From: Candidatus Methylomirabilota bacterium
GTDB lineage: Bacteria > Methylomirabilota > Methylomirabilia > Rokubacteriales > CSP1-6
NCBI GenBank assembly: GCA_036001065.1
Contig: DASYUQ010000149.1
Location: 1 to 38,785, forward strand
Length of the DNA stretch: 38,785 nucleotides
Direction of reading: 5' to 3'
Under the pieces are notes generated by a model. It was given only the letters and a program-made list of their open reading frames with translations. It ran no database searches and was not told where the DNA came from. A program made the translations under genes and the position numbers. This document shows, one piece after another, positions 1 to 38,785 of the stretch. Position 1 is the first letter of the stretch; the number at the start of each line of letters is the position of its first letter.

Positions 1-58
1 TTCGATTTGCTGGCGGCTCGCTCGCCGAGCCCGGCGCTCGAACGGCGACGACGGCTCG
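1..58. repeat. Edge copy of hairpin-rich intergenic repeat
   Basis: The first ~58 bases resemble the right half of the repeat at 24776-24815. Both begin TTCGA, carry a GC-rich stem (GGC..GCC) and then read GGCGCTCGAACGGCG. The left half would lie outside the window. Bases 59-133 hold no recognisable complete gene. A short open frame ends with TAG at 129-131, just before nuoH, but it runs through the repeat, so I do not call it a gene end. Confidence 0.5.
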
Positions 59-133
59 TCATGAAGCGCGGCCGCGGGGCATGGCCCGCCTCCCGGCCCC
101 CGGCCTCACCACGCCGCACGAGGGTCGCTAGCC

Positions 134-1132
134 GTGCCCCCGTATCTTCATCACGCGATCGCTGGGTTCATCGTGCTCAACGTCGTCATCGGGCTCGTGA
201 CGTACGTGACGTTGCTGGAGCGGAAGTTCGCAGCGCGGATGCAGTCGCGCATCGGGCCCTACTATGTGGGGTGGCCGCACGGCTGGCTGCAGCCGATCGC
301 CGACGCGCTCAAGCTGATGATGAAGGAGGACGTGGTCCCGACCGCCACCGACCGCTGGGTCTACAACCTGGCGCCGATCGCGTTCCTGGTCCCCTGCGTG
401 CTGATCTTCGCCACCATCCCGTTCGCGCCGGGGCTCGGCGTGGCCGACCTCAACATCGGCGTGCTGTTCTTCCTGGCGGTGTCGTCGCTGGAGATCGTCG
501 GCCTGTTCATGGGCGGCTGGGGCTCCAACAACAAGTACGCGCTCCTCTCCGCGATGCGGGCGGTGAACCAGATCATCTCCTACGACCTGCCGTTCATCTT
601 CGCGGCGCTGGTGCCGGCGCTGCTGGCCGGCTCGCTGCAGATGTCGGCCATCGTCGACGCCCAGCGCGGGCTCTTCGGCTGGTACGTCTGCTACCCGGGG
701 CTGGGCCAGCTCGCCTTCGTCGCGTTCCTCGTCGCCACGCTGGCCGCCGAGAACCGGGTGCCGTTCGACATCCTCGAGGCGGAGTCGGAGCTGGTGGCCG
801 GCTTCCGCGTCGAGTACAGCGGCATGAAGTTCTCGCTGATCATGTTCGCCGAGTACGCGCACATGATCGGAACGTCATTCCTGGGCGCGCTGCTGTTCCT
901 GGGCGGCTGGCTGGGGCCTGGCGCCGACCAATGGCCGCTGGTCGGCTCGCTGTGGTTCTTGCTCAAGGCAATGTTCATTTTCCTCGTGGTCACCTGGGTG
1001 CGGTGGTCGTTCGTGCGCATCCGGGTGGACCAGATCCTGGCCATCTCCTGGAAGCTGCTGCTGCCGGTCACGGTCCTGTTGCTGATGGCCACCGCGCTCT
1101 GGGTGGTCCTGCAAGGTCCGCGTGTCGTCTGA
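134..1132 (+). CDS. nuoH: NADH-quinone oxidoreductase subunit H
   Basis: This is the 332-residue membrane subunit of respiratory complex I that joins the peripheral arm to the proton-pumping arm and helps form the quinone chamber. The protein is hydrophobic with about eight membrane segments. It carries the conserved N-terminal run LLERKFAARMQSRIGP and the loop AENRVPFDILEAESELVAGF, rich in acidic residues, that marks NuoH. The start is GTG at 134. The gene opens the visible part of a nuoHIJKLMN operon, and its stop overlaps the nuoI start by 11 bases. Length matches the family. Confidence 0.95.
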   Translation: MPPYLHHAIAGFIVLNVVIGLVTYVTLLERKFAARMQSRIGPYYVGWPHGWLQPIADALKLMMKEDVVPTATDRWVYNLAPIAFLVPCVLIFATIPFAPGLGVADLNIGVLFFLAVSSLEIVGLFMGGWGSNNKYALLSAMRAVNQIISYDLPFIFAALVPALLAGSLQMSAIVDAQRGLFGWYVCYPGLGQLAFVAFLVATLAAENRVPFDILEAESELVAGFRVEYSGMKFSLIMFAEYAHMIGTSFLGALLFLGGWLGPGADQWPLVGSLWFLLKAMFIFLVVTWVRWSFVRIRVDQILAISWKLLLPVTVLLLMATALWVVLQGPRVV

Positions 1133-1682
1133 CGGCTCGTTCTGGGGCGAGACCGCCCAGCTCGTGCGCGCCGTCGGCCGGGCGCTGGGCGTGACGTTCC
1201 GCAACTTCCTGCGCCCGCCGGTCACCGTGCAGTACCCGACCGTCAAGCGCGCCTATCCCGACCGCTTCCGCGGCATCCTGGCCCTCGTCTACGAGAAGGA
1301 CACGAGCGAGGAGGCCTGCATCGGCTGCCGGCTCTGCGAGTTCATCTGTCCGCCCCAGGTGATCAAGGTCGAGATGCTGAAGGCCGCGAAGCGGAACTAC
1401 GCCAAGACCTTCACGCTCGAGCTGTACGCGTGCGAGTTCTGCGAGCTGTGCGTGCAGGTGTGCCCGACCGACGCCATCATCATGTTGAAGACCTTCGACC
1501 TCGCCACCACGGACCGCCGCGAGCTGCTGCTGGACAAGGACCGGCTCCACGCGCTCGGCCTCCAGTTCGAGCCGTCGTGGGCCACGGGCAACCGGCTGCG
1601 GGACATGCAGGCGCCGCCCAAGGCGCCCCGGGGCGAGCCGAAGACGGAAGGGAAGGCGGACGCCAAGGAGCCCGCCGAGTGA
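1122..1682 (+). CDS. nuoI: NADH-quinone oxidoreductase subunit I (2x[4Fe-4S] ferredoxin)
   Basis: The 186-residue peripheral-arm subunit carries the two [4Fe-4S] clusters (N6a and N6b) that pass electrons towards the quinone site. Both binding motifs are visible: CIGCRLCEFICP and CEFCELCVQVCP, each of the C-x2-C-x2-C-x3-C-P type. An N-terminal amphipathic stretch precedes them. The C-terminal ~25 residues (KAPRGEPKTEGKADAKEPAE) are charged and low in complexity, and longer than in the minimal family. The start is GTG at 1122, inside the end of nuoH, which indicates translational coupling. Confidence 0.95.
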   Translation: MSSDGSFWGETAQLVRAVGRALGVTFRNFLRPPVTVQYPTVKRAYPDRFRGILALVYEKDTSEEACIGCRLCEFICPPQVIKVEMLKAAKRNYAKTFTLELYACEFCELCVQVCPTDAIIMLKTFDLATTDRRELLLDKDRLHALGLQFEPSWATGNRLRDMQAPPKAPRGEPKTEGKADAKEPAE

Positions 1683-2170
1683 CCGCCGAGGCGATAGGCT
1701 TCGGGCTGGTAGCGGCCGTGCTACTGGCCTCGAGTCTCGCCGTCGTGCTCACGCCCAACCTCTTCCACGCCGTGCTGTTCCTGGCCGCCGCCCTCGTCTC
1801 CACCGGGGTCGTCTTTCTGCTCCTCGACGCCGCGTTTCTCTTCGCCGTTCAGCTCCTCCTCTATGCGGGCGGGGTGATCACGATCATGGTCTTCGCGATC
1901 ATGCTCACCGAGCGGCTGGTCGGGGAGCGCCTGGTGCAGACGAGCCGCTGGGTCGTCAACGGCGCCATCATGGCCGCCGCCGTCTTCGTCGGCATCGTCG
2001 GCTTCGTCGTCCGGTCGGGCCGCCCCGCCCGCCCCCCGGCTGCCGCGGACCGCACGGCCGACCTCGCCCGCGCCCTCGTCGGCCCGTTCGCGGCGCCCTT
2101 TGAACTGCTCGGCGTGCTCCTGGTCGCCGCGCTGCTGGGCGCCATCTACTTCGCCCGGACCGAGGACTGA
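1679..2170 (+). CDS. nuoJ: NADH-quinone oxidoreductase subunit J
   Basis: This is a 163-residue membrane subunit of complex I with five predicted helices. The third contains the diagnostic QLLLYAGGVITIMVFAIML segment. The GTG start at 1679 overlaps the nuoI stop as GTGA, so the two are probably translationally coupled. The open frame extends further upstream inside nuoI in another frame, but homology and context favour the GTG. A proline/alanine-rich loop near residues 110-125 is the only unusual part. Confidence 0.92.
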   Translation: MTAEAIGFGLVAAVLLASSLAVVLTPNLFHAVLFLAAALVSTGVVFLLLDAAFLFAVQLLLYAGGVITIMVFAIMLTERLVGERLVQTSRWVVNGAIMAAAVFVGIVGFVVRSGRPARPPAAADRTADLARALVGPFAAPFELLGVLLVAALLGAIYFARTED

Positions 2171-2175
2171 GGGCC

Positions 2176-2478
2176 GTGCCCGGCCTGCACGCCTACCTCA
2201 TCCTGGCCGCGCTCGTCTTCGCCATCGGGCTCTTCGGCGTGCTGACACGGCGCAACGCCATCGGCATCCTGCTGGGGATCGAGCTGATGCTGAACGCGGT
2301 GAACATCAACCTGGTGGCATTCGCCCGCTTCAACGCGGACCTGGTGGGACTGGTCTTCACGCTCTTCACGATCTCGATCACGGTGACCGAGGTCGGCGTG
2401 GGGCTCGCCATCATCATCGCGATCTTCCGCGCTCGGAAGACGATCGAAGCCGACCACTTGAACCTCCTGCGGGGCTAG
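2176..2478 (+). CDS. nuoK: NADH-quinone oxidoreductase subunit K
   Basis: This 100-residue subunit has three membrane helices, the normal family length. It shows the conserved GVLTRRNAIGILLGIELMLNAVNINLVAF segment with the buried glutamate of the proton path (IELML), and a second glutamate in ISITVTEVGVGLAI. The start is GTG at 2176, five bases after the nuoJ stop. It sits in the invariant J-K-L order. Confidence 0.95.
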   Translation: MPGLHAYLILAALVFAIGLFGVLTRRNAIGILLGIELMLNAVNINLVAFARFNADLVGLVFTLFTISITVTEVGVGLAIIIAIFRARKTIEADHLNLLRG

Positions 2479-2482
2479 CCCA

Positions 2483-4309
2483 GTGAGCGCGACCGATCAC
2501 GCCCTGCACGTCCTGCTGCTTCCGTTCGCCGCCTTCGCGATCCTCGCCGTCGTCCCCTGGCTCCGGCGGAAGGGCCGGGCGGCCGGCTGGCTATCCATCA
2601 TCGCGGTGGCGGGCGCTCTCTACCGCGCGCTCACGGTCTGGGCCGGCGGCGGGCGGGGCGAGGCGACGTGGGCGTGGATCTCCGCCGACGGCGGACCGAT
2701 CGCGACGGTCGGCGTCCTGGTGGACGAGCTGAGCGCGGCCATGCTCGTCCTGGTGACGCTGGTCTCGCTGCTGGTGCAGATCTACTCGCTCTCGTACCTC
2801 GACCAGGAGACGCCGCCGGCGCTGGGGCGCTACTACACCTACCAATCGCTCTTCGCCTTCTCGATGCTGGGCCTCGTGCTCTCGCCGTCATTCCTCCAGA
2901 TGTTCATCTTCTGGGAACTGGTCGGGCTCTGCTCCTATCTGCTCATCGGCTACTGGTACGACCGGCCGTCGGCAGCGCGCGCCGCCGTGAAGGCCTTCTG
3001 GATCACCAAGCTGGGCGACGTCGGTTTCATCGTCGGTATCGTCATGCTGTGGGCGTCGACGGGGACTTTCGAGTTCGGCGCGCTCTTCCGGATGGCGGCG
3101 GAGCGCACGCTGCCGCTGGCCGGCCTCGGGCTGATCATGGTCCTGATCTACCTGGGCGCGGTGGGGAAGTCGGCGCAGTTCCCGCTCCACGTCTGGCTGC
3201 CCGACGCTATGGAAGGCCCCACGCCCGTGTCGGCCCTCATCCACGCCGCCACGATGGTGACTGCCGGCGTCTTCATGGTGACCCGCGCGATGCCGTTGTT
3301 CCGGCTGGTGCCCGACGTTCTGGCCCTCATCGGCTGGGTCGGCGCGTTCACGGCGCTGCTGGCCGCCACCATGGCCTGCGTGGAGGGTGACATCAAGCGC
3401 GTGCTCGCCTACTCCACGGTCTCCCAGCTGGGCTACATGATGGCCGCCGCCGGCGCGGGAGCCGCCGACGCCGGCTTCTTCCACCTGCTCACCCACGGGG
3501 TCTTCAAGGCGCTGCTCTTCCTCGCCGCCGGGGCCGTCATCCACGCCGTCGGCACCGGCGACATCTTCCGCATGGGCGGGCTCTTCCGTGCGCTCCCACA
3601 GGCGGGCGTGGTCTTCATCGTGGGCACGCTGGCGTTGGCGGGCGTGTGGCCCTTGGCCGGCTTCTTCTCGAAGGAGGCGGTCCTCGGCGGCGTATGGGAG
3701 GGGCGGATGACCGGCCCCTTCCTCATGCTGGCGCTGACGGCCTTCCTCACCGCGTTCTACATGTTCCGCGTCATCTTCATCGCGTTCTTCGGCCGCGCGC
3801 ACGCCGAGGCTCACGCCCACGACGCGCCGCTCCTGATGGCGGTGCCGCTGTGGGTGCTGGCCGTGCTGACGGTGGTGATCGGGTTGCGCTTCGTCGTGGC
3901 CGGGGCGGGGGAGCACCACGGGCCCGGGTGGCTGGCGCCACTCTCGCTCGGGCTGGCGCTCGCCGGCTTCCTGCTGGCCGCGGCGCTGTATCAGCGGCGG
4001 CTTGTCGAGCCGGCGCGCCTGGCCGCGGTCTTCCCCCTGAACGTGCTCGACGTCATGGCCCGGCACCGCTACGGCGTCGACGCCCTCTACGCGTTACTCT
4101 ATCGCGCATTCATCCTGGGCTTCTCGCGCCTGGTGGGGTGGATCGACCGCTACCTCGTGGACGGGCTCGTCAACTTCGGGAGCGCCGGGACCCTGCGCGC
4201 CGGCGACCTCCTCCGGCGCATCCAGAGCGGGCGGGCCCAGGACTACGTGTACGGCGTCGCCTTCGGAGTGCTGGTGCTCTTCGTCGTGGCCCAGTGGGTG
4301 CGGCGATGA
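2483..4309 (+). CDS. nuoL: NADH-quinone oxidoreductase subunit L (antiporter-like)
   Basis: The 608-residue distal antiporter-like proton-pumping subunit is close to the usual length of about 610. Conserved features include FIFWELVGLCSYLLIGYW with the functional glutamate, KAFWITKLGDVGF with the lysine partner, HVWLPDAMEGPTPVSALIHAATMV, and the discontinuous-helix region with FFSKEAVL. The C-terminal part should form the long lateral helix and final membrane anchor. The start is GTG at 2483, four bases after the nuoK stop, and the end overlaps nuoM as ATGA. Confidence 0.95.
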   Translation: MSATDHALHVLLLPFAAFAILAVVPWLRRKGRAAGWLSIIAVAGALYRALTVWAGGGRGEATWAWISADGGPIATVGVLVDELSAAMLVLVTLVSLLVQIYSLSYLDQETPPALGRYYTYQSLFAFSMLGLVLSPSFLQMFIFWELVGLCSYLLIGYWYDRPSAARAAVKAFWITKLGDVGFIVGIVMLWASTGTFEFGALFRMAAERTLPLAGLGLIMVLIYLGAVGKSAQFPLHVWLPDAMEGPTPVSALIHAATMVTAGVFMVTRAMPLFRLVPDVLALIGWVGAFTALLAATMACVEGDIKRVLAYSTVSQLGYMMAAAGAGAADAGFFHLLTHGVFKALLFLAAGAVIHAVGTGDIFRMGGLFRALPQAGVVFIVGTLALAGVWPLAGFFSKEAVLGGVWEGRMTGPFLMLALTAFLTAFYMFRVIFIAFFGRAHAEAHAHDAPLLMAVPLWVLAVLTVVIGLRFVVAGAGEHHGPGWLAPLSLGLALAGFLLAAALYQRRLVEPARLAAVFPLNVLDVMARHRYGVDALYALLYRAFILGFSRLVGWIDRYLVDGLVNFGSAGTLRAGDLLRRIQSGRAQDYVYGVAFGVLVLFVVAQWVRR

Positions 4310-5835
4310 CCACCATCCCGCTCCTCTCCCTGATCACCTGGACGCCCTTCGTCGGCGCGCTCCTCATCATGTTCACGGCCCGCCACCGTCCGCTGGCCGT
4401 CCGCCTCATCGCGGCCGCGACCACCGGGATCTCGACCGTGCTCTCGCTCTGGATCTACGTCGCCTACGACCGGGAAGGCGCGGGCTTCCAGTTCTACGAG
4501 AAGCTCCCCCTCGTCCCGGCGCTCGGCATCTCCTACGAGCTGGGCGCCGACGGCATCAGCCTGGTCCTCGTGCTGCTCACGTCGATCATCATCTTCAGCG
4601 GCGTTTTCGCGTCGTGGACGGTCGCCGTGCGCAGTCAGGAGTTCTACGCGCTGCTCCTGACGCTGGTCACGGGGGTATTCGGCGTCTTCGTGGCTCTGGA
4701 TCTCTTCGTCTTCTTCCTCTTCTACGAGCTGGCCGTGCTTCCGATGTACCTGCTCATCGGGATCTGGGGCTCCACCGGGGAGATCCGGCCGCGCGGCATC
4801 TTCGCCTGGGCTTACCGGGAGACGGGCGTGGGGACCAAAGAGTACGCGGCGATGAAGCTGACGCTCTACCTGCTCTTCGGCTCCGCGTTCATCCTGGTCG
4901 GCATCTTCGCGCTCTACGTGGTCTCGGGAACCTCCTCGTTCTCGTTCCTCGACCTGGAGGCGGCCACCTTCGATCGCGGGCTCCAGCGCTGGGTCTTCCT
5001 GGCCTTCTACATCGGCTTCGGCATCCTGGCCGGCATCTGGCCGCTGCACACCTGGTCACCCGACGGCCACGCCTCGGCGCCCACCGCCGTGTCGATGCTG
5101 CACGCGGGCGTGTTGATGAAGCTGGGCGCCTACGGCGTGGTGCGCCTCGGGATGGGGCTGCTGCCCGACGGCGCCCGGGACCTCGTGTGGCTGGTGGGCA
5201 CCATCGCCTGCATCAACATCGTCTACGGGGCACTGTCGGCGATGGCGCAGACCGACCTCAAGTACGTCATCGCCTACTCCTCGGTCTCGCACATGGGCAT
5301 CGTCATGCTGGGCGCAGCGACGCTCACCGAGGCCGGGTTGAACGGCTCCGTCTTCCAGATGTTCGCCCACGGCATCATGACGGGCCTCTTTTTCGCGCTG
5401 GTGGGCCTCGTCTACGAGAAGGCGCACTCCCGTGAGATCGGGAAGATGGGCGGCTTCGGGCGGGCGATGCCCGGCATCGCCACCGCCTTCACCGTGGCCG
5501 GCCTCTCCTCGCTCGGCCTGCCCGCGACCGCGGGCTTCGTCGCCGAGCTGCTCACCTTCCTGGGGAGCTGGCGCTCGGCCCATCCCTGGTGGCTCCTGCC
5601 CGCCGTGGCCGGCACGTTCCTCACGGCGGTGTACGTCCTGCGCGTGGCCAAACAGATCTTCTGGGGTCCGCTCTCGCCGCACTTCCACCACCTGGAGGAT
5701 GCCCGGGGCCCGGAGTGGGTGGCGCTGGTCGTCCTGGTGGCGGTGCTCGTCGTCTTCGGGATGGTGCCCGCCCTCGCCATCGTGCCGATCGACACGGCCA
5801 CCGTCGGGCTGCTCGCCCGGATCCTGACGCCGTGA
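4306..5835 (+). CDS. nuoM: NADH-quinone oxidoreductase subunit M (antiporter-like)
   Basis: This is the 509-residue middle antiporter-like subunit. It has many membrane helices, the conserved FVFFLFYELAVLPMYLLIGIWG segment with its glutamate, KLTLYLLFGSAFILVGI, and HTWSPDGHASAPTAVSMLHAGVLMKLGAYG. The family more often has LP in place of SP in the HTW-PD motif, a small variation. The ATG at 4306 overlaps the nuoL stop as ATGA and gives the standard length. Upstream in-frame sequence is only nuoL read in another frame. Confidence 0.95.
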   Translation: MTTIPLLSLITWTPFVGALLIMFTARHRPLAVRLIAAATTGISTVLSLWIYVAYDREGAGFQFYEKLPLVPALGISYELGADGISLVLVLLTSIIIFSGVFASWTVAVRSQEFYALLLTLVTGVFGVFVALDLFVFFLFYELAVLPMYLLIGIWGSTGEIRPRGIFAWAYRETGVGTKEYAAMKLTLYLLFGSAFILVGIFALYVVSGTSSFSFLDLEAATFDRGLQRWVFLAFYIGFGILAGIWPLHTWSPDGHASAPTAVSMLHAGVLMKLGAYGVVRLGMGLLPDGARDLVWLVGTIACINIVYGALSAMAQTDLKYVIAYSSVSHMGIVMLGAATLTEAGLNGSVFQMFAHGIMTGLFFALVGLVYEKAHSREIGKMGGFGRAMPGIATAFTVAGLSSLGLPATAGFVAELLTFLGSWRSAHPWWLLPAVAGTFLTAVYVLRVAKQIFWGPLSPHFHHLEDARGPEWVALVVLVAVLVVFGMVPALAIVPIDTATVGLLARILTP

Positions 5836-7241
5836 CCGCCTTCGTGCTCGAGCTCGGGCTCGGCCTCCTGCTCCTGGTCGTCTTCTTCGCCAACCTGTGC
5901 GCGCGCGGGCAGGATCGTCGCTGGGTCGGCGGGGTCGCCGCCGCCGGCGTGCTGGTCCTGACCGGCGTGTCGCTGATGGTTTCCCCGGCGCCGCCTGCGC
6001 TCGGCGGCATGTTCGTGCAGGACGGGCTCGCCCTCTTCGCCAAGCGCCTCTTCCTGACCGCCACCTTCATCGGGCTCCTGGGCGGGCTCGCGCTGCCGGG
6101 CGCGGTCTTCGCGCGGCGCGCCGCCGAGTATCACCTGCTGGTGCTCGGCTCGCTCCTGGGGATGCTGGTGCTGGCCTCGGCGCGGGATCTCATTCTGCTC
6201 TTCGTGGCCTTCGAGCTGATGTCGATCCCGCTCTACGTGCTCTCCGGCTTCGCCAAGCGCGAGGACGTGGCGGTGGAAGCGGCGCTCAAGTTCTTCCTGG
6301 TCGGCAGCGTCTCGTCGGCGGTGATGGCGTACGGGCTGTCGTTCGTGTACGGCGCCGCCAAGACGACGAGCCTCGCTGTGGTGGCGCGCGCGCTGCCGGG
6401 GGGCGACCCGCTCCTCGTCCTGGGCCTGCTCCTGGCCTTCACCGGCTTCGGGTTCAAGATCGCCGCCTTCCCGTTCCACATGTGGGTGCCGGACACCTAC
6501 GAGGCGGCGCCCACGCCCTTCGTGGCGTGGCTCAGCGTGGCGCCGAAGGCCGCCGGATTCGTCGCCCTCTTCCGCGTGTACTTCGAGGGGGTCGGCCCCG
6601 CAGTGGCGTTCTGGGTGCCGATCGCGGCGACGCTGGCCACCCTCACCATCGTGGCGGGCAACCTCATGGCGCTGCCCCAGCAGAACGCCAAGCGCTTGCT
6701 GGCCTACTCAGGCATCGCCCACATCGGCTACATGCTGGTCGGCTTCGCCGCGGCCTCGGCGTCGGGCACGGCCATGGTCCTCTTCTATCTGGTCGCTTAC
6801 GTCTTCGGGAACATGGGGGCGTTCCTCGTCGTGGACGCCGTGGCGCGCTCGGAAGGCTCCGAGCACCTGACGGCGTTCCGCGGCCTGGCCCAGCGCTCGC
6901 CCCTCCTGGCGCTGGCGATGCTGCTCTTCCTGCTCTCGCTGGGCGGCATTCCCTTCGTGGCGGGCTTCTGGGCCAAGCTCTACGTGTTCTGGGCCGCGGC
7001 GGCGGCCGGTCTCTACTGGCTCGTGCTCCTGGGCGCGATCCTCACGGTCGTCGCGCTCTTCTACTACCTCGTGGTCGTCAAGCGCATGTACATCGAGCCG
7101 CCGGCGGTCACGGGGCGGGTGCGTCTCGAGCGGACGCTCGCGCTGGCCGTTCTCCTGTGCGCGCTGGGGGTGGTGATTCTCGGCGTGTACCCCAACCCGG
7201 TGGTCATGGCCGCCCTGCGGGTGGCCGCGCCTCTCTTTTAG
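5832..7241 (+). CDS. nuoN: NADH-quinone oxidoreductase subunit N (antiporter-like)
   Basis: The 469-residue third antiporter-like subunit closes the complex I operon. It shows LLFVAFELMSIPLYVLSGF with the conserved glutamate, EAALKFFLVGSVSSAVMAYG, and AAFPFHMWVPDTYEAAPTPFVAWLSVAPKAAGF, all typical of NuoN. The start is GTG at 5832, overlapping the nuoM stop as GTGA. The gene is followed directly by tandem hairpin repeats that may act as the end of the transcription unit. Confidence 0.95.
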   Translation: MTAFVLELGLGLLLLVVFFANLCARGQDRRWVGGVAAAGVLVLTGVSLMVSPAPPALGGMFVQDGLALFAKRLFLTATFIGLLGGLALPGAVFARRAAEYHLLVLGSLLGMLVLASARDLILLFVAFELMSIPLYVLSGFAKREDVAVEAALKFFLVGSVSSAVMAYGLSFVYGAAKTTSLAVVARALPGGDPLLVLGLLLAFTGFGFKIAAFPFHMWVPDTYEAAPTPFVAWLSVAPKAAGFVALFRVYFEGVGPAVAFWVPIAATLATLTIVAGNLMALPQQNAKRLLAYSGIAHIGYMLVGFAAASASGTAMVLFYLVAYVFGNMGAFLVVDAVARSEGSEHLTAFRGLAQRSPLLALAMLLFLLSLGGIPFVAGFWAKLYVFWAAAAAGLYWLVLLGAILTVVALFYYLVVVKRMYIEPPAVTGRVRLERTLALAVLLCALGVVILGVYPNPVVMAALRVAAPLF

Positions 7242-7242
7242 A

Positions 7243-7460
7243 TCGAAGAGGGCCTCGACGGCCCCCTCCGAGCCCCTGCGAGGAATCGGTGGCGCGGGCA
7301 GAGCCGGCGCTCGAAACTCGGAGGGGGGCTCCGCCCCCCTTCCGAGACCTCCCCCATCCGGTTGCGCGGGCGGAGCCCGCGCTCGATCATCCAAAGGGGC
7401 CTCGACGGCCCCCTCCGGGCCCCTCCGAGGAATCGGTGGCGCGGGCAGAGCCGGCGCTCA
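7243..7460. repeat. Three tandem copies of hairpin-rich intergenic repeat
   Basis: The 234-bp gap between nuoN and the hydrolase gene is almost wholly repeat. Copies span about 7243-7314, 7317-7390 and 7391-7460. Each has a GC hairpin in its first half (GGGCC-TCGAC-GGCCC at 7250-7264; GGGGGGC-TCC-GCCCCCC within 7322-7338; GGGGCC-TCGAC-GGCCCC near 7396). Each then has a core of the form GCGCGGGCRGAGCCSGCGCTC. Copies 1 and 3 are nearly identical, including GAGGAATCGGTGGCGCGGGC. There is no T-run after the hairpins, so intrinsic termination is possible but not shown. Confidence 0.85.
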
Positions 7461-7475
7461 ACCAGGAGACGCTCA

Positions 7476-8150
7476 ATGGAGATCGCAACGGAGTCGGTGG
7501 CGCTCGCCACCGCCGACGGGCGGATACCGTGTCACCTGGCGCGGCCGGCGGCGGGCGGCCAGTACCCGGCCGTCATCGTCGTCATGGAAGCCTTCGGCCT
7601 CAACGGTCACATCAAGGCGGTGGCCGAACGCATCGCACGCGAGGGCTACGTGACGCTCGCCCCCGACCTCTACGCTCGCTTCGGCAGCCCGGTCGTCTCG
7701 TACGAGGACGCCCCGAAGGCGATCGAGTACATGAAGAAGCTCGACGACGCCAAGGTAATGGCCGAGGTCGGCGCGTGCGTCGAGCATCTCAAAGGCCGGC
7801 CGGAGGTCCGCGCGGCCCTGATCGGCATCACCGGCTTCTGCATGGGCGGCGCGGTGGCATTCAAGAGTGCCGCGCATCACACCGCCGACCTCAAGGCCGT
7901 CGTGGCCTTCTACGGTGGCGCCAGCCTCGCCGGCGACAGCGCCCTGCTCGCTCGCATCACGGCCCCGGTACTGGCGCTCTGGGGAGAGAAGGACCAGCTG
8001 ATCCCGCTCGATCTGATCAAGCGCATCGAGGAGACGATGCGCCGGCTTGGGAAGACCTACGAGTCGAAGGTGTACGCCGGCGCCGGCCACGGCTCCTTCT
8101 GCGACGAGCGCGGCTCCTATAACCCCAGGGCCCCAGGGGGCTTTGCCTAA
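7476..8150 (+). pseudogene. Dienelactone hydrolase family protein, 3' end displaced by insertion element
   Basis: This alpha/beta-hydrolase of the dienelactone hydrolase family hydrolyses lactone or ester bonds in the cytoplasm. The ATG at 7476 has AGGAG about 8 bases upstream. The family triad is present: Cys122 in GFCMGG, Asp173 in WGEKDQ and His205 in GAGHGSFCDE. After SYNPRA the frame enters the insertion element and stops within 5 codons (PGGFA, TAA at 8148). The missing end, starting AALEAWLQLTGW, lies at 10968-11021. Joining 7476-8132 to 10968-11021 restores a 236-residue protein of normal family length. The truncated product keeps all catalytic residues but lacks the C-terminal helix, so it may be unstable. 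Confidence 0.88.
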
Positions 8151-8153
8151 CAA
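8139..8153 (+). repeat. Left terminal inverted repeat of insertion element
   Basis: GGCTTTGCCTAACAA here matches the reverse complement of 10942-10956 (GGCTTTGCCCAATAA) at 13 of 15 positions. Bases 8154-8397, between this repeat and the first passenger gene, show no other gene that I can support. Confidence 0.8.
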
Positions 8154-8397
8154 GGGCGTGTGGCGGGCGGGCTGCCCAAGAAGTCCGTCTCGTTCGCCAT
8201 GGCTGCCTAAAAACCCGGAGGAGACACGATCCCGCCATCGACGTGACGCAACGAGTCGAGCCGGCCGGGCACGCCCCGTAGGGGCCGCCAGCCCCCCGCC
8301 ACCTAGATTTTAGGTTTGAGTTTCCGCGAAAGGGTGTATGCTGCTCCTCGGCAGACGTCGAGCGCCGCCTCAGATAGCGGCGAGAATGGGGTGCAGC

Positions 8398-9216
8398 ATG
8401 GCAGAGCTTGCGGCCGTCCCGTCTCCTTCCACACCCGACGACGGTAGCGCGAAGACCAAGAAGCAGCGTCCGACGAAGATACTCCCCACCGAGCGCATCA
8501 CCCACTCGAAGCAACTTGACCTTCTCCGCGCCTACGCCGCCGTCTATGCGACGACGCCGAAGCCCGTCACCAACAACGACGTGTCCGAGATTGTGAATCT
8601 GACTGCCTCGACCGTGTCGCTGGCGAATGCGTTCTTCGCTGACACGGGACTGATGACGCGTGCCGAAGGCGGTTATGTGCCCTCGGCCGACGTGGTGAAC
8701 TACCAGCGCGCTTACCAGTGGAACAAGGAGACCGCGAGCCACAAGCTTGCCCCGATGATCTCTGAAACGTGGTTCGCCAAAGCTCTCACGCCGAGGCTTA
8801 GCTTCCAAGCGATGGAGGAAAACGAGGCCATTGCCACGCTGGCCGAAGTGTCGGCCGCTGGCCGGGAGTACCGCCCACAACTGAAAATCTGCGTGGACTA
8901 CATGGTGTCCGCAGGACTCGTCCAAAGAGACGGCACTATGCTCAACATCGTCCGGGCCGGCGCGCCGACATCCGCCGCGCCGAACGGAGGTCCCATGACG
9001 CAGACGGAGGTCAAGGACCCCCCGCTGTCGAAGACCGCCGCTATCGCCACGACCTTTTCCACTCCGGTTGAAGGCATCGTGCAATTCAATGTGAGCGTGA
9101 GGGTCAACATGCAAGAGTTCGCCGGCTGGCAGCCTGACCGCATCGCGGCGTTTTTCAGCGGTCTGGCCCAAGTGCTGGCTGCGAAGGGCGCAATCGAAAA
9201 GGAGGCTAGTTCCTAG
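8398..9216 (+). CDS. Uncharacterised winged-helix-like protein carried by the insertion element
   Basis: I do not recognise a named family. The protein is 272 residues from ATG 8398; in-frame ATGs at 8386 and 8338 would give 276 or 292. A lysine-rich N-terminus (KTKKQRPTKILPTERITHSKQ) is followed by a helical region. That region contains NNDVSEIVNLTASTVSLANAFFADTGLMTRAEGGYVPS, which reads like a helix-turn-helix plus wing, with a second similar segment around LKICVDYMVSAGLVQRDGTML. The C-terminal part (FNVSVRVNMQEFAGWQPDRIAAFFSGLAQVL) resembles the end of some DUF5343-like proteins; this is only my impression. A regulatory or DNA-binding passenger role is inferred. Start choice is uncertain because ribosome-binding signals are weak. 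Confidence 0.7.
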   Translation: MAELAAVPSPSTPDDGSAKTKKQRPTKILPTERITHSKQLDLLRAYAAVYATTPKPVTNNDVSEIVNLTASTVSLANAFFADTGLMTRAEGGYVPSADVVNYQRAYQWNKETASHKLAPMISETWFAKALTPRLSFQAMEENEAIATLAEVSAAGREYRPQLKICVDYMVSAGLVQRDGTMLNIVRAGAPTSAAPNGGPMTQTEVKDPPLSKTAAIATTFSTPVEGIVQFNVSVRVNMQEFAGWQPDRIAAFFSGLAQVLAAKGAIEKEASS

Positions 9217-9244
9217 ACCGACTGAAGCGAGCGCTAAAAGCGGA

Positions 9245-9290
9245 CGAGGCGACTGAGGGGGTGTTTTGGCAGACATCCTCAGTCGCCTCG
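9245..9290 (+). terminator. Strong stem-loop after the first passenger gene
   Basis: A perfect 14-bp inverted repeat, CGAGGCGACTGAGG (9245-9258) and CCTCAGTCGCCTCG (9277-9290), encloses an 18-base loop about 30 bases after the stop of the upstream gene. There is no T-run, so Rho-independent termination is uncertain. It could instead be an RNA structure or protein-binding site. The rest of 9217-9418 shows nothing else I can assign. Confidence 0.45.
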
Positions 9291-9418
9291 CGTGGAGGGG
9301 CGCTAACTCAAGGTAGAGTCCCTGGCTCTGACCCAGGGAGATGCCGTAGCCACCCGGCGCGCCCCACCAGCTTTTTGCATTGTGACACCGCCACGGCGCG
9401 GGGACAAGGACTAAGTGC

Positions 9419-9559
9419 TTAGCCCTGTTTCGGCTTATCCCACCGGGGGCTTTTGCATTTGGGGCAGACAGTCGGGCGCTCCACGGTGCCATTCTGAGCC
9501 CGAGCGCGCGGCAGCCACTCGTGACCGCACCGGCACCGTGCGCCGAGCAGCATGACCAT
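9419..9559 (-). CDS. Small zinc-ribbon protein, divergent from transposase
   Basis: This 46-residue protein is read leftward from the ATG at 9559 to TAA at 9419. It contains CRCGHEWLPR, then, after about 12 residues, VCPKCKSPRWDKP. This is the C-x-C...C-x2-C zinc-ribbon pattern of the small, widely spread ribbon peptides often found beside mobile and toxin-antitoxin genes. A GGAG lies 6 bases before the start, and a good promoter (TTGACT, 17 bases, TATACT) lies at 9635-9607. It is divergent from the transposase gene and shares its control region. Role unknown; nucleic-acid binding or regulation of the transposase is an inference. Confidence 0.72.
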   Translation of the reverse strand: MVMLLGARCRCGHEWLPRARAQNGTVERPTVCPKCKSPRWDKPKQG

Positions 9560-9606
9560 ACCCAACTCCGGCTCCTTGTCCTTTGTCCCCCGCACCATCT
9601 ACAAAC

Positions 9607-9654
9607 AGTATATACGAAAGGTATTGACAAGTCAACCCTGTTGGTATCTACTAT
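9607..9654. promoter_or_regulatory. Back-to-back divergent promoters
   Basis: The palindrome TTGACAAGTCAA at 9624-9635 supplies a rightward -35 (TTGACA, 9624-9629) and a leftward -35 (TTGACT, reading 9635-9630) with no base between them. Leftward, a 17-base spacer leads to TATACT (9612-9607), a strong sigma70-type promoter for the zinc-ribbon gene. Rightward, candidate -10 boxes are TCTACT (9647-9652, 17-base spacer) or TACTAT (9649-9654, 19-base spacer), driving the transposase. Confidence 0.7.
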
Positions 9655-9672
9655 TGGTAGATACAAACAGGG
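9636..9672 (+). promoter_or_regulatory. Long inverted repeat at transposase promoter and ribosome-binding site
   Basis: Arms 9636-9651 and 9657-9672 (16 bp, one mismatch; core GTATCTAC / GTAGATAC) enclose TATTG. The left arm covers the transposase -10 region. The right arm ends in the first bases of the GGAGGT ribosome-binding site (9671-9676). It could be an operator for autoregulation. If transcription reads in from outside the element, it could instead be an RNA hairpin that hides the ribosome-binding site, as known for some insertion sequences. Confidence 0.7.
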
Positions 9673-9681
9673 AGGTAGGTT

Positions 9682-10935
9682 ATGGATGGTCGGGAACAGA
9701 GGGGCGTGGAAATCGCGGCGCGGTGCAAACTGGTACGGCGTGGCCTTGGCTGGTCGGTACCCTCGCAGTCGGGTGCCGGCAAATACAAAGTTACCGGCTT
9801 CCCTCCCTTCGCAGATGCGGGCGAGGCCCCACGCTGCACGTGCCCTGACTTTGAACTGCGCGCGCAGCCGTGCAAGCACATTTACGCCGTCAAGATCGTG
9901 ATCCAGCGCGAACTGAATTTCGACGGCGAGACTGTCACCGAAACCGTCAGCGTCACCAAGACCGTCAAGCGGACGTACCCGCAGAACTGGTCGGCCTACA
10001 ATGCGGCTCAGGTCCATGAGAAAGATAAATTCATGGTCCTGCTCCGCGATCTTTGCAGCGGACTGCCCGAGCCAGAGCGGAAGCGCGGGCGGCCACGGCT
10101 GTCGCTCCGCGATGCGGTATTTACCGCCGTGTTCAAAGTCTACACGACGGCCTCCGCTCGCCGCTGCATGAGCGATCTTCGGGAAGCCCACGAGCGCGGG
10201 TTCATCAGCAAGGTTCCGTGCCATAACTCCGTACTGAACGCCCTCGAAAATCCGGGCCTCGCGCCGATCCTGCGCGATCTCATCGCCGAGAGCAGTAAGC
10301 CTATGAAGGCCGTTGAGGTAGATTTCGCGGTCGATTCGTCCGGCTTCACCACGTCGCGCTTTGAATCCTGGTTCGATCACAAATACGGCAACGTTCGCCG
10401 ACAGCATACGTGGGTCAAGGCGCACGTCATGTGCGGCGTCAAGACCAACATCGTGACCGCCATTGAGATCCACGACCGCGACGCCTCCGATACCAAGCAA
10501 CTGCCCGCCCTGGTCGCCACCACGGCGCGCAGCTTCGCCGTCGCTGAAGTCTCGGCGGACAAGGCGTATGGGAGCGTCAGAAACGCGGACGCGATTTCGC
10601 GCGTGGGCGGGACACCGTTCATCGCGCTGAAAACGTCGAACACCGGGCGCGGCGGCTTCGGCGCGTGGGAAAAGATGTTCGGCTACTTCATGTATCGCCG
10701 CTACGAATTCCTCGCGCATTACCACAAGCGGTCGAACGTCGAGACGACGTTCAGCATGATTAAACGGAAGTTTGGCGACGCGCTCCGGAGCAAGACGGAT
10801 ACCGCGCAAATCAATGAAACGCTCGCCAAGGTCCTGTGCCATAACCTCACGGTCCTGATTCACGAAATGTACGAACTTGGGATTGATCCCGTTTTTTGGG
10901 CGGACTCATCGTCTGCCCAGGAAACCGGGGCTTGA
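9682..10935 (+). CDS. IS4-type DDE transposase with N-terminal SWIM zinc finger
   Basis: This 417-residue transposase starts at ATG 9682, with GGAGGT five bases upstream. Residues 52-66 form a SWIM-type zinc finger (CTC...PCKH: Cys52, Cys54, Cys64, His66). The RNase H-like catalytic domain shows Asp218 (FAVDSSGF), Asp293 (SADKAYGS) and Glu354. The signature YHKRSNVETTFSMIK gives Y347-x2-R350-x3-E354-x6-K361, the YREK motif of the IS4 superfamily. GRPRLSLRDAVF near residue 135 is typical of the preceding domain. The gene looks intact, so the element may still be active. The SWIM finger is not part of the classic IS4 transposase. Confidence 0.9.
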   Translation: MDGREQRGVEIAARCKLVRRGLGWSVPSQSGAGKYKVTGFPPFADAGEAPRCTCPDFELRAQPCKHIYAVKIVIQRELNFDGETVTETVSVTKTVKRTYPQNWSAYNAAQVHEKDKFMVLLRDLCSGLPEPERKRGRPRLSLRDAVFTAVFKVYTTASARRCMSDLREAHERGFISKVPCHNSVLNALENPGLAPILRDLIAESSKPMKAVEVDFAVDSSGFTTSRFESWFDHKYGNVRRQHTWVKAHVMCGVKTNIVTAIEIHDRDASDTKQLPALVATTARSFAVAEVSADKAYGSVRNADAISRVGGTPFIALKTSNTGRGGFGAWEKMFGYFMYRRYEFLAHYHKRSNVETTFSMIKRKFGDALRSKTDTAQINETLAKVLCHNLTVLIHEMYELGIDPVFWADSSSAQETGA

Positions 10936-10941
10936 GCCGGG

Positions 10942-10956
10942 TTATTGGGCAAAGCC
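10942..10956 (-). repeat. Right terminal inverted repeat of insertion element
   Basis: TTATTGGGCAAAGCC is the imperfect reverse complement (13 of 15) of the left end at 8139-8153. It lies seven bases after the transposase stop and is followed directly by the GCCCCAGGG direct repeat. Confidence 0.8.
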
Positions 10957-10957
10957 G

Positions 10958-11021
10958 CCCCAGGGCCGCCCTGGAGGCTTGGCTACAGCTCACCGGGTGG
11001 TTCGATAAGGACCTCCAATGA
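10958..11021 (+). pseudogene. Displaced 3' end of the dienelactone hydrolase gene
   Basis: Bases 10968-11021 encode AALEAWLQLTGWFDKDLQ and a TGA at 11019. This is the expected C-terminal helix of the dienelactone hydrolase family (A-x-A-W-x-R-x-L/W-x-F). It follows directly on RA in the 5' part if one copy of the CCCCAGGGCC duplication is removed. Without its own start this piece is not expressed as a gene. Confidence 0.85.
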
Positions 11022-11040
11022 CAGGCTGATCTTTCTTGAC

Positions 11041-11088
11041 TTGACGCGAGGCGTCGCCAGCGGTAATCTCCGTACCGACTGGTCGGTA
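11041..11088 (+). promoter_or_regulatory. tetR promoter with palindromic operator
   Basis: TTGACG (11041-11046), a 17-base spacer and TAATCT (11064-11069) form a promoter whose transcript would start near 11076. A perfect 16-bp palindrome, TACCGACTGGTCGGTA (11073-11088), covers that start and ends four bases before the ATG. The arrangement is typical of autorepression by a TetR-family protein. The transcript would have a leader of only about 15 bases and no evident ribosome-binding site. Confidence 0.75.
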
Positions 11089-11092
11089 CAGC

Positions 11093-11719
11093 ATGACGAC
11101 TGCAACGACGCGCGCCCGTGACGGAAAGCCGACCCGCGATGCCATCGTCGGGGCCGCAACGCGGCTCATGCGGATCAAGGGCTATAACGCCACCTCGCTC
11201 GACGACGTCCTCAGCGCGAGCGACGTCGGCAAGGGGAGTTTCTACCACTACTTTCGGAGCAAGGAAGACCTCGGCTACGCGATCCTGGAGCGGATCGTCG
11301 CCTCGTTCATCGAGCGCACCGTCGATCCCTGCTTTTCGGATGCCGGCGTTAAACCCCTGACCCAGATCCGGTGTCTTCTTGATCGGGTGGTGGAGGCCCA
11401 GCGCGAGCGCAACTGCGTGGGCGGCTGTCCCCTGGGCAACCTGGCCTCCGAGCTGTCGGACGTCCACCCGGGGTTCCGGGCGCGCCTGGCGGAGGTCTTC
11501 TCCGCCTGGCGTGCGCGCCTGAACCTGGCTCTTCAGGAGGCGCAGCGGCGGGGAGACGTTGGTGACGACTGCCGGCCCGACGTCGTCGCGCACTTCTTGG
11601 TCGCGTCGCTCGAGGGTGCGATTCTCATGACGAAGGTGACGAAGGACATCGCCGTGATGGAACAGTGCGTGGGGGAGCTGAAGCGGTACCTGGGGCTCTA
11701 CGAAAGGGGGCTACGGTGA
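11093..11719 (+). CDS. TetR/AcrR family transcriptional regulator
   Basis: This 208-residue repressor has an N-terminal DNA-binding domain (residues ~13-60) with the signature TSLDDVLSASDVGKGSFYHYFRSKEDL. Its helical ligand domain includes CVGGCPLGNLASEL, seen in many TetR proteins that sense electrophiles or aromatic compounds. A perfect palindrome at its start suggests autorepression. The neighbouring broken hydrolase gene may have been a target. Its stop overlaps the start of the ECF sigma gene as GTGA, an unusual pairing. The ligand cannot be told from sequence. Confidence 0.9.
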   Translation: MTTATTRARDGKPTRDAIVGAATRLMRIKGYNATSLDDVLSASDVGKGSFYHYFRSKEDLGYAILERIVASFIERTVDPCFSDAGVKPLTQIRCLLDRVVEAQRERNCVGGCPLGNLASELSDVHPGFRARLAEVFSAWRARLNLALQEAQRRGDVGDDCRPDVVAHFLVASLEGAILMTKVTKDIAVMEQCVGELKRYLGLYERGLR

Positions 11720-12327
11720 ACGTGGCGGATCGGCCGCGGATCGATCCTGACGCGGCGCTCGTCGAGGGGCTCCGGCGCGACGCCGTCGAGGCGATGGAGC
11801 AGCTCGTCGAGCGGTACGCCGACCGCGTCTACCGGTTGGCCCTGCGCATCACGGGATCGAAGGAGGACGCCGAAGAGGTCACCCAGGATGCGCTGTGGAC
11901 CGCGGGGCGCAAGATCCACACGTTCAAGGGCGAGGCGGCGTTCGGGAGCTGGCTCTACCGGATCGCCGCCAACGCCGCCTACATGAAGCTCCGCTCGCGG
12001 AAAGCCAAGGCGCGCGAGATCGCGTTGGAGGACGTGCTGCCCGCGCTCGACGGAGGGGGCGTGCACTTCGAGCCCATGGACGACTGGTCGCCCAGCGTGG
12101 ACGAGCAGGCGCTTCAGGGCGAGCTGCGCTCCACCCTCGAGGCGGCGATCGCCGAGCTGCCGCCGGAATATCGCAGCGCCCTGGTCCTCCACGACGTGGA
12201 GGGCATGTCGAACCCCGACATCGCGGAGTCGCTGGGGATCAGCCTGCCGGCGGTGAAGTCCCGCGTCCACCGCTCGCGCCTCTTCCTGCGCAAGCGCCTG
12301 TCGGAGTACCTCGCCCCGGCGCGTTGA
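11716..12327 (+). CDS. ECF-family RNA polymerase sigma factor
   Basis: This 203-residue sigma70-family factor starts at GTG 11716, after GGGGG and overlapping the TetR stop. Region 2 spans about residues 25-100 (YADRVYRLALRITGSKEDAEEVTQDALW ... FGSWLYRIAANAAY). Region 4 spans about 145-195 (ELPPEYRSALVLHDVEGMSNPDIAESLGISLPAVKSRVHRSRLFLR). A longer-than-usual acidic linker joins them. No anti-sigma gene follows, since the next gene is rplU on its own unit. Control by the coupled TetR repressor is a plausible inference. Confidence 0.92.
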   Translation: MNVADRPRIDPDAALVEGLRRDAVEAMEQLVERYADRVYRLALRITGSKEDAEEVTQDALWTAGRKIHTFKGEAAFGSWLYRIAANAAYMKLRSRKAKAREIALEDVLPALDGGGVHFEPMDDWSPSVDEQALQGELRSTLEAAIAELPPEYRSALVLHDVEGMSNPDIAESLGISLPAVKSRVHRSRLFLRKRLSEYLAPAR

Positions 12328-12473
12328 CCTACCGCGGTGGACGGGGCGGCCCCGGCGAGATCTCCCGAGCAGACCTTATTTAGATCTTGGGGGCGCCCAG
12401 AGTTGACGCGGCGTGACTGCCTGTGGTCTGATAAGTGCTTGCCGTCATTAAATTCCGGGGAAGGTCAGAGGGC

Positions 12474-12785
12474 ATGGAAGCAGTCATCGCGACGGGAGGC
12501 AAGCAGTACCGCGTAGCGCCGGGCCAGGTCATCGCCGTCGAGAGGCTGCCGGGCGCGGCGGGGTCCACGGTCGAGTTCCGCGCCGTGCTGCTCGTCAACC
12601 GCGACGGCGAGATCATCGCGGGCCGGGACCGGCTCGGCTCGGCGAAGGTCTCGGGTGAGGTCGTCGGCCACGCCCGGCGCCGGAAGGTGTCGGTCGTGAA
12701 GTTCAAGCGGCGCAAGAACTATCGCCGGAATCGCGGCCACCGCCAGCCGGCGACGCAGGTGCGCATCATCGGGATCGAGGTCTAG
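12474..12785 (+). CDS. rplU: Large ribosomal subunit protein bL21
   Basis: The 103-residue protein has the typical bL21 start MEAVIATGGKQYRVAPGQVIAVERL and the C-terminal basic run VVKFKRRKNYRRNRGHRQPATQVRI. It binds 23S rRNA in the 50S subunit. The start is ATG 12474; the reading frame is open upstream but homology sets the start. The 146-base gap before it contains a weak TTGACG / TGATAA pair (12403-12434, 20-base spacer), not convincing as a promoter. rpmA and obgE follow, the usual order. Confidence 0.96.
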   Translation: MEAVIATGGKQYRVAPGQVIAVERLPGAAGSTVEFRAVLLVNRDGEIIAGRDRLGSAKVSGEVVGHARRRKVSVVKFKRRKNYRRNRGHRQPATQVRIIGIEV

Positions 12786-12791
12786 CCCAGC

Positions 12792-15242
<2,451 letters not shown>

Positions 15243-15259
15243 GCGGGGAGAGGGAGCCC

Positions 15260-16516
15260 ATGGACGTCAGGCGCCTCGTGGAAGCCAAGGCCCGCGCCGC
15301 CCGGGAAGCCGCCCAGGCGCTCGCGCTCTGCCCGACCCGGACCAAGAACGAGGCGCTCGCCCAGATGGCCCGGGGCCTGGAGGAGAAGGCCGCCGCGCTG
15401 GTCGAGGCCAACCGGGCCGACCTCGAGCGGGCCCGGGCGGCCGGCGCGACGCGGGCCTTCCTCGATCGTCTGACGCTCACCGAGGCGCGCATCGAGGAAA
15501 TGGCGAGCGGCGTCCGCCAGATCGCGGCGCTGCCCGATCCCGTCGGCGTCGTGGTGGAGTCCTGGCGGCGGCCCAACGGCCTCGAGATCTCGCGGGTGCG
15601 CGTGCCCCTGGGGGTCATCGGGTTCATTTACGAGTCGCGTCCCAACGTCACCGCCGACGCGGCGGGGCTGTGCGTGAAGTCGGGCAACGCCGTCATCCTG
15701 CGCGGCGGCAGCGAGGCGATCGAGTCGAACGCCATGATCGCGACCGTGCTGGGCAAGGCGCTGGAGAAGGCGGGCGCGCCCGCCGACGCCATCCAGTTCG
15801 TGGACACCACCGACCGCCAGGCCGTGGCCGTCCTGCTCGAGCTGAGCGATCTGGTCGATCTGATCATCCCCCGCGGCGGCGAGGAGTTCGTGCGCTGGGT
15901 GGCCGAGCATTCGCGGGTGCCGGTGCTCAAGCACGACCGCGGGCTGGTCCACGTGTTCGTGGACGCCGACGCCGATCTCGAGATGGCGACGGCCATCGTG
16001 ATGAACGCCAAGGTCCAGCGACCCAGCGTCTGCAACGCGCTGGAGACGCTGCTGGTCCACCGTGACATCGCCCCGCGGTTTCTGCCCGCAGCGGCCGCGC
16101 GCCTGAGCGAGGCGGGCGTCGAGCTGCGCGGCTGTCCCCGCACCGTCGCCCTCGTACCCGGCGCCCGGCCGGCCACGCCGGAGGACTGGGACACGGAGTA
16201 CCTCGACCTGATCCTCGCCATCCGCGTGGTGGACGACCTCGCCGAGGCGATCCGTCACATCCGGCGCCACGGCTCCGGGCTGGCCGAGGCGATCGTGACC
16301 AACACGCTCGCCCACGCCCGTCGGTTCACGCGGGCGATCGATGCGGCCGTCGTGCTGGTGAACGCGTCCACCCGGTTCGTCGACGGCTACCAGTTCGGGA
16401 TGGGTGCCGAGATGGGCATCTCGACCTCGCGGGTCCATGCGCGGGGTCCGGTCGGCGTGCAGGAGCTGACGACGACCAAGTACGTCGTCCAGGGCGACGG
16501 CCAGGTGCGGGAATAG
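15260..16516 (+). CDS. proA: Gamma-glutamyl phosphate reductase
   Basis: This 418-residue NADPH-dependent enzyme makes glutamate-5-semialdehyde in proline synthesis. Family segments seen include PLGVIGFIYESRPNVTADAAGLCVKSGNAVILRGGSEA, DLIIPRGGEEFVRWV, and the catalytic cysteine in RPSVCNALETLLVH. QFGMGAEMGISTSRVHARGPVGVQELTTTKY closes the protein. In GLVHVFVDADAD a valine stands where many homologues have cysteine (G-x-C-H), outside the catalytic position. The start is ATG 15260, 17 bases after proB. Confidence 0.96.
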   Translation: MDVRRLVEAKARAAREAAQALALCPTRTKNEALAQMARGLEEKAAALVEANRADLERARAAGATRAFLDRLTLTEARIEEMASGVRQIAALPDPVGVVVESWRRPNGLEISRVRVPLGVIGFIYESRPNVTADAAGLCVKSGNAVILRGGSEAIESNAMIATVLGKALEKAGAPADAIQFVDTTDRQAVAVLLELSDLVDLIIPRGGEEFVRWVAEHSRVPVLKHDRGLVHVFVDADADLEMATAIVMNAKVQRPSVCNALETLLVHRDIAPRFLPAAAARLSEAGVELRGCPRTVALVPGARPATPEDWDTEYLDLILAIRVVDDLAEAIRHIRRHGSGLAEAIVTNTLAHARRFTRAIDAAVVLVNASTRFVDGYQFGMGAEMGISTSRVHARGPVGVQELTTTKYVVQGDGQVRE

Positions 16517-16518
16517 CA

Positions 16519-17169
16519 GTGACCCGCACCGGCGTCTTCGGCGGGTCGTTCAACCCGGTCCATTACGGTCACCTCCTGCTCGCCGACGAGGTGCTGGAGC
16601 AGCTCCGCCTCGACCGCATCCTGTTCGTTCCGGCCAGCAGTCCGCCGCACAAGCCGGCGGCGGCGCTGGCGCCGGCCGCCGACCGCTACGCTATGGTGAA
16701 GCTGGCCACCGTCGGTCACCCGCGCTTCGAGGTCTCCGACCTCGAGCTGCGCCGGCCCGGCCCGTCGTACACGGTGGACACCCTGGAAGCGCTCCGGGCC
16801 GCCGGGGACGAGCTCTTCCTCCTCCTCGGCTCCGAAACGTTCGGCGATCTCCTCTCCTGGCGGGCGCCGCGGAGGATCGCCGAGCTGGCGCGGCTGGTCG
16901 TGGTGCCCCGCGCGGGCAGCGCCTTCGATTCGGAGGGGGCGGCGGCCCAGAAGGTCCTGCGCGAGATCGGCGTCGAGCGCTTCGCGCGGGTCGAAGGCCC
17001 CGACCTCCCCGCGCGGGCCGTGCTGATCGTCCACGCCATCTCGCTCCCGCTCTCCTCGTCGGAGCTGCGGCGCCGCGCGCGGGAGGGGCGATCGCTGGCT
17101 TACCGGCTGCCCGAGCCGGTCGTCGCCTACATCCGCGCCCGCCGGCTCTACGAGGTGCCCGGAGCGTGA
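16519..17169 (+). CDS. nadD: Nicotinate-nucleotide adenylyltransferase
   Basis: The 216-residue enzyme adenylates nicotinate mononucleotide in NAD synthesis. It has the nucleotidyltransferase motif GVFGGSFNPVHYGHL with the catalytic histidines, PASSPPHK, the substrate loop around DLELRRPGPSYTVDTL, and SLPLSSSELRRR in place of the usual ISSTxIR. The start is GTG 16519, two bases after the proA stop. It is coupled to rsfS through a GTGA overlap, a common pairing. Confidence 0.95.
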   Translation: MTRTGVFGGSFNPVHYGHLLLADEVLEQLRLDRILFVPASSPPHKPAAALAPAADRYAMVKLATVGHPRFEVSDLELRRPGPSYTVDTLEALRAAGDELFLLLGSETFGDLLSWRAPRRIAELARLVVVPRAGSAFDSEGAAAQKVLREIGVERFARVEGPDLPARAVLIVHAISLPLSSSELRRRAREGRSLAYRLPEPVVAYIRARRLYEVPGA

Positions 17170-17522
17170 CGGTCCGCCTCTCGGCCGAGCACAAGGCGCG
17201 GCAGGCCGCGCAGGCGGCGCTCGAGAAGACGGCGATGGACGTGGTGGTGCTGGACGTCCAGAGGCTCAGCAGCGTGACCGACTACTTCCTGGTCTGCAGC
17301 GGCAAGTCGACGACCCACGTGCAGACGATCAGCGAAGCGATTCGCGAGGGGCTGAAGACGCAGGGCGCGCGGCCCCTCCACGCCGAGGGCGTGGCCGAGA
17401 GCGGCTGGGTCCTGCTCGATTACGGCGACGTGCTCGTGCACGTCTTCCTCGAGGACACGCGCCTGTACTATGCGCTCGAGCGTTTGTGGGGCGACGCGCC
17501 GACCCTGTCGCTCGAAGCATGA
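17166..17522 (+). CDS. rsfS: Ribosome silencing factor RsfS
   Basis: The 118-residue protein binds L14 and blocks subunit joining in slow growth. It has the family core MDVVVLDVQRLSSVTDYFLVCSGKSTTHVQTISEAI and the ending ESGWVLLDYGDVLVHVFLEDTRLYYALERLWGDA. The GTG at 17166 overlaps the nadD stop. Confidence 0.95.
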   Translation: MTVRLSAEHKARQAAQAALEKTAMDVVVLDVQRLSSVTDYFLVCSGKSTTHVQTISEAIREGLKTQGARPLHAEGVAESGWVLLDYGDVLVHVFLEDTRLYYALERLWGDAPTLSLEA

Positions 17523-17539
17523 CGGGCGGCCTGAAGCAG

Positions 17540-17568
17540 TTGCACGCTCCCGCGGTTGATGCTAGCGT
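17540..17568 (+). promoter_or_regulatory. Promoter of the dksA-like gene
   Basis: TTGCAC (17540-17545), a 17-base spacer and TAGCGT (17563-17568) lie in the 78-base gap after rsfS. Transcription would start near 17575, about 25 bases before the ATG at 17601. AGGAGG and GGAGGAG ribosome-binding sequences lie between. Confidence 0.55.
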
Positions 17569-17600
17569 AACCCAGCACCCCAGGAGGACGGGAGGAGCTG

Positions 17601-17966
17601 ATGAGAAAAGAACGGTTGTCGTCCTTCAAAAAGCGCCTGCTCGAGAAGCGGCATCAGCTGCTCGAGGAAGTGGGGCGCAGCGCCCTCTACGGCAAGGACC
17701 AGGAGGACGACTCGATCAAGGATCTGGGCGATCAGGCCAACACGGCCTACACCCGGGAGTTCTTCTTCGAGCTGGGCAACGGCGACCGTCGCTTGCTCCG
17801 CGACGTCGTCCTGGCTCTGCAGAAGATCGAGGACGGCTCCTTCGGCACCTGCGAGCGGTGCAGCGAGCCGATTGCCGAGAAGCGGCTGGATGCCCTACCG
17901 TTCGCGCGCCACTGCATCAACTGCCAGCGGGTCGTCGAAGAGGAGGAGCGCATGGCCACGGGCTGA
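17601..17966 (+). CDS. DksA/TraR-family zinc-finger protein
   Basis: This 121-residue protein starts at ATG 17601 behind GGAGGAG. An N-terminal coiled-coil region (residues 1-75; SFKKRLLEKRHQLLEEV...) is followed by the C4 zinc finger CERC-x17-CINC. DksA/TraR proteins insert into the RNA polymerase secondary channel and adjust transcription with ppGpp. The acidic pair at the coiled-coil tip of true DksA appears here as a KDQEDDS stretch near residue 33. Whether it is a functional DksA or a general TraR-like paralogue cannot be told from sequence. Confidence 0.88.
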   Translation: MRKERLSSFKKRLLEKRHQLLEEVGRSALYGKDQEDDSIKDLGDQANTAYTREFFFELGNGDRRLLRDVVLALQKIEDGSFGTCERCSEPIAEKRLDALPFARHCINCQRVVEEEERMATG

Positions 17967-18018
17967 GTTCCCGCGCCCGTCCGCGCCCACTCCACCCGGC
18001 GGCCTTCGCTTCCGCGCC

Positions 18019-18966
18019 ATGCCCTCGCTGATCTCTTCCCTGAGCCTGGTGACCTCTGTCGCTCGTGCGTTGCTCCGGATCCTTGGGGCCGCGCCCCTCA
18101 CGCCCTCGGACGACCCCGAGGTCGCCGAGCTCGTGCGGCAGGGCGACGAGGCGTATCGCGCCGGGCGCCGGGACGATGCGCGGCGGCTCTACCGTCAGGC
18201 GCTGACGCGCCGGAAGAACGACCTGGACGCGCTGCAGGGGCTGCGCAACCTGGCGGTGGACGGCGCCGCCTGGCCCGAGGCGCTCGGGCTGGAGGAGCGC
18301 ATCGTCACGCTCGTTCCGGCGGCCGAGCGGCCCCGGGAGGCCGAGCGGCTGGCGGCGATCCATTACGAGCTGGGGCGGGCCGAAGTCCAGCGTGGCCAGC
18401 CCGCGGCCTCGCTCCCGCACTTCAAGAGCGCGCTGAAGGCGGATCGCAATTTCCTGCCGGCCGCGCTGGCGCTGGGCGAGGCCTACGAGGCCGCCGGCGA
18501 TCATCGCGAGGCCGTCAAGACGTGGGAGCGCGCCGTCGAGCTGCAGCCGGCGCTGCCCATCCTCGTGCGGCTGGAGCGCGCGTACCGGGAAGAGGGGCGC
18601 CCCAGCCGAATGATCGCGCTCTACCGCGCGGCGGTGGAGCGGGCGCCCGACGACCTGGCGCTGGCCGTCGCCCTCGGGCGCGTCTACTTCGAGCTGGAGA
18701 TGCTGGACGAGGCCGCCGACCAGTTCGAAAAGGTCGAGGTGCGCGCGCCGAACCTGCCGGTGGTGCACGCCTTCCTGGGCGCCGTCTTCGAGCATCGCGG
18801 TGACGTCCGCGAGGCGTTTGAGGAGTACCGGCGTGCGCTGCGGTTGGGCGGCGCCTTCGACTGGCCGCACCGGTGCACCGCCTGCGGGACCACGACGCCC
18901 ACCTGGCGGGACCGCTGCAGCCAGTGCGGCCGCTGGAACACTCTGCGTCCCGTCGAGGGGCGCTGA
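18019..18966 (+). CDS. TPR protein with C-terminal zinc ribbon (LapB/YciM-like)
   Basis: This 315-residue protein begins with a hydrophobic helix (LISSLSLVTSVARALLRILGAA) that could anchor it in the inner membrane. About six tetratricopeptide repeats follow; VAELVRQGDEAYRAGRRDDARRLYRQAL and ALALGEAYEAAGDHREAVKTWERAVEL are clear. It ends in a rubredoxin-like ribbon, HRCTACGTTTPTWRDRCSQCGRWNTL. The same layout occurs in LapB/YciM, which controls LpxC turnover and LPS assembly in Gram-negatives; that protein is longer (about 390 residues). The start is taken at ATG 18019, where the hydrophobic helix begins. The upstream open frame overlaps the dksA-like gene. Confidence 0.8.
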   Translation: MPSLISSLSLVTSVARALLRILGAAPLTPSDDPEVAELVRQGDEAYRAGRRDDARRLYRQALTRRKNDLDALQGLRNLAVDGAAWPEALGLEERIVTLVPAAERPREAERLAAIHYELGRAEVQRGQPAASLPHFKSALKADRNFLPAALALGEAYEAAGDHREAVKTWERAVELQPALPILVRLERAYREEGRPSRMIALYRAAVERAPDDLALAVALGRVYFELEMLDEAADQFEKVEVRAPNLPVVHAFLGAVFEHRGDVREAFEEYRRALRLGGAFDWPHRCTACGTTTPTWRDRCSQCGRWNTLRPVEGR

Positions 18967-18988
18967 ACCGCCGCACCCGGTTGCCTCG

Positions 18989-20778
<1,790 letters not shown>

Positions 20779-20794
20779 TCGGATCCGGTCATCG

Positions 20795-21978
<1,184 letters not shown>

Positions 21979-21979
<1 letters not shown>

Positions 21980-22761
21980 TGCGTACGCCGCTGGTCATAG
22001 GGAACTGGAAGATGCAGGGGACACTGGCCGAGGCGCGGACGCTGGCCACGGCCATCCGTGATGGCCTCAAGCGCCCGCGCGGGGTCGAGGTGGTCGTCTG
22101 CCCGCCCTTCACCGCGCTGGCCGCGGTCGGCGAGATCCTCGCCGGCAGCCCCATCCGCCTGGGCGCCCAGAACTGCCACTGGGAGGCGTCGGGCGCCCAC
22201 ACCGGCGAAGTCTCGCCGGCGATGCTGGCGGAGCTGGGGTGCCGCTACGTGCTGGTTGGACACTCGGAGCGTCGGCGCGAGCTGGGCGAGACCGATCAGC
22301 GCATCAGCCTCAAGGCGCAGGCGGCGCTGGCCCACGGTCTCACGCCGGTGCTGTGCGTTGGAGAGACGGCCGACGAGCGGCGGCAGGGGTTGACCTTCAC
22401 GACGGTGGAGGGCCAGCTGCGGGCCGGCCTGGCCGGGATGATGCCGGACGCGGTGGCCCAGATCGTCCTCGCCTACGAGCCGGTCTGGGCGATCGGCACC
22501 GGCGTGAACGCCACGCCCGCCCAGGCGGCCGAGGTCCACGGCTACTTGCGCGGGCTCCTGTCGGAGCTGACGTCCAAGGAGACCGCGCAGACGATTCGCA
22601 TTCTCTACGGAGGCAGCGTGAAGGCGGACAACGCCGATGCGCTGGCGGCGGAGCCCGAGATCGACGGCGCCCTGGTGGGAGGCGCCAGCCTCAACGCGCC
22701 GGGCTTCATCGCCATCGTCAGGAAGACGGCGCGGGCCGGCGCTGCCGTGAGGGGGGAGTGA
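21979..22761 (+). CDS. tpiA: Triosephosphate isomerase
   Basis: The 260-residue barrel enzyme interconverts the triose phosphates. Active-site residues are visible: the lysine in IGNWKMQG, the histidine in LVGHSERR and the glutamate in AYEPVWAIGTG. The phosphate loop LYGGSVKADNA and VGGASL follow. It is coupled to pgk upstream and to secG downstream through a TGATG overlap. Confidence 0.97.
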
Positions 22762-23072
22762 TGTACACGCTGCTCGTCGTCATCCACGTCATCGCGTGCT
22801 TCGCCATCATGGGCATGGTGCTCCTGCAGGCGGGCAAGGGCGCCGACATCGGCTCCGCCTTCGGCGGCGCCGGCAGCCAGGCGGTCTTCGGCTCCATGGG
22901 GACGCCGACCATCCTGGGAAAGATCACGACGGTGATCGCCATCATCTTCACCATCACCTCGTTCAGCCTGGCGCTGATAGGGGGCGAGCGCAGCGGCTCG
23001 GTGGTGCGCGAGCCGGCGCCGTCCCCGGCCCAGTCCGCGCCGGGGCCCGCCGCCCCCGCGCCCGCGAAGTAG
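22761..23072 (+). CDS. secG: Preprotein translocase subunit SecG
   Basis: This 103-residue SecYEG component has two membrane helices (residues ~2-21 and 52-72). They flank the conserved cytoplasmic loop LLQAGKGADIGSAFGGAGSQAVFGS. The C-terminal 30 residues are a proline/alanine-rich tail. It is coupled to tpiA, a frequent arrangement. Confidence 0.95.
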   Translation: MYTLLVVIHVIACFAIMGMVLLQAGKGADIGSAFGGAGSQAVFGSMGTPTILGKITTVIAIIFTITSFSLALIGGERSGSVVREPAPSPAQSAPGPAAPAPAK

Positions 23073-24725
23073 GTGAAGATCCGGAGCGCGACGCTCCTCC
23101 TGCTGGGCTGCCTCCTGGCCGGCTGCGGCAGCGAAGTGGGTGGCGCCGTCGACGACGCCGCCGCCGGCCAGCAGAATCTCCCGCCCGCCCCCGGCGACAC
23201 GCTCGTCGAGGCGCTGCTCGGCAACGTCTCCGGCCTGATCCCGAACATCACCAGCGATAGCGCCTCCCACGAGGTGGGCGGCCTCATCTACGCGGGGCTC
23301 GTCACGCGCGACCGCGATCTCAACATCATCGGCGAGATGGCCGAGTCCTGGCAGTTCAGCCGCGATTGCCTGAACCTGACGTTCAAGCTCCGCCCGAACG
23401 TCAAATGGCACGACGGTCACCAGTTCACCGCCGCCGACGTCGTCTTCACCTATCAGACGATGATCCATCCCAAGACGCCGACGGGGTACCGCGAGGACTT
23501 CCGCGCCGTCGAGCGCATCGAGGCGGTGGACCCCCACAGCGTACGCATCACGTACAAGAGGGTGTACGCCAAGGCGCTGCAGAGCTGGGGGATCTGGATA
23601 CTGCCGAAGCACCTGCTCGAGCGGTACGTGCTGGAGGGACGGCTGCGCGATGCGCCGCAGAACTGGCACGGCCCGGTCGGCACGGGGCCGTATCGCTTCA
23701 AGGAGATGCGGTCGGGCGAGAAGATCGTGCTGGTCGCCAACCCGGACTTCTACGAGGAGGGCCGGCCCTACATCTCGCGGATCGTCTACCGCGTCATCCC
23801 GAGCCAGGCGACGATCTTCCTCGAGCTGAAGGCCAAAGGGGTCGACAGCGCCAACCTCACCGCACTCCAGTACAAGCGGCAAACGGAGTACCCGGCGTTC
23901 CAGAAGGCCTACTGGAAGTTCCGTTATCCCAGCAGTGGCTACACCTACCTCGGCTTCAACCTGAAGGACCCGCGCTTCGCCGACAAGCGCGTGCGACAGG
24001 CGTTCACCCACGCCATCAACAAGCGGGAGCTGATCGACGGCGTGCTGCTGGGGCTGGGCCGCGAAGCGACCGGACCGTACAAGCCTGGCACCTGGGTCTA
24101 CAACCCGAACGTGAAGACGTACCCGTACGACATGGGGCAGGCCCGCCGACTGCTGGCCGAGGCCGGCTGGAAGGAGAAGAACGCCGACGGGTTGCTCGTC
24201 AAGGACGGCCAGCCCTTCACGTTCGTGCTCCTCACCAACCAGGGCAACGACGAGCGGAAGAAGGTGGCCGAGATCATCCAGGCCTCGCTCCAGGAGCTGG
24301 GGGTGGGCGTCGAGATCCGGGTTCTGGAGTGGGCGTCTTTCATCAAGGAGTACGTCAAGAAGCGGCGGTTCGATGCCATCGTTCTGGGATGGGGGATCGG
24401 GCTCGATCCCGACCAGTACGAGATCTGGCACTCGTCCAAGACGGGCCCCGACGACCTCAACCACGTCTCGTACGCCAACCCCGAGGTCGATGAGCTGCTG
24501 GAGCGCGGGCGCTCGTCCTGCGTCGACGCCGAGCGGAAGAAGCATTACGATCGGCTGCAAACGATCCTGGCCGAGGAGCAGCCAATCGTGTTCCTCTATT
24601 TCCGCGACAACCTGCCGGCGGTCTCGCGCCGCGTGCGCGGCATCATCGAGTCGCCGAACGGTATCCGGTTCAACTTCACCGACTGGTACGTTCCGCAGAG
24701 CCTCCAGCGCTACACCGCCGGATAA
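23073..24725 (+). CDS. Family 5 (peptide/oligopeptide-type) ABC transporter substrate-binding lipoprotein
   Basis: This 550-residue binding protein starts at GTG 23073, immediately after the secG stop. It has a lipoprotein signal (LLLLGCLLAGCGSE) with the lipobox cysteine near residue 18. Family-5 segments include LTFKLRPNVKWHDGHQFTAADVVFTYQTM, GPVGTGPYRF and RVRQAFTHAINKRELIDGVLLG. It would be tethered outside the cytoplasmic membrane and deliver peptides, nickel or similar ligands to the permeases downstream. The ligand cannot be told. A 113-base gap holding a repeat separates it from the permease genes. Confidence 0.93.
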   Translation: MKIRSATLLLLGCLLAGCGSEVGGAVDDAAAGQQNLPPAPGDTLVEALLGNVSGLIPNITSDSASHEVGGLIYAGLVTRDRDLNIIGEMAESWQFSRDCLNLTFKLRPNVKWHDGHQFTAADVVFTYQTMIHPKTPTGYREDFRAVERIEAVDPHSVRITYKRVYAKALQSWGIWILPKHLLERYVLEGRLRDAPQNWHGPVGTGPYRFKEMRSGEKIVLVANPDFYEEGRPYISRIVYRVIPSQATIFLELKAKGVDSANLTALQYKRQTEYPAFQKAYWKFRYPSSGYTYLGFNLKDPRFADKRVRQAFTHAINKRELIDGVLLGLGREATGPYKPGTWVYNPNVKTYPYDMGQARRLLAEAGWKEKNADGLLVKDGQPFTFVLLTNQGNDERKKVAEIIQASLQELGVGVEIRVLEWASFIKEYVKKRRFDAIVLGWGIGLDPDQYEIWHSSKTGPDDLNHVSYANPEVDELLERGRSSCVDAERKKHYDRLQTILAEEQPIVFLYFRDNLPAVSRRVRGIIESPNGIRFNFTDWYVPQSLQRYTAG

Positions 24726-24827
24726 ATATCGGAGGGGGCGGACGTTACGGCCCCCTCCGAGGCCGCCCCCAGGATTCGAATGCGCCGGCAAAGCCGGCGC
24801 TCGAACGGCGTCGGCGGCCTCCGATAT
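24726..24827. repeat. Intergenic repeat with terminal inverted repeats, between ABC genes
   Basis: A 102-bp element is bounded by perfect 10-bp inverted repeats: ATATCGGAGG at 24726-24735 and CCTCCGATAT at 24818-24827. Inside are a GGGGGC...GCCCCC-type hairpin and the core GCGCCGGCAAAGCCGGCGC (24782-24800), followed by TCGAACGGCG as in the window-start copy. Its right end supplies a TATAAT (24825-24830) eight bases before the permease ATG. No good -35 is seen at the right distance. Confidence 0.82.
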
Positions 24828-24838
24828 AATGCCCCACC

Positions 24839-25831
24839 ATGCTCTGGTACGCGCTGCGACGCCTCGTGCTGGCCGTTCCCCTCCTCATCGGGATCACCTT
24901 CGTGTCCTTCCTGGTCATCCACCTGGCGCCGGGCGAGCCGGTGGAGTTCCAGATGGGCGAGCTGAGCCCCGAATCGACCGCCCAGGCCAAGCAGATGCTC
25001 CGCGAGCTGTACGGGCTCGACAAGCCGCTGCCCGTCCAGTACTGGAACTGGCTCATCCGGATTGCGCGCCTCGATTTCGGCCGCTCGTTCATGCCCGACG
25101 GCCGGCCGGTGCTCGAGAAGATCGGCGAGCGGTTGCCGGTGACGCTGCTCCTCAACGTGGCCGAGATGGCGATCATCCTGGCCATCGCGGTGCCGATCGG
25201 CGTTTTCAGCGCCACGCGCCAGTACTCGCTCTTCGACAAGGTGACGACGATCTTCGTCTTCGTGGGCTTCGCCACGCCGGACTTCTGGCTGGCCCTGCTG
25301 CTGATGATCCTCTTCGGCATCCAGCTCGGGTGGTTGCCGATCTCCGGCCTCCGGGACATCAACTGGGAGTACCTGCCGTTCTGGCGCCAGCAGTGGGATT
25401 TCCTGAGCCACCTCATCCTGCCCATCGTCGTGGCCACCTTCGGCGGGCTGGCCGGGTTCTCGCGCTACATGCGCCAGAGCATGCTGGAGGTGATCCGGCA
25501 GGAGTACATCCAGTCGGCGCGGGCCAAAGGGCTGGCCGAGCGCGTCGTCATCGGCAAGCACGCCCTCCGCAACGCCATGCTGCCGATCGTGACCATCCTG
25601 GGGCTCTCGCTGCCCGGCCTCATCGGCGGCAGCGTCATCGTGGAATGGACGTTCGCCATTCCCGGCATGGGCCAGCTCATGGTGCAGTCCGTCTTCCAGC
25701 GCGACTACCCGGTCATCATGGGCAACCTCGTGATCGTCTCCACGCTCACCCTCGTCGCCAATCTCGTAGCCGACCTCGGCTACGGGCTGATCGACCCCCG
25801 CATCCGCCTGGCCGGCCGCCGCGGGCGCTGA
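24839..25831 (+). CDS. ABC transporter permease, DppB/OppB type
   Basis: The 330-residue inner-membrane permease begins with the typical [29 protein letters not shown]. Six membrane segments follow. The EAA loop that contacts the ATPase is seen in [35 protein letters not shown]. It pairs with the next gene and with the binding lipoprotein upstream. The cognate ATPase genes are not in the window. Confidence 0.93.
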
Positions 25832-25835
25832 CCAC

Positions 25836-26696
25836 GTGAAGGGCTTCTGGCGGGCGTTCGCGAAGAACCGGCTGGCCATCGTCGGGGGCGCCGTCGTCCT
25901 CTGCCTGGCGGCGCTGGCGGTCCTGGCTCCGCTGCTGGCGCCCTGGGATCCGCACCGGCCCGACGTGCGGACGATCCTCGACCCGCCGTCGCGGACGCAC
26001 CTGCTGGGCACCGATCAGCTCGGGCGCGACGTCCTCTCGCGGATGCTCTACGGCGCCCGCGTGTCGCTGGCGGTGGGGTTCGTCTCGGTCGGGATCGCCA
26101 CGGCGATCGGGATCATGCTGGGCTCGGTGGCCGGCTACAACGGCGGACTCGTCGACGCGGCCGTCATGCGGCTCGTCGACCTCATGCTGGTCTTCCCCCG
26201 CTTCTTCCTGCTCCTGGCGGTCCTGGCCTTTCTCCGGCCCTCGATCTGGACGATCATGGTCGTGATCGGGCTCACGGGTTGGATGAGCGTGACGCGGCTG
26301 GTGCGGGCCGAGTTCCTGAGCCTCAAGGAGCGGGAGTTCGTGATCTGGTCGCAGTCGGTCGGGGCCAGCGGGTTCCGGGTGATCTGGCGTCACATCCTGC
26401 CCAACGCGATGGCGCCGGTGCTGGTGGCGATGACCCTCGGCATTCCCGCCGCCATCCTCACCGAGTCGGGCCTCTCCTTCCTGGGGCTCGGGGTGCAGCC
26501 TCCCTTCGCCACCTGGGGCAATATCCTCAACGAGGGCAAGGACGCGATCGAGATCGCCTGGTGGCTATCGGTCTACCCGGGACTGGCCATTCTGGTGACC
26601 GTGCTCTCCTACAACCTGCTCGGCGAGGGAATCCGCGACGCGCTCGACCCGCGGCTGCGCCAAGCCGTGGGCCGGTTTGTTGCGCGCGCGCGTTGA
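25836..26696 (+). CDS. ABC transporter permease, DppC/OppC type
   Basis: The 286-residue permease starts at GTG 25836. It has the N-terminal [56 protein letters not shown], and the EAA loop [31 protein letters not shown]. The C-terminal [17 protein letters not shown] is diagnostic. It is the last gene before tRNA-Leu, whose -35 box lies in its 3' end. The usual dppD/dppF ATPases are missing after it, perhaps encoded elsewhere or displaced. Confidence 0.93.
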
Positions 26697-26705
26697 CGGT
26701 ATACT
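26677..26705 (+). promoter_or_regulatory. tRNA-Leu promoter
   Basis: TTGTTG (26677-26682), a 17-base spacer and TATACT (26700-26705) would start transcription near 26712, 15 bases before the mature tRNA. The -35 box lies inside the end of the permease gene. Confidence 0.6.
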
Positions 26706-26726
26706 TCGCGTCCGTAGGCGTCAGGG

Positions 26727-26811
<85 letters not shown>

Positions 26812-26840
26812 GCCGCCCGTAAGCGGGCGACCTTCCTGCG

Positions 26841-27977
26841 CTACTTCGTTCTGACGCTCTCAGCGGCCCGTATTTCGCCCGTACCGCTCTCGGTCATGCG
26901 CATGACGAGGGCGCTGCCGTCGCGGCGGGTACGGTTGGGGATCCAACGGGCATAGACGGTGAAGAGCATCTCGGGCGTGGTGTGGCCGAGCATGGCCGCC
27001 ACCCAGGACGGCGCCTCGCCGGCGGCCAGGGCGTTCGACGCGAATGTGTGCCGCGTCTGGTACATCACCCGGCGCCGGAGCTTGGCCTTCGCCAGCGTCG
27101 GATACCACACCCTGTCCCGGAGGTAGTTCGGGTTCACCAGGCCACCCTCCGGCCCGGTGAACACGTAATCCTGGCCCGGCTCCGGCATCCCCAGGCCGGC
27201 CTTGAGCCGCGCGGCCGCCTGCTGGGCCTTCTGCGCCCTCAGCGCCTCGACCACCGCCGGCGCCATGTCCACGTCGCGGACGCTGCTCGCCGTCTTGGGC
27301 GCGCCCTCCACGCCCCGGTAGCGGCCGGCCCGGATGCGGAATCGACTGCTCGGCCCATCGACGTCGCCGAGCTTGAGGGCTGCGAGCTCGTTCGGGCGTG
27401 CACCCGTCCAGAAGGCGACGGTGAAGTACGGCCGCCACCACGTCGGGCAGGACTTCAGGAAGCCGTCGATCTCGTCTGGGGCCAGCGGGTCCACCTCGAC
27501 CTGGGGCTCAGCGAGGGGCTTCACGACCACCAGCGGATTCTCCCGAATGAGCCGTCGCCGCGCGGCCGTGGCCATGATCATCTTCAACACCAGGAGCACT
27601 AGGTTGATCCGCCGGGCTCCGAGGCCCGCATCCTGGAGTTGGGTGACGAGCTGGCGGACCCGGGACTCCGTGATGTTGCAAAGCCGGAGATCCCCGAAGG
27701 CGGGGCGCAGCTGCGACTTGAGGACCTGTTCGTACTGGGCCTGGGTTGACGGCTTCCATCCCGACCGGCTCTCTTCCTTCCACGTGGCCGCGAAGGCCGT
27801 GAACGTCGGCGCCCGGCGCTCGTCAGGGACCGGCTCCCCGCGATCGCGGGCGGCCAGGATCCCGCGCTCGAGTTTCTTCGCCTCGTCGCGGTCGATGCCC
27901 TTGTAGGTCCGCTGGCGCTCCTGCCCGTCGGCGTCGTACCAGCGGATCGTGTAGCCCTTGGTCGTCTTCGTGATCAT
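26841..27977 (-). CDS. Tyrosine-recombinase integrase
   Basis: This 378-residue integrase, next to attL, most likely moves the element. A short N-terminal arm-binding sheet ([29 protein letters not shown]) is followed by a SAM-like core-binding domain (residues ~57-150). The catalytic domain has Arg194 (TGARPNELA), Lys228, Arg309, His332 (LGHTTPEM) and nucleophile Tyr342 (VYARW). The first His of the HxxR box is Tyr (YQTR), a known variant. The start is ATG at 27977 with AAGGAG upstream. Its start overlaps the upstream CGNR gene as ATGA. A decayed relative lies beyond attR. Confidence 0.93.
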
Positions 27978-28507
27978 CGCCGGGCTCCTTTCTTCGCCTT
28001 GCGCGGCCGTGCCCACTGCGCGTGCCGCTCCGCGCGCTTGTTGGCCCGCTTGACGCACGGCGTGGAGCAGTAGACCTGCCGGCGCACGCGGTAGAAGAGC
28101 CGGTGACAGGCTGGCTCGGGGCATCGGCGCACCGCGCTGGGGTCCGCGGCGAGGAGCCACGCCAAGCTGAGCAGCACCGCATCGCGTGGGTGGCCGGCGC
28201 TCCGGACCCAGGCCGGCGGCCCGGCTATGACATTGAGGAGCAGCGGCCCCTTGATCTCCACCATCCGCCACTTCAGAGGCCGGGCCGGGGCGACCTGGCC
28301 GAGCAGCGCCCGAACATCTTCCTGCAGGTCGCGGAGGGCCGATTCGGGCAGCTCCTTCGGCGAGGGGAACGGGATCGGCGCCCCCTTGGCCTCGAGGAAG
28401 GCGGTCAGATCATCCCGGAGGTTCAACCAGTCGCCGGGGCGGAATCGGTCTAGATCCCTCTCGGCGAACCGGATAGCCCACTCAAGGCGTTCGCGTAGTG
28501 TCTTCAT
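27974..28507 (-). CDS. CGNR-type zinc-finger protein
   Basis: The 177-residue protein starts at ATG 28507 behind GGGGAGGA. The N-terminal 120 residues are helical and unrecognised. The C-terminal CPEPACHRLFYRVRRQVYCSTPCVKRANKRAERH is a CGNR-type zinc finger (C-x4-C...C-x3-C), in which R-x-x-Y-C replaces the classical CGNR box. Related fingers are thought to bind DNA, often as regulators. It is the first gene of the leftward integrase operon and is coupled to the integrase by ATGA, so control of integration is a reasonable inference. Confidence 0.8.
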   Translation of the reverse strand: MKTLRERLEWAIRFAERDLDRFRPGDWLNLRDDLTAFLEAKGAPIPFPSPKELPESALRDLQEDVRALLGQVAPARPLKWRMVEIKGPLLLNVIAGPPAWVRSAGHPRDAVLLSLAWLLAADPSAVRRCPEPACHRLFYRVRRQVYCSTPCVKRANKRAERHAQWARPRKAKKGARR

Positions 28508-28526
28508 GCCAGTCCTCCCCTGTGGT

Positions 28527-28643
28527 GTCGCATCTATCGCGTTCCTATCTCTATGCGGAGTCTCGATGGGCCGGATTATATGCGACGGATTTTGTGTGCA
28601 CAACAGAATTTTATTGACTCTACTTATGCGACCTCGGTAAAGA
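28527..28643. promoter_or_regulatory. Divergent control region with repeated TATGCGAC sites
   Basis: Leftward promoter: TTGTGC (28603-28598), 17-base spacer, perfect TATAAT (28580-28575), reading to the CGNR-integrase operon. Rightward promoter: TTGACT (28614-28619), 18-base spacer, TAAAGA (28638-28643), reading to the HTH gene. The octamer TATGCGAC occurs at 28579-28586 (against the leftward -10) and 28625-28632 (inside the rightward spacer). One-mismatch forms are TATGCGGA (28552-28559; last two bases differ) and, inverted, GTCGCATC (28527-28534). They are likely operators, perhaps for the excisionase-like or CGNR protein. Confidence 0.65.
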
Positions 28644-28663
28644 TGATGCGCAGGAGGATTGCT

Positions 28664-28861
28664 ATGGACGCGAAGCTGCTGGACGTGGGGCAGGCAGCGG
28701 CGCTGCTGGGGCTGCACTCCGCAACGCTCTACCGCATGGCGCGCGCCCGCCGAATCCCGTGCGTGCGACTGGGCCGGCGCATCATCCGCTTCGACCCGCG
28801 CGCGCTCGAGCGGTACTTGAAGCAAAAAACCGTGGAGGTGCGCGAGGCGGCGGGGCGGTGA
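28664..28861 (+). CDS. Excisionase/AlpA-like helix-turn-helix protein
   Basis: This 65-residue protein starts at ATG 28664, with AGGAGGA six bases upstream. It is a single winged HTH of the excisionase (MerR-like) family: LLDVGQAAALLGLHSATLYRMARARRIPCVRLGRRIIRFDPRALERYL. Such proteins act as excisionases or as activators of satellite and prophage genes. Its position at the head of the rightward operon, facing the integrase operon, fits that role. Its stop overlaps the next gene as GTGA. Confidence 0.88.
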   Translation: MDAKLLDVGQAAALLGLHSATLYRMARARRIPCVRLGRRIIRFDPRALERYLKQKTVEVREAAGR

Positions 28862-29172
28862 GCGACCGCCTGCGGCCAGCGGCGCGCGACACGTCCTGGT
28901 GCGCCCCGCACAAGCGCCGGGAGCCCGGGCTGCTCCTCAATCTGCTGCGCGAGGCGTACCCTGACCCAGAGCCATTCCTCACGGCCGAGGATTTCGCTCG
29001 GCACCACCACGATGACATCCGCGCCCTCACCGATGACGCTCTCGAGAATGAACGGCTGCTCTCGTATCTCCGTCGAGCGTGCGAGCGGATCCCTGGAGCG
29101 TGGCTCATGGAGCGCATCTCACGCCTCGACGCCGAAGCCACGCGGCGCAAGCGCAGCGTGGCGAAGCGATGA
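28858..29172 (+). CDS. Uncharacterised small protein between HTH and RepA-like genes
   Basis: I do not recognise this 104-residue protein. It starts at GTG 28858 inside the HTH stop and ends inside the RepA-like start (ATGA), so it is translationally coupled on both sides. It is mostly helical and charged, with HHHDDIRALTDDALENERLLSYLRRACERIPGAWLMERI in the middle and a basic end (RRKRSVAKR). Its place before a replication ATPase suggests a replication accessory, by position only. Confidence 0.7.
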   Translation: MSDRLRPAARDTSWCAPHKRREPGLLLNLLREAYPDPEPFLTAEDFARHHHDDIRALTDDALENERLLSYLRRACERIPGAWLMERISRLDAEATRRKRSVAKR

Positions 29173-30377
29173 TCGTCGACGACTTCATGTCTGCGCTCAC
29201 TCCGGTCGTGGTTCGCCTCGACACCGTCGCGCCTGAGCTGGTCGAATGGGTCTGGCCAGGGCGTATCCCGCGTGGGAAGTTGACCTTGCTGATCGGCGAC
29301 CCGGGAGTCGGCAAATCGTTTCTCGCACTCGACATCGCCGCCCGTGTGTCGCGCGGCGCCGCGTGGCCCGACGGCGGCCGCGCGCCGGCCAGCGCGATCG
29401 TGCTCCTGTCTGCGGAGGATGGCCTGGCCGATACCATCCGCCCGCGTCTGGACACACTCAACGCGGAGGTCAGCCGTATCCATGCGCTCACGGCGATGCG
29501 GGAGGCGGGCGTGGATCGCAGCTTCAGCCTCGAGACTGATCTGGACCGCTTGGAAACGGTCATCCAGAACACAGGCGCCATCCTAGTCGGCGTGGACCCG
29601 CTGAGCGCCTACCTCGGCGACCGGGACAGCTACAAGGACTCTGAGATCCGGGGCCTCCTGGGGCCGCTCGCCGCGCTGGCCGAGCGGACCAAAACGGCCA
29701 TCGTGGCCATTATTCACCTCACCAAGGACCAGCAGCGGAAGGCGCTCTACCGGGCGCTTGGCTCCATCGCGTTCGTGGCCGCCGCCCGCGTCGTGCTCGC
29801 CCTTGGCAAGGACCCCGAGGACGAGGACCGGCGAATCTTGGTCACGGTCAAGAACAACCTCACCACGCCGGCCCCGGCGCTCGCCTTCACGCTCACGCGG
29901 GGCGTGCTCGACTGGTACGCGGACCCCGTCGATGGCATGGACGCTGACGCCCTCCTGTCGCCAGCGACCGAGGAGCCGGGCGAGCGGCAGGACGCGAAGG
30001 CGTTCTTGGAGGAGCTCCTGGCCGACGGTGACGTGCGGGCGACCGAGGCCCTGAAGGCCGCCAGGGCTCACGGCGTCTCCGAGCGGACCTTACGACGGGC
30101 CAGGCGCGACCTCGGCGTGACGGCCAGCCGGGTCGGAGGAGCCGGGAAAGCCGGGGCGTGGTTCTGGACGCTCACGCCTAAGGTGGCCACCACCACGGAC
30201 GCTAAGATGGCCACACCCGGAGAAGTGGCCGCCTTAAGGCAATCAGGCGACGCAACAGACGGAATCCCGCCCACTTCGCCTAAGAGGGCCATGTCTCAGG
30301 GTATGGCCCCCTTAGTGGCCGCATCAGGCTACGAGATCCCCCATCGCTCCAGCCTTCCGCCCAAGAGTTGGCCGTGA
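29169..30377 (+). CDS. RepA-like AAA family ATPase (replicative helicase type)
   Basis: This 402-residue protein has a RecA-like ATPase core (AAA_25/RepA type). The Walker A motif GDPGVGKSF is near residue 43, then LLSAEDGLADTIRPRL, the Walker B-like GVDPLSAYLG, AIVAIIHLTKDQQRKALYRALGS, and VKNNLTTPAPALAFTL. Residues ~285-340 form a winged-helix-like end (AFLEELLADGDVRATEALKAARAHGVSERTLRRARRDLGV). The final 60 residues are low in complexity and encoded by iteron-like DNA repeats. Family members act as replication helicases of plasmids and phage-related elements. ATG 29169 overlaps the preceding stop. Confidence 0.88.
   Translation: MIVDDFMSALTPVVVRLDTVAPELVEWVWPGRIPRGKLTLLIGDPGVGKSFLALDIAARVSRGAAWPDGGRAPASAIVLLSAEDGLADTIRPRLDTLNAEVSRIHALTAMREAGVDRSFSLETDLDRLETVIQNTGAILVGVDPLSAYLGDRDSYKDSEIRGLLGPLAALAERTKTAIVAIIHLTKDQQRKALYRALGSIAFVAAARVVLALGKDPEDEDRRILVTVKNNLTTPAPALAFTLTRGVLDWYADPVDGMDADALLSPATEEPGERQDAKAFLEELLADGDVRATEALKAARAHGVSERTLRRARRDLGVTASRVGGAGKAGAWFWTLTPKVATTTDAKMATPGEVAALRQSGDATDGIPPTSPKRAMSQGMAPLVAASGYEIPHRSSLPPKSWP
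30177..30322 (+). repeat. Iteron-like repeats in the 3' end of the RepA-like gene
   Basis: Imperfect copies of CCTAAGRTGGCCAC lie at 30178-30190 (CTAAGGTGGCCAC), 30201-30214 (GCTAAGATGGCCAC), 30222-30231 (GAAGTGGCCG), 30279-30292 (CCTAAGAGGGCCAT) and 30311-30322 (CTTAGTGGCCGC). A palindrome CCTTAAGG lies at 30232-30239. The spacing is irregular. Downstream, GCCGGCGTTT occurs twice (30418-30427, 30524-30533). This could be a replication origin recognised by the element's own Rep protein, or simply a repetitive protein tail. Confidence 0.5.
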
Positions 30378-30535
30378 CCTGCTGCGTCACACATCAGCGC
30401 CAGGTCGCGGCCCTGTGGCCGGCGTTTCAGAAAAAAGGCCGGATAGAGATTGGCTGGCCGGCCGCCGAAGTGCCAACCAGCAACGTCAATGAATTCAACC
30501 CCGGGGGATCCTCAAAGGATTTTGCCGGCGTTTGA
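30374..30535 (+). CDS. Possible 53-residue protein coupled to the RepA-like gene
   Basis: A GTG at 30374 overlaps the RepA-like stop as GTGA and opens a 53-codon frame ending at TGA 30533. The product begins MTCCVTHQRQVAALWPAFQKKGRIEIGW and ends GGSSKDFAGV. No family is recognised. Support comes from the overlap, which matches the previous three junctions of this operon, and from a protein-like composition. Confidence 0.45.
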   Translation: MTCCVTHQRQVAALWPAFQKKGRIEIGWPAAEVPTSNVNEFNPGGSSKDFAGV

Positions 30536-30577
30536 CGACCCGGTGCCCCAACCTGCGATTTAGCGAAATGGCTCTGA

Positions 30578-31111
30578 ATGGCACGTAGTCGGACGAGCGG
30601 ACGGCAGTCAGCGGCTGAGCAGGCGACCTGGCGGCGCCGGCGCGGCTACCCGGGTGGTGCCCGCAGCGTGGCCCAGAAGCGAGGTGACACGCCCTTGCCA
30701 CCCCTGCCGACACCGGAGGTGACCGCGATGCTCCGGGCCTTCCTCGTCGGCGACGAGGCGGCGTTTCGTCAGCAGCTTGGGCTCGAGCCTTGGCAGGACA
30801 CGCCGCTTGCCGACCGGACGGGCCACTGCACGCAGGGCCACCCGATCGCCGGACCGGGCCCCGTAGGCCACGGCTGCCGGGATCAACACGAGGCGCACGC
30901 GCTGCGCTCCGCGCTCATCGCCGAGATCGAACGACTCGGTGCCTTCCGCTTCGCCGCCCTCGATGACCTCGACGACGAGGTGGCCCGGGTGGCATGGGGC
31001 AGGCTGGCCCGCGCGGCTGAGGAGGTCGGTGTTCCCGAGGAGAAGTGGACCGAGGTGCTCCGCGCGGCGGGCTGGGAGGGCTGGTGGGAGGAGGAGGACC
31101 CGAATGACTGA
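30578..31111 (+). CDS. Uncharacterised protein of the integrative element
   Basis: The 177-residue open frame has no recognised family. The N-terminal 50 residues are basic (GRQSAAEQATWRRRRGYPGG). The rest contains GHCTQGHPIAGPGPVGHGC, a Cys/His-rich stretch that could bind a metal, and an acidic tryptophan-rich end (EVLRAAGWEGWWEEEDPND). ATG 30578 has no ribosome-binding site. ATG 30728 has GGAGGT seven bases upstream and would give 127 residues (MLRAFLVGDEAAF...), perhaps the true start. It overlaps the next gene. Confidence 0.6.
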   Translation: MARSRTSGRQSAAEQATWRRRRGYPGGARSVAQKRGDTPLPPLPTPEVTAMLRAFLVGDEAAFRQQLGLEPWQDTPLADRTGHCTQGHPIAGPGPVGHGCRDQHEAHALRSALIAEIERLGAFRFAALDDLDDEVARVAWGRLARAAEEVGVPEEKWTEVLRAAGWEGWWEEEDPND

Positions 31112-31277
31112 CGAGGTTCCGGGGAGTCCAACACCAGACGAGGAGGAGGCGATCGACGCCGCCCTCAACCGGCTGACCGACCAGTTCCTGCGGGCGGAGG
31201 ACGAGGCGCGCGCCCAGCTGCTCGAGATGCGCGAAAACCTCGAAATCGAGCGGCTGGAAGCATGGTATCGTACCTGA
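31104..31277 (+). CDS. Small acidic coiled-coil protein
   Basis: This 57-residue protein starts at ATG 31104, behind GGAGGAGGA and overlapping the preceding stop. It is acidic and helical (EEEAIDAALNRLTDQFLRAEDEARAQLLEMRENLEIERLEAWY) and probably forms a coiled coil. No family is recognised. Its place before the capsid gene might suggest a head-assembly role, by position only. Confidence 0.6.
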   Translation: MTDEVPGSPTPDEEEAIDAALNRLTDQFLRAEDEARAQLLEMRENLEIERLEAWYRT

Positions 31278-31482
31278 CAGCGAGATCGGTCCCCCTGGCT
31301 GGTCCCGCCTGGCTCCGCCTCCGACGCGACAGTCGAGGCCGAATCACCAGGTGGCGTCACAGGACGCGTGACCGAGATCCTCGCACCCGAGCCGCGCCCT
31401 GGCGGAACATGGCCAGCGGGTCCGGCAGGAGCCCTCGGCTCCGGCGGGAAAACCCAAAACGTGGAGTCTGTCTTGATGCCCG

Positions 31483-31506
31483 CCCATCATGACGGCGGGT
31501 GATGGG
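31483..31506 (+). promoter_or_regulatory. Hairpin over the capsid gene ribosome-binding site
   Basis: CCCATCA (31483-31489) pairs with TGATGGG (31500-31506), which is part of the purine-rich TGATGGGGG before the GTG start at 31516. Folding would hide the ribosome-binding site. The 238-base stretch 31278-31515 that contains it has no gene I can support. Confidence 0.35.
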
Positions 31507-31515
31507 GGTTTGCCC

Positions 31516-32697
31516 GTGAGCGAGCGATACGCCGACGTGTTCAAAGAAGTCAAAGAGAGCATCGAGCGACAGACCGAAGGTTTTCAGATCCTCAAAAAGT
31601 CCTACGAAGATCGCCACGCCAAGCTCGAGGACCGGCTGGAGGAGTTGGAGTCTCGTGCGTCCTCGCCGGGCAAGACTGCGGGCGCGTCCCGATTCGAGCA
31701 CGAGCACAAGCAAATCTTCACCACTTGGCTGCGCAAGCCGACCGACCCGTCGCGCAAGAACGCCTTGGCCGACTTCGAGGCCCGGGCGCTTGAGCACAAG
31801 GACATCACGATCGGCACGGGCGCGGCCGGCGGCTTCGCAGTCCCCGAGGAGATCGGCCGCCAGGTCGAGCTGCTCGAAAAGAAATTCTCGCCGGTGCGCC
31901 GGCTCGTCGCCGTGCGCCAGACGGGGAGCAGCGACTACAAGGAGCTCGTCCAGATTCACGGCACGACCGCCGGGTGGGTGGGGGAGACGGGCACGCGCAC
32001 GGCGACCCTGACCTCGACCCTCCGCGAGGTGACGCCCACGCACGGCGAGCTCTACGCCTATCCGCAGGCATCGGAATGGTCCCTCGACGACATCTTCTTC
32101 AACGTCCCGCAGTGGCTGAGCGAGGCGGTGGCGCGGGAGTTCGCCATTCAGGAGGGCGAAGCGGTCATTCGGGGAAACGGCACCAACAAGCCGACCGGGA
32201 TGCTGAACACCGCGCCGGTCAGCACCGCGGACGATGCCTCGCCGCTCCGGGCGGCGGAGGCGTATCAGTTCGTGGCGTCCGCCGCCTCGCCCGATGCCAT
32301 CCTGCCGGACAGCCTCATCACGCTCGTCTACACGGTGAACAGCGCGTATCGGGCGAACGGCACCTGGGCCATGAATAGCGCCACCCTCGCCGCCATCCGC
32401 AAGCTGAAGGACACGCAGAATCAGTACCTGTTTCAGCCGGGCCTGATCGCTGGCCAACCCGACCGGCTGCTCGGCTATCCGATCGAGGTATGGGAGCAGA
32501 TGGACGACATCGGGGCCAACAAGCATCCCGTGGCCTTCGGTGACTTCTCGCGCGGGTACCTGCTCGTGGACCGCGTGGGGCTACGGATTCTCGAGGACCG
32601 CGTGACCAATCCTGGTTTTGTCCGGTTCTACGTTCGGAGACGTGAGGGCGGCAAGCCGCTCGTGAACGACGCTATCAAGTGGATTAAGACGACCTAG
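31516..32697 (+). CDS. HK97-type phage major capsid protein
   Basis: This 393-residue protein is typical of the HK97 capsid family. Residues ~1-55 are a coiled-coil delta-domain-like region (KEVKESIERQTEGFQILKKSYEDRHAKLEDRLEELE). A shell domain follows, with GTGAAGGFAVPEEIGRQVELLEKKFSPVRRLVAV, EWSLDDIFFNVPQWLSEAVAREFAIQEGEAVIRGNGTNKPTGML, and DRLLGYPIEVWEQMDDIGANKHPVAFGDFSRGYLLVDRVGLRIL. Such capsids normally need a protease to remove the delta domain; none is seen in the element. GTG 31516 is preferred over ATG 31489 because of the purine run upstream. Confidence 0.93.
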   Translation: MSERYADVFKEVKESIERQTEGFQILKKSYEDRHAKLEDRLEELESRASSPGKTAGASRFEHEHKQIFTTWLRKPTDPSRKNALADFEARALEHKDITIGTGAAGGFAVPEEIGRQVELLEKKFSPVRRLVAVRQTGSSDYKELVQIHGTTAGWVGETGTRTATLTSTLREVTPTHGELYAYPQASEWSLDDIFFNVPQWLSEAVAREFAIQEGEAVIRGNGTNKPTGMLNTAPVSTADDASPLRAAEAYQFVASAASPDAILPDSLITLVYTVNSAYRANGTWAMNSATLAAIRKLKDTQNQYLFQPGLIAGQPDRLLGYPIEVWEQMDDIGANKHPVAFGDFSRGYLLVDRVGLRILEDRVTNPGFVRFYVRRREGGKPLVNDAIKWIKTT

Positions 32698-32832
32698 CGC
32701 GGGGGAAGCATGGCGGTGTTGGGGCAGCGCCGTGAAACCTGACCCGGGGCCCTCGCGGCCGGGGAGCTCGCCCGGTGCTCCCCCCTGGTCAGGATGCCCC
32801 GCGTCCCATCCTCATGCTACCTTCGGTGCCGC

Positions 32833-33180
32833 ATGCAGTGCCCGAGGTGTGCCGGGTGGCTGATGCGCGAGCCGGCGACGCTGAATTGCTGGAGCTGCGG
32901 GCGCCTGCTGGTCGTCCGCGACGCGACCGCCGAGCAGCGCCGCCGTCAAGGCGAGATCGACCGGCGCCTCCGGCCGGTGAGCGTCGAGTGTCGTCAGCCC
33001 TACAACTCGTCCAATTGGATGCCGCGGGCCGGGCGGTTCCGACTGCCGGCGGTGCCGACCTCACGGCCTACGCGACGCTCGACGTCAAGTGCCGCCTCGA
33101 GGCCCTCGGCCGAGAGCTCATCGAGTTCAACGGCGTCCACGCCACCGCCGCCCTCTTCGTCAGCGTCGCCTACCACCTGA
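32833..33180 (+). CDS. Possible zinc-ribbon protein overlapping the next gene
   Basis: From ATG 32833 the frame reads MQCPRCAGWLMREPATLNCWSCGRLLVV, a clear C-x2-C...C-x2-C zinc ribbon, then a basic helical stretch to about residue 50. Beyond 32988 the frame overlaps the next gene by 193 bases and becomes serine/proline-rich (SSSSSTASTPPPPSSS), which looks like non-coding shadow. Either the real protein is a ribbon with an unstructured overlap, or a frameshift joins it to the next frame. The 135 bases before it (32698-32832) hold no gene. Confidence 0.5.
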   Translation: MQCPRCAGWLMREPATLNCWSCGRLLVVRDATAEQRRRQGEIDRRLRPVSVECRQPYNSSNWMPRAGRFRLPAVPTSRPTRRSTSSAASRPSAESSSSSTASTPPPPSSSASPTT

Positions 33181-33248
33181 TCGCCGAGACCGAAGATTCC
33201 GTCGCCGCCCGGGCCTTCGTGATCGCGCGCGCCGTGAAGGGAGACTGA
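32988..33248 (+). CDS. Uncharacterised small protein before the tape-measure gene
   Basis: Read from GTG 32988, the 86-residue product has a convincing composition: ALQLVQLDAAGRAVPTAGGADLTAYATLDVKCRLEALGRELIEFNGVHATAALFVSVAYHLIAETEDSVAARAFVIARAV. It ends one base before the tape-measure gene. In tailed phages this slot usually holds a tail-assembly chaperone, often made by a frameshift. That role is only a positional guess. Confidence 0.62.
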   Translation: MSSALQLVQLDAAGRAVPTAGGADLTAYATLDVKCRLEALGRELIEFNGVHATAALFVSVAYHLIAETEDSVAARAFVIARAVKGD

Positions 33249-33249
33249 G

Positions 33250-35232
33250 ATGGCGGCCCCGATCGGGGCTCTCCGCGCCGAGCTGTCCGCGACGGCTGCG
33301 AAATTCGAGGCCGACCTGGGCCGCGCCCGCAAGGCGCTCGGGTTCACCAAAGGCCAGTTCGAATCGCTCAAGTCCGCGGCCACGGCGGCTAGTGCGGGGA
33401 TCGCGGCGGCCGTCACCGCACTCGCCGCCATCACCAAGAGCACCGCCAATGCCGGGGACCAGCTGGCCAAGATGAGCCAGAAGGTCGGCGTGTCCGTCGA
33501 GGATCTCTCCGCGCTCAAGCACGCTGCGAATCTGAGCGACGTGTCGCTCGAGCAGCTCCAGGTCGGACTCGGGCGCCTCGCTCGAAACATGAGTGACGCC
33601 TCGATGGGCTCGGGGGAGGCCGCGCAGCACTTCAAGGCCCTCGGGATTACGGTCGCGAATGCCGACGGCAGTCTCCGGCCGATTCGAGACGTCCTCCTGG
33701 AGGTCTCCGACCGCTTCGCCGGGATGACCGACGAGACGAGGAAAGCCGCGCTGGCCCAGGAGCTCTTCGGGAAGAGCGGGCTGGAGCTCGTGCCGCTCCT
33801 CAACCAGGGCTCGGCGGCCATCAAGGCGCAGATGGAGGAAGCCAAGCGCCTGGGGATCGTCTGGAGTACCGACGCGGCCCAGGCCGCCGAAGCCTTCAAC
33901 GATAACCTCACGCGCCTCGGCTCGGCCCTGGAGGGCGTCAAGCTCGCCATCGGGACGGCGCTGATCCCCGTCCTTCGGGACCTGACGGACCGGCTCGTGC
34001 AGTTCGTGCAGACCGACCAGTTCCGGGGCTGGGCCCGGGAGGTCGGCGAGATCCTTCGGGTGAGCACGGGCCCGGGCCTGATGTTCCTCGCGCGCGCGGC
34101 CGTCGTCGTGGTCAACACTTTCCGCGTTCTGATGACCGCGCTGACCTCGGTCGTCCAGGCGATCCTGGCCGTGAATATCGCCGTCCGCGAGGGCGGGTTG
34201 TTTCTCCGCAGGTTCCTGGGGAGCGCGACCGAGGAGGCGGCGAGTAAGCTCGCGGAGCTCAAGGCGGCATTCGAGGTCAACAGCATCGGCATGAAGCTGT
34301 TAATCGGGGACGTTGCCGCGTCGGATGCGGCCCTCACCGCCCTGGAGCATTCACTCGCGACCCTCGGGCAGACGACGATCCCGCCAGCGACCGCTGGAGT
34401 GAAGACCTTCACCGCTGCGGTTCAAGGCGCCAAAGGGGCGACCGCCGATTGGCTCGTCACGCTCAACGGGGTCAGCCAGCCCCTCGCCCAGCTCGCCGCC
34501 GAGCAGGCCCCCTTCGCGGATGCATTTGGGCATAGCTTCGGGAAGATCGAAACCGATGCCGGCGAGATGATGATCACACTGGGGAACGTCACTCAGTCGG
34601 TGCGCGACATGGCCGCCCAGCAGGCGCCCTTCGCCGACGCCTTCGAGCAGAGCTTCGGGCGGATCAAGACCGGCGCGTCGACGATGTGGCAGTCGCTCTT
34701 GGCCACCTTCCAGACAGCGAGCGATGGCCTGCGCACGATGGCCCAGACGACGGCGACGATGCTCACCACCGCCTTCACCAACATGACCACCCTCAGCCAG
34801 GACCAGATGACCCAACTCTCGACCGCGATCGGCACGCTCCTCGGCGGCATCTTCGGACAAACCAAAGCGTTCGCCATCATCATGGCGATTATTTCGACGG
34901 CTCAGGGCGTGGCCCGGGCGCTGGCGGATTGGCCCTGGCCCTTCTCGCTCGTCGTCGCGGGCATCGTGGCCGCGGCCGGCGCCGTCCAGATCTCCACGAT
35001 CTCGAACGCCGAGATGGCCATGGGCGGCATCGTCACCGGGCCCACCATGGCCCTCATCGGTGAGGCGGGCCCGGAGGCCGTCATTCCGCTGGATCGGCTG
35101 GGGCGGTTCCAGGAGCGGGAGACCGTGATCCACGTCCACACCCACCTCGACGGGCGCGAGATCAGCAAGAGCGTGCTGGTGCTCCACGGCCCCAATCTCA
35201 TTCGTCAGCGCACCGGGCTGCGGTCACTCTAG
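33250..35232 (+). CDS. Phage tail tape-measure protein
   Basis: This 660-residue protein starts at ATG 33250. The N-terminal part has the usual pattern LRAELSATAAKFEADLGRARKAL and KMSQKVGVSVEDLSALKHAANLSDVSLEQLQVGLGRLARN, with DETRKAALAQELFGKSGLELVPLLNQG, typical of tape-measure proteins. Membrane-like segments occur near residues 280-310 and 545-580. The end (AMGGIVTGPTMALIGEAGPEAVIPLDRL) is diagnostic. An internal repeat, AxxAPFADAFxxSFGxIxTxA, occurs twice around residues 415-475. It is short for a siphovirus tape measure, implying a tail of at most about 100 nm if functional. Confidence 0.9.
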   Translation: MAAPIGALRAELSATAAKFEADLGRARKALGFTKGQFESLKSAATAASAGIAAAVTALAAITKSTANAGDQLAKMSQKVGVSVEDLSALKHAANLSDVSLEQLQVGLGRLARNMSDASMGSGEAAQHFKALGITVANADGSLRPIRDVLLEVSDRFAGMTDETRKAALAQELFGKSGLELVPLLNQGSAAIKAQMEEAKRLGIVWSTDAAQAAEAFNDNLTRLGSALEGVKLAIGTALIPVLRDLTDRLVQFVQTDQFRGWAREVGEILRVSTGPGLMFLARAAVVVVNTFRVLMTALTSVVQAILAVNIAVREGGLFLRRFLGSATEEAASKLAELKAAFEVNSIGMKLLIGDVAASDAALTALEHSLATLGQTTIPPATAGVKTFTAAVQGAKGATADWLVTLNGVSQPLAQLAAEQAPFADAFGHSFGKIETDAGEMMITLGNVTQSVRDMAAQQAPFADAFEQSFGRIKTGASTMWQSLLATFQTASDGLRTMAQTTATMLTTAFTNMTTLSQDQMTQLSTAIGTLLGGIFGQTKAFAIIMAIISTAQGVARALADWPWPFSLVVAGIVAAAGAVQISTISNAEMAMGGIVTGPTMALIGEAGPEAVIPLDRLGRFQERETVIHVHTHLDGREISKSVLVLHGPNLIRQRTGLRSL

Positions 35233-35293
35233 ACCACACGAAGGTGGATCGGTGGATGGAGTTCCTTGACATGGAATGTTTCTAGGAGAGACA

Positions 35294-35497
35294 ATGACGC
35301 CTCGGAGGCTAGCAACCGTAATGCGCGATTTGCGGGACCGGGCGAAGTTGACGCAGGAGGAGCTGGCGAAGCGGGCTAAAGTCTCCCGCAGCTATCTCGC
35401 GGCCCTCGAGGCTGGCCATCGGAAGAACCCGTCGATCGACACCCTCAAGCGCCTGGCGCGCGCCCTCGGCGTGCCGGTGACGGAGCTGCTGGAGTGA
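35294..35497 (+). CDS. XRE-family helix-turn-helix regulator
   Basis: The 67-residue protein is one Cro/CI-type HTH: MRDLRDRAKLTQEELAKRAKVSRSYLAALEAGHRKNPSIDTLKRLARALGVPVTELLE. ATG 35294 has AGGAGAG four bases upstream and is preferred over ATG 35276. It probably represses a promoter of the element. Its position after the structural genes, not beside the integrase, is unusual for a main repressor. Confidence 0.88.
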   Translation: MTPRRLATVMRDLRDRAKLTQEELAKRAKVSRSYLAALEAGHRKNPSIDTLKRLARALGVPVTELLE

Positions 35498-35501
35498 GGC
35501 C

Positions 35502-35810
35502 ATGGACAGAGAAGCAGCAGAGACGCTCAGCAAAAAACTAGTAGCGGTCGTGGATCAGGTGATCGCTGAGGAACTCGCCGAGGCGCAGCACCCGCTCGAG
35601 GAGCGCGGCCCGGTCGGGTCAGGCCCGGATAGGGTCGGGCGAATCGTGGCGGCTTGCGAACCCCTTGACCAGCGAAGCCGTTTTGTTCTCAGCGTCGTCG
35701 TCACGCGCTTCATCTATGCCTGCGTGGTGACTCACCTAGATACCGAGTTCGAGGGCACCAAGCGCTATTTGGAGCGTCAGATTCAGGAAGTGGAACCGCC
35801 GCCCAATTGA
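35502..35810 (+). CDS. Uncharacterised protein downstream of the XRE regulator
   Basis: This 102-residue protein starts at ATG 35502, four bases after the XRE stop. It is helical, with an acidic start (EAAETLSKKLVAVVDQVIAEELAEAQHPLEERG) and a hydrophobic centre (RSRFVLSVVVTRFIYACVVTHLDTEFEGTKRYLERQI). No family is recognised. Tight linkage suggests a role paired with the regulator. Confidence 0.65.
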   Translation: MDREAAETLSKKLVAVVDQVIAEELAEAQHPLEERGPVGSGPDRVGRIVAACEPLDQRSRFVLSVVVTRFIYACVVTHLDTEFEGTKRYLERQIQEVEPPPN

Positions 35811-35883
35811 GGATAGAAACGCCCCGCGCGGCTGGCACCGCCGGGGCCTGGCCCATCACCCCCAACCCTGAGAGGAGGACGCG

Positions 35884-36117
35884 ATGAGCGAGCACAGGAT
35901 ACCGCACATCCCCGCCGAGCTGATCCCCTTGATTGAGACGCTGGTGGAGCGCCCGAGGGGCTTCCGGCCCCATCGCCGGACCCCGCGCGAGCTGGAGCGG
36001 ATGCGCGGCCACCTGCCCGAAGTGGCCCGCGACTTCGGCCTCGGCTCGCCGGTCTACAACCGCGTCCTGCTCGTCACGGCGCTGGAGTACGCCCGCGCCG
36101 AAGCGATCCCGTCATGA
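35884..36117 (+). CDS. Uncharacterised small protein coupled to the second recombinase
   Basis: This 77-residue protein starts at ATG 35884 behind GAGAGGAGG. It is rich in Pro, Arg and Glu (RPRGFRPHRRTPRELERMRGHLPEVARDFGLGSPVYNRVLLVTALEYARAE) and ends overlapping the recombinase start as ATGA. No family is recognised. It may be a partner of the recombinase, by position. Confidence 0.65.
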   Translation: MSEHRIPHIPAELIPLIETLVERPRGFRPHRRTPRELERMRGHLPEVARDFGLGSPVYNRVLLVTALEYARAEAIPS

Positions 36118-37250
36118 CCGCCCTGGTGCCTGCGAGCGGCGGCCCGCCCGTCCGGCCCGGGGCCACCCTCGCCGAGCTGATCCGGCCCTTCCTCGGGTGG
36201 TTCGCCACGATCCGGGGGCGCAGCCGGCACACGATCGCGGCCTATGAGAAGGATCTGGATACCTTCGCCGTCTTCGCGAAGGGCATCGGGGTGCGGATCC
36301 CGTCGCAGGTGACGTTCAACGTCGTCGAAATGTACCTCGCCCATCGGCTCCATCACGACGGGCGAAAAGCCACCACGCTGAATCGGGCCCGGTACGCCAT
36401 CGGTCAATTCTTCCGGTTCCTGCGCCGGCAGGGGCTCGTCACGACGGACCCGGTGGCCGACACGTTCTCGCTCAAAGAGCCTCAGCGCCTCCCCCGCTAC
36501 CTCTCGATCGCGGACCAGGAGCGCGTCCTGGCGCACTTCGCGGCCAGCGAGTCGTTGGAGGGGCGGCGCGACTACGCCCTCGTGGCGACGGCATTGTTCG
36601 CCGGGTTGCGCGTGAGCGAGCTGGCCACCGTCCGCGTGACTGACCTGGACCTCGAGGCCGGCACGCTGCGCGTCATCGGCAAGGGCGACAAGCAGCACGA
36701 GTGCGTCATCGTGCCCAGACTGCGCGAGATCCTCAGCGGCTACCTGGCGGACGTGCATCCCGTTCTGGCCGCTGCGGCCGTCGAGGGGCGCGTGGACCGC
36801 ATCCACGGCGAGTGGACCAGGCGTCGGCGACAACTCCACCTGTACGTGAACGGCGAGCACCGCATTGAGCCACTGGCGACCCGCGACCGCGACGAGGCCG
36901 AGCGCATCCTCGCCGACCGCCTCCGGGAGCTGCGGGTCGCGCACGCCTCGCCCTATCTCTTTCCCCGCGCGGGGGGCGGCTACTCCCGCCTCCGGCGGGC
37001 GCTCCCGCTGCTGACGCGCAGCATCTTCATGATGATCCACCGCAAGGTGTCGGCCGTCGCGGGCCGCCATGTCCACCCCCACATGCTCCGGCATTCCTTC
37101 GCCTCACGACTCCGGGAGAACGGCGCCCCGCTGGAGCTGATCCAGGAGGCGCTCGGCCACGCCAACATCAGCACGACGTTGATCTACGCGCACCTGACCA
37201 CGACGAAGCGCAAGGCGGAGATCGCAAAGTACCTGGAAGGAGGGGCGTGA
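36114..37250 (+). CDS. XerC/D-like tyrosine recombinase with internal insertion
   Basis: This 378-residue second recombinase has a SAM-like N-terminal domain (FLGWFATIRGRSRHTIAAYEKDLDTF, about residues 20-110). The full catalytic set is Arg166 (FAGLRVSELATV), Lys193 (GKGDKQH), His323-x-x-Arg326 (HMLRHSFASRL), His349 (LGHANISTT) and Tyr358 (IYAHL). Between Lys193 and the His box sits about 65 extra residues (213-279). They include RRRQLHLYVNGEHRIEPLATRDRDEAERILADRL, which looks like the arm-type DNA-binding sheet found at the N-terminus of other integrases. It may resolve multimers or invert DNA. Confidence 0.9.
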   Translation: MTALVPASGGPPVRPGATLAELIRPFLGWFATIRGRSRHTIAAYEKDLDTFAVFAKGIGVRIPSQVTFNVVEMYLAHRLHHDGRKATTLNRARYAIGQFFRFLRRQGLVTTDPVADTFSLKEPQRLPRYLSIADQERVLAHFAASESLEGRRDYALVATALFAGLRVSELATVRVTDLDLEAGTLRVIGKGDKQHECVIVPRLREILSGYLADVHPVLAAAAVEGRVDRIHGEWTRRRRQLHLYVNGEHRIEPLATRDRDEAERILADRLRELRVAHASPYLFPRAGGGYSRLRRALPLLTRSIFMMIHRKVSAVAGRHVHPHMLRHSFASRLRENGAPLELIQEALGHANISTTLIYAHLTTTKRKAEIAKYLEGGA

Positions 37251-37251
37251 C

Positions 37252-37500
37252 ATGAGATCCCTGATGCTGCTCCTCGCGGTAGTGGTGCTCGCCGGGTGCG
37301 CCGAGCCGATCCGGTGGACGAAGGACGGCGCGCTTGTCGAGGCCGACGTCCAGCGTGAGGACTTCGAGTGCATGCAAGCCGCCAGGGAGGCGACGCCGAG
37401 GGCGGTGTATCCCGCGACGCATCCCGGCGGGCTCACCTTACCAGGCCGGCACATCTACATCCGATGCATGGAGACCAAGGGCTACCGGCGGGCGGACTAG
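37252..37500 (+). CDS. Small lipoprotein, last gene of the element
   Basis: The 82-residue protein starts at ATG 37252 with AAGGAGGGG upstream, one base after the recombinase stop. It has a lipoprotein signal MRSLMLLLAVVVLAGC with the lipobox cysteine at residue 16. A conserved-looking pair of cysteines (DFECMQAA and YIRCMETKGY) may form a disulphide outside the membrane. C-M-x-x-K-G-Y endings are common in small outer-membrane lipoproteins. It may alter the host surface, such as superinfection exclusion; this is speculative. Confidence 0.75.
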   Translation: MRSLMLLLAVVVLAGCAEPIRWTKDGALVEADVQREDFECMQAAREATPRAVYPATHPGGLTLPGRHIYIRCMETKGYRRAD

Positions 37501-37615
37501 TGCCCCGTATTTTCCCCGTACACCATCGCGGAAACAGGTACAAATGCGCTCACTCGTGCTCACTCGCCACGGTGGGGTAACATGGCGCGATGACGAGGAA
37601 AACCGCGAAAACGGA

Positions 37616-37650
37616 GGGGGACTCGCCGAGGAGCGCCCGGCGAGTCCCCC
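37616..37650. repeat. 13-bp inverted repeat at attR
   Basis: GGGGGACTCGCCG (37616-37628) pairs perfectly with CGGCGAGTCCCCC (37638-37650) across a 9-base loop. The right arm is the first part of the attachment repeat, so the element carries an inverted copy of the attachment core next to it. It may be a recombinase-binding arrangement or a terminator. Bases 37501-37615 show no gene. Confidence 0.75.
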
Positions 37651-37661
37651 CTTCGGCACCA
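37641..37661 (+). other. attR, 21-bp attachment repeat
   Basis: This sequence is identical to 26791-26811, the 3' end of tRNA-Leu. It marks the right boundary of the integrative element. Confidence 0.93.
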
Positions 37662-37729
37662 TGCTTTGCCGAACTGGCTGATCGCGAGAGAAAATCCCTC
37701 GACGGCGCACCCCCCGCGGGATTCTTTTT

Positions 37730-37923
37730 GGATTACCACAACGGCCTTCTGATCCTGCGGGCTCCCTGATCCGGGCATCCGGCTGGCGAAGGCACTCCCG
37801 TCCCTCCGGGTTCGGTTCGGAATGTACTGCACGTACACGGTGAGTGAGGATCATCTCGAGTGTCGTGTGTCGAAGCTGCCGGTGGAAGAGCTGCCGGAGT
37901 CCGAGCTCGTGGCCACCCAGCTC
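37730..37923 (-). pseudogene. Remnant of a second, related integrase
   Basis: Read leftward, fragments match the end of the integrase at 26841-27977. SWVA is at ~37923-37911, HTTLEMILT at ~37868-37841, and, after a frameshift, [26 protein letters not shown] from ~37847 onward (the intact protein has [26 protein letters not shown]). Extra bases and a frameshift between the blocks show it is broken. Its orientation and position relative to the attachment repeat mirror the intact integrase, pointing to an older element at the same tRNA. Confidence 0.8.
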
Positions 37924-38026
37924 CCGAACACGACCATCGGGGACGATCCAGACTTGCGTTGATCAAGCTTGCCCCGTTGACGTACGCGAGCAGAAAAGGG
38001 CCAGCCACACGCCTCCGGACGAGACC

Positions 38027-38380
38027 CTAGCCCTCGCCCCCGTCTTCCCTGTGCAGGTCATACTCCGGGCTCCGGGCGCCGAGGCCCTCGAGCGACTCGC
38101 CATCGATCGCGATGAACACGATGGCTTGCGGCCACGTCGGGCGATTCACCCAGATGGCCGAGGCCACGGATCCCGTACCCGTGTTGATTCCCTGCCACAC
38201 GCCGCCGGCCGGCCGGCGATCACGCCGGCTCGTCGTCATCTCGCGCTTGCATTCTTCGAAGCCATCATTGGAAAGCGCCTTCACGACTTCTTCCGGCGCC
38301 GCGACCCATCCGTGCTCCTGTTCGATCCAGGTCATCATGCCCTGCTCGCGAAGCTCGTTGAGGCCATTCATTGGCGGCAT
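38027..38380 (-). CDS. Uncharacterised 117-residue protein
   Basis: This leftward gene starts at ATG 38380 with GGGAG about six bases upstream. The product includes MPPMNGLNELREQGMMTWIEQEHGWVAAPEEVVKALSNDGFEECKREMTTSR and GINTGTGSVASAIWVNRPTWPQAIVFIAIDGESLEG. No family is recognised. The mix of helix and later hydrophobic strand, with two tryptophan motifs, looks like a real protein. It lies downstream of the partial gene at the window edge, probably in one unit, and could belong to the older element or the host. Confidence 0.6.
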   Translation of the reverse strand: MPPMNGLNELREQGMMTWIEQEHGWVAAPEEVVKALSNDGFEECKREMTTSRRDRRPAGGVWQGINTGTGSVASAIWVNRPTWPQAIVFIAIDGESLEGLGARSPEYDLHREDGGEG

Positions 38381-38421
38381 CTTGTTCTCCCGATCAGCCG
38401 TCGAGGCGGCGAGCCCTGTAG

Positions 38422-38452
38422 GGGAGGTGACTCCAGGGAGGAGCCACCTCCC
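38422..38452 (-). terminator. Stem-loop between the two leftward genes
   Basis: GGGAGGTG (38422-38429) pairs with CACCTCCC (38445-38452), and CTCC/GGAG continue the stem after one mismatch. The stem-loop lies just after the stop of the leftward gene at 38458. There is no T-run, so it may be a weak terminator or an attenuator ahead of the next gene. Confidence 0.4.
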
Positions 38453-38457
38453 GCGGC

Positions 38458-38785
38458 TTACTTGCCCGCGCTGATCGACACGGTGAAGTTGACCGTCTCC
38501 TCCCGATACGGTGACGGGATATACGCGAGCTCAAGGCGGATTTCCTTCAGCTTCTTCGCCTTCAGGGCGTCGGCAGGGAACTCCACGTCCAGGGACTGGG
38601 TCGCATCCTGCCCGGGGTCGAGGCGCTCGTTACCGTACGTGGGGAACCTGAGGGTCGGTTCGGTCCGCGCCGCCTCCAGCTTGATGGGCTGCCCCTGGGC
38701 ATCGATGTACTGGATCTTCCCTGCGACCAGACGGACGGTCTGATTGGCCGACGTGTTCTTCAGCTTGAGCGTCCCGGTGAGCTTC
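38458..38785 (-). CDS. Uncharacterised protein, partial (5' end outside window)
   Basis: The last 109 codons of a leftward gene run from the window edge to TAA at 38458. The sequence reads KLTGTLKLKNTSANQTVRLVAGKIQYIDAQGQPIKLE and ends YREETVNFTVSISAGK. Alternating hydrophobic residues and LKLKNTS suggest an immunoglobulin-like beta sandwich, as in many small secreted or lipoprotein domains. This is a fold impression, not a family match. The start and any signal peptide lie outside the window. Confidence 0.7.
   Translation of the reverse strand, partial: KLTGTLKLKNTSANQTVRLVAGKIQYIDAQGQPIKLEAARTEPTLRFPTYGNERLDPGQDATQSLDVEFPADALKAKKLKEIRLELAYIPSPYREETVNFTVSISAGK

What the first reader, a model, noticed from the sequence alone, without database searches (positions are those of the whole stretch)
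24726..24827. Mobile-looking hairpin repeat with 10-bp terminal inverted repeats next to a permease gene
The copy has perfect ends (ATATCGGAGG / CCTCCGATAT). Related copies occur at the window start and three times after nuoN. Its right end creates a TATAAT eight bases from the permease start and splits the binding-protein gene from its permeases. It may be a non-autonomous or REP-like family spread through the genome.
Basis: seen in the sequence. Interest (0 to 1): 0.5.

Follow-up and report, generated by a model that had tools for sequence, protein, structure and literature searches.

The report
Rokubacteria two-hairpin gene-end repeat
A short DNA repeat that folds into two hairpins occurs about 200 times, mostly just behind genes, in the genome of an uncultured soil bacterium and recurs across its order, where most genomes lack the enzyme that usually moves such repeats.

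Summary
The unit is ~75 bp (window 24729-24805): hairpin SL1, C-rich spacer, hairpin SL2. The right arm of the claimed inverted repeat (24818-24827) is permease leader: 1 of 181 copies has such ends (this one), and a TATAAT-like box stands at -14/-15 in 16 of 48 relatives' loci lacking the repeat. So no 10-bp TIRs, and the box is older. The genome-wide guess was right: 195 SL2 matches here (2 in a reversed control), matches in all 60 genomes of the order, single matches in 9 of 88 outside. In genus-mate G001 no element lies in a divergent gap (0 of 72 element-bearing gaps; 121 of 469 others), and SL1 facing a stop codon lies within 8 nt of it in 33 of 47 cases. Between the two genomes (95% identical here) arrays grow, shrink and swap loops; of four clean gains or losses two carry 37-43 bp host duplications. 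Six of the seven copy-richest genomes lack Y1 (RAYT-type) transposases. Best reading: a new, untagged, apparently RAYT-independent variant of REP-like repeats, mobile by an unknown route, tolerated or used as a 3'-end RNA hairpin. Function is inferred.

The parts
23073..24725 (+). ABC-transporter solute-binding protein gene (SBP_bac_5), stop TAA at 24723-24725
   Evidence: ORF, Pfam PF00496 E 3e-95
24726..24728 (+). 3-nt junction (ATA) between the stop codon and SL1; at four clean gain/loss sites host homology also ends 3-4 nt before SL1
24729..24760 (+). SL1 hairpin, TCGGAGGGGG / 12-nt loop / CCCCCTCCGA
24761..24781 (+). C-rich spacer between hairpins (15-22 nt in 173 of 184 elements)
24782..24805 (+). 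SL2 hairpin GCGCCGGC-AAA-GCCGGCGC plus TCGAA; with TTCGA at 24775-24779 the stem is longer. The fifth stem pair covaries (C-G 121, G-C 57, other 6 of 184 elements)
24839..25831 (+). ABC permease gene (BPD_transp_1)
25836..26696 (+). second ABC permease gene (BPD_transp_1 / OppC_N)
7243..7315 (+). family copy 1 behind nuoN (SL1+SL2)
7318..7387 (+). family copy 2 behind nuoN (loop type GCTCCG)
7390..7461 (+). family copy 3 behind nuoN, more diverged; 7389-7459 is 93% identical to 7242-7312, so probably a tandem duplicate of copy 1; the genus-mate has only an SL1-like remnant at this site
1..47 (+). degenerate SL2-like remnant at the contig end
   Evidence: read by eye

Best explanation
The feature is one copy of an order-specific family of about 75-bp, two-hairpin (SL1-spacer-SL2) intergenic repeats of Rokubacteria. 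SHOWN: unit structure, a covarying stem pair, about 200 copies, near-restriction to the order, placement behind genes, presence at this junction only in the window and in its genus-mate (1 of the 49 other loci read), and turnover of arrays. INFERRED: (a) the copies spread as non-autonomous elements by a route that leaves a sharp boundary 3-4 nt before SL1, a ragged end behind SL2 and, in part of the cases, a 12-43 bp duplication of host DNA; (b) once transcribed, the hairpin pair acts as a 3'-end RNA structure that slows 3'-to-5' exonucleases or attenuates read-through, so that here the binding-protein message would outlast or outnumber the permease message, as REP hairpins do behind E. coli genes. 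It is not a TIR-bounded transposon, and related operons exist without it.
For: Copy number: 195 SL2 matches (at most 1 mismatch) against 2 in the reversed control. All 60 genomes of the order have at least two matches; 5 of 35 same-class and 4 of 53 more distant genomes have a single match each. The stricter SL1-arm+spacer+SL2 pattern is in 45 of 60, with 1 control hit in all. Structure: z -4.7; the SL2 fifth pair is Watson-Crick in 178 of 184 against 102 expected on shuffling. Placement in 1.68 Mb of G001: element-bearing gaps 48 codirectional, 24 convergent, 0 divergent; gaps of at least 75 bp without element 296, 52 and 121 (Fisher p 3.6e-9); SL1 within 8 nt of the facing stop codon in 33 of 47 cases (p 9e-6 against uniform placement per codirectional gap). 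This junction; L064 lies letter for letter in G001 contig C27. Turnover and duplications. Precedent for 3'-end REPs stabilising mRNA: passages of PMC12306157.
Against: No transcript or protein data exist for the functional part. Both orientations occur behind genes in similar numbers (33 against 40 codirectional), so no strand-specific signal is evident. Related operons lack the element, so it may be a passenger kept only where harmless. My simple gene caller put 16 of 127 elements inside genes and one (L025) in a divergent gap of the own genome; 8 of 86 inside genes in G001. In two of the 60 genomes (G032, G049) the SL2 count is no higher than the control (3 and 3), and 15 of 60 lack the stricter pattern. 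Covariation rests mainly on one pair with two states, which could be few events. Direct repeats clearly above background were seen in only 5-7 of 126 elements, two of them (L003, L129) shared by both genomes, and two of the four clean gain/loss sites lack them.
Confidence: 0.6

Rival explanations
1. Pure genomic parasite: the hairpins spread without function, and the gene-end placement only reflects purging from promoters and coding sequence.
For: No divergent gap in the G001 sample is what purging from promoters gives. Similar use of both orientations. Gain, loss and loop swapping between two genomes 95% identical here. Absence from related operons.
Against: SL1 lies within 8 nt of the facing stop codon in 33 of 47 cases, more than uniform insertion into codirectional gaps predicts (38% per gap, 6% per bp); purging alone does not give so tight a distance, though small original gaps or a target preference could. 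One SL2 stem pair is kept by compensatory change (178 of 184), which a DNA-level replication need could also explain.
Confidence: 0.35
2. REP/REPIN family moved by a RAYT (Y1 tyrosine transposase), as in Pseudomonas and Stenotrophomonas.
For: High copy number, palindromes, gene-end location. This genome does hold one Y1_Tnp ORF.
Against: 49 of 60 genomes of the order have no Y1_Tnp; six of the seven genomes with at least 100 SL2 matches have none, and copy number does not differ with Y1 presence (medians 22 and 23, p 0.51). The own Y1 ORF lacks model positions 52-69 and has no SL2 or full element nearby. No GTAG or CGTC tag at the ends.
Confidence: 0.04
3. One reading: a MITE bounded by 10-bp terminal inverted repeats whose right end created the permease promoter.
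For: The two 10-mers are exact complements and the stretch can close on itself.
Against: Only 1 of 181 copies shows this; leaders with the box exist in relatives without the repeat.
Confidence: 0.02
4. The hairpins are ordinary intrinsic terminators reused at many genes.
For: Gene-end location and strong G+C-rich stems.
Against: Of 181 elements none has TTTT in the 12 nt behind SL1 on either strand and one has it in the 12 nt behind SL2. One G001 copy (L164) is followed by a separate stem and T-run of typical intrinsic-terminator form (read by eye). Copies are dispersed repeats with gains or losses between close genomes. The terminator scan tool was not run.
Confidence: 0.08

Closest known systems
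REP / BIME elements (GTAG- and CGTC-tagged superfamilies; Di Nocera et al. 2013, PMC3733652: abstract and the sections on GTAG families, CGTC families and genome distribution read)
   Same: High-copy extragenic palindromes, mostly between unidirectional and convergent genes, close to the 3' end of the upstream gene, with complementary stem changes and clustering
   Different: A fixed ordered pair of two different hairpins (about 75 bp) instead of one 20-40 bp palindrome; no GTAG or CGTC tag; no RAYT found. That paper says CGTC REPs also apparently lack a dedicated transposase, so RAYT absence alone is not new
RAYT-mobilised REPs/REPINs (Nunvar et al. 2010, PMC2817692, abstract read; PMC3116915, search listing only)
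   Same: Non-autonomous short hairpin DNA that multiplies within a genome
   Different: No Y1 transposase in six of the seven copy-richest genomes; some copies are flanked by 12-43 bp direct repeats. That IS200/605-type transposition makes no target duplication is recalled, not from a call
E. coli malE-malF intercistronic REP (recalled, not from a call)
   Same: Hairpin repeat between a binding-protein gene and its permease genes
   Different: No expression data here; sequences were not compared
Bacterial MITEs
   Same: Short, multi-copy, no coding capacity seen
   Different: No terminal inverted repeats bounding the unit; duplications long and variable or absent

Membership tests
REP (repetitive extragenic palindrome) | palindromic, high-copy, mostly intergenic | tested here: met
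   195 SL2 matches against 2 control; 8 of 86 inside called genes in G001, 16 of 127 in the mixed sample
REP (repetitive extragenic palindrome) | 20-40 bp single palindrome with GTAG or CGTC tag at one end | tested here: not met
   184 elements: GTAG in 2 upstream and 3 downstream 8-nt flanks (expected about 0.6 per side), CGTC in 0 and 4 (expected about 9.3 per side); unit 67-103 nt with two hairpins
REP (repetitive extragenic palindrome) | located between codirectional or convergent genes, near 3' ends | tested here: met
   48 co, 24 conv, 0 div gaps in G001; 33 of 47 SL1-facing stops within 8 nt; one divergent case in the own-genome loci
RAYT-mobilised REP/REPIN | cognate Y1 (RAYT) transposase gene flanked by the repeats | tested here: not met
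   49 of 60 genomes without Y1_Tnp; the single own Y1 ORF has no SL2 or full element in the 8.2 kb read. Y1 loci of the ten other genomes were not read
BIME | palindromes in alternating orientation in mosaic clusters | tested here: inconclusive
   tandem and mixed clusters seen (nuoN site, L048, L064) but not counted
MITE | terminal inverted repeats bounding the unit | tested here: not met
   1 of 181 copies has a 10-nt inverted end, there in host leader DNA
MITE | short fixed-length target duplication | tested here: inconclusive
   direct repeats of 12-43 nt in a minority, no long duplication at two of four clean sites; short duplications of a few bases were not tested
Intrinsic terminator | G+C-rich stem followed by a T-run | tested here: not met
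   TTTT within 12 nt behind SL1 in 0 and behind SL2 in 1 of 181 elements, 0 on the other strand of SL1; terminator scan tool not run
Rfam RNA family | match at gathering score | tested here: not met
   no match in the window to any of 4227 families
3'-end mRNA-stabilising hairpin | RNA half-life or 3'-end effect | not testable with these tools
   needs transcript data

The most novel reading that the evidence does not exclude
Two-hairpin repeats of this Rokubacteria order spread by an undescribed route that needs neither a RAYT nor a reverse transcriptase: insertion is fixed to a point 3-4 nt before SL1, ragged behind SL2, aimed at stop codons, and in part of the events duplicates 12-43 bp of the host gene, so that the gene end or start is copied and stays intact.
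Probability: 0.25. Interest if true: 0.6.

Novelty: new variant of a known kind. Interest (0 to 1): 0.42.

Why it matters
[quoted passage not shown] This family gives an order-wide, copy-rich case with gains or losses between two genomes 95% identical at this locus, and with footprints (sharp SL1-side boundary, long host duplications in part of the cases) that a mechanism must explain. It also adds hundreds of candidate 3'-end RNA structures in uncultured soil bacteria, which would bear on operon expression and on reading metatranscriptomes.

Tried and rejected
Rejected: TIR-bounded MITE; element-made promoter; RAYT-driven spread, by the Y1_Tnp proxy; spread by a reverse transcriptase common to all (RVT_1 in 21 of 60 genomes, none in copy-rich G017, G023, G046, though four of the seven genomes with at least 100 matches, G000, G001, G015 and G045, do have one; medians 33 and 22, p 0.60); Rfam family. 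An IS1182-family link (palindrome-targeting transposases) was only considered: a passage of PMC5678879 says some members target palindromes; the transposase was not searched for. Nine 'empty' orthologous sites were flagged; I keep four as clean (L006, L055, L023, L169) and drop five rows after reading: two at L031 (the genus-mate keeps an SL1-like remnant), L297 (gap not clearly homologous), L146 (the counterpart holds a degenerate copy and a MITE) and L171 (counterpart at a contig end). MAFFT misaligned the SL1 loop classes, so stems were counted from parsed arms; no covariance model was built. Loose SL2 matches in six relatives were judged coding sequence by eye. Of the 65 loci I used 49 (L064-L112) and left out 16 (partial or distant). 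Literature: searches (capped listings of the open PMC library) and a find in PMC5712423 showed no description of this family; subscription journals are not covered.

Full report
What the sequence shows. They lie behind the stop codon of an SBP_bac_5 gene (23073-24725) and before the start of an ABC permease gene (24839). The stretch folds strongly as RNA (+ strand, z -4.7) and as DNA (- strand, z -4.6).

It is a genome-wide family, but with other ends. BLAST with the 102-nt stretch against the window's own 4.46-Mb, 239-contig genome gave 42 matches (40 of 268 candidates scored), apart from itself ending at query position 92 or before; the nuoN copies gave 45 (40 of 285 scored). Reading the copies shows one plan: SL1 (TCGGAGGGGG-loop-CCCCCTCCGA), a C-rich spacer, and SL2 (GCGCSGGC-3 nt-GCCSGCGC-TCGAA). 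In 184 elements from two genomes the unit is 67-103 nt (median 73). SL1 loops fall into a few types (CCTCGACGG 35, CGGACGTTACGG 25, GCTTCGCC 19 and others). The fifth SL2 pair is C-G in 121, G-C in 57 and otherwise in 6; it is Watson-Crick in 178 against 102 expected if partners are shuffled. The other pairs hardly vary, so this evidence rests mainly on one pair. The SL2 pattern with at most one mismatch occurs 195 times in this genome and 2 times read backwards.

The right arm is host DNA. Of 181 elements with enough flank, only this copy has its left 10-mer inverted within 40 nt behind SL2. A scan of genome contigs with the permease gave 65 loci; I used L064-L112 (49). The titles show that the organism is a Rokubacterium; the best match, L064, is Candidatus Rokubacteria bacterium 13_1_40CM_69_27 (98% protein identity). 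In the 48 other loci I found no element in the 220 nt upstream (38 nt in L104), setting aside six loose SL2 matches judged coding. In 16 of these 48 a TAnAAT box stands 14-15 nt before the start, as TATAAT does in the window. In L088 the leader reads TGA-cgtcggcggctacgcTACAATagcgcgccATG, and its cgtcggcggc equals window 24809-24818. So the leader and the box most likely predate the insertion, and the 'right end' lies in them.

Order-wide distribution. With the SL2 pattern all 60 genomes of the order (own included; kinship as given by the tool, the name Rokubacteriales from the abstract of PMC8780371 in the listing) have matches, from 2 to 297; in two (G032, G049) the count is no higher than the control. 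Of 35 genomes of the same class but other orders 5 have one match each, and of 53 more distant genomes 4. The SL1-arm+spacer+SL2 pattern is in 45 of 60, with a single control hit.

Turnover. L064 lies letter for letter in genus-mate G001, contig C27. Genes on both sides are 95% identical to the window, yet the array differs: L064 has several SL1 units joined by an ATCCATAGT-like spacer, then SL2. Of 93 own and 88 G001 elements in the DNA held, 29 and 25 had both flanks in the other genome: 32 full copies, 13 with modules only, 9 flagged empty (a shared site can be counted from both sides). After reading I keep four clean gains or losses (L006, L055, L023, L169); in all four the host homology ends 3-4 nt before SL1. 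L023 (37-bp host duplication by my reading; 34 nt found by script) and L169 (43 bp with one mismatch) have the site without the element in the other genome; L006 and L055 show no long duplication. Among 126 elements, five have flanking direct repeats scoring 14 or more, and none of the shuffled pairs does. Loop types differ at otherwise conserved sites (L004, L013). Behind nuoN this genome has three units where G001 has only an SL1-like remnant.

Placement. Genes were called with a simple codon-usage caller that I wrote. In 1.68 Mb of G001, element-bearing gaps are 48 codirectional, 24 convergent and 0 divergent; gaps of at least 75 bp without an element are 296, 52 and 121 (Fisher p 3.6e-9). 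Eight of 86 elements fall inside called genes. In the mixed sample one own-genome element (L025) lies in a divergent gap and 16 of 127 inside genes. SL1 faces a stop codon within 8 nt in 33 of 47 cases; uniform insertion into codirectional gaps predicts 38% per gap or 6% per base. SL2-first elements behind codirectional genes never come that close (0 of 26, median 40 nt), in line with a tail behind SL2. TAG stops are enriched next to SL1 (28 of 48 against 237 of 1030).

No usual mover found. Y1_Tnp (PF01797) is in 11 of 60 genomes. The own ORF lacks model positions 52-69 and stands beside a tnpB-like ORF (by eye) with no SL2 or full element in the 8.2 kb read. SL2 counts do not depend on Y1 (medians 22 and 23) or on reverse transcriptase (33 and 22); of the seven genomes with at least 100 matches only G000 has Y1, while four have a reverse transcriptase. 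No GTAG/CGTC tag, no T-run as a rule, no Rfam match.

How it most likely works. Shown: a dispersed two-hairpin element that comes and goes at given sites and is found mostly behind genes. Inferred: as RNA, the hairpin pair at 24729-24805 forms 3 nt behind the SBP stop and protects or ends part of the upstream message, which would favour the binding protein over its permeases, as REPs do behind E. coli genes (passages of PMC12306157; malE-malF recalled). The main rival is a passenger purged from harmful sites; the present data do not separate the two well. The route of spread is open.

Known or new. It is placed like a REP, but fails the tag and RAYT criteria of the described REP families, so I file it as a new variant of REP-like repeats. 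My searches of the open PMC library (and a find in PMC5712423) showed no description of it.

Noticed in passing
L048 about 1400-1490, L289:113-202, L291:13320-13409, L292:13838-13927 (own genome; none in the window): A true MITE: 90 bp with terminal inverted repeats (CTAGTGCCGTTCCAACT...AGTTGGAACGGCACTAG). 130 copies with exact 15-bp ends in this genome (those listed are near-identical), 0 in the genus-mate and in the 37 other genomes of the order scanned, and one copy each with the same ends in two of 21 same-class genomes of other orders: it looks like a very recent burst. Several copies stand beside hairpin repeats, but those loci were chosen for the repeats.
   Followed up: partly
L064 about 2799-2964 and G001 loci L204, L194, L131: Composite arrays in which extra SL1 units are joined by an ATCCATAGT-like spacer ahead of an SL1-SL2 unit; some SL1 loops carry an additional hairpin.
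   Followed up: no
loci, behind SL2: Recurrent tail types behind SL2 (e.g. ACGGCGAGCAGTGGCCGCAGTGAGCTCGCGCCATTCGCCG..., CGGTGGTTACTCCGACGCGCGCCTAG), so some subfamilies are longer than the 75-bp core.
   Followed up: partly
L192 reverse strand near 3184 (G001, start of a mutL-like gene, named by eye) and L023 (start of the gene downstream): Elements with the first codons of a gene repeated on both sides, so that two copies of the gene start surround the element.
   Followed up: partly
L087 upstream of 3001: A different palindrome (CCATGGGGGGCCTCGAAGGGCCCCCCATG) stands at the same SBP-permease junction in another Rokubacterium, so the junction may accept hairpins repeatedly.
   Followed up: no
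G000:C22:16158-16460 (L061-L063): IS200/IS605-like tnpA ORF of 121 aa whose Y1 domain lacks model positions 52-69 (probably inactive, inferred), next to a tnpB-like ORF named by eye.
   Followed up: partly

Follow-up and report, generated by a model that had tools for sequence, protein, structure and literature searches.

The window analysed here is a stretch of 38,785 nucleotides from a Candidatus Methylomirabilota bacterium, and its two phage-particle genes, a major capsid gene and a tail length tape measure protein (TMP) gene, sit in a bounded integrative island of about 10.85 kb (~26812–37661) and not in a whole prophage. The integration target is tRNA-Leu(gag) (26727–26811, forward strand, found with ARAGORN), and the same tRNA is present in relatives. 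The 21 bp attL core (26791–26811, forward strand) is the 3′ end of this tRNA, and it is perfectly repeated in direct orientation as the 21 bp attR core (37641–37661, forward strand), for which 0.01 chance matches are expected. In 11 related genomes, with 11–18 kb examined in each, tRNA-Leu(gag) is located beside the same ABC permease with a single copy of the att sequence. In one genome of the same genus (G087, 96% nucleotide identity), the collinearity with the left flank stops exactly at 26811.

The locus is less well secured on the right than on the left, since the right flank (38027–38785) matches G087 on another contig (G087:C30), away from the tRNA-Leu neighbourhood, and the contig breaks off (38458–38785) within a gene that has four genomic matches, one at 99% identity; this repeated gene is likely the cause of the contig break. 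Both features, together with the fragmentation of the assembly into 239 contigs, would agree with a contig that joined pieces of different elements. Such an artefact is nevertheless very improbable, because the junction between capsid and TMP lies well inside the perfect att pair, each of the two genes (the capsid being the only PF05065 protein) occurs in a single copy in the whole genome, and the composition is uniform. Just beyond attR, at 37761–37844 on the reverse strand, there is a relic of an integrase C-terminus that shares 64% identity with the island integrase over 28 aa. It is the scar of an older element, so this integration site had been used earlier.

The backbone of the island starts next to attL with a tyrosine integrase of 378 aa (26841–27977, reverse strand; PF00589/PF14659, phrog_1 4e-62), behind which come a CGNR zinc-finger-like gene, an AlpA-like HTH gene and a RepA-type AAA_25 gene. 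Among them, the CGNR-like gene (27974–28507, reverse strand) overlaps the integrase start by 4 nt and matches PF11706 at E 2.7e-4, which is under the curated cut-off, and its relatives lie beside int/RepA in the islands of G033 (E 6e-22) and G059 (E 2e-5). The AlpA/excisionase-like HTH protein (28553–28861, forward strand, likely start 28664) is assigned by PF12728 (6e-14) and the excisionase family phrog_66. The RepA-type ATPase (29079–30377, forward strand; PF13481 2.7e-33) is a short form without the primase domain and has relatives in islands. Two further ORFs on the forward strand precede the capsid gene: one of 177 aa (30578–31111), with no match in Pfam or PHROGs, and one of 57 aa (31104–31277), which overlaps the stop of the former and has no match of note in sequence.

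Downstream of the TMP gene, all features are on the forward strand, that is, an XRE-family regulator (35276–35497; PF01381 2.6e-19) that is 54% identical to the XRE protein of the G059 island, two ORFs of 102 aa (35502–35810) and 77 aa (35884–36117) without matches, a second tyrosine recombinase of the XerC-like type (36114–37250; PF00589 2.1e-29), and a small putative lipoprotein (37252–37500) with a weak PF08139 match. The XerC-like recombinase near attR carries an insert at roughly residues 215–290, and the occurrence of two recombinases within one small island is unusual. Close to the att cores there are also two nearly identical motifs, cccgtatttcgcccgtac (26867–26884) and cccgtattttccccgtac (37504–37521), which are possibly arm-type sites of the integrase.

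The HK97-fold major capsid protein (31516–32697, forward strand, alternative start 31489) is full length according to PF05065 (E 2.9e-71) and phrog_10 (E 3e-70), and its ORF is open with a composition of the coding type (GC1/2/3 0.63/0.46/0.86). Its nearest counterparts are 61–64% identical. In the maximum-likelihood tree it groups with the capsids of the functional-phage relatives L002 and L026 (100/100), and measured from the shared node its terminal branch is 0.32, compared with 0.35 and 0.26 for these two. A capsid that had long been free of selection should run ahead of its relatives; since this branch is not accelerated, long neglect of the gene is disfavoured, which does not apply to a recent loss. 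The N-terminal coiled coil, a scaffold-like delta domain, is about 39 residues shorter than in L002 and L026, and in the alignment with L002 this gap forms one block.

The TMP of 660 aa (33250–35232, forward strand; PF10145 E 1.7e-8, phrog_8462 E 1.5e-57) is likewise full length, with a typical C-terminus and an open ORF of coding-type composition (GC1/2/3 0.66/0.49/0.89). The sequence-only reading had called this protein short, but the length is normal, as the family ranges from 625 to 736 aa (625 aa in L026, 704 aa in Shpa and 736 aa in G007) and the phrog_8462 profile has 672 positions. The idea that a short TMP would shorten the tail of a helper therefore finds no support in its length, 660 aa being typical of the family.

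The same reading had placed the capsid gene next to the TMP gene, and this holds: both are intact and 552 nt apart, with only small overlapping ORFs between them. The first of these (32833–33180, forward strand) has a zinc-ribbon-like N-terminus judged from its sequence and sub-threshold Pfam matches only; the second, of 86 aa (32988–33248, forward strand), stops directly before the TMP start and has no match in Pfam or PHROGs. By position alone, it occupies the usual place of the tail assembly chaperone (TAC), and no chaperone signature is found in it. In a comparison with known TACs, it gave just a non-significant match to TAC2 of L066 (E 0.017). The fold comparison proposed earlier for the small frames was carried only as far as single-sequence AF2 models of 30578–31108 and 32988–33245, which had a mean pLDDT of ~49 and gave nothing usable, so that they were left out of the fold search.

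In relatives, the interval between capsid and TMP is long, as had been claimed, and extends over 3.2–8.8 kb with up to ten genes (8.8 kb in L002, 5.8 kb in L026, 4.4 kb with 10 genes in phage VW-6S and 3.2 kb in Paracoccus phage Shpa). The portal-to-tail genes described as missing from this interval are indeed absent, but the location was only partly right: the usual place of portal and protease is upstream of the capsid, and neither occurs anywhere in this island. None of the island's genes could be recognised as a portal, protease, terminase, connector, tail tube, tip or lysis gene, and the portal family PF04860 is absent from the whole genome. A search with tblastx for vestiges of protease or connector genes beside the capsid gave noise only in this high-GC sequence. 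That is to say, the locus is a bounded integrated element with an incomplete set of virion genes, as is the case for phage satellites in general, and it lacks the portal, terminase, connectors, tail tube and lysis genes of a complete prophage.

These absences fit a decaying remnant, in which deletions have removed the portal, protease, terminase and connector and the tail genes from a prophage or from a more complete satellite of the capsid-forming type, and capsid and TMP have stayed intact by chance. As in the full phages L026 and L002, the capsid lies ahead of the TMP and both share one strand, and the older integrase fragment by attR shows that decay does occur among elements at this site. 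The edges of the two full-length ORFs, however, are clean, no vestige of a neighbouring phage gene was detected, the capsid branch is not accelerated, and the att sites and integrase are intact. The clean internal deletion considered by the sequence-only reading may have been the historical route, since gene order and strand match those of full phages such as L026; a close relative with matching deletion scars was not found, and with the nearest capsids merely 61–64% identical, scars from a specific phage could not be matched.

Relatives of RepA were found in six genomes of the phylum and in IMG/VR, and they mark a series of elements with partial gene sets; scans of IMG/VR with TMP or RepA as single proteins gave no relatives. 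In G033 there is a minimal island of int-CGNR and RepA. The G050 island (L035, G050:C162:1300-11700) contains RepA, TerS, a GpA-type TerL and a lambda-type portal, and no capsid was recognised in it. The G059 island (L036/L041, G059:C12, ~94.2–112.0 kb) is 17.7 kb long, lies in tRNA-Arg(cct), and contains CGNR, RepA, an AlpA-like HTH protein, TerS, a weakly matched TMP of about 1000 aa and XRE. This TMP is weakly assigned (phrog_794 E 6e-4), and the assignment leans on similarity to the protein at the TMP position of a G084 phage, which is itself weakly matched. For the G059 island, the crossover seems to lie close to the anticodon, with restoration of the tRNA's 5′ half (39-nt repeat).

Among viral contigs, three of 7–9 kb in IMG/VR (L052, L055 and L056) have RepA followed by capsid and portal, with TerL in two of the three. 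Another record (L066/L102) combines a RepA relative with an integrase, a tail completion protein, two chaperone-type tail proteins, TMP and TerS; no capsid match was obtained, and neither portal nor TerL was seen in its 16.9 kb. Its sister L104 shares this cassette at 87–98% protein identity, and between L066 and L104 the dN/dS is 0.27 for TMP, 0.18 for TAC and 0.16 for TerS, with a range of 0.10 to 0.31 over all cassette genes except one of unassigned function. Headless TMP cassettes are thus retained under selection in elements related to the island, although the L066 and L104 records may be fragments. Such purifying selection also speaks against the decaying remnant. None of the RepA-linked elements carries the exact pair of capsid plus TMP, and in 94 genomes of the phylum, IMG/VR and a scan of GTDB contigs no such pair was found in an island of this kind. 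This uniqueness favours the remnant, and it is the missing packaging and maturation genes, together with the want of a sister copy with the same pair, that make the remnant the strongest rival; as an account of the locus it is possible, if somewhat doubtful.

Among known satellites, cf-PICIs make their own capsids (PMC10803314, PMC11389934). The island resembles them in its integrase, AlpA-type regulator, replication gene, own HK97-type capsid and small size (10–15 kb in cf-PICIs), but differs in having no portal, prohead protease, connector or terminase. Moreover, cf-PICIs are defined as having no tail genes and stealing their tails entirely, whereas the island has a TMP; putative tmp genes have been reported in some cf-PICIs (PMC12987554 Ext. 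Data Fig. 10). Lacking portal, protease and terminase, the island is not a cf-PICI by definition.

The PLE satellites of Vibrio cholerae encode TMP and TAC and use their own TMP in chimeric tails, and deletion of tmp in a PLE causes 96–99.9% of transduction to be lost (PMC12987554). For the head, PLEs use the capsid protein of the helper, remodelled by a satellite protein (PMC10945586). The likeness to the island is one of gene content, namely a satellite-borne TMP with a helper needed for the rest of the tail; in contrast to PLEs, the island brings a capsid gene of its own, and neither a TAC nor a baseplate hub is recognisable in it; it is not a PLE. With PICMIs and other minimal satellites it shares the integrase, AlpA (PF12728), a replication protein and the small size, but PICMIs have neither capsid-remodelling genes nor identifiable packaging genes (PMC10803314). 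The full siphophage L026, a prophage of a Hyphomicrobiales MAG, has a capsid 64% identical and a TMP 38% identical in the same order and strand; unlike the island, it has a portal and a protease, and its capsid and TMP genes are separated by connector and tail genes over 5.8 kb.

Taken together, the reading we tentatively prefer, at a little less than an even chance, is a phage-satellite-like island that contributes its own shell protein and TMP to particles built by a helper. This satellite-like reading is supported by the att pair, the single-copy sites in 11 relatives, the backbone of Int, AlpA-like protein, RepA and XRE, the capsid branch, the lack of a PF04860 portal in the genome, the relatives with partial sets, the possible helper in the same assembly and the precedent of PLEs. 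Several findings count against it: the pair was not met with in any related island of the genomes and contigs scanned, the island has no recognisable packaging gene (TerS) by which its DNA would be recognised, and no prohead protease to process the delta domain, the ORF before the TMP has no chaperone signature, and the L066 and L104 records may be incomplete. Of the two routes named in the sequence-only reading, selective retention is the one favoured, on account of the satellite-type island with intact att sites, the related partial-set islands, among them the TMP cassette under purifying selection, and the capsid rate that is not accelerated.

In this proposed mechanism, the integrase of the island would insert it into tRNA-Leu(GAG), the AlpA/XRE-type proteins would regulate it, and the RepA-type ATPase would replicate it. 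During activity of a helper tailed phage, the two dimension-setting proteins would come from the island, namely the tape measure and the shell subunit, whose scaffold domain is shortened, and the portal, protease, terminase, connectors, tail tube, tip and lysis functions of the helper would complete a chimeric particle containing island DNA. What is observed is the island with its boundaries, gene content, intact genes and relatives; that it is expressed, depends on a helper, and is packaged into particles of chimeric assembly is predicted. Going further, a class of satellites that encodes exactly the shell subunit and the TMP, so that head size and tail length are set by the satellite and the rest, including the packaging motor, by the helper, is unlikely on present evidence. 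In the same assembly, the 16.3 kb contig C135 (L075, G000:C135:1-16329) carries the head module of another tailed phage, with TerS, TerL, portal phrog_113, protease phrog_53 and a different capsid, phrog_1005; this phage could possibly be a helper for the island.

The two proteins might also act in defence, as dominant-negative subunits that spoil the assembly of an infecting phage and do not serve the transfer of the island itself. To our knowledge, the known tail-targeting systems are dedicated inhibitors and not full structural proteins, which counts against such interference, and PADLOC found no match to a defence family beyond generic HTH proteins. That just two assembly-critical proteins have been kept would agree with it, and interference with tail assembly by islands is an established form of defence, as reported in PMC11364771 and, for Rta, in PMC12987554. 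On balance, this explanation is improbable.

TMPs encoded by satellites were first demonstrated in 2026, in PLEs, and there are hints of them in cf-PICIs (PMC12987554). The present island and the RepA-linked headless TMP cassettes suggest that the manipulation of tail assembly also reaches satellite-like islands in a bacterial phylum that has been little studied, and that a satellite can combine such manipulation with a capsid of its own. The island also shows that satellites may keep single structural genes and not whole head modules, and islands with single structural genes would probably be missed by satellite finders based on gene sets.
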